IMG/VR virus record: IMGVR_UViG_3300021519_000044
Span: 1-30,737 of that record
DNA: 30,737 nt
Source: a virus
Direction: 5' to 3' (one strand)
This document shows positions 1 through 30,737 of the stretch, one piece after another. Below the pieces are notes generated by a model. The model saw nothing but the letters and a program-made list of their open reading frames with translations. It was not told the DNA's origin and searched no databases. The translations under genes and the position numbers were made by a program. Position 1 is the stretch's first letter. Each line of letters starts with the position of its first letter.

Positions 1-1
1 G

Positions 2-454
2 GAACGAACAATACTAGCAGTGGATCCAGGCGTGGGCGGCGGGATTGCGAGACTTGCTTACGAGCAAATTGGAGCGTTCAAAATGCCCGATGGAGTAAGT
101 TCCATTTGGGACGCCATTCCTTCCGGCGGAGGCGTGGCCTACATCGAGGACGTGCCCAAGTATTGCGGAGGCAAGATCGCGTCGAGTTCAACGGCGGTTC
201 TGTTCCGTAATTTTGGTCGCGTGGAGGGGCTGCTTACCGCGCTAGGATGGCGAGTCATCCTGGTCCCGCCAAAGGAATGGCAGGCTCGTTTGAACCTTGG
301 AGGTCGCAAATCTGTTGAGTCTCAGGCCGCGTGGAAACGCAAGCTGAAGGAAGAAGCTGAACGTCGGTTTCCTAATTCCAGCGTGACATTAGCCACTGCC
401 GATGCTCTGCTGATATTGGACTACGCAATGGAAAAGGAAGGAATCAAGCGATGA
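2..454 (+). CDS. RuvC-like Holliday junction resolvase / RNase H-fold nuclease (5' end cut by window)
   Basis: The reading frame is open to the left edge, so the true start lies outside. The GTG at 20 falls inside the first conserved strand and is probably not the start. Visible RuvC-type acidic residues: Asp in ILAVDPG at the beginning, Glu in YIEDVP about 45 residues later, and Asp in ATADALL near the C-terminus. The DPG strand followed by a Gly-rich turn is typical of RuvC-like resolvases. Enzymes of this fold cut branched DNA; in phages they resolve recombination or replication intermediates before packaging. The stop overlaps the next start (ATGA), so it is translationally coupled to the downstream small gene and belongs to the leftward part of the replication operon. 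Family assignment is solid; specificity for Holliday junctions is inferred. Confidence 0.8.
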   Translation, partial: ERTILAVDPGVGGGIARLAYEQIGAFKMPDGVSSIWDAIPSGGGVAYIEDVPKYCGGKIASSSTAVLFRNFGRVEGLLTALGWRVILVPPKEWQARLNLGGRKSVESQAAWKRKLKEEAERRFPNSSVTLATADALLILDYAMEKEGIKR

Positions 455-630
455 GCGACGAGCCGCAATTCACTGCCAATCAAACTTTCGTTGTGATCGC
501 TCTGGAGCGTCCCATCGCAGGATCTGACGAGGTGCAGAGGTCCGAGGCTCGCATTGACCGGTCTCAGATGCCCGAGATGACCAGCGAAATGTTCCAGATG
601 TTGCTGAATCAGTTGGAGCAAAACCTATGA
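451..630 (+). CDS. Small hypothetical protein, 59 aa
   Basis: A 59-residue frame fits exactly between two neighbours, with ATGA overlaps at both ends (stop of the RuvC-like gene / this start, and this stop / the metallophosphoesterase start). A purine-rich GGAAGGA lies just upstream. The protein starts MSDEPQF, has a short beta-like segment (FVVIALERP) and a Met/Gln-rich C-terminal helix. No domain is recognised. The double coupled overlap is the main evidence that it is a real gene. Confidence 0.65.
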   Translation: MSDEPQFTANQTFVVIALERPIAGSDEVQRSEARIDRSQMPEMTSEMFQMLLNQLEQNL

Positions 631-1376
631 AAAAAACGCAGCCGATCCCCAGCAAGAAAAAGCGGTTTATGGCGGTCGGTTGCACGCACGGCGAACTTAT
701 TGATCCAGGATTTGAAAAGGCCACGCTACGATTCCGCCAACTGTTTAAGCCGGACGCGGTAATCCACCTTGGAGACGCTTACGACACCAAAGCGTTTCGC
801 ACGGGAGCTAGGCCCAACAGTGGTGACGCGGACGAGGCTCATTCCGTGTTGCCTGATCTGGAGATGGGGCGTCGGTATCTAAAGGAGTTGCACCCGACCG
901 TGTTTTGTATCGGTAACCATGAGAACCGATGCTTCAAGCTGAAGAACCATTACAACGTGGTAATCTCGACCGCAGCCGAAGCCGTTTGGGATCGAATGCT
1001 TGAGCCGGTCAAAGCGACCAAGGCCACAATCGTTCCGTACACCGTTTGGGACTGGTATGAGCTTGGTGACTACAAGTTTTTCCACGGGTTCAGTTACTCG
1101 GTGCACTACCTGCGCGACACGGCGATGTCGTTTGGCAATTCAGTTGTGGCCCACGCTCACCGACCGGGGATTGCAAAATGCAATCGAGTGGACAACGCAA
1201 CCGCGTTTGGGGTTGGGACCGGAATGGTAATCAGCCAAGCGCATTACGCTGCGGAGCGATTGGGAACTCTCGCTTGGGGGCACGGGTTTGTGTTCGGTGA
1301 GTACGATGAAGAGCATTGTTGGCCAGTGCTGCACCAATGGAACGCTGGCGAAAAAGAGTGGAGGATACCGATATGA
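627..1376 (+). CDS. Calcineurin-like metallophosphoesterase
   Basis: 249 residues with the ordered signature of calcineurin-like phosphoesterases: GCTHG (18-22), HLGD (47-50), GNHEN (96-100), FFHG (151-154) and HAH (176-178). These residues normally bind a two-metal centre that hydrolyses phosphomono- or diesters. The first motif is usually D-x-H; here the Asp position is Cys19, while the His is kept, so one metal ligand is altered. A GGAG sequence lies upstream of the ATG, which overlaps the previous stop as ATGA. Its position in the replication block fits nucleic-acid or nucleotide processing (phosphatase or nuclease), but the substrate cannot be read from sequence. Confidence 0.85.
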   Translation: MKKTQPIPSKKKRFMAVGCTHGELIDPGFEKATLRFRQLFKPDAVIHLGDAYDTKAFRTGARPNSGDADEAHSVLPDLEMGRRYLKELHPTVFCIGNHENRCFKLKNHYNVVISTAAEAVWDRMLEPVKATKATIVPYTVWDWYELGDYKFFHGFSYSVHYLRDTAMSFGNSVVAHAHRPGIAKCNRVDNATAFGVGTGMVISQAHYAAERLGTLAWGHGFVFGEYDEEHCWPVLHQWNAGEKEWRIPI

Positions 1377-1624
1377 TGGATAATGAGGAAAACGCGATCC
1401 TGAAGGCTTTGGTGGACGCCGTATGCTACCGCGAGCAGTCGATTCCAAAGGGTTTCCGGACCACACAGGAATGGGTCGAAAAGATGGGCTTTCATCGTGG
1501 CAAGGTTGGGTTGATCCTAAACGAAGGGATAAAGGCTGGCATTGTGGAAAAGATGGTGATTAGACGGAAAGTGTCTGGTTCCATGCGTTACATTCCCTAC
1601 TACAAAATCAAAAAGAAGGGTTGA
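1373..1624 (+). CDS. Small winged-helix-like protein, 83 aa
   Basis: The start chosen is ATG 1373, which overlaps the metallophosphoesterase stop and is preceded by a good GGAGGA at 1360-1365. An upstream TTG would extend it without an SD. The pattern looks like a small winged helix: a helix (ENAILKALVDAV), a helix-turn-helix-like stretch (RTTQEWVEKMGF then KVGLILNEGIKAG), and a basic beta wing (VEKMVIRRKVSG, RYIPYYKIKKK). It is Lys/Arg-rich at the end. This suggests DNA binding, perhaps a regulator of the block, but no family was recognised with certainty. Confidence 0.7.
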   Translation: MMDNEENAILKALVDAVCYREQSIPKGFRTTQEWVEKMGFHRGKVGLILNEGIKAGIVEKMVIRRKVSGSMRYIPYYKIKKKG

Positions 1625-1658
1625 ACCGGCAACAGTTCGGGACAGCATCGTCCTCCAC

Positions 1659-1856
1659 ATGTCGAACAACCTGATCTTTCTTGCCCGCTTGATTTCCGGA
1701 ACCCGATCCGTTCTGATTGAGCAACCGGACAAACGCCCTGATTTTTGGGTGTGCCGTGATCTTGAAAAAGGAACAACCCACGTTGTTCATCGTCATCAAT
1801 TTATCGAATCTCAACAAAATGAAAAACTCATCCGAACTGGCGACCAAGCTGCTTGA
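1659..1856 (+). CDS. Small hypothetical protein, 65 aa
   Basis: An ATG frame fills most of an otherwise empty gap of about 190 bases and runs 38 nt into the next gene in another frame. The protein (MSNNLIFLARLISG...) alternates hydrophobic and polar residues and has VLIEQPDK and DFWVCRDL strands followed by HVVHRHQF, plausible for a small SH3-like barrel. No SD is visible. The composition looks like a real protein rather than a random frame, but no family is recognised and the overlap with the Dps-like gene is longer than usual here. Confidence 0.5.
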   Translation: MSNNLIFLARLISGTRSVLIEQPDKRPDFWVCRDLEKGTTHVVHRHQFIESQQNEKLIRTGDQAA

Positions 1857-2196
1857 GTTCCGAAATCAGATCGTCGTCCTTCATTGGCAGACTGATTCCT
1901 ACGCGCAGCACAAGGCCCTTGGCGGTCTGTACGAATCGCTCGACGACTCGATTGACGAGCTTGTGGAGACTTTTGCTGGCATCAACGGCAAGGAAGCGAT
2001 CCACGAATCGTTTGTGTTCAGTGCGGACAACTTGGGCGAATCGGGAACCGAACCAGTAGCTGTGCTCAATCGGTTCGTTTCATTCTTGTCGGGCGACTTG
2101 TCCAAGCTGTTCGCGGGCAACACCGATCTGCTCAACATGCGCGACAGCATTCTGGGAGAAGTGAATCACACGCTATATCTGCTTACCTTCAAGTGA
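1819..2196 (+). CDS. Dps/ferritin-like helical protein (DUF5856-like)
   Basis: 125 residues from ATG 1819 (MKNSSELATK); longer upstream versions lack protein-like character. The N-terminal helix has the Dps-style signature: HWQTDSYAQHKALGGLY followed by DDSIDELVE, with His, Asp and Glu/Asp spaced as in ferritin-like carboxylate helices. The C-terminal half has more helices ending in HTLYLLTFK. Proteins of this kind occur in phages and have been grouped as DUF5856; their function is unknown. Iron or DNA binding is possible but not demonstrated by sequence. The start has an A-rich leader without SD, and the gene is separated by one base from the next start. Confidence 0.7.
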   Translation: MKNSSELATKLLEFRNQIVVLHWQTDSYAQHKALGGLYESLDDSIDELVETFAGINGKEAIHESFVFSADNLGESGTEPVAVLNRFVSFLSGDLSKLFAGNTDLLNMRDSILGEVNHTLYLLTFK

Positions 2197-2197
2197 C

Positions 2198-2491
2198 ATG
2201 AGCGACAACTGCATTGTCTCATCGACCATTGAGCAGCGCGGCAAGGTTTACGGGGAGCCGCACCTGAGCCACGAAAACATCGGGTTGGCCTGGACCGGCC
2301 TATTGCAGCAGCACTACGGCATGAGATTGGAACATCCCATTCCCGCGTTCTTGGTCGAATTGATGATGACCCAGTTCAAGGTTCAGCGGTCGGCCAGAGT
2401 GTATCACGCCGACAACTATGTGGACCTCAAGGCTTACGCGAGATTCGCGGAACACGCCCAGGCAAACCCCGGCAAGGATTTCACCGGCTAA
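2198..2491 (+). CDS. DUF6378-like phage protein
   Basis: 97 residues. The pattern RGKVYGEPHLSHENIGLAW, then a helix with AFLVELMMTQFKVQRSAR, then HADNYVDLKAYARFAEHA matches by eye the DUF6378 arrangement (R-G-x-x-Y-G-x-P ... D-N-x-V-D-x-x-x-Y). This family is common in phages next to nucleotide-metabolism genes and resembles small all-alpha proteins related to MazG-type folds; no activity is established. It follows the Dps-like gene after one base and lies just upstream of a MazG/HisE-like gene. Confidence 0.7.
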   Translation: MSDNCIVSSTIEQRGKVYGEPHLSHENIGLAWTGLLQQHYGMRLEHPIPAFLVELMMTQFKVQRSARVYHADNYVDLKAYARFAEHAQANPGKDFTG

Positions 2492-2539
2492 CGCCGTTTC
2501 CCGCTAGACAACAAAAGACATCTTTGGCAGTCTGCCCCC

Positions 2540-2710
2540 GTGAAGCCGGAAAATCCAAATGACCCGTTAGTCAACAAGTCCTTCAAAATGCGTCAGAGCA
2601 TGGTGAGGGAAATCAAGCGTCGGTCGAAAGAGTCCGGAGTTCGCGAGCTTCACATGGCCCATGAGGCGTTTGCCCAGTATTTCTCGTCCAACTTCAAAGC
2701 AACCAAGTAA
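2540..2710 (+). CDS. Small basic hypothetical protein, 56 aa
   Basis: A GTG-started frame fills the gap between the DUF6378-like and MazG-like genes, ending 10 bases before the next ATG. An internal ATG at 2588 would give 40 residues. The protein is helical and basic (REIKRRSKES) and ends with an aromatic stretch (AFAQYFSSNF). No SD is visible and no family is recognised. Its fit in the gap and sensible composition support it moderately. Confidence 0.45.
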   Translation: MKPENPNDPLVNKSFKMRQSMVREIKRRSKESGVRELHMAHEAFAQYFSSNFKATK

Positions 2711-2720
2711 AACAAAACAC

Positions 2721-3395
2721 ATGAGCGACAACAGCGACACCATTCAGTTTCCCAAAAACATTCGGTATCCCGAGGAGCAGCTTCAGGTCTGGGAATGGCA
2801 GAACGATTTCCAGCAGCCGGTTTGCCCGATTGAGAAGTTTGGCAAGTACACCACTGTGCCCGAGTTCTATTCGACGCAGTTGTCATTTGTGCAGGAGGAA
2901 GCCGGGTTTGAACTTAGCGGAGCGATCCTTGCCGGTGATCGGCATGACCTCGCGGATGCACTGGCCGACAGCTTATTTACCGCGCTTGGGCTGTTAAACG
3001 TGATCGGTGCCCCGTGCCCAGCGGTTGTGCCACTCAATTTCGAGAAGCTCGCTCCAGCGCAGACCGTGGAGGTGATCCTGAAAAAACTCTCCACCTGCAA
3101 ACTCAGCCAGGACGTTCTCGACTATACCGGTGACTTGGTGACTTGTTTGGAGAAGATTGCCGAGGACGAGGGCATTCCGCTTTTGCCATGCTTTAACGAG
3201 GTTGTCAGGTCGAACAACAGCAAGATGTGGATGCCCGAGGAAGTGAATGAGGCAAAGGAAAAGCCAGAGTACGATGGCTGGTCATTTACGCGAGTGACCC
3301 TGATTGGATGGATCGGAAAGAACTTGGAGGGCAAGGTGAAGAAGTCGCCCAGCTTTTCGCCTCCTGACTTCAGTGCGATCTTGAACCTTAACTGA
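2721..3395 (+). CDS. MazG/HisE-like all-alpha NTP pyrophosphohydrolase
   Basis: 224 residues from ATG 2721, preceded by an A-rich leader without SD. The N-terminal half has the all-alpha NTP-PPase pattern: a helix with QEEAGFEL (acidic metal ligands), then DLADALADSLFTALGLLNV, which supplies the D-x-x-D part. The C-terminal half repeats a second HisE/MazG-like element: FNEVVRSNNSKMW, then GKVKKSPSFSPPDFSAIL, typical of phosphoribosyl-ATP-pyrophosphatase-like phage proteins. Such enzymes remove PPi from nucleoside triphosphates, either house-cleaning modified dNTPs or shifting host nucleotide pools. The substrate is not predictable. Its place in the replication module agrees with a dNTP-related role. 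Confidence 0.8.
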   Translation: MSDNSDTIQFPKNIRYPEEQLQVWEWQNDFQQPVCPIEKFGKYTTVPEFYSTQLSFVQEEAGFELSGAILAGDRHDLADALADSLFTALGLLNVIGAPCPAVVPLNFEKLAPAQTVEVILKKLSTCKLSQDVLDYTGDLVTCLEKIAEDEGIPLLPCFNEVVRSNNSKMWMPEEVNEAKEKPEYDGWSFTRVTLIGWIGKNLEGKVKKSPSFSPPDFSAILNLN

Positions 3396-3396
3396 A

Positions 3397-3822
3397 ATGA
3401 ACAACGGCAAGCTTGTCACCCGCGCCGATTACGCCCACATGCTCATGGGGCTTGGCGTGAAGCTGGAAAACATCAATTTCTCCGCCGATGAATACTGGTG
3501 TCCGTCAAAGGAGTGGCTGCTCGATTTCGGCAAATGGGTGAGCTGGGATCGGCCCGACTTCACGGACAACGTGTTCGTGTGCTTTCAGTTCACTCGCATG
3601 GCGGCGGCTGAAGCGGATCGTTCCGCTCTGCGTGCCAACCTCAAAAACCATCATTCATTTGGTGAAGCATTAGTTACTTGGAACAACACATCCCATGAAA
3701 TCAATTTGTGCCTTTCCGACGACGGCATCCTGTATGCGTTCGATCCGCAGTGCTGCGAAGATCCTGAGACCATTGTGCCTGTTGGCGGGTCTGATTTTCG
3801 CGTTATCAAGTTCCGGGTGTAA
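3397..3822 (+). CDS. Papain-like protein resembling the MOA/Agglutinin_C domain
   Basis: 141 residues, starting two bases after the previous gene without SD. The layout recalls the C-terminal domain of the MOA lectin (Agglutinin_C, a papain-like fold): an N-terminal YWCPSKEWLLDFGKWV stretch, VFVCFQF with a Cys candidate nucleophile, SHEINLCLSD with a candidate His, and LYAFDPQ matching the usual acidic-Pro-Gln element. If right, it may be a cysteine peptidase or an inactive relative. Similar small proteins occur in phages, but the function is unknown. The assignment is by visual motif only. Confidence 0.5.
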   Translation: MNNGKLVTRADYAHMLMGLGVKLENINFSADEYWCPSKEWLLDFGKWVSWDRPDFTDNVFVCFQFTRMAAAEADRSALRANLKNHHSFGEALVTWNNTSHEINLCLSDDGILYAFDPQCCEDPETIVPVGGSDFRVIKFRV

Positions 3823-3882
3823 AACCTCATCGAACAGGAATTCCCCTCCTGCGATGCGGTAGAAACAACAAGCAACAACAAC

Positions 3883-4380
3883 ATGAAAAAAATAAACCAA
3901 TTCACTGAAGAAGAAATAAACGCATTAAAGGATCTATTTTATTACAATCCTGAAACTGGAGAATTATTTCGGAAATTAAAAAGCAGACTCAAGCAAACGG
4001 GGTGGACGAATGGGCATGGTCACCTCATCACACATTTTCGGAATAAAATGTATTTTGTTCACAGAATAGCTTGGGCAATTTATTACGGAACAAACCCAAA
4101 AGAACAAATTGATCACAAAAACGGAGACGGCACTGACAATCGCATATTAAATCTTCGAGAAGCAACTAATCAGCAAAACAGTTTTAATACAAAATGCTTT
4201 ATAACTTCTAAATCAGGCATCAAGGGAGTTCATTGGCACAAACAAATAAAAAGGTGGCAAGCACAGATAACGATAAATGGCAAAAAAAAACATCTCGGTG
4301 TTTTTACATCAAAGGAAGAAGCGGTTTTAGCGTATCAAGCAAAAGCTAAAGAACTTCACGGGGAATTCTACCGGCCATGA
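3883..4380 (+). CDS. HNH homing endonuclease with AP2 DNA-binding domain
   Basis: 165 residues. The middle carries an HNH core: VHRIAWAIYYG, then IDHKNGDGTDNR and NLREATNQQNS. The C-terminal 55 residues form an AP2-type beta-sheet: GIKGVHWHKQIKRWQAQI, KKHLGVFTSKEEAV, YQAKAKELHG. HNH-AP2 proteins are typical free-standing homing endonucleases of phages; they nick or cut DNA near their own insertion site and spread laterally. The gene is visibly AT-rich: a hand count gives 22 G+C in 60 bases at 4201-4260, against 41 in 60 at 4381-4440 next door. This fits recent insertion. The leader is CAACAACAAC without SD, and the stop overlaps the primase start (ATGA). Confidence 0.9.
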   Translation: MKKINQFTEEEINALKDLFYYNPETGELFRKLKSRLKQTGWTNGHGHLITHFRNKMYFVHRIAWAIYYGTNPKEQIDHKNGDGTDNRILNLREATNQQNSFNTKCFITSKSGIKGVHWHKQIKRWQAQITINGKKKHLGVFTSKEEAVLAYQAKAKELHGEFYRP

Positions 4381-6185
4381 CACCAACCGAACGCGCAGTC
4401 CGGTGGCTTGAGTCCACGCCCGGAGCGGTCAGTGGTTCCGGCGGCCACAACGCCACATTCGCCGTGGCAACCGCATTGGTTCACGGGTTCTGCCTGGATG
4501 AGAACACTGCTCACTCGCTCATGGTAGAGCATTGGAACGGTAAGTGTCAGCCGCCTTGGACAGCACGGGACATAGCTCACAAAGTGTCCCAATCAGCCAC
4601 GGTAGGCCACAGCAAGCCTCGCGGGTGGATGCTCACGGAAAACGGGCTTCCGCCCGTCTCCGAGTCTAAGAAGTTCGTTTATCACAAGAACCCGGTCGCT
4701 ATCCCAGAACCCAAGGGGATGACGACCCGTGACTTCCTCATTCAAGCCTTCCTGCCCGAGGAGAAGGTCTGCATTTGCACGGACGTGGATGTCGATGAAG
4801 CGGGCAAGGCTCGTCCGGTCGGGCGCGGCACCTTTCAAACTCGTGAATGGTGGCTCGAGGAATACTTCTTCGATGGCGGCGAGATGGCGTCATTGTTCAG
4901 GCAGAAGGGAACCTACCTGCGGATTAACCCGTGCGCGGACGATACCGGATCCGACAATGGAGTTTCATCCTACCGGCATGTCTTGGTGGAATCCGACTCG
5001 TTGCCCAAGGAAGAGCAGAAAGCCGCGTTGCTGGCCTCCAAGCTGCCCTTCACGGCGTTAATCGACTCCGGGGGCAGTTCGATCCATGGATGGGTTCGCG
5101 TTGATGCCGCCGACCGCAAGGAATGGGAACAGCGGCGTGACGAGGTTTACAAGGCACTGGAGCACGTCGGCATCGACGCCAAGAACAAGAACGCCAGCCG
5201 GTTCAGTCGGTTGCCTGGGGCATTCCGAGATGGCGTGGAGCAGAAGCTCGTTGCCCTTCGGGTCGGTCCTCAGACGTGGGACGAGTACCTTGACGAGAAG
5301 GAGTCCGAAAACTTCCCCAAGCCGCTGCTCATCAGCAAGCTGGTGAAGTATGACAAGACCCTAGATACCGACAACATCATTGGCGACCGGTGGCTGCGCC
5401 GTGGGGGAAGTGTGATGCTGTGCGGCCAGACAGGCGTTGGAAAATCGTCGCTGCTCATGTCCCAAGCGATTAGCTGGGCATTGGGGATCCCGTGGTGGGG
5501 AATCGCAGTCCACAAGCCAATCAAGATCGGCATCATCCAGGCTGAGAACGACGAGGCTGACTTGGCCGACGCATTCCAAGGGTTGTGTTTCCATCATCGA
5601 AACGACTGGTCTCGCGAAACGGTTGAGGCCCTTGAGGACAAGGTGATCTTTTTCGAAATCAATGATCTGTGTGGAGAATCGTTCATTCGGTTCCTGCACA
5701 AGATCGTGATAAAGCACAAGCTGGACATGGTGTATATCGACCCGTTGATTGCGTACATCGGGGGCGACATTTCCAAGCAGGAACACGTCAGCGGTTTTCT
5801 CCGCCAAGGGCTTGCACCGATTCTAAAGCAAACCGGTGTGATCGCCAACGTGTTCCATCACTTCCCGAAGCCCAAGGGGAAGGACGAGCAGGCCACATCG
5901 ACGGCTGACATGGCCTACTCAGGCACCGGCTCAAGCGACCTCGCAAACTTCTTCCGAGAGGTCATTGTGCTTCGAGAGAACGGGTCAGCGGATCCGCGTG
6001 AGTTCACGCTTGCACTGACCAAGCGCGGCAATCGTGCGGGAATGGTGGATCATCTTGGGAACCCGGCGAAGACCATCAACATCCGACATTCGGCCTCCGG
6101 TTCGATGGCTTGGGAATACTGCGCTCCTCCCAAGTTCGTCGTGGACAGATCCAAATCCGAAAAGGGCAAGAGTTGGAAGCGTTAG
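4377..6185 (+). CDS. Primase-helicase: AEP-type primase fused to RecA-fold (RepA-like) ATPase
   Basis: 602 residues. Residues 1-85 are a helical domain like PriCT-type primase C-terminal domains (GGHNATFAVATALVHG, PPWTARDI). Residues 200-295 carry an archaeo-eukaryotic primase core: LVESDSLP (acidic motif I, 203-210), SGGSSIHGWV (S-G-x-x-x-x-H, 231-240) and SRFSRLPGAFR (274-284). Residues 335-550 are a RecA/RepA-like helicase: Walker A GQTGVGKS (350-357), Walker B MVYID (451-455) and a His-rich VFHHFPKPKG segment. It should prime and unwind DNA at the phage fork. No DNA polymerase is present here, so host or out-of-window polymerase is needed. It ends the left plus-strand block, converging on the minus operon with a 4-nt overlap. 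Confidence 0.88.
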   Translation: MTPTERAVRWLESTPGAVSGSGGHNATFAVATALVHGFCLDENTAHSLMVEHWNGKCQPPWTARDIAHKVSQSATVGHSKPRGWMLTENGLPPVSESKKFVYHKNPVAIPEPKGMTTRDFLIQAFLPEEKVCICTDVDVDEAGKARPVGRGTFQTREWWLEEYFFDGGEMASLFRQKGTYLRINPCADDTGSDNGVSSYRHVLVESDSLPKEEQKAALLASKLPFTALIDSGGSSIHGWVRVDAADRKEWEQRRDEVYKALEHVGIDAKNKNASRFSRLPGAFRDGVEQKLVALRVGPQTWDEYLDEKESENFPKPLLISKLVKYDKTLDTDNIIGDRWLRRGGSVMLCGQTGVGKSSLLMSQAISWALGIPWWGIAVHKPIKIGIIQAENDEADLADAFQGLCFHHRNDWSRETVEALEDKVIFFEINDLCGESFIRFLHKIVIKHKLDMVYIDPLIAYIGGDISKQEHVSGFLRQGLAPILKQTGVIANVFHHFPKPKGKDEQATSTADMAYSGTGSSDLANFFREVIVLRENGSADPREFTLALTKRGNRAGMVDHLGNPAKTINIRHSASGSMAWEYCAPPKFVVDRSKSEKGKSWKR

Positions 6186-6370
6186 GCCGTCGTGGTCGGC
6201 CCGTGGATCTTGGTCGGGTTCGGAACGTAAGCATCCTTGCCCGTCTGATACTTGCTCCATTTCTTTTTCCGTTCGCGTCTGGATACAAGCGATTGCTTGA
6301 CCCCACGCTTGCGGTTCGGGTCGAGCGATTGTGACGGCATCGCGAAGGCGTCAGATACGAAGTTGCTCAT
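6182..6370 (-). CDS. Small basic protein, 62 aa, last gene of the tail/ejection operon
   Basis: The ATG overlaps the stop of the preceding 940-residue virion gene (ATGA), and the stop overlaps the end of the convergent primase gene by 4 nt, so the frame exactly fills the junction. The protein starts MSNFVSDAFAMPSQ and is very basic in the middle (NRKRGVKQSLVSRRERKKKW), consistent with nucleic-acid or membrane contact. No family is recognised. The coupled start supports it; competing plus-strand frames across the same region lack such coupling. Confidence 0.6.
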   Translation of the reverse strand: MSNFVSDAFAMPSQSLDPNRKRGVKQSLVSRRERKKKWSKYQTGKDAYVPNPTKIHGPTTTA

Positions 6371-9189
6371 CGGCTTGAGAATCTGGAAATGATGCTAGGA
6401 AGATCTTCCTCAAGCATCTTGGTTTCACGGTTGGTCAATTCCTCGTAAGGCTTGGTTACAGCAGCGCGGTATTTAGGGCTGTTGAGAAGGAACGAAGCCG
6501 CCTGGGCGTTGGCGTAGTTCAACGCTTTGTTTGCGGCATACGTTCCAGCAATCATTGAGCTTCCAGTAAACGGAATGCTTCCCGTGGCATTAAGGGTTCG
6601 GCTTGCAGCCACACCTCCAGCACCAAGCGGTATGAGTTTGGAAAGAATACTGGTTTTTGAGGCATCCTTGGCAGCCTGATCCAATGCGGATGCAATCGCT
6701 TCAATTTTAACGCTGCCCCGTTCTCCCATCAAACCAGAGATAGCTTTGTCGTATTTGGCTGACACTTTTCTCAAACTGTCTCCGGACACCAAACCGTTTA
6801 CTTGTGAATCAGAAATGATTTGAGAAAGAAGTGCATCTTGAGACCTTCCAAGCAATTCAGGATCCGTAGCCAAATACTTTTTGGCCTCGTTGGCTCGGTA
6901 AGAGTTTTCCCCTTTGTTAAACCATGAAACCAGCGATTCAGGATTTGCGTTGTGCAATTCACCGCCAGTTTCAATGGCTTTTTTGAAATCTTTGCTGAAT
7001 GCCTCCTCCGACAAGTTAAGCGCATTTCTGGCAGCTTGAACCTTTTCTGCGTCAACTTGAGGAAGAAATTCTTTAATCACTTTTGGTTGAATTCCTTCAA
7101 CACCGTTTTTTAAAGCATTTTCCAAGTTTTCAACAAACTTAACTGGTCCCCCGGAAGACAATTTGGTGTAAAGCTGCTGTCCAAAAGTGTCTTTTAATTG
7201 TTCAAAATCGGAACCAAGAGCGTTTTTAAGATCCGAAAGATATTGCGGTCCATTGACTCCTGATAATTTCGAAACAAAATCTACAGAAGGTTTCCCTTCA
7301 TTGATTAACATTCGTAAAGGATGAGATTCTGATTCTTGAGCATATTTAAACGCCAGATCAATTTTGCTTTTTGTGGCTTGAGGAAAAAATTCATTAATTA
7401 CTTCAGGTTGTATCCCTTGCCATCTTCCGCTGATTGCTTCTTTTAAGTTTTCCAAAAACTTCTTAGGCCCTTGAGATGATAGATCCGAATAAATCTGTTG
7501 TCCGATTGCATCCCTAACCGCTGAATAATCTTCTCCAAGAGTGTTCTTTAATTGAGCAACTTTGCTTGGACCCTCTGTTCCTTTAAGGGAAACAATAATA
7601 GATCCTTCTTTTCCACCTTCTTCCCCAATTTCCCGTAGAATGCTGTCAGCGTACGACCCCTTAAATCTCTTGATGTTCGTTTTGTAGAAATTGTTAGCGT
7701 TTTTGTATTTTTGAACAATTGGGCTGTCTTTTGGAAGAGATTCCAAAGCCGAATCCAATTCATTTTGGATTTTATTTACTTCAGCGTATTTATCAAATTT
7801 TGCTCCTTGAACAGGTTTGGTATAGTCGATTGCGTCATAAGCATTTGAAAGATCATCGCGCAAATCGTTTATGCTTTTACCTTCGAAAACACCACCGGCT
7901 TCAGGATCAGTAGAAACTTTTCGTCCAATAAATTTGTCATTAAACAAATGATCGGAATCAACTTCTTGGTATTTCTGTCTGGCTTGAGACTTGAAATTAG
8001 ACAGCTGATTTTCTGCCTTGTTTTTCAAAACCTGCGAAGTGGATGTGAGAGTTTCAGAAGGAGTGTATGAGTATTTGCCTGACAATTCTTGAATTGACGA
8101 TAATGCTTTTGTTTCTGCTTTTTGAATTCCTTTTGAAACTATTGATCCAATGGATTTGGAAGCCTCTTCAAGATCTTGAGCAGCCATTGCTTCATAAGAT
8201 CCAGAAAACTGCCTGATCGCGTTTGCTGCGTTTTCGTCTAGTTGGCCAATACCAGTCTTAATGGCGTTTACCATTTCATCCGCAGTTGCGCGATTCTTGA
8301 CTGCATCCTTCAAAATACCCGCAATCGCTTGAGGATCCTGCCTATACGCTTGAGCGATCTTTCCGGCAACTGATCCGATCAACTCTCTGGCTGCTCCGCT
8401 ATCGGCAAACTTGGAGAGATTTTCAGACTTGCGACGGTTTATCTCAGCCTCAAACGGTGCCTGAACTTCTCCAACAAATCTGGCAAAGCTTGGTTCACCC
8501 GACTTCAATGCGCGATTAAATGCACCACCAAATGTTCCCAAACTTTGAAGACCAAGTCCCAAAGAGAGGTCCAATCCAGCACCCTTGGAAATGTCTTCCA
8601 AAGAAACCTTTTCTCCATCGACCAATGCCTTTGTGGTTCGGTAAGCCAACCCCGCGCCCAATGAACTCAATGCCGTTTTTCCAAGAGAACTGAGCAGACT
8701 TGTGGATGATCCGGGGATTGGAACTAGGCCAGCCGCTGCTGATCCCGCAATAGCCCCAGGTGAGGTAACTTTGCCAGACTCAATCATTTGACCGGAAGTT
8801 TCTCCAAGTGCTGAACCTGCCGCCATTGCCACTGGGCCAAAAGGAGCGGCGGCAGCTATTGGAGCCAAACGCGCCCCAGTCGCTAAAGCCGTTCTGGCCG
8901 ATTCTCCGGTAATAGCTTGAGAACCTTCTCCACCAATTTCCAAGGTTCTTGATTCATCAACAGCCTTTCTCAAATAGGGATCAATAGGCATTGTCCCAAA
9001 CACATTTTTTTCAGCGGCAGCAATTTCCCCCTCACCTTCTCGCCGACGCATTTCGCCAATAGGAGCGGATGGTTGAGCAGGGGCAGATTGTCGTTTGAGA
9101 GACAGAAGGCCATCATTGGACAAAGATGAGTAATCTCCTTTTTGCAGAGACATCAAATCTGAATCAGATAGAGAAGAATAGTCTGGCAT
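6367..9189 (-). CDS. Large internal virion / DNA-ejection protein
   Basis: 940 residues. The N-terminus has two tandem copies of a short motif (DYSSLSDSDLMSLQ at 3-16 and DYSSLSNDGLLSLK at 19-32), seen in other phage virion proteins. Residues 100-220 are Ala/Gly-rich and hydrophobic (ARLAPIAAAAPFGPVAMAAG), as expected for a protein that inserts into the host envelope. Residues 230-520 are mostly helical, followed by repeated units at about 533-618 and 639-722, with a possible third at 752-815. A second hydrophobic stretch lies near 850-900. The size, position after other ejection-like genes and composition suggest a P22 gp16- or T7 gp16-like role. No transglycosylase motif is visible. The gene is more AT-rich than the primase gene next to it. 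Confidence 0.7.
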   Translation of the reverse strand: MPDYSSLSDSDLMSLQKGDYSSLSNDGLLSLKRQSAPAQPSAPIGEMRRREGEGEIAAAEKNVFGTMPIDPYLRKAVDESRTLEIGGEGSQAITGESARTALATGARLAPIAAAAPFGPVAMAAGSALGETSGQMIESGKVTSPGAIAGSAAAGLVPIPGSSTSLLSSLGKTALSSLGAGLAYRTTKALVDGEKVSLEDISKGAGLDLSLGLGLQSLGTFGGAFNRALKSGEPSFARFVGEVQAPFEAEINRRKSENLSKFADSGAARELIGSVAGKIAQAYRQDPQAIAGILKDAVKNRATADEMVNAIKTGIGQLDENAANAIRQFSGSYEAMAAQDLEEASKSIGSIVSKGIQKAETKALSSIQELSGKYSYTPSETLTSTSQVLKNKAENQLSNFKSQARQKYQEVDSDHLFNDKFIGRKVSTDPEAGGVFEGKSINDLRDDLSNAYDAIDYTKPVQGAKFDKYAEVNKIQNELDSALESLPKDSPIVQKYKNANNFYKTNIKRFKGSYADSILREIGEEGGKEGSIIVSLKGTEGPSKVAQLKNTLGEDYSAVRDAIGQQIYSDLSSQGPKKFLENLKEAISGRWQGIQPEVINEFFPQATKSKIDLAFKYAQESESHPLRMLINEGKPSVDFVSKLSGVNGPQYLSDLKNALGSDFEQLKDTFGQQLYTKLSSGGPVKFVENLENALKNGVEGIQPKVIKEFLPQVDAEKVQAARNALNLSEEAFSKDFKKAIETGGELHNANPESLVSWFNKGENSYRANEAKKYLATDPELLGRSQDALLSQIISDSQVNGLVSGDSLRKVSAKYDKAISGLMGERGSVKIEAIASALDQAAKDASKTSILSKLIPLGAGGVAASRTLNATGSIPFTGSSMIAGTYAANKALNYANAQAASFLLNSPKYRAAVTKPYEELTNRETKMLEEDLPSIISRFSSR
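6745..7593 (-). repeat. Internal protein repeats of the 940-aa virion protein
   Basis: Unit 1 lies at 7336-7593 and unit 2 at 7024-7275. They share GPxxxxxLKNxLGxDxxxx, IGQQIYSDLSSQGPKKFLENL versus FGQQLYTKLSSGGPVKFVEN, then GIQPEVINEFFPQ versus GIQPKVIKEFLPQ, at a spacing of about 106 residues. A third, weaker copy (6745-6936) retains LVSWFNKGEN, ATDPELLGRSQDALLSQI and VSGDSLRKVSAKY. This is domain duplication at the protein level; nucleotide identity is not obvious. Confidence 0.8.
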
Positions 9190-9190
9190 T

Positions 9191-10606
9191 TTATTTTGGA
9201 GTTAAGCCACGCCTTTTCATTTCAGCTTCAACAGCAGACATATCTATACCACCAGCAGGCTGGCCCACCGATGGAGCCGCAGGGGCACCTTGTTCAACTT
9301 TGTAAAACATTTCGGGTGCGTATTGTTTTTTCAATTCATCAGAAATATTTGGAGCCAATTTGTTTCGTTTCAAAATGGGTTTAATAGACATTTTCAACAC
9401 ATCACCAAATTGTTTTGATGCTGTGAAGAAATCGTTTCTCTTAACACTAGAAACAATTTGCTCCATGCTTTCTTTTTCAAGAGGAGACAGGGTTGCTCCA
9501 AATTTTGTATTTCGATAATTAACAATGTTGTTGTTGAGAATTCTCTTAATAAATTCAACGTCTTGAACGTCTTGCTCTGTTCCTCCGTCCTGAAGAACCA
9601 ATTGAGCATTAATTTTTGCGCTGTCCCAAGGACCAATGTATTTCGAAATGGAACCTTCCCCGTGAATCTTCTCGAAAGAATTTTTTAGAGACATTGCCGA
9701 ATCAATTGCAGAAACAGCAGAATCAACTGCTCCGATTTGCTTAATGTCTTCAGCGGGGGCTTTGAGTTTTTTATTCAAATACTCTGTTGCAAATGAAATT
9801 TCTGCTGGGTTTTTGGGGTCCACTAATCCTCTTTGAATAAGTCCAGGAATCCCAATTTTTTCAACTTCTTGCTGTTTGGTTCCGCCAACCGGTTTTGTGG
9901 CCAATCGCACCAATTCAGTTTGCCCCCCAGGAACCGATGTTCCTTCCGGAAGGTTTACTCCAGCAGGAATGCGCGACGCAAATATAACCGCTTTTATCGC
10001 GTCCTCTTCCTGCTTTCGTTTTTCAAGAATAGGTACGGCTTCCGATTTTAATTGATTTACAGCATCAATGTTAACTCGTCCAGTTTTTGGATCTGCGAGT
10101 GTGGATCCATATTTGGTTGAAAGCTCAGCCCATTTAGTAGGGTCTGCTTTTTGCAAATCTTCAAAAATTTTGTTGGATTGATTTAGCAATGCGGTGTTTG
10201 CGGATTGCAACAATGATGCGGATCTTTCGGCAGCTTTTTCCGCAGCAAATCTGGGTGCTAGGCTTTCAATTTGAGATGCAGTTTGCTTTGAAAGATTTTG
10301 GAAGTGAGTTGAAGCAAACTCAGGAACAGCGGGAGGAGACTGGGTCAAATCTCCGCTAGAGAAGTATTTTTGAGCGTCCTTGTTGTATTGATACCATTTG
10401 GGAAGGTCTTCTTTGACGGCATCCGATTCCTTAAGCGCATCTGCGTAATGAAGATTCTGAATCCTCATATTGATGTCGCTCTGCTGCTGCTGCAAAGCGT
10501 ACTTGGCCAGATCAAGCTGATAATTGCGTGATCGGTCGGCCAAGGAGGCTCCAAGCTGCATTGCTGGTAGCTGTCGCCCAAGAGTTTCTGAAAGGTAATC
10601 AGGCAT
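9191..10606 (-). CDS. Putative internal virion / DNA-ejection protein, Gln-rich helical
   Basis: 471 residues beginning MPDYLSETLGRQ, similar to the start of the 940-residue neighbour (MPDYSS). Residues 15-60 are a Gln-rich helix (YALQQQQSDINMRIQ), followed by long helical segments without obvious enzyme motifs. The C-terminus ends with a short linker and GIDMSAVEAEMKRRGLTPK, a terminal helix often seen in podovirus ejection proteins. There is no SD; the leader is AT-rich. It lies between two other ejection-type genes with 1-14 base gaps, so it is probably a second protein of the ejected core. Function is inferred from context and composition. Confidence 0.6.
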   Translation of the reverse strand: MPDYLSETLGRQLPAMQLGASLADRSRNYQLDLAKYALQQQQSDINMRIQNLHYADALKESDAVKEDLPKWYQYNKDAQKYFSSGDLTQSPPAVPEFASTHFQNLSKQTASQIESLAPRFAAEKAAERSASLLQSANTALLNQSNKIFEDLQKADPTKWAELSTKYGSTLADPKTGRVNIDAVNQLKSEAVPILEKRKQEEDAIKAVIFASRIPAGVNLPEGTSVPGGQTELVRLATKPVGGTKQQEVEKIGIPGLIQRGLVDPKNPAEISFATEYLNKKLKAPAEDIKQIGAVDSAVSAIDSAMSLKNSFEKIHGEGSISKYIGPWDSAKINAQLVLQDGGTEQDVQDVEFIKRILNNNIVNYRNTKFGATLSPLEKESMEQIVSSVKRNDFFTASKQFGDVLKMSIKPILKRNKLAPNISDELKKQYAPEMFYKVEQGAPAAPSVGQPAGGIDMSAVEAEMKRRGLTPK

Positions 10607-10620
10607 AATGATTCGAATGT

Positions 10621-11457
10621 TTATTCGCCAGTTCCGATACCGCCATACCCGCCAGTTTCCATTGCACCAGTCCAGTCAGAATATGGCGCACTGTACGACG
10701 GAGCATACCGACCAATGCTCCCATAAGTCGGGCGATAAGAGAACATGCTTGCCATGCCTCCGCCGCCGCCACCGCCGCCTCCCATGGCACGACCCATTAC
10801 CATCCCACCAATGTTGCTGATTGATCCACCAATCGCAGCCATCATCGGATCCGGCTGCGCGGCAACCTGCGCGGCCATCATGTCGCGTTGAAACATGGAC
10901 TGGTTCTCTTGAAGGGCAATGTTTAGCCTCTGGGAAGGCGAAATGAACATGCTCGAAACGGACATCGGATTGACAGTGGCTGCGCCTCGCTGGCTCTGAA
11001 TGAAGTTGAGCGAATTGCCGAATCCTTGCTGCTGGATGCCCATCGAAGTCAGACCAAGATCGCGAGCGGTAAGACTACGCCCCAGACCCGAACTCGCTCC
11101 GTACCCGCCAGCAAGTGCGCGAGCCGCCGAGGATCGTTGAACCTGTGCAGATACATCCGGGTTAATCTCTCCCCCAAGCTGGCTCTGGATGTTCTGAGAT
11201 GCTTTGGAAATGATTTGGTCATAGCCTGGAATTGCCTTTCGAAGCTGTTCAGTCAGTACCGCTTGATCCGCCGAGGTCGTCTTGGCGGCAAGCTGCGATG
11301 CCTGATCGAAGTTGGCCAAGTTGTTCTGAATGGCCTTCCTCTGTTCCCCCTCGACATCCACTTTCTGGAATTGGGGCACCTTGACCTTCTTCCCGGCGGA
11401 CATTGCCGCCCCGCCGATCATGGCCGCTGCCCCTACGCCTGCTGCGATAAGTCCCAT
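10621..11457 (-). CDS. Putative small ejection/virion protein, Gly-rich
   Basis: 278 residues. The N-terminus is a hydrophobic Gly/Ala helix (MGLIAAGVGAAAMIGGAAM) followed by a Lys-containing segment (KKVKVPQF), then a helical coiled region (35-110). The C-terminal third is Gly/Met-rich, with a run of nine glycines encoded by a GCC/GCC-type tract near 10757-10783, and then Tyr/Gly/Ser-rich low-complexity sequence. N-terminal membrane-like helices plus low-complexity tails fit P22 gp7-like ejection proteins. No catalytic motif is seen. It is co-oriented and tightly packed with the other two ejection candidates. Confidence 0.55.
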   Translation of the reverse strand: MGLIAAGVGAAAMIGGAAMSAGKKVKVPQFQKVDVEGEQRKAIQNNLANFDQASQLAAKTTSADQAVLTEQLRKAIPGYDQIISKASQNIQSQLGGEINPDVSAQVQRSSAARALAGGYGASSGLGRSLTARDLGLTSMGIQQQGFGNSLNFIQSQRGAATVNPMSVSSMFISPSQRLNIALQENQSMFQRDMMAAQVAAQPDPMMAAIGGSISNIGGMVMGRAMGGGGGGGGGMASMFSYRPTYGSIGRYAPSYSAPYSDWTGAMETGGYGGIGTGE

Positions 11458-11460
11458 AAA

Positions 11461-11997
11461 TTAAATGACCTCCTTCAAGGTTTTTTGTCCGTTCTCAACC
11501 GAGAAAACAATTTCAGGATTCATTCGTTGAATGTTCATGGAAATGAAGAACTTAGCCTTCTCCTCAGAGAAGAACTCTTCATTTCCAAAACAGTAAACCC
11601 AAATTGCCTTGAGAATGCCAGCGTTGAAAACCTCCGAGTAGTCGAATTTCAAACCCTCTTTTGACCATTCAAGAACTTGGTCATAGCAAAAATCCATAGA
11701 GGAAGCATCGACAGCGTATCCGAACGCTTTGGTGGCGCACTTTGACGACTCTTCCGGCTTCCGGGTCAACCCAATCCGCTTGGAGCCTTCAATGGTGGCT
11801 TTAGGCAACCACCCGTAAGTGGTGCTGTCCACGACGTAATCCCACCGTTCAAGCTGGTTATTCAGCGTGTCTTTCCAATTCGAATCCGTGGCGACAAGCT
11901 CATGGTTGGAAACGCACTTTGGATGCGTGGACAAAAACGCCGCAAGAAAAGCGGTTCCACTTCTGGGAACTCCTGCGATTTGAATCAGGACCGACAT
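11461..11997 (-). CDS. Small P-loop sulfotransferase-like protein
   Basis: 178 residues from ATG 11997 (MSVLIQIAGV); a GGGGAGG lies just upstream, although only 3 nt away, and an alternative ATG at 12009 adds four residues. The PAPS-binding 5' loop is clear: GVPRSGTAFLAAFLSTHP (9-26). A 3'-phosphate element is plausible at GLTRKPEESSKCATKAFG (76-93), with Arg79 and Ser84/85. Family enzymes transfer sulfate from PAPS to glycans, proteins or small molecules. It is shorter than most family members, so the acceptor domain is minimal. It overlaps the upstream citrate-synthase-like gene by 13 nt and precedes the ejection genes, which is an odd place for an enzyme. Confidence 0.75.
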   Translation of the reverse strand: MSVLIQIAGVPRSGTAFLAAFLSTHPKCVSNHELVATDSNWKDTLNNQLERWDYVVDSTTYGWLPKATIEGSKRIGLTRKPEESSKCATKAFGYAVDASSMDFCYDQVLEWSKEGLKFDYSEVFNAGILKAIWVYCFGNEEFFSEEKAKFFISMNIQRMNPEIVFSVENGQKTLKEVI

Positions 11998-12548
11998 AGA
12001 CCTCCCCATGCTGGAATTCTGGAAATGATGAACACTGCCGACTCAAAACCGTGAGCGACACCAATCTCGGAACATGCGGCGGCAGTGAACAATGCGGCGT
12101 TCGGGTAAATCTTTTTGCCAACTGTCAATTCCACAAATCTGCCGAGTTCTTGAATCCGGGCATACACAGTTGGGAATTTGTTATTCAGAAAAACGTCAAC
12201 TCGCATCCAAGCCGGGTCAATTGAATCTTTGAAAAAGGAGTTTCCAAATCCAGGCACTTTTCCGCCAACCTGTATCCATTGACGAACCGAATCCTCGGTG
12301 AAGTTTTCGTACACCATTCGCGCATCGGAAATCGGGCCATGATGCTTTCCGAGGGTCAAAATTGCGGAAGCCACTCCATTTGAGAACGATCCGCTACCGG
12401 AAAGCGCATTCACGCAAGCTGCTGAACTGGCATTTTGATTGGTAGTCGCAGCAAGGTCGTGAGCCTTTATGACCTCGTTCAAAAGGAGAAGACCCGATTC
12501 CGTGATCGGTTTTTCCAAGAATCGCTCAAATGGAATTTCCAGAAGCAT
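11985..12548 (-). CDS. Citrate-synthase-fold protein with altered catalytic residues
   Basis: 187 residues. The C-terminal 140 follow the citrate synthase / citryl-CoA lyase order: ILTLGKHHGPISDA (63-76), GGKVPGFGNSFFKDSIDP (95-112), VGKKIYPNAALF (143-154) and VFIISRIPAWGG (172-183). Against pig citrate synthase by eye, the His274-type position is kept (His69/70). The His320 position in PGFGH is Asn103, the Asp375 position in YPNVD is Ala152, and the Arg after DP is Ala113. Arg177 of the SR motif is kept. It is about half the length of a normal synthase, nearer to citryl-CoA lyase size. It is coupled (TAATG) to the connector gene. I infer a repurposed or inactive fold, not a TCA enzyme. Confidence 0.75.
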   Translation of the reverse strand: MLLEIPFERFLEKPITESGLLLLNEVIKAHDLAATTNQNASSAACVNALSGSGSFSNGVASAILTLGKHHGPISDARMVYENFTEDSVRQWIQVGGKVPGFGNSFFKDSIDPAWMRVDVFLNNKFPTVYARIQELGRFVELTVGKKIYPNAALFTAAACSEIGVAHGFESAVFIISRIPAWGGLCRS

Positions 12549-13579
12549 TAGTAAATTGTGTTCAATCCACCACCGGAAATGTTCATGCCGACCATGCGAA
12601 TCGGGGCGACCGCGTCACCGAGGAATTGCATAGTCTGTTCCTGAAGCGTTTGCACAGCCTTGTTTTCGTACAGAACGGCCTCCGGTAGAAGATCGTTCTC
12701 TTCCTTTCGAATCGCCTGAACCATGAGTTTGATCGCATCCGGACAAGGAGGAATTACAAGGTCATTGTCTTGGCTGACCGGAATGTGGCGGAGCTTGGCC
12801 ATTACCGTGACCGGAATGGTTCCATCGGTGGTGCATCCGCCAGTCGATCCGCTGGTGGGCGTGCAGTTGATCGGCATCATGCTCTTGCGGTACTCCGGAA
12901 GAGTTTCGTCCGGGTCGTACACGGCAATGTCGATCTCAAGCGTGGTCGTGGTGTTGTACTCGTAGAGCCTTGACACCGTATTGGTCGCCTCGCGAATGAC
13001 CGTGGTGAGCGAAGTGAAGTAGTTGGTAGTTTGGCAGAACGGCATGGCCAGGGCGATGCGCTCGCCGTCAATCCAGGCACCTCCGGGTCCAGTGGTGGTT
13101 CGGATCCAGTTACCGTTTTGATCGTACCCTTGCAAGGTGATGTATTTGCCAGCGTCCGAGGAATCGCCGGGGTACGTCCGGATCTTGCTCGTCGTGTTTC
13201 CCGACAATTCCTTGTAGGAACAGACCGACCCCTTATCGAGCAGGTTGGAACCGGAATAGTACGCTCCACCCCAAGGGGTCACTTCCGTTCCGCCGGATTG
13301 CAGTCCGAATCCGCCCTCAAGGAATTCAAACCATTGATTGCGAACTTGGCCCACCCCGAAGCAGGTCGCCACGGATTCGATGGTCTCGATCATGCGCGGC
13401 CAAACGATGCAGCCGTCTGTGGTATAGATCGTGAATCGACCGTAGCACCCGGCCCACAAGCCTTTGTTGAGCAAGCGTCGGATCGCCTCATTGGTGTAAG
13501 AAGCTACGCGAGCGTCGTCCACGCAGAACCCAAGCACGCGAGCGACAAGAGGCTTAACTTGCGAGAAAAGGAGTTTCAT
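12548..13579 (-). CDS. Putative head-tail connector / neck protein
   Basis: 343 residues. The N-terminal helical part (YTNEAIRRLLNKGLWAGCYG) is followed by beta-rich sequence (RFTIYTTDGCIVWPR, VRNQWFEFLEGG) and repeated strands. The C-terminal helices (AIKLMVQAIRKEENDLL, VQTLQEQTMQFLG) resemble adaptor proteins that pack at the portal. Comparable proteins in podovirus-like genomes lie beside collar and tail genes. No enzyme motif is visible. The start overlaps the collar gene stop by 4 nt and the stop shares one base with the citrate-synthase-like start, so all three are translationally coupled. The exact counterpart (P22 gp4/gp10-like or other) is uncertain. Confidence 0.55.
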   Translation of the reverse strand: MKLLFSQVKPLVARVLGFCVDDARVASYTNEAIRRLLNKGLWAGCYGRFTIYTTDGCIVWPRMIETIESVATCFGVGQVRNQWFEFLEGGFGLQSGGTEVTPWGGAYYSGSNLLDKGSVCSYKELSGNTTSKIRTYPGDSSDAGKYITLQGYDQNGNWIRTTTGPGGAWIDGERIALAMPFCQTTNYFTSLTTVIREATNTVSRLYEYNTTTTLEIDIAVYDPDETLPEYRKSMMPINCTPTSGSTGGCTTDGTIPVTVMAKLRHIPVSQDNDLVIPPCPDAIKLMVQAIRKEENDLLPEAVLYENKAVQTLQEQTMQFLGDAVAPIRMVGMNISGGGLNTIY

Positions 13580-14322
13580 TTCGCGTAATAGATTCGCGCG
13601 GTGCGCTTGATGAAATAGACGCCGTAGAACGGAGGCAGGTTGTTGTGGGCCACTGTGTTGCCGCTTGTATCTCCACCGAACGAATTAGTCGTTTTTAGAT
13701 CAATCGTGCTTTCAGGATTTGCAAGATTGGTTGCGGCAAGGAAGTCCGCAGATCCACGTTGCGCTTTTTCAGCCCCTTGATTTTCAATGACGTGAGTATG
13801 GGAAGGGATTTCGGCAGCCAGCAAAACATGCTTATCCTCACCAACAACGGAAGTGTTTGTGGTACTTTGGCCAACAGAAACAACGCCGCTATTCGTAAAT
13901 GTTCCGACACCAACGGGGAACACTGCGGACATTGCGGTGTCCACTTCCCACATTGGACCGGCAGCAGCGTAAACCGTGGAAGTGCCGTCACCGCCATCGT
14001 AGGAAAGAAGTGCGGTAGTCGATCCCACCCAGATCCGTCGTTCAGAGCTACCCGCTGCGGAAGGATTGATTCTAATCCAAGCAGTGTATGCCGTGCTCCA
14101 TACCCACCAATTCCCATCGGTATCAAGCCAAGGATAAATTCTATTGTCCGCAGTAGGTGCCGAACTTCCCGTGTTAAAAAATGAATTTCCAACAGTGAGA
14201 TTAAACTGCGCCACCGTTTGTCCGATCAGGTCATTGGCAAGGGTCTGGTAGCTGCTTGGGCAGTAGTTGACCGGCAACGTCGGAGGCGTCAACGAAATCA
14301 ATGTGGTTTGAAGGGTCGGCAT
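13576..14322 (-). CDS. Phage tail collar-like fibre protein
   Basis: 248 residues. The C-terminal half carries the tail-collar signature: LLAAEIPSHTHVIENQG, then a Gly/Ser/Asn-rich stretch, then AHNNLPPFYGVYFIKRTA at the end. These His-rich motifs form the receptor-contacting tip in collar-domain fibres. The N-terminal part has a DTDGNWWVWS segment and strand-rich sequence consistent with attachment to the tail. It sits between the connector gene and the large tail protein. A role in adsorption is inferred from the family. Confidence 0.75.
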   Translation of the reverse strand: MPTLQTTLISLTPPTLPVNYCPSSYQTLANDLIGQTVAQFNLTVGNSFFNTGSSAPTADNRIYPWLDTDGNWWVWSTAYTAWIRINPSAAGSSERRIWVGSTTALLSYDGGDGTSTVYAAAGPMWEVDTAMSAVFPVGVGTFTNSGVVSVGQSTTNTSVVGEDKHVLLAAEIPSHTHVIENQGAEKAQRGSADFLAATNLANPESTIDLKTTNSFGGDTSGNTVAHNNLPPFYGVYFIKRTARIYYAK

Positions 14323-14330
14323 AAGCGGAA

Positions 14331-16148
14331 TCAGTTTCCAGGGTCAGAACGGTACGCAAACAGGTATTGAGCGCAGGTATCCAGCATCGAGCAATCGCAA
14401 TTCGTTTGGCTTGAGCAGTTCAACGCCAAGGAAGAACACGCCGAATCGGTTCGGCATTCGCCCACGGTAGGCTCCTGAACTTCAATGGCATTCACCCGTA
14501 GAAGTTTTATCCGCGCATGCCCTGTCATTGCAATCCGCAACTGGACATCGAACAAGCGTTTGAACTGTTCGCCAAGCACCGGATCGCAAGCATCCGAAGG
14601 CGTCGGCAAACGCATTTTGGGGCGGTATTGAGGCTGAAGGTTCTGAATCGGAGCACCGCAACCGGATCCTGAGCAAAGGTTGATATTGGCGCACTCAGAC
14701 CAAGTATTCCAGCAAACCCAAGATGGGTACTGGTCGGGCTTGTACTTTACGTCAAAAACGCAAGTGCCTCGGATGTCGTCCACCCAAATTTCTGCCGAGT
14801 CCAAGCGTTTCTTAAACTGTTGCTGGTCAAAGTTGTACGCTTTGGTTTGGATCTCCCATTGAATCGGAGTTTGAACGGAATCGGAAGGGCTGTCCGCGTC
14901 GGCGTCCTTTGTGATTTCCCAAATCTCAACTGCAAGAGTCGTGGCGTTTCGGGAAATGATGTAAGCGTTTTCGTTCCCGGCATACTCGACTTTGACTAGT
15001 TGATGAATGTCGAGTCCGGTCCACATGCCTTCCCATGATGGAGGCAGCTTGCCTTTGATTCCGGAAATTAGGTTAAACTCAAGAACCGACAATGCCCGAT
15101 GCAAGATTCCTTTGTCCGAATTGTACGGAGAGGAAGTCATCAGCAGCCGGTTGTCGAACGTGATGCCGGATGAGTAGGCCAACAGATCAGGTTGATCCTG
15201 TTTAAGCAAAAACGTCATCTCATTCGATTGAGGAGTGTTGCCCCAATCGCTGAATTGTCGAAGGCCAGCAAAGAAAGATCGGATGCCGTCCGGTGCCCGG
15301 TAGTACACGTCGCCATTGACCGTAACGCAGGACCTGGCCGACACAGACCCGTAATTGACGAGCGAAATGGACTGAATCGGGTAGTTCAGGTTCTTCCAAG
15401 CCGTTCGATCCGTTGGAGCGTTGATCGCGAAAACGTACTTGGGGGTCATGATGAGCAGCGGACCCTGCCCAAGCGCGGTATTGAGAACTGCGGGAATACC
15501 GATGCCGGTGATGCCTCCAGAATCCTGAGCGACAGTAAAATCGCCACCTTCGTTCAAGAAAGTGTTTTCGGTCTCCTTGAGAACGTCTGAACGCTCTCCG
15601 TTTCCGTAAACAAGATCGGTCGCTCGGAACGACAAGCCATTTGTAAGCGCGTACCAAATTCGACCTTGAACGTAGCCCATGACCGTGCCGCACTTGATCT
15701 CGTCATTGGCGGCTCTCCGAAGGGTGGCTCCATCCCAAATGAGCGGCCTGCTAAATCCATCTTGAATGATGAGGTAGTTTTCCGCCTGAAGCATCCAGCC
15801 TTGATTGAAGATTGAAGGATTCGGATCTCCGGGGATGGTGATTTCGGTAGCTGTGGTGGAATGCTTGTCCCACACAAAAACTCGACCACCAATCAGGAAC
15901 ACAAGGTACTTGTGGCCATCGTCGGAAACATAACCACCGCAGCACTGAAAAACTCCGTCGATACCTTCAGCCTCAAACGGCAATTTCTTCCATCCTGGTC
16001 GAGTTGAGCAAAACGCCCCGTAAAACGTCGTATTGACCGCCCAGACGACTTGATTGCGTGCGACAAGGTTTGGGGACCGGCCCGTATCAACGCCGCCCTC
16101 AAACGAGATTGAACCGTCGCTGATTCTTTTCGGGGCGCGTTCGCTCAT
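14331..16148 (-). CDS. Large tail/stabilisation protein, beta-rich with Cys-rich C-terminus
   Basis: 605 residues. The N-terminus (GGVDTGRSPNLVARNQVVWAV, then STRPGWKKLP) and the repeated beta-strand pattern that follows (about 60-400) suggest a beta-propeller-like tail or stabilisation protein of podovirus-like phages, comparable in position to P22 gp10 or T7 gp12. Residues 440-605 hold about a dozen cysteines (WVCWNTWSECANINLCSG, NCSSQTNCDCS), unusual for an intracellularly assembled protein and suggesting metal binding or disulfides formed after release. The start overlaps the fibre stop (ATGA). No enzymatic motif is recognised. Confidence 0.6.
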   Translation of the reverse strand: MSERAPKRISDGSISFEGGVDTGRSPNLVARNQVVWAVNTTFYGAFCSTRPGWKKLPFEAEGIDGVFQCCGGYVSDDGHKYLVFLIGGRVFVWDKHSTTATEITIPGDPNPSIFNQGWMLQAENYLIIQDGFSRPLIWDGATLRRAANDEIKCGTVMGYVQGRIWYALTNGLSFRATDLVYGNGERSDVLKETENTFLNEGGDFTVAQDSGGITGIGIPAVLNTALGQGPLLIMTPKYVFAINAPTDRTAWKNLNYPIQSISLVNYGSVSARSCVTVNGDVYYRAPDGIRSFFAGLRQFSDWGNTPQSNEMTFLLKQDQPDLLAYSSGITFDNRLLMTSSPYNSDKGILHRALSVLEFNLISGIKGKLPPSWEGMWTGLDIHQLVKVEYAGNENAYIISRNATTLAVEIWEITKDADADSPSDSVQTPIQWEIQTKAYNFDQQQFKKRLDSAEIWVDDIRGTCVFDVKYKPDQYPSWVCWNTWSECANINLCSGSGCGAPIQNLQPQYRPKMRLPTPSDACDPVLGEQFKRLFDVQLRIAMTGHARIKLLRVNAIEVQEPTVGECRTDSACSSLALNCSSQTNCDCSMLDTCAQYLFAYRSDPGN

Positions 16149-17422
16149 GGAGAAATCTTGGTGATGGTAAACCGGCTTCCCTTTTCAAGGTATGTATTTA
16201 CAGCCCCGGTTTCGCAATAAATACCTACCTGAATGGAATTAGATCCCGGGTTTGAAATGTACACGATTCCGCCAAATTCCATTGTGACTGGATAAGTGCT
16301 AACCGCTTTCAATCGTGCGGTAATTCCAGGAGCAGCGGTAGATCCATTAAGAATCACTTGACTAACGTAATAATGAGTTCCCGCTCCGGGGCTAAGCTGC
16401 AAACTCACCTCAATATGGTAATAACCAGAAGTGGTGGGGGTATATGCCCCATTGGTTCCAAACGCATTTTCGCTTTGATACGAAACCGTTGTAGATATTT
16501 GAGTGCTGTTGAAAATTACGTTTGCAAGTCCAGCCGTAATTCCGCCAACGCTAAAATACTCTTGAGAAGCAAAATAGACATTTAGGTACTGAGGATTGAA
16601 TGCGCTGTTCAATCCGAGTGCGGTTCTGGCTCCTGCTGCCGTGGTTGATCCGGTTCCACCATTGGAAATGTTCAGAACACCGGTAGCACCAACTCCAAGG
16701 TTCAACTGCGCGTATCCAGGTTGCGCTCCGACACCGTTGGATACAATCGGGTATCCTGCGGTACCTGGGGACAACCGGTTTAGAGAGGAAGATCCGGATG
16801 CCGTAAGCATGTCGCCAATGGCATATCCACTGATTCCGGTAGCCCCTTGAGATACAGACAGCAGACCCGAAATCGCACTTGCTGGGATTGTGGATACCGT
16901 GGTGATGGCTCCGGTACCGTTTGTCACCTTGGCGTACCCGGTGGTCAGCGTCGAAAGAACCTGAGCACTTGGAAGAGATGCGTCGGCAGTCTGAAGAATG
17001 TAAGTCGAAGTCGAAGGTGCTCCTCCTCCTGCGGTTCCGGTAAGCCCGCGAGGACCGGCAATAGAAACTTTCTGGCCGAGCGGCACCACCGTGGAAGCCG
17101 GTACAGCTTGAATGTTCTTAACCAGAATCGAGTTGCTGGTGAAAGAAATGACCTCGAAATATCCGGCGTTACCAACGTACACCTCGATATATGCTCCGCC
17201 GGGGCTTGCGGGCAAAAAGCTGGTAGAATCGACCGAAAGCGTTACGGTGAAATTGACGTTAGGGACAGTGAACTGCGCCGTAGTCGTGCAGTAAGCGTTT
17301 ACACCGTTGGTTCCATTGGTACCGCTAGTTCCAGCAGGGCCGGTTGGGCCTGGGACATTGACCACGGTAGGGCTTGTGCCGCAAGTGCAGCACCCAGAGC
17401 TACTTGGAAGTTGTGAAGGCAT
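16145..17422 (-). CDS. Tail fibre with collagen-like stretches and C1q/TNF-like tip
   Basis: 425 residues from ATG 17422; the longer in-frame version adds a hydrophobic leader that overlaps the divergent terminase start. The N-terminus is Cys-rich (SGCCTCGTS), then a collagen-like stretch (GPTGPAGTSGTNGTNG) and another short one (GPRGLTGTAGGG). The middle is Gly/Ser/Thr-rich and contains ISNGGTGSTTAAGARTALGL, a motif widespread in phage fibres. The last 130 residues alternate strands (GAYTPTTSGYYHIEVSLQL, VNTYLEKGSRFTITKISP) like a C1q/TNF jelly-roll, a common trimeric receptor-binding tip. It is the first gene of the minus operon, 16 bases from the divergent terminase. Confidence 0.75.
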   Translation of the reverse strand: MPSQLPSSSGCCTCGTSPTVVNVPGPTGPAGTSGTNGTNGVNAYCTTTAQFTVPNVNFTVTLSVDSTSFLPASPGGAYIEVYVGNAGYFEVISFTSNSILVKNIQAVPASTVVPLGQKVSIAGPRGLTGTAGGGAPSTSTYILQTADASLPSAQVLSTLTTGYAKVTNGTGAITTVSTIPASAISGLLSVSQGATGISGYAIGDMLTASGSSSLNRLSPGTAGYPIVSNGVGAQPGYAQLNLGVGATGVLNISNGGTGSTTAAGARTALGLNSAFNPQYLNVYFASQEYFSVGGITAGLANVIFNSTQISTTVSYQSENAFGTNGAYTPTTSGYYHIEVSLQLSPGAGTHYYVSQVILNGSTAAPGITARLKAVSTYPVTMEFGGIVYISNPGSNSIQVGIYCETGAVNTYLEKGSRFTITKISP

Positions 17423-17438
17423 AAAAACAAAAAGGAAA

Positions 17439-19211
17439 ATGAACGATACAGCAACCGAAACCGTTGTACCCACGGCGATTCAACCGCAAAGGCTGATTGA
17501 ATACAAGTACGGGATTCGGACCAATGTTCGACTCACGCCAGCCGATGTCGAATGCTATGCTTTTCGAAACAAGTTGCAGATCCATGAGGGTGGGCTTGGC
17601 ACCTATGGACATTGTAGAGAGTTGGCTAGCATCCTGTGGCCGAAGCTCATTTGGCATGAATGGCTGGAAAGGCAGGTCGAGAGCCTTTGTGATTCCAACT
17701 ATGTAAGCTGGGCAGGGTGCGGCGCGTCGGGAAAGACATACGGAGCGTCCCTGTTTGCCATGCTGTTTTGGGCTGCAAACCCATTGGCGACGGCGGTGGT
17801 CCTTACATCCACCACCGCCAAGATGATCCGCAAGCGTATGTGGGGTAACATCCAAGGGCTTTTTAGAAGTTCAACGGGGTTTCCTGGAAATCTTGTGGAC
17901 TCAAAAATGACTCTCCAGTCCGTGCACGGTGATGACAAGCACTCGATCTCCGCAATCGCCGTGGCTGAAGGCAATACCGCCAAGGCAGTGGCCAACATTC
18001 AAGGTATTCACGCTGAACGGGTTATGGTAATCGTTGACGAAGCAACTGACACCCCAGAGGCGGCGTTTGAGGCGTGTACAAACCTGTCCAAAGGCTGCAA
18101 AGAATTCAAGTTGTTGGTGATCGGTAACCCTGCCAGTAAATTTGACCCCCATGGCCGTTTTTCCACGCCCAAACACGGTTGGGGATCTGTTGACATTGAA
18201 GACGATGAATGGGTTACAGAGCGCGGCGTTTGCCTTCGGTTTGACGGGTCAAAGTCCCCAAACTTCAAAGCTGGACGTACCTTGTACCCATTTTTGATTA
18301 CAAAGCAGCAGTTGATTCAAGCCAAGGAACACGAAGGCGAGAATAGCCCTACGTTTTGGAAGTACACCCGTGGCATGTGGGCACCGGACGGTATGGTCAA
18401 GACCGTCTTGTCCGAGTCATTGATCGAAAAGCACGATCTTCGTAAGCAGATCATCTTTCGAAACGCATCAATCAAAGCGGCTTCCTTGGATCCCGCATTC
18501 ATGGGTGGCGACCGGTGTATCCTAAGGTTTGGTCGATTGGGCCTCAATTTGGCTGGGATTATGACCCTTTCGTCCGATGAGGTTGTGCATATTTCTCCAA
18601 ACGCAATGTCTCAGGAGCCGGTGCATTATCAGATCGCCAATCTCGTTATTGAGAATTGCCAGAAACGCGGAGTTCGATCCGAGCATTTCGCGATGGATTC
18701 CTCGGGCGAAGGCGGAGGATTGGCCGACATCATTCAGAAAACCTGGGGTCAGATCGTTCGTGTTGAATTCGGTGGAAAGCCATCGGAAAAGCCTGTGTCC
18801 GAGGAAGATTCGCGTCCATCGAACGAAGTCTATGACCGCAAAGTGTCGGAACTTTGGTTCAGTGTTCGACAGTGGGCCACCAAGGACAAGCTGGGCGGAC
18901 TAGACAACGATACGCTTAAAGAGTTGTGCAGCAGGATGTTCAACGATGAGAAGCGAAAGATTGTTGTTGAAACCAAGTCCGAGATGAAGAAACGCACGGG
19001 AAGGTCCCCTGACTTGGCGGACGCCTTTGTCGTGATGGTTGAATTGGCTCGTCAGTTGGGCGGGGAAGGGGCAAAAGAATCTAGGTCAGATAAACGCTGG
19101 GATGACATAGTTCGCAATTTTGATAGCCTGAACACGGAAGAGAATACCTATGTGGAAGCTCCTGAACGCACATTTTGGTCCGAGGGGGGGATGGACGTAT
19201 CGCATTCCTGA
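17439..19211 (+). CDS. terL: Terminase large subunit (packaging ATPase-nuclease)
   Basis: 590 residues from ATG 17439 (MNDTATETVV), preceded by AAAAAGGAAA. Longer upstream frames only read the antisense of the fibre. ATPase: Walker A GCGASGKT (93-100) and Walker B VMVIVDEAT (195-203). Nuclease (RNase H fold): SLDPAF with Asp351, HFAMDSSGEGGG with Asp420, and SPDLADAF with Asp525/Asp528. It powers DNA translocation into the procapsid and cuts the concatemer. No small terminase gene is recognised beside it. The 3' end overlaps the zinc-ribbon gene by 62 nt. Plus-strand transcription starting here must use a promoter within the antisense fibre gene. Confidence 0.93.
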   Translation: MNDTATETVVPTAIQPQRLIEYKYGIRTNVRLTPADVECYAFRNKLQIHEGGLGTYGHCRELASILWPKLIWHEWLERQVESLCDSNYVSWAGCGASGKTYGASLFAMLFWAANPLATAVVLTSTTAKMIRKRMWGNIQGLFRSSTGFPGNLVDSKMTLQSVHGDDKHSISAIAVAEGNTAKAVANIQGIHAERVMVIVDEATDTPEAAFEACTNLSKGCKEFKLLVIGNPASKFDPHGRFSTPKHGWGSVDIEDDEWVTERGVCLRFDGSKSPNFKAGRTLYPFLITKQQLIQAKEHEGENSPTFWKYTRGMWAPDGMVKTVLSESLIEKHDLRKQIIFRNASIKAASLDPAFMGGDRCILRFGRLGLNLAGIMTLSSDEVVHISPNAMSQEPVHYQIANLVIENCQKRGVRSEHFAMDSSGEGGGLADIIQKTWGQIVRVEFGGKPSEKPVSEEDSRPSNEVYDRKVSELWFSVRQWATKDKLGGLDNDTLKELCSRMFNDEKRKIVVETKSEMKKRTGRSPDLADAFVVMVELARQLGGEGAKESRSDKRWDDIVRNFDSLNTEENTYVEAPERTFWSEGGMDVSHS

Positions 19212-19752
19212 GAATGGCATCATTGTCAACGGTGGCACTTTTGAGGCGTTGGTGACCGAGGCCGCCAATCATTATCGGGCCAACAACCTTCGTGTTCCTG
19301 CCGATCTTGAGAACATCATTCTGGCCTACGCTTGCCAGACCTACGCTGAGTGCAGTTATGACAACGTGCCGAATGCCGTTGCGCGTGGAGTGATTAAGTC
19401 TTGGCAGTTGACCGATGTGATTCGGTTTTCCAAGACCATGTTCGACGCCATGATTTCCGGAGAAAAGGTGGATCAAACGGAAGCGGATCGTCGCGCCAGA
19501 ATCTGCTCAACCTGCCCGTTCAATGTTGAGCCAGACGGGTGCTTGGGATGCAATAGCAGGCTGCTCAAGGAATCCATTACGGCACTGACTCGGGCTGGGA
19601 AAACTCAATACGATAGTCAGTTGATGAGTTGCAAATTCTGCGGGTGCTTTATCAATGCTATGGTTTGGTTTCCGCTTTCAACTTTGCAGAAATTCACGGA
19701 CCCTAAAGAAAACAGTGATCTTCCCGATTACTGCTGGAAAAAGGCACAATAA
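19150..19752 (+). CDS. Zinc-ribbon-like phage protein between terminase and portal
   Basis: 200 residues, starting 62 nt inside the terminase gene in another frame (GGAAGAG lies upstream of the ATG). The N-terminal half has WTYRIPENGIIVNGGTFEAL and a helical region (VTEAANHYRANN). The C-terminal half carries a cluster of cysteines: ICSTCPFNVEPDGCLGCNS, then LMSCKFCGCF, then DYCW, which suggests one or two bound zinc ions. No family name is recognised. Its conserved-looking place between terminase and portal suggests a role in packaging or head assembly, but this is inference. Confidence 0.7.
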   Translation: MWKLLNAHFGPRGGWTYRIPENGIIVNGGTFEALVTEAANHYRANNLRVPADLENIILAYACQTYAECSYDNVPNAVARGVIKSWQLTDVIRFSKTMFDAMISGEKVDQTEADRRARICSTCPFNVEPDGCLGCNSRLLKESITALTRAGKTQYDSQLMSCKFCGCFINAMVWFPLSTLQKFTDPKENSDLPDYCWKKAQ

Positions 19753-19755
19753 TTT

Positions 19756-22014
19756 ATGATCGGATCAGTAACGGCAATTCGACTTGAGAATCTTAACAAG
19801 GACGGCTCCGCACCGGAGACGCGCCTCAAGGATGCTCAGGAAGCGTCTCAGATGCTCAATCAGATGCTTTACGCCGATGCGATGCGTAACAGCACTCGGT
19901 CGCGCCTTCGTGGCCTGATTGATGGAAACCAGCCGTACAGCCCCGCCGAACTCCGAAAGAACGGCCAGGCATTCCGAACCAACGTCAACTTTCGCGAGTC
20001 CGAAGCGTTCCTTGGTCAGGCGACTGGGAACTTCTACGACGTGTTTGCCGAAGTGCCGAGCTACGCCACCGTTCGCACCAAGTACGGCAGTGACGAAGCA
20101 AATATCCAGGAGTGGTCTGGAATCATTACCGAGGAGTTTGATCGACTTCAGAAAAAGGACCGAGACTTCGACTACCTCATGCAGTTGTCTCAGCGCGAAA
20201 TGGTGCTGATTGGCATCGGCCCCATGGTATTTGAGGATGCCACGAACTGGAAGTGCAAGGCGATCATGGCCACCGAGCTTCTCGTTCCGGATGGCACCAA
20301 GTCCAATACGTCCGATTGGAAAGTGGCAATGGTCCGCGTCAAGATGGGCGTGGACGAGCTTTACCAGAAGATTCAAAACGAGGACGCGGCTGAAGCGAGC
20401 GGCTGGGATGTAGAGGCGTGCAAGCGGTCCATCATGGACGCGATGCCCGAACCTTACCGACGCGGAACCCAATGGAACTGGGAATACGTTCAGCAGCAGC
20501 TTCGCGACAACAACATCAGCTATTCAGCCCGGTGCGATGTCGTTCTCGCAACGCATGTGCTTTACAAGGAATTCGATGGCAAGATAAGCCACCGGATCAT
20601 CGACGAGCGAAACACGCAGGTCTTCCTGTACTCCAAGCTGCGCCGATTTGAATCCTGGGATTCTGTTATTCACCCCATGTACTACGACCGTGGAGACGGC
20701 ACGCACCACGGCGTGAAGGGGCTTGGCATCAAAATGTATCAGGCGATGGAACTGAAGAATCGCTTGTGGTGCTCTACGTTCGATGCGGCGTTTGCTCGGA
20801 CGCAGATCATGTTCAAGCCGACGAGTCCGAATGCGCTGAACAAGACGAGCGTGGTTCAGATGGGGCCATATTCAATCCTGCCTCCCGATTACGAAGTTGT
20901 TCAGACCAACATTTCCGGCGTGCTGGACGCCCCCATGGCGGCAATGTCGTCGTTGGATGGTGTGATACAGGGTAACACGGCCCAGTACCGGCAAACGCTT
21001 ACCAAGCCTCAAGGGAATCCGCGCACGGCGACGGAAATCCAGGCAATCATTTCTCAACAGTCTGCTCTCGGTAAGACTCAGCTTAATCGGTATTACGAGC
21101 AGCTTGATCGGTTGTTTGAGGAGAAGTATCGGCGAGCCACCAATCTCAATCTGCCTCCCAACGTGGATAAGGATTGGGATGACGCGATTGCGTTCCAGAA
21201 GCGTTGTATTGATCGAGGCGTGCCCAAGCAGGCGTTGCTAGACATCGACTACGTTCAGGCCACCAGAACCGTTGGACAGGGTTCCCAGTTCGTTAAACAG
21301 CAGGTTCTCGGATCTCTCTTGAACATCGCTGGAATGATCCCGTCCAGTGGCCAACAGAACCTTCTGTCCGATTACGTTGCCTCCCTTGTGGGCCAGCAAA
21401 TGGTCAAACGGTACGTTCCGCAGGGCCAGACCGACGCGAAGACTCAAGATCAAGTAGCTCTTGCCACCTTGGAGCACACGTCAATCCACACCGGCAATCC
21501 GGCGATTGTCACCGACACTCAGAACCACCCGGTCCATTGCACGATTCATCTTCAGGCGGCGACCGAGGCTGCGAATAGTCTTCAGCAGGGCGGAAACCCG
21601 CAGGAGGTCTTGTTGTTCCTTCAGGGAATCGAGCAGCACGTTTCTCAACATCTTCAGAAGATGCAGAACAACCCGATCCAGGCCAACATGGTCAAAATGT
21701 TTGCCCAGCAGCTTCAGGAAATGGACAAGGTTGTTCAGGAACTTGCCTCCCACGTTCAAGAACAGGCTCAGGCTCAGGCGCAGATGCGTCAGGCTCAAGC
21801 GATCCAGTCCGGTCAAGATCCCAAGACCGCAATCCTTGCCGCGCAGACTCAGCAACAGATCATGAGAGAGAACCAACTCGCCATGGCCGAAATGCAGCGC
21901 AAGGCGGCAAAGGCTCAGGTCGATTCTCAAGCCAAGATTGCCAAGACAACGGCGGACATCAACCGGTCCAACGCTCAAGCTGCTGCGGACATAAACCGGC
22001 AGCAGGGCGAATAA
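19756..22014 (+). CDS. P22-like portal protein
   Basis: 752 residues, directly after terminase and the zinc-ribbon gene. The N-terminal two-thirds have the P22-type portal pattern: a helical start (EASQMLNQMLYADAMRN), RSRLRGLIDGNQPYSP, RTNVNFRESEAFLGQATGNFYD, and strand-helix sequence through the stem and wing. The last 170 residues are a long Gln/Ala-rich helix (VQEQAQAQAQMRQAQAIQSG, QAQVDSQAKIAKTTADINR), as in the barrel extension of P22-like portals. It forms the dodecameric vertex for DNA entry and exit. It ends only three bases from the convergent glycosyltransferase. Confidence 0.85.
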   Translation: MIGSVTAIRLENLNKDGSAPETRLKDAQEASQMLNQMLYADAMRNSTRSRLRGLIDGNQPYSPAELRKNGQAFRTNVNFRESEAFLGQATGNFYDVFAEVPSYATVRTKYGSDEANIQEWSGIITEEFDRLQKKDRDFDYLMQLSQREMVLIGIGPMVFEDATNWKCKAIMATELLVPDGTKSNTSDWKVAMVRVKMGVDELYQKIQNEDAAEASGWDVEACKRSIMDAMPEPYRRGTQWNWEYVQQQLRDNNISYSARCDVVLATHVLYKEFDGKISHRIIDERNTQVFLYSKLRRFESWDSVIHPMYYDRGDGTHHGVKGLGIKMYQAMELKNRLWCSTFDAAFARTQIMFKPTSPNALNKTSVVQMGPYSILPPDYEVVQTNISGVLDAPMAAMSSLDGVIQGNTAQYRQTLTKPQGNPRTATEIQAIISQQSALGKTQLNRYYEQLDRLFEEKYRRATNLNLPPNVDKDWDDAIAFQKRCIDRGVPKQALLDIDYVQATRTVGQGSQFVKQQVLGSLLNIAGMIPSSGQQNLLSDYVASLVGQQMVKRYVPQGQTDAKTQDQVALATLEHTSIHTGNPAIVTDTQNHPVHCTIHLQAATEAANSLQQGGNPQEVLLFLQGIEQHVSQHLQKMQNNPIQANMVKMFAQQLQEMDKVVQELASHVQEQAQAQAQMRQAQAIQSGQDPKTAILAAQTQQQIMRENQLAMAEMQRKAAKAQVDSQAKIAKTTADINRSNAQAAADINRQQGE

Positions 22015-22017
22015 CGG

Positions 22018-22641
22018 TTAGATTCCGAAAATTGAAGAAGGCCACGAATTGTCTCCGGTTCTTTGCCGGAACAATGTCGGAGTTGCTGCAAGGTGTCCCA
22101 AAAATGGGTACACCCTTTGGAGAAGCATGATATCCATTGGGGAATTGATTGGACGCATCATCCGTATGGCTTGTTTGGCTGTTTCTTTTCTCCACCAAAT
22201 TGCTCCAGAACTAAACGGGTACCCAATCTTTGAAAGGTTTTCGGAAACCTTTTGATTTGGTTTCCCGCTTTCAAATGCATGTTCAAGTTGAACGCATCCA
22301 ATGTTGTGTGGAATTTCAGATCTGATCTGATTCCATCGTTTTTTCCAATCTTCAGGAACAACAAGATCATCTTCGATGATGATGAATTCTTCATGACCTT
22401 GAGCCACCAAAACACTCATGATTGCGAGATGAGAAAGAACGCATGATATTTGAGGCCCAGTAATCCAAGAGCTGTCTCCACTTTCATTTATGTAATGAGA
22501 CATTGATGCCTGAAGACCAAGTAATGACCCATTAAAAGCGTCAACAAACGTAACCGGAAACTTCATTTCATTGAAATGCTGTTCCGATATTGCTCGTTTC
22601 CAAGGCTGATCGGGAACTGTAATGCAATAAATTGGAATCAT
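22018..22641 (-). CDS. Glycosyltransferase family 25-like protein
   Basis: 207 residues. The N-terminus (MIPIYCITVPDQPWKRA) and the GT25 core are clear: TGPQISCVLSHLAIMSVLVA (61-80), then EFIIIEDDLVVPEDW (85-99) with the EDD metal/nucleotide-sugar motif, and later SSGAIWW followed by ETAKQAI. GT25 enzymes act in LPS and capsule or glycoprotein galactosylation. It is shorter than typical members but holds the conserved core. The gene is visibly AT-rich compared with the portal gene. It lies 53 bases downstream of the other glycosyltransferase and probably shares its transcript. Confidence 0.8.
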   Translation of the reverse strand: MIPIYCITVPDQPWKRAISEQHFNEMKFPVTFVDAFNGSLLGLQASMSHYINESGDSSWITGPQISCVLSHLAIMSVLVAQGHEEFIIIEDDLVVPEDWKKRWNQIRSEIPHNIGCVQLEHAFESGKPNQKVSENLSKIGYPFSSGAIWWRKETAKQAIRMMRPINSPMDIMLLQRVYPFLGHLAATPTLFRQRTGDNSWPSSIFGI

Positions 22642-22694
22642 TTGTAATCAACGTGAACCAGCATTGTTGATTTCGGAAAACAATGGGTAAATGT

Positions 22695-23609
22695 TTATAA
22701 AAACTTCAGAGGGGTTCCGGTGTACCATTCATGCTCAGGGATTCCGACGACTGGAAACGGTTCGCCAGCAAGCACTCGCTTCCTGAGTCCCGCAATGCCT
22801 TCATCGCCAAAATAGTTGGGATGATACTTGCTGCGAAGTGCAGTGTTCAAAACTGCATGGCTTTTGTCGTCGGGAGAGTTCCCGAAATCTTTTCTTTTGA
22901 ACACAACATTTGAATGGTGACCCTCCTCGGATTCCCACGTCATCATTCCTTTGTGATATTGGAAGTGTACGCCAATGTTGCCCAGCATGATGCCCATGAT
23001 GCAGTCCTCAAAACCCATTCCATCGCACAGAGCTTCAGGCCATCCTCCAACTTGGATCAACCTTTCAACAGGAGCGCACAAAGAGCATCCATACAGCCAG
23101 TTTCCGGCGCAAGATGCCGGGGTTGAGTTTGCGTTTCTATTGTCATATCCAGACGGGTTATCCTTGTAATGCGTAACCACTCCGGTGACGGGTTCCACGG
23201 TAAGCTCAAAGACCTTTCGGTAAGCACCAAGCGTAATCAGCCCCGTCTTGGATGCTTCCGCGACTGCATCGACCCATCCAGGCATCAACACGCTCAAGTC
23301 GTCGCAATAGACAATGTGACCGTCCGGAGCCAAGCAGAGGGCCGTGTTGCGAGCATTCGATGCGGCAAACCAGTTGTCCTTTGTCAGTCGATGCGGTCCC
23401 TGCCATACGCACGGCTTTGGCGGCACATGAATCACATTGAACTTGGCCATCAAGTCCTTGAATTCCTTCGGCCTAGTCAGGCAATGGAAATCGACCACAA
23501 CAAGCTGTGAATCGGGAATCTTTTCTTTGAAACCTTGGTGATGAAGAGAGTCGAGAAACCACTCAATATGCGGCTCTTCTCGATTCGTCATGTAGCAGAT
23601 TGTGACCAT
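22695..23609 (-). CDS. GT-A fold glycosyltransferase (family 2-like)
   Basis: 304 residues. The N-terminal strand (MVTICYMTNREEPHIEWFLDSL) is typical of GT-A enzymes. It is followed by FAASNARNTALCLAPDG (81-97) and HIVYCDDLSVLMPGW (98-112), where DD103-104 supplies the DxD-like metal site. A later GWPEALCDGMGFEDCIMG segment resembles the acceptor/base region of GT2-type or galactosyltransferase-like enzymes, followed by a His-rich portion (WESEEGHHSN). It should transfer a sugar from a nucleotide donor; donor and acceptor cannot be read. It diverges from the methyltransferase across a 65-base spacer and heads the two-gene minus unit. Confidence 0.78.
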   Translation of the reverse strand: MVTICYMTNREEPHIEWFLDSLHHQGFKEKIPDSQLVVVDFHCLTRPKEFKDLMAKFNVIHVPPKPCVWQGPHRLTKDNWFAASNARNTALCLAPDGHIVYCDDLSVLMPGWVDAVAEASKTGLITLGAYRKVFELTVEPVTGVVTHYKDNPSGYDNRNANSTPASCAGNWLYGCSLCAPVERLIQVGGWPEALCDGMGFEDCIMGIMLGNIGVHFQYHKGMMTWESEEGHHSNVVFKRKDFGNSPDDKSHAVLNTALRSKYHPNYFGDEGIAGLRKRVLAGEPFPVVGIPEHEWYTGTPLKFL

Positions 23610-23674
23610 GATTTCTTAAGTTGACTTTTGTTGGCTTGCTGGGAATTGTGATTCCGAAACAACAAGATCATTCA
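23610..23674. promoter_or_regulatory. Divergent intergenic spacer with possible promoter and small palindrome
   Basis: Sixty-five bases separate the glycosyltransferase (minus) and methyltransferase (plus) starts, the largest divergent gap in the window and the likely site for promoters of both. A TTGACT at 23621-23626 resembles a -35 box, but a spacing-matched -10 at 23644 (AATTGT) is poor. A small inverted repeat GGAAT-TGTG-ATTCC lies at 23642-23655 and could be an operator or a hairpin. No SD precedes either start. Confidence 0.35.
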
Positions 23675-24304
23675 ATGATTCCCTCCGATCTTCAAGCTCG
23701 CATCCTTAATCAACTGCCCAAAATGAACGGGTGGTGTGACCCCAAAAAAGCCCTGGATCTAGCCGAGGCAGTGATTGCGTCCAAGCCGTCTGTATGCGTC
23801 GAAATCGGCGTGTTCGCCGGTAAGTCGCTCATCGCAACGGCAATGGCACTTGAGTATGTTGGGTCCGGCAAGGTTTGGGGTATTGATCCTTGGGCACTGG
23901 CCGACTGCTTGGTGGATGAGAATGAGGAGAACAAAAAGTGGTGGTCGCAAGATGTGAATTTGGAGTCCATTTTTGCTGAAGCCTTGAAGCACCTTAGCGA
24001 CAACGGGCTTCTCAACAAGCACGCAGAATTGATCCGGCAATCTTCTTTGACCGCATGGCGCGGTTGGCCTGCCGACACTCACCAGATCGACATCCTTCAC
24101 ATTGACGGCAATCACTCAGAGTGGGCCAGTAGCACGGATGTGGTCCTTTGGCTTCCGTATCTCAAGAGAGGCGGAACACTGTTCATGGATGATTACGACT
24201 GGGAATCGACTCAGACCGCAAAGAAACTCATTGAACGGCAGTGCGTTTTGGTGCGTGAAGAAAAGCTGCCGGAAAGCCACTATGCGGTTTATCGCAAGAA
24301 ATAA
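23675..24304 (+). CDS. Class I SAM-dependent methyltransferase (Methyltransf_24-like)
   Basis: 209 residues from ATG 23675 (MIPSDLQARI); a TTG 54 bases upstream would only add a weak N-terminus. Motif I is VCVEIGVFAGKSLIATAMA (40-58), followed by GIDPW (69-73), the acidic SAM-binding position. The mid-region DILHIDGNHSEWASSTDV and RGGTLFMDDYDWE match the Methyltransf_24 pattern seen in sugar and cell-surface biosynthesis clusters. The acceptor is unknown. It sits in the carbohydrate island, so O-methylation of a glycan is the simplest guess, but protein or small-molecule methylation is possible. Confidence 0.8.
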   Translation: MIPSDLQARILNQLPKMNGWCDPKKALDLAEAVIASKPSVCVEIGVFAGKSLIATAMALEYVGSGKVWGIDPWALADCLVDENEENKKWWSQDVNLESIFAEALKHLSDNGLLNKHAELIRQSSLTAWRGWPADTHQIDILHIDGNHSEWASSTDVVLWLPYLKRGGTLFMDDYDWESTQTAKKLIERQCVLVREEKLPESHYAVYRKK

Positions 24305-24306
24305 AT

Positions 24307-25581
24307 ATGCGCGACATCATCCGCGATCTCGCATTGAGAAGTTTGAAAAATTTCGTAGGAATCAACAACGATTACGCGGCGCAGCTTAAGGAAATCAGTG
24401 AACTCAAACGACTGATTGAAGAACGAGAAACCCACTGGGAAAAACGTCAGTCAGAATTGATTGAAGACCGCGACAAGTGGTTGAGCCTCTACGACAAAGC
24501 ACAATTCGCAGCAGATTACCTCATGGAACACGCCAAAAACGACGTACCATCTATCACGGAACAGACAAGCTGGCCGGTCAAGATTTTCGACCTCAAGCCC
24601 GAACCAAATGTCTGCTATTTCAATCCGTCGATTTGCAAACTGGCAAACGGTCGCGTGTTCATGTTTGTTCGCCGAAACTCCAATCGTGGCGGACAGGAAG
24701 GAACCAAGTTTTCGCAGCACAACGACATCGTCGCGTTCGAAATGGACCCGCAAACAATGGAGCCGATTGGTCAGAAGCGAATCATTTCACTCAAGGAAAA
24801 CCATGTCGGAGAACACTTTGAAGACCCGCGAGTCCTGGCTGTCGGGAATTCTATCTGGCTGTCGGTCTCGTCCTTCGTGTGGCGAAAGTCCTACACTCAC
24901 CAAGCGTTCTTCCAGCTTGATCAAAACCTGCAATGCACCCTTCGAATTGATCCTGTCTATGGAAAGAATTTCATGCAGGCCACTGTCAACGAAGGGCATG
25001 AAAAGAACTGGCTATTTTTCCCACATGGAGGAACCCCGCACTTCATTTACAACACGCATCCCCATACGGTTTTGCAGTGTGACGGATCTTTGTCCGTTAT
25101 ACAGAAGCACGAAACATGGGAGACAAATCCTCTTTGGAAGCATGGTCACCCTCGCGGCGGCAGCGTTCCTGTTTTGGTTGATGGTCAGTATTGGAGCTTC
25201 TTCCATTCCAGCCTTCCTTGGACCCTAGAGAAACGCCGGTACCACATGGGTGTGTACTCGTTTGAGCCGCAGGCTCCGTTCCGAATCACTTCGATGACGA
25301 GCCTTCCCCTGTTGACAGGTTCCAACAAAGATCCTTGGTATCCCTTGCTTCCTCTCGTTGTGTTCCCTGGCGGAGCGATCTACGACGAGAAAACGGATCT
25401 GTGGACCGTGGTATTGGGCGTCAACGATTTGGATTGCGCAAAGCTCACCATCCCACACGCTGACGTGAAAGCCTTGGTTCGACCTGTGCGCGTCAAGATT
25501 GATGAGCCGGAAAACAAGGTGGACGAATTCGAAATCGTTCCGGCGATCCAACAAAACATTGAATTGAAACCGAAAGCATGA
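24307..25581 (+). CDS. GH130-like five-bladed beta-propeller with N-terminal coiled coil
   Basis: 424 residues. Residues 15-65 are a charged coiled coil (ELKRLIEERETHWEKRQSEL). From about 90 on, propeller elements resemble GH130 mannoside phosphorylases and related glycosidases: CYFNPSICKLANGRVFMFVR, EHFEDPRVLAVG, NWLFFPHGGTPHFIYNTHP, HPRGGSVPVLVDGQYWSFFH and FPGGAIYDE near the last blade. These families cleave or phosphorolyse mannose- or glucose-containing oligosaccharides in an Asp/Glu-dependent way. The catalytic residue cannot be fixed by eye. The coiled coil may trimerise it or attach it to the virion, in which case it could be a depolymerase. It starts 2 bases after the methyltransferase. 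Confidence 0.7.
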   Translation: MRDIIRDLALRSLKNFVGINNDYAAQLKEISELKRLIEERETHWEKRQSELIEDRDKWLSLYDKAQFAADYLMEHAKNDVPSITEQTSWPVKIFDLKPEPNVCYFNPSICKLANGRVFMFVRRNSNRGGQEGTKFSQHNDIVAFEMDPQTMEPIGQKRIISLKENHVGEHFEDPRVLAVGNSIWLSVSSFVWRKSYTHQAFFQLDQNLQCTLRIDPVYGKNFMQATVNEGHEKNWLFFPHGGTPHFIYNTHPHTVLQCDGSLSVIQKHETWETNPLWKHGHPRGGSVPVLVDGQYWSFFHSSLPWTLEKRRYHMGVYSFEPQAPFRITSMTSLPLLTGSNKDPWYPLLPLVVFPGGAIYDEKTDLWTVVLGVNDLDCAKLTIPHADVKALVRPVRVKIDEPENKVDEFEIVPAIQQNIELKPKA

Positions 25582-25943
25582 AGAAAAACCTGATTCGATG
25601 GTTCAAGCGGGCACCTCGTTCGTTTAGCACCGAGCGCGACATTCCGACTCTTAGCCCCGATGAATTTCAGTCATCCGAGCCACTGATGGCTGGCCTACGT
25701 CGATCCATTAACAGCCAAGCGTTTCAAGTTGCCTTGCGAGTGATCGAGGATGCCAAGCCAATCGGGATTCCAGGAGCCGGAACACAGCCCACCGATTACG
25801 CCTACAACTATGGCCTTGCGTTGGGATATTCCATGGCCCTCGATAACTTGAGAAACCTGGCAAACATTGTTCAGCAGCAGCAAGTCGAAGCGACTTTCAC
25901 TTACAGCGCAGAAAATCCAACTGAAGTACCTGATACCGTATGA
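25578..25943 (+). CDS. Hypothetical protein, 121 aa, upstream of scaffold
   Basis: The ATG overlaps the GH130-like stop by 4 nt, and the stop overlaps the scaffold start by 4 nt. The N-terminus is basic (MKKNLIRWFKRAPRSF). The middle is helical (LMAGLRRSINSQAFQVALRV), with a Gly/Tyr-rich patch (PTDYAYNYGLALGYSMALDN) and a Gln-rich helix (NIVQQQQVEATF). No domain was recognised. Its placement directly before the scaffold suggests a head-assembly role. Confidence 0.6.
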   Translation: MKKNLIRWFKRAPRSFSTERDIPTLSPDEFQSSEPLMAGLRRSINSQAFQVALRVIEDAKPIGIPGAGTQPTDYAYNYGLALGYSMALDNLRNLANIVQQQQVEATFTYSAENPTEVPDTV

Positions 25944-27106
25944 GCGACAGCCCAGACATGCCCCATGAAGCCCTTAATCCGGGCACTATACCCGTTCATT
26001 CTCAGAACAATGAAGGGCCTAGTCCTTTCCTTGATTCACTGCGTGAGTTCGCCTCGAAAAACGGCGCGACAATCGTTCAGGAGGAAAAACCCAAGGCAAA
26101 GACAGAACCGGTAGCCGATCCGAAGCCCGCACCCGCCGCCAAGATCGACACCACCAGGGTTCCCGATCTAACCAAGGTCGAACCTCCTCCTTCTGTAACG
26201 GACGACGTGCCCGCGTCGATCAAGTCCACCAAGGCTGCCGAGGAGTTCAAGAAATTGAAGGCTGAGCGCGATGCCGTGCGTCAGGAGCTTGATGCCCTCA
26301 AGAAAGCCCCCAATGCCACCGAGGAGTACGTCAACAAGCTCAAGGTGATTGAGGAAGAAAAGAAGGCGTTGTCCGAGCAGCTTCGACTTCTCGACATTGA
26401 ACGGCACCCGGAGTTCCAACAGAAGTACAACAGCCGCATTGAGGCCACTCACGAACTCATCAAGGTGTCGGCGGGCGAACAGGGCGAACTGTTGTCCAAG
26501 CTCCTTCGCGTCCCTCAGAACGACACTCGCGATGCCCAGATCGACCGAATCATTTCCGAGCTTCCGCCTTCCAAGCAAGCCAAGGTTGGCGCATTGATGG
26601 CTCGGATTGATGAAATCAGCACCGACCGATCCAAGGAGCTGAACGACGCCAAGACTCGGTACGAGAGCGTGATTCAAACCCGTCAGCAGGAAGCCGAGCA
26701 GCAAACCATGTCGGCAAAGCTGGCTTCCGAAAAGACGTGGGCCACCGTCAAGGAATCGGCTCGCGCTTTGGAAGTGTTTGAGCCTAAGGAAGGCGACACC
26801 GCGTGGAATGAAGAGGTCAATGGACGCATCGAATTGGCGCGTCAAATCTTCAACGGGGAGAACGACGAGGCCGACCTTGCCAAAGCCGCTCTATGGGCTG
26901 CTTCCGCTCCAAAGTACCGCGAACTGCTTCACGCTCAGATGGCGTTGAACGGAAAGTTCCAAGCTGAACTCAACAAACTGAGGAATGCGGATGCGAAGGT
27001 GTCCACCAGTAGCGAACCTGGACGCAAGTCTCCGGTGAACGATGGCCCGGACGCCACCGCGAACGACTTCGTGAAGCAGTTCTTGAAGGCTCGAAACGGA
27101 GGCTAA
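25940..27106 (+). CDS. Scaffold-like protein (coiled coil)
   Basis: 388 residues. The N-terminal 95 are Pro/Ala/Lys-rich and likely disordered (PKAKTEPVADPKPAPAAK). From about 95 to 165 there is a strongly charged coiled coil (FKKLKAERDAVRQELDALKK, KLKVIEEEKKALSEQLR), with more helices to the end. The C-terminus finishes in a short basic helix (NDFVKQFLKARNGG), often the coat-binding element of scaffolds. Composition and length fit a P22-like scaffold that organises procapsid assembly. It is the last gene of its plus operon: an intrinsic terminator lies 43 bases after its stop. No major capsid gene follows. Confidence 0.7.
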   Translation: MSDSPDMPHEALNPGTIPVHSQNNEGPSPFLDSLREFASKNGATIVQEEKPKAKTEPVADPKPAPAAKIDTTRVPDLTKVEPPPSVTDDVPASIKSTKAAEEFKKLKAERDAVRQELDALKKAPNATEEYVNKLKVIEEEKKALSEQLRLLDIERHPEFQQKYNSRIEATHELIKVSAGEQGELLSKLLRVPQNDTRDAQIDRIISELPPSKQAKVGALMARIDEISTDRSKELNDAKTRYESVIQTRQQEAEQQTMSAKLASEKTWATVKESARALEVFEPKEGDTAWNEEVNGRIELARQIFNGENDEADLAKAALWAASAPKYRELLHAQMALNGKFQAELNKLRNADAKVSTSSEPGRKSPVNDGPDATANDFVKQFLKARNGG

Positions 27107-27312
27107 CGCGACAACTGGATCTGCAATTCCAGATCGTTGATTGTCTTGAGGCTGTCTCGGACCCACTCCGGGGCAGCCTTTTTTGCCGCCTCGAAATCAG
27201 GTCTTTCGATCAGTCGCTTGCTGTTGTGAAGCACCGGCCCCGTTGTTACGCAGCCCGACAGGACCATCAATAGCAGCGTCAACGTCGCGGTCTTTCTGAG
27301 CCTTGAGTTCAA
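27103..27312 (-). CDS. Outer-membrane spanin lipoprotein (Rz1-like)
   Basis: 69 residues from TTG 27312, chosen because AAAGGAAG lies just upstream and the resulting N-terminus is a perfect lipoprotein signal: basic n-region NSRLRKT, hydrophobic ATLTLLLMVL and lipobox LSGC at 18-21. A longer TTG at 27384 would bury the signal. After the Cys, the mature part (VTTGPVLHN ... EWVRDSLKTINDLELQIQL) is short and helical. It starts within the i-spanin candidate in another frame and runs beyond it, the classic overlapping Rz/Rz1 layout. Outer spanins join inner spanins to fuse the membranes during lysis, implying a Gram-negative-type host. Its stop overlaps the convergent scaffold stop by 4 nt. Confidence 0.7.
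   Translation of the reverse strand: MNSRLRKTATLTLLLMVLSGCVTTGPVLHNSKRLIERPDFEAAKKAAPEWVRDSLKTINDLELQIQLSR
27149..27184 (+). terminator. Intrinsic terminator of the scaffold operon
   Basis: A stem of 12 pairs, two of them G-U: AGGCTG (27149-27154) pairs with CAGCCT (27174-27179), extended by TCTCGG (27155-27160) with CCGGGG (27168-27173), and a 7-base loop. Six T residues (27179-27184) follow. This is the best intrinsic terminator in the window and lies 43 bases after the scaffold stop, inside the antisense coding region of the outer spanin. Confidence 0.8.
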
Positions 27313-27433
27313 TCGCTTCCTTTCGTGCCTGTTCCTCGCTGTGTTTCTGCCAAGCGTTAAAAAAACGCTCCACCAACGATTCAATCGCTGGCAGAGCTTT
27401 CAAGGCCGCTATGATTGCGCCCAGAACACCCAT
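27197..27433 (-). CDS. Putative inner-membrane spanin (Rz-like)
   Basis: 78 residues. The N-terminus is hydrophobic but interrupted by a Lys (MGVLGAIIAALKALPAIESLV), so the membrane segment is weak. It is followed by a charged helix (HSEEQARKEAIELKAQKDRDV), as in Rz-like i-spanins. The lipoprotein gene begins inside this frame. Overlap with a lipoprotein is the main support. The low hydrophobicity of the N-terminus is the main doubt; it could also be a small helical lysis-associated protein. Confidence 0.5.
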   Translation of the reverse strand: MGVLGAIIAALKALPAIESLVERFFNAWQKHSEEQARKEAIELKAQKDRDVDAAIDGPVGLRNNGAGASQQQATDRKT

Positions 27434-27436
27434 GAA

Positions 27437-27796
27437 TCAGGAACCCTTCTTCAGGATGGCTCGACCGATGGCGTAAATGGACAGCACGGCGGCAATGGAA
27501 CCGTCCACGCTGAACGGGAGCGGCTTGCCGGTAATGGCAGGCACGATGGCGTTGGCGAGACCAAACACCACAATGAGCCAGAATTCGGTGGTTTTGTATC
27601 CGGTTTTGATCGCGGGAACGGCTTCCTTCACGTCGGCCACAATGTCCCGAATATGGGGCACAAGAGTGGGCGAAAGAGCGGCAACAGCGGGCAAACCGCC
27701 CGACTTGTAGGCGGCAATTCCGTCCTTGATGTCTTTGGCGGCAATTCCTGCGTCACCGACGAGCTTGGAAACTGATGGGTCAATAGAGTCTGCCAT
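27437..27796 (-). CDS. Putative holin, two transmembrane segments
   Basis: 119 residues from ATG 27796 (MADSIDPSVS); the longer in-frame start adds an unlikely tail. The N-terminal half is Ala/Ile/Lys-rich amphipathic helix. Two hydrophobic segments follow at about 71-89 (EFWLIVVFGLANAIVPAIT) and 98-114 (DGSIAAVLSIYAIGRAIL), with a basic end (KKGS). Short genes of this type upstream of spanins are usually holins. The leader is AT-rich with no SD. It is followed after 3 bases by the i-spanin candidate. Confidence 0.6.
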   Translation of the reverse strand: MADSIDPSVSKLVGDAGIAAKDIKDGIAAYKSGGLPAVAALSPTLVPHIRDIVADVKEAVPAIKTGYKTTEFWLIVVFGLANAIVPAITGKPLPFSVDGSIAAVLSIYAIGRAILKKGS

Positions 27797-27806
27797 AAAA
27801 CTGTTT

Positions 27807-28004
27807 TTATTCGTTATTTTTAATGTCTTTCCAGAACCGATAAGCGTACCACGCAAGACCCACAATCACGGAAATCAGGCCGAAAAGATGGGTCAATTCG
27901 GTGATCTGCTGATCGTGAGTATGGATCCATTGCATAAAGACACCGCCTGCAATGGGCACCGCTGCTTTGGCTGTATCCATGGCAATGTCTTTATGCTGAT
28001 CCAT
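27807..28004 (-). CDS. Second small membrane protein, holin/antiholin-like
   Basis: 65 residues with two hydrophobic stretches: AAVPIAGGVFMQWI (14-27) and LFGLISVIVGLAWYAYRFW (40-58), joined by a polar loop (HTHDQQITE) and ended by a charged tail (KDIKNNE). It fits a class II holin or an antiholin paired with the adjacent 119-residue protein. The two share no clear sequence similarity. It has no SD and is 10 bases upstream of the holin start. Confidence 0.6.
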   Translation of the reverse strand: MDQHKDIAMDTAKAAVPIAGGVFMQWIHTHDQQITELTHLFGLISVIVGLAWYAYRFWKDIKNNE

Positions 28005-28025
28005 AAGTGTTAAGGCGAGAAGAAA

Positions 28026-28223
28026 TTACTGCCCGACAGGATCCTTAACGCAATCGGTTTTGGGGACAAGGCTTTCATTGTATTTGCTCACCTGTTCCGA
28101 GAGCGAATCGACGATTGGAAGAGCGATGCGTGCAATTTGAATTCCGCCAGCCCGAACAGCCTGGTCAAGGAGTGCGACGACTTGATTGGTATGCTGCTCG
28201 CTGAGTTTTGCTTCGAATGCCAT
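28026..28223 (-). CDS. Small helical hypothetical protein, 65 aa
   Basis: It lies between the tail spike and the membrane proteins of the lysis block, 17 bases after the spike stop. The protein is helical and moderately amphipathic (VVALLDQAVRAGGIQIARI, ALPIVDSLSEQVSKYNE) with a single Cys near the end. The leader is A-rich (ATCAAAAAAATC) without SD. No domain is recognised; a role in lysis or spike assembly is only positional. Confidence 0.55.
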   Translation of the reverse strand: MAFEAKLSEQHTNQVVALLDQAVRAGGIQIARIALPIVDSLSEQVSKYNESLVPKTDCVKDPVGQ

Positions 28224-28240
28224 GATTTTTTTGATTTTGG

Positions 28241-30737
28241 TTAGAACAGTACGAACGACGCGACTCGGTAAGGCTGGATTGCGCGAACACCGCCGGACAC
28301 GGGTGTCAGATTCAACGCAGACCCCGTTGCCGGGTCAACCAGAGTCATAATCTGGTCTGCCCCAGACAGTTGAATCTTTGTGCAGATTCCGATCAACGTG
28401 TTGGTTCCGTTGGTCACCTGAATCTCCTCACCAAGCGAGTAGATCGGAGGATAGGTAACCCAGGAATATGCGCCAGCCTTTTTGAGTGTGCCATCCGTTG
28501 CGGACACAATGGTGAACGTATCCGCTAGCACGCCAACGTACCCGTTAACAGAGCAGACGTAGTTCTTGTGTGCGCCACCGCCACCGATGTTGATAGAACA
28601 CTGGTCGCCAACGCAGAACTCAACGCCGGTAGGAACCGAATTCTGGGCCGTGTAAAACACTCGGTTTGCGTTGTTTACCGGCCAAGTCGATGAACCCTGA
28701 GTGTCCGCGCCAAAGTTGTTGGCGATGAAATTGACGTTGAGGTTCGCCGGAAGCCGACCGTTGGCCGCAAACGTGCCCGCCGAGGTCATGTACTGCGTCA
28801 CATTACAAAGGCTGAAAGAACTTCCTCCGTACACCGTTTTTGCAGTGTTTCCGGTTACCTCCATGTTCAATCGGTAATACGAATCGTAGTCCGAATTACC
28901 CGTGTAGTTCGGCTTTGCGTCAATTACCAACGCTTTGACCATGTTCAGCACGGTGCCAGCGGTCGCCGCTGTCGTCGCCACATTTGCGCCCGTGTTTGAA
29001 TAGGTGATTTGAGTATTGAACGGGATTGTGAGCGTCCCGGTACCAGCCGAAGGCCCCGTATTCGCGCCAACGTTTGCGTAGGACACAGTAGAAGTGAGTG
29101 CCCCGTGCGTATTTGCCGTCACCACGGCGTTTGCCACGTCAAACCCTGATCCAACACCCGCCACGGTTATCGGTGCGCCAATGGGCACGGTAATGTCCCC
29201 GGTCAGTGTCAGCGTAGCCACATTTGCTGCTCGCTGAACCGTGGTGACGCTGTACGGACCTTGATTTCCGTAGTTTACCACATTCGTGATCGTGGCGTAC
29301 TGATCGTCGAACCCGGATCCGACACCCACAATCGCAGCCACATCCTCGACAAAGACTCCCGAGTTGTTGTTCTGCGCTTTGACCGAAAGCGTGGCGAAAT
29401 TCGCATTCCGGTAATACGACAACACCGTCAACGCAGAGGACGAAAGCGGAGCTACCAGATTGTTGTCCTTGCAATCCAACGTGCCGGTCACCTGAAACCG
29501 AGCGCACCCGCGAATCGCGCTGTTCCCCTCAAAATTGCACACCGACGAGGTCGTCATCTCGTAGGCGGGAACACCGCTGATCGCATTCACTGGCACCTGT
29601 TGCTCAATGAAGAACGAAGCATCCTCCAGCGTAGCCGACTTGATCGAAAAATCCCTGTTGGACTGTTGGTATCCACCGGCATACCCACCTGATGCCCTGA
29701 ATCCGTATGCGTAAATATTGTCTCCAGTCACTCCGCGAACGCAATCGCCCAGGCTTAACCAGTTCGAACATCCGTAAAACACGATCCCGTTGCTCTCCGT
29801 TCCAACCGGGTAATACGAATCCTTGATGTCGTTCACTACATTGCCGGAAGAAATGATGTTGTTGCAGTATTCAATGTGAATACCTGTCCGCGCACTGGTG
29901 ATGTTGTTGTTGGCCACCAAGATGTTTGCGGCTGCGCTGGACGGAACGAACGGAATCGGATTAACAATCGAACCGTACCCTGCAATGGCTATCGGAAATC
30001 CAGCGAACGGGGCACCGTACACATCCCCAATCACGTTCTTGAACACGTTGCCAATGAGCGAAATACTTCGATCCATGCCATTTGTTGCATTGATAAGAAT
30101 TCCAGCTCCGTTGTAGATCGTTTCGAAATAGCAGTTGGCAATGATCGTCTCCGCAACCGAATGGGTTGAGGCCACTGCTTTGTTCACCTCCCGCAAATAG
30201 CCGTATCCGCAGTAGTTGATGAACCTGCAATCGACTATCGTCAGTGAATCCAGCGTTCCCGATCCTGGATCTGTGCAAACCAAGTACCAAGGGTTCACGT
30301 TAGGCGCGATTCCCTTGAACGTAAGCCCACGGAACCACACCACACCCGTTCTGAAAAAGAACACCCGAGCGTCACCGCCTTGAGCGATTTGAATCGTGCC
30401 AGTACCAAACGCCCCAAAACTACCAAGGATGTTGAACGTGATGCTTTTCCCAGCAGTACCGATGAGCGTTCCGTCGATCTTAAAAACTACTCCATCCGGA
30501 ATATCGACGTAGTAAGGAGCGTAAGCCTCATCCACATTGCTCAACCGAAAGGTGTAACCCTTTGGGAAGTAAATGTTCTTGCAGCCCGAATCCAAGGCGT
30601 TCTTGAGTGCCTGGGTATCGTTTGCATATCCATCTCCCACCGCGCCGTACATTCGAACGTCCACGAACTCGTTGTTCATGTCCGTGAATCGTGTGCCGTT
30701 CCATATCTGGTAGGCCCGATTCGTGGTATCCCCGATG
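28241..30737 (-). CDS. Tail spike, pectate-lyase-like beta-helix (5' end cut by window)
   Basis: At least 831 residues. The frame stays open past the ATG at 30679 to the right edge (IGDTTNRAYQIWNGTRFTDM), so the true N-terminus lies outside. A Pectate_lyase_3-type entry follows: FVDVRMYGAVGDGYANDTQ, then KNIYFPKGYTF. Irregular beta-helix strands with Asn/Gly turns (NNITSARTGIHIEYCNNIIS) follow. The last half contains repeated strand-rich modules (GVGSGFD) and a compact end domain (KLSGADQIMTLVDPATGSAL). Such spikes bind and often cleave host polysaccharide. No catalytic residues can be fixed by eye. It is first in the minus-strand lysis block. Confidence 0.8.
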   Translation of the reverse strand, partial: IGDTTNRAYQIWNGTRFTDMNNEFVDVRMYGAVGDGYANDTQALKNALDSGCKNIYFPKGYTFRLSNVDEAYAPYYVDIPDGVVFKIDGTLIGTAGKSITFNILGSFGAFGTGTIQIAQGGDARVFFFRTGVVWFRGLTFKGIAPNVNPWYLVCTDPGSGTLDSLTIVDCRFINYCGYGYLREVNKAVASTHSVAETIIANCYFETIYNGAGILINATNGMDRSISLIGNVFKNVIGDVYGAPFAGFPIAIAGYGSIVNPIPFVPSSAAANILVANNNITSARTGIHIEYCNNIISSGNVVNDIKDSYYPVGTESNGIVFYGCSNWLSLGDCVRGVTGDNIYAYGFRASGGYAGGYQQSNRDFSIKSATLEDASFFIEQQVPVNAISGVPAYEMTTSSVCNFEGNSAIRGCARFQVTGTLDCKDNNLVAPLSSSALTVLSYYRNANFATLSVKAQNNNSGVFVEDVAAIVGVGSGFDDQYATITNVVNYGNQGPYSVTTVQRAANVATLTLTGDITVPIGAPITVAGVGSGFDVANAVVTANTHGALTSTVSYANVGANTGPSAGTGTLTIPFNTQITYSNTGANVATTAATAGTVLNMVKALVIDAKPNYTGNSDYDSYYRLNMEVTGNTAKTVYGGSSFSLCNVTQYMTSAGTFAANGRLPANLNVNFIANNFGADTQGSSTWPVNNANRVFYTAQNSVPTGVEFCVGDQCSINIGGGGAHKNYVCSVNGYVGVLADTFTIVSATDGTLKKAGAYSWVTYPPIYSLGEEIQVTNGTNTLIGICTKIQLSGADQIMTLVDPATGSALNLTPVSGGVRAIQPYRVASFVLF
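29031..29400 (-). repeat. Repeated beta-modules in the tail spike
   Basis: Two units of about 60 residues: one encoded around 29230-29400 (FATLSVKAQ ... VGVGSGFDDQYATITNVVNY) and one around 29031-29226 (VATLTLTGD ... AGVGSGFDVANAVVTAN). Shared elements are VATLxLxx or FATLSVxx, GVGSGFD and VxYxNxG. Such modules are common in phage fibres and spikes. A weaker third segment (ITYSNTGANVAT) adjoins. Confidence 0.7.

Follow-up and report, generated by a model that had tools for sequence, protein, structure and literature searches.

What does a virus gain from a protein with the fold of citrate synthase but an altered active site, encoded among its late genes? This question is raised by a 30,737-nucleotide stretch of metagenomic viral DNA (IMG/VR record IMGVR_UViG_3300021519_000044, positions 1 to 30,737; hereafter the window), for which an initial annotation, made from the sequence, had proposed a repurposed domain, perhaps a CoA/nucleotide binder or a virion component, in place of a TCA enzyme. 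When a metabolic fold turns up in a viral metagenome, it is usually annotated as an auxiliary metabolic gene supplying an enzyme activity. Here that annotation would mislead, because Pfam counts the family as an enzyme, yet the chemistry has been removed in a conserved fashion.

A partial citrate synthase fold with replaced catalytic residues

The gene is a real open reading frame with an ATG start (12548→11985, minus strand, 187 aa). Its product matched the Pfam profile Citrate_synt (PF00285) with an E-value of 1.6e-8 and a score (34.5 bits) that exceeds the gathering cut-off (27), over profile positions 180–340, which correspond to the small domain and the adjoining helices of the large domain; the same profile was matched by all 13 family representatives and by members from a T7-like phage lineage (see below). 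When the PDB was searched with the single sequence, the best match was the citryl-CoA lyase 6hxp (E 9.5e-10), and a 13-sequence family profile placed Thermotoga citrate synthase 2p2w at the top (E 3.4e-13). An AlphaFold2 model computed from 35 family sequences (pLDDT 90.4, pTM 0.87) was identified by Foldseek as a citrate synthase fold, partial only, with 6hxp first (TM 0.76, E 2.8e-7) and citrate and 2-methylcitrate synthases following. Against the NCBIfam citryl-CoA lyase subfamily NF004869 the protein scored 38 bits, the cut-off being 212. By profile and by fold, the 187-residue protein is a member of the citrate synthase superfamily, as the initial annotation had claimed; the structure prediction returned that fold and not a different one.

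In the citrate synthase of M. sedula, the active site is formed by His214 (catalytic), His253, Arg262, Asp307, Arg332 and, from the partner subunit, Arg351' (PMC6386500). In our alignment the corresponding motifs of the phage protein pair as PGFG-N103 for PGxG-H, DP-A113 for DPR and N-A-A152 for N-V-D, and the codons of Asn103, Ala113 and Ala152 were read straight from the minus-strand DNA (Table 1). Alignment and codons together bear out the earlier assignment of Asn103 to pig His320, Ala152 to pig Asp375 and Ala to the DPR arginine, and no alignment was obtained in which all three catalytic residues are present, Asn103 and Ala152 replacing His and Asp. The catalytic His-His-Asp set is incomplete, with His70 kept and the other two replaced. 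The carboxylate-binding arginines are incomplete as well: Arg177 is kept, the DPR arginine is Ala and the C-terminal arm is absent, the equivalent of Arg351' falling past the end of the 187-residue protein. Also kept across the family are Asn150, the PGFG loop, Asn37, Asn39, Ser41, Ser42 and Asn47, and the conserved PGFG loop sits in the small domain, which in citrate synthase forms the acetyl-CoA pocket (PMC6386500). In Caulobacter CitA, changing only the residue that matches the lost His was enough to destroy enzyme function (PMC7083601).

Table 1. Positions of the citrate-synthase-like gene, its diagnostic codons and its neighbours in the window.
Feature	Positions	Strand	Basis and remarks
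Citrate-synthase-fold protein, 187 aa, catalytic residues replaced	11985..12548	-	Pfam PF00285, PDB profile match, AlphaFold/Foldseek, family alignment
Asn103 codon (AAC), catalytic His position of PGxGH (pig His320)	12240..12242	-	Alignment; family-invariant
Ala113 codon (GCT), DPR Arg position	12210..12212	-	Alignment; nearly all Ala, L002 Ser, L156 Gln
Ala152 codon (GCA), catalytic Asp position of NVD (pig Asp375)	12093..12095	-	Alignment; Asp in one exception, L122
His70 codon, kept catalytic-type His (pig His274, M. sedula His214)	12339..12341	-	Invariant
Arg177 codon, kept carboxylate-binding-type Arg (M. sedula Arg332)	12018..12020	-	Invariant
Cassette partner, sulfotransferase-like P-loop protein, 182 aa, overlapping ORF	11461..12009	-	Sulfotransfer_3 below cut-off; P-loop fold; co-occurrence
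Upstream flank gene ('connector' of the initial annotation), kept with or without the cassette	12548..13579	-	No Pfam or PHROG match
Downstream flank gene, 278 aa, presumed virion/ejection; joins the upstream flank gene directly in cassette-free phages	10621..11457	-	

A phage-only family in two gene contexts

Searched with the single sequence, IMG/VR yielded one near-copy, and three scans with alignments returned 141, 136 and 148 relatives, the same contigs recurring between scans. All phage sequences come from metagenomic contigs, many of them fragmentary. Loci were drawn from the best 80 per scan and overlap between scans, so the frequencies given here describe the sampled neighbourhood and not nature; exact flank-gene duplicates were removed for one count only. 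The diagnostic positions read Asn / Ala / Ala-Ala in 204 of 210 loci entries, which are not independent because they include re-fetched loci; the exceptions were DPS (L002), DPQ with NPA (L156) and NAD (L122), the rest being cut or not fully motif-readable. Across the family Asn103 is invariant, Ala152 has one exception and Ala113 a few. Only the gene at 3618–4184 of L122 encodes Asp in place of Ala152 (PNAD), and its Asn103 and Ala113 positions are still replaced.

Within the main subfamily the median dN/dS was 0.08 (332 pairs), indicating purifying selection. Invariant positions accounted for 20/45 in the pocket segments versus 20/142 elsewhere, with a p value (4e-5) that is generous because the segments were picked post hoc, after the motifs had been seen, and the sequences are related; in two presumed interface helices, 5/24 positions were invariant. 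A tree was built from 11 phage and 31 cellular or PDB sequences. It placed the phage clade on one side of a branch with support of 100/99; the cellular and PDB sequences carried the His and DPR in all cases and, almost without exception, NVD (one ANVE, two motif-unreadable).

Among isolate phages (INPHARED genomes) there was no credible relative, the sole match (E 0.04) being an annotated gltA in a 254-kb record. PHROGs v4 gave nothing above noise for the citrate-synthase-like protein, BFVD gave no credible match, and 84,980 cellular genomes searched with phage-type patterns yielded no close relative; with citrate-synthase-type patterns, the best matches in cellular genomes were 20–31% identical. 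None of the papers found by a literature search dealt with a phage pseudo-citrate-synthase. The family is a phage-only, conserved and catalytically dismantled branch of a known superfamily, and the libraries and papers searched contained no record of such a branch.

In the lineage of the window (longer contigs of ~38–46 kb; no isolate was found), the gene forms a two-gene cassette with a sulfotransferase-like partner. The starts are coupled, as first described: the stop of the upstream gene overlaps the ATG (TAATG), and the partner ORF begins inside the citrate-synthase-like gene with a 25-nt overlap. By contrast, Pfam and PHROGs lent no support to calling the upstream gene a 'connector'. Of 81 loci, 80 had the same two flank genes and the overlapping partner; in the other, the contig stops right there. 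In a sample fetched with the flank gene, and not selected for the cassette, the pair was found at 21 loci, the first gene followed by the contig end at one, the partner only at one and neither gene at 52, with five undetermined; both genes were thus missing from 52 of the 75 resolved loci. In cassette-free loci the flank genes adjoin directly, with 3–18 nt between them. At L003–L006 the pair is absent and the flank gene is 94–99% identical; for two of them, on contigs of 44 and 38 kb, no cassette copy lies elsewhere either. Five loci (L158, L200, L205, L207 and L271) carry the partner without the citrate-synthase-like gene, at junctions that resemble a clean deletion with the start region of that gene left behind; the citrate-synthase-like gene without its partner was not seen among window-lineage loci. 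When gene content was compared between 10 cassette-positive and 6 cassette-negative contigs, no other gene had a 10/0 split, and a co-varying third gene was rejected, as none tracks the cassette exactly in these 16 contigs.

The partner scored 24.1 bits against Sulfotransfer_3, for which the cut-off is 27, and 4 of 31 members matched. Its predicted fold is that of P-loop kinases and sulfotransferases, both of which were among the fold matches at TM ~0.5, and a sequence search of the PDB gave no match; profile and model hint weakly that it may be a sulfotransferase. The partner falls into two subfamilies, and it has probably moved between lineages, because the window's copy is 65% identical to that of L156 versus only 30% in the flank gene.

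A scan led by L156 returned 12 loci of a second, T7-like lineage, in which contigs reach 67 kb and the citrate-synthase-like proteins are 35–39% identical to that of L156 and carry the same N/A/A substitutions. This lineage encodes a T7-type RNA polymerase (Pfam RNA_pol, E 3e-83), less than 60% identical to that of every isolate phage (26–28% in the matches listed), a T7 helicase-primase, ThyX and DUF932. In 12/12 loci the order is a calcineurin-like phosphoesterase, the citrate-synthase-like gene, a putative gp2.5-type SSB and ThyX; the SSB, which has no Pfam match, is taken as such by position and sequence. The citrate-synthase-like gene shows 47% identity versus 79–80% for the adjacent polymerase and phosphoesterase (L402–L425). 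Neither a sulfotransferase-like gene nor a relative of the window's terminase was found in 11 T7-like contigs; in the first lineage the partner model gave matches. Obligate partnership with the sulfotransferase-like protein was rejected as a general rule on this ground, and a shared phosphoesterase link was also rejected: the window's phosphoesterase (627–1376) has just 23% identity with its T7-like counterpart, is found at another place and does not follow the cassette in its distribution.

The locus at 4414–6543 of L156 is a mosaic, combining a protein that groups with the T7-like lineage, a partner near the window's and flank genes that are ~30% identical. The citrate-synthase-like gene has probably moved between phage types, because in the tree the L156 protein groups with the T7-like lineage (97/94) while its gene context is of the window type.

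Other features of the window were also recorded. A collar-like tail gene (13576–14322, minus strand; also in L002–L006) has a conserved N-terminal half and a C-terminal half that varies between near-identical phages, a pattern reminiscent of an exchangeable receptor-contact domain. The stretch 22018–25581, set between portal-like and scaffold-like genes, contains a glycosyltransferase 25 gene, a second glycosyltransferase-like gene, a Methyltransf_24 gene and a GH130-like gene, and the GT25-type and methyltransferase genes recur in most window-lineage contigs. A 165-aa ORF (3883–4380, plus strand) resembles, by eye, an HNH/AP2-type homing endonuclease. The window had no Rfam match and no tRNA, and a defence or anti-defence assignment was set aside, as PADLOC gave no match worth the name. 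One Verrucomicrobiota genome carries a distant relative of the flank gene on its chromosome, which gives only a hint of a Verrucomicrobiota host; one weak fragment from another phylum was disregarded. On that chromosome (L466, 2418–3011), the gene after the flank-gene relative is a different 197-aa ORF, which suggests that the position after the flank gene accepts varied cargo.

Possible roles of the protein

The reading that we prefer, and to which we give an even chance, is that this is a neofunctionalised, intracellular citrate-synthase-fold protein, exclusive to phages, with a remodelled pocket that would bind a small molecule. The protein is reduced to the small (CoA-binding-type) domain and the adjoining large-domain helices, and model and homology show that the fold has been kept, including the small domain of the acetyl-CoA pocket. 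The oxaloacetate/citrate site has been taken apart by one fixed set of changes (His to Asn, Arg to Ala, Asp to Ala) and lacks the partner-subunit Arg. From established chemistry, ordinary citrate synthesis or cleavage is unlikely, with two of the three catalytic residues and the DPR arginine substituted and no partner-subunit Arg. Since the catalytic residues are replaced alike almost every time, fold and pocket seem to have been kept for a job other than citrate making, and the strong constraint on the pocket suggests that it most likely binds something.

As a first guess, CoA, acyl-CoA or a related adenine nucleotide may be the ligand, because the PGFG loop and Asn150 are kept; the pocket might then serve a different reaction or a ligand-controlled regulator of host metabolism. 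The gene context in the T7-like phages points to action within the infected cell, and the cassette pattern suggests that the protein is dispensable for the particle. It would act beside the sulfotransferase-like partner in the window lineage, and without it in the T7-like phages. Against this preferred reading, the arginines that bind the 3'-phosphate in citrate synthase lie in the N-terminal domain and are missing from the phage protein, which weakens a classical CoA mode; moreover, the conserved pocket residues could serve stability or a protein interface. Pocket geometry is taken here from the alignment and the fold match.

Of the initial proposal, the repurposed domain with a citrate synthase fold and an altered site, distinct from a TCA enzyme, has stood, the substitutions recurring in a phage-only clade under purifying selection; a CoA/nucleotide binder may prove right, given the PGFG loop in the domain of the acetyl-CoA pocket, and the virion component has not stood (see below). 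Going further, we tentatively suggest a phage-invented use of the fold: a pseudo-citrate-synthase of unrelated phages whose rebuilt pocket may support a new reaction, or ligand-gated control of host acetyl-CoA/TCA metabolism, with the sulfotransferase-like protein as an optional partner.

The main rival, which we regard as unlikely, is a decoy or dominant-negative protein that keeps helices near the dimer interface and, during infection, would bind or poison the host citrate synthase or its non-catalytic signalling role. Helices matching the region before the small domain are retained in the model, the CitA variants H303A and H303W of Caulobacter provide cell-cycle control without catalysis (PMC7083601), and the gene diverges faster than its T7-like neighbours, as host-interaction proteins often do. 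However, 20–31% identity to cellular citrate synthases is low for a mixed dimer, and the constraint peaks in the pocket segments and not in the presumed interface helices.

That the protein is still an enzyme, a lyase or thioesterase acting on citryl-CoA-like or other acyl-CoA substrates with His70 as its main catalytic residue, seems less likely again. The replacement of the catalytic Asp and the second His in nearly all members and the score far under the citryl-CoA lyase subfamily cut-off both argue against it, even though His70 and Arg177 are invariant and citryl-CoA lyases are the closest single matches in PDB, NCBIfam and Foldseek.

Lower still we place an accessory subunit of the sulfotransferase-like partner, the two proteins forming one joint enzyme in which the citrate synthase fold would bind a substrate or nucleotide. 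The 80/80 co-occurrence and overlapping ORFs in the window lineage, where the gene was never found without its partner, speak for this, but the linkage may be the inheritance of one insertion, the partner persists alone in five loci, and the T7-like lineage lacks a partner gene.

A virion component or ejected internal protein, the role first suggested by the position of the gene between presumed tail/ejection genes, is very improbable: gene and partner are missing from phages that are 94–99% identical in the adjacent gene, so the cassette is not a required virion part, and in T7-like phages the gene lies among replication genes. A decaying passenger gene without function, as truncation and catalytic alteration relative to citrate synthase might suggest, can be virtually discounted, and a pseudogene is rejected, given dN/dS of ~0.08, intact ORFs and near-invariant substitutions across lineages.

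Comparison with known systems

The family is small and testable (~187 aa, with a confident model) for phage action on central carbon metabolism without the supply of an enzyme, and for whether a fold can persist for its ligand pocket after catalysis has been lost; it would rank as more than a superfamily branch if a new ligand or reaction were demonstrated. As an insertion, the cassette is like phage moron-type accessory insertions in being a block that is present or absent between two conserved late genes, and unlike them in that its ORFs overlap their neighbours.

As a protein, its best single sequence and fold match is the citryl-CoA lyase of Hydrogenobacter thermophilus (6hxp; NF004869), which is likewise a shortened citrate synthase fold; the phage protein is ~80 residues shorter, however, with the catalytic His, Asp and DPR arginine replaced and a score of 38 bits, far short of the family cut-off of 212. 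With the citrate and 2-methylcitrate synthases (PF00285, TIGR01800) it has in common the small domain, the PGxG and PN motifs, the first catalytic His and one Arg, but it is without the N-terminal half and the C-terminal arm, its site residues are replaced, and it belongs to a phage-only clade. Caulobacter CitA offers a precedent, since it has a cell-cycle role that does not depend on catalysis (PMC7083601); CitA is a full, active enzyme, unlike the phage protein, and the likeness between the two is at the level of the superfamily.
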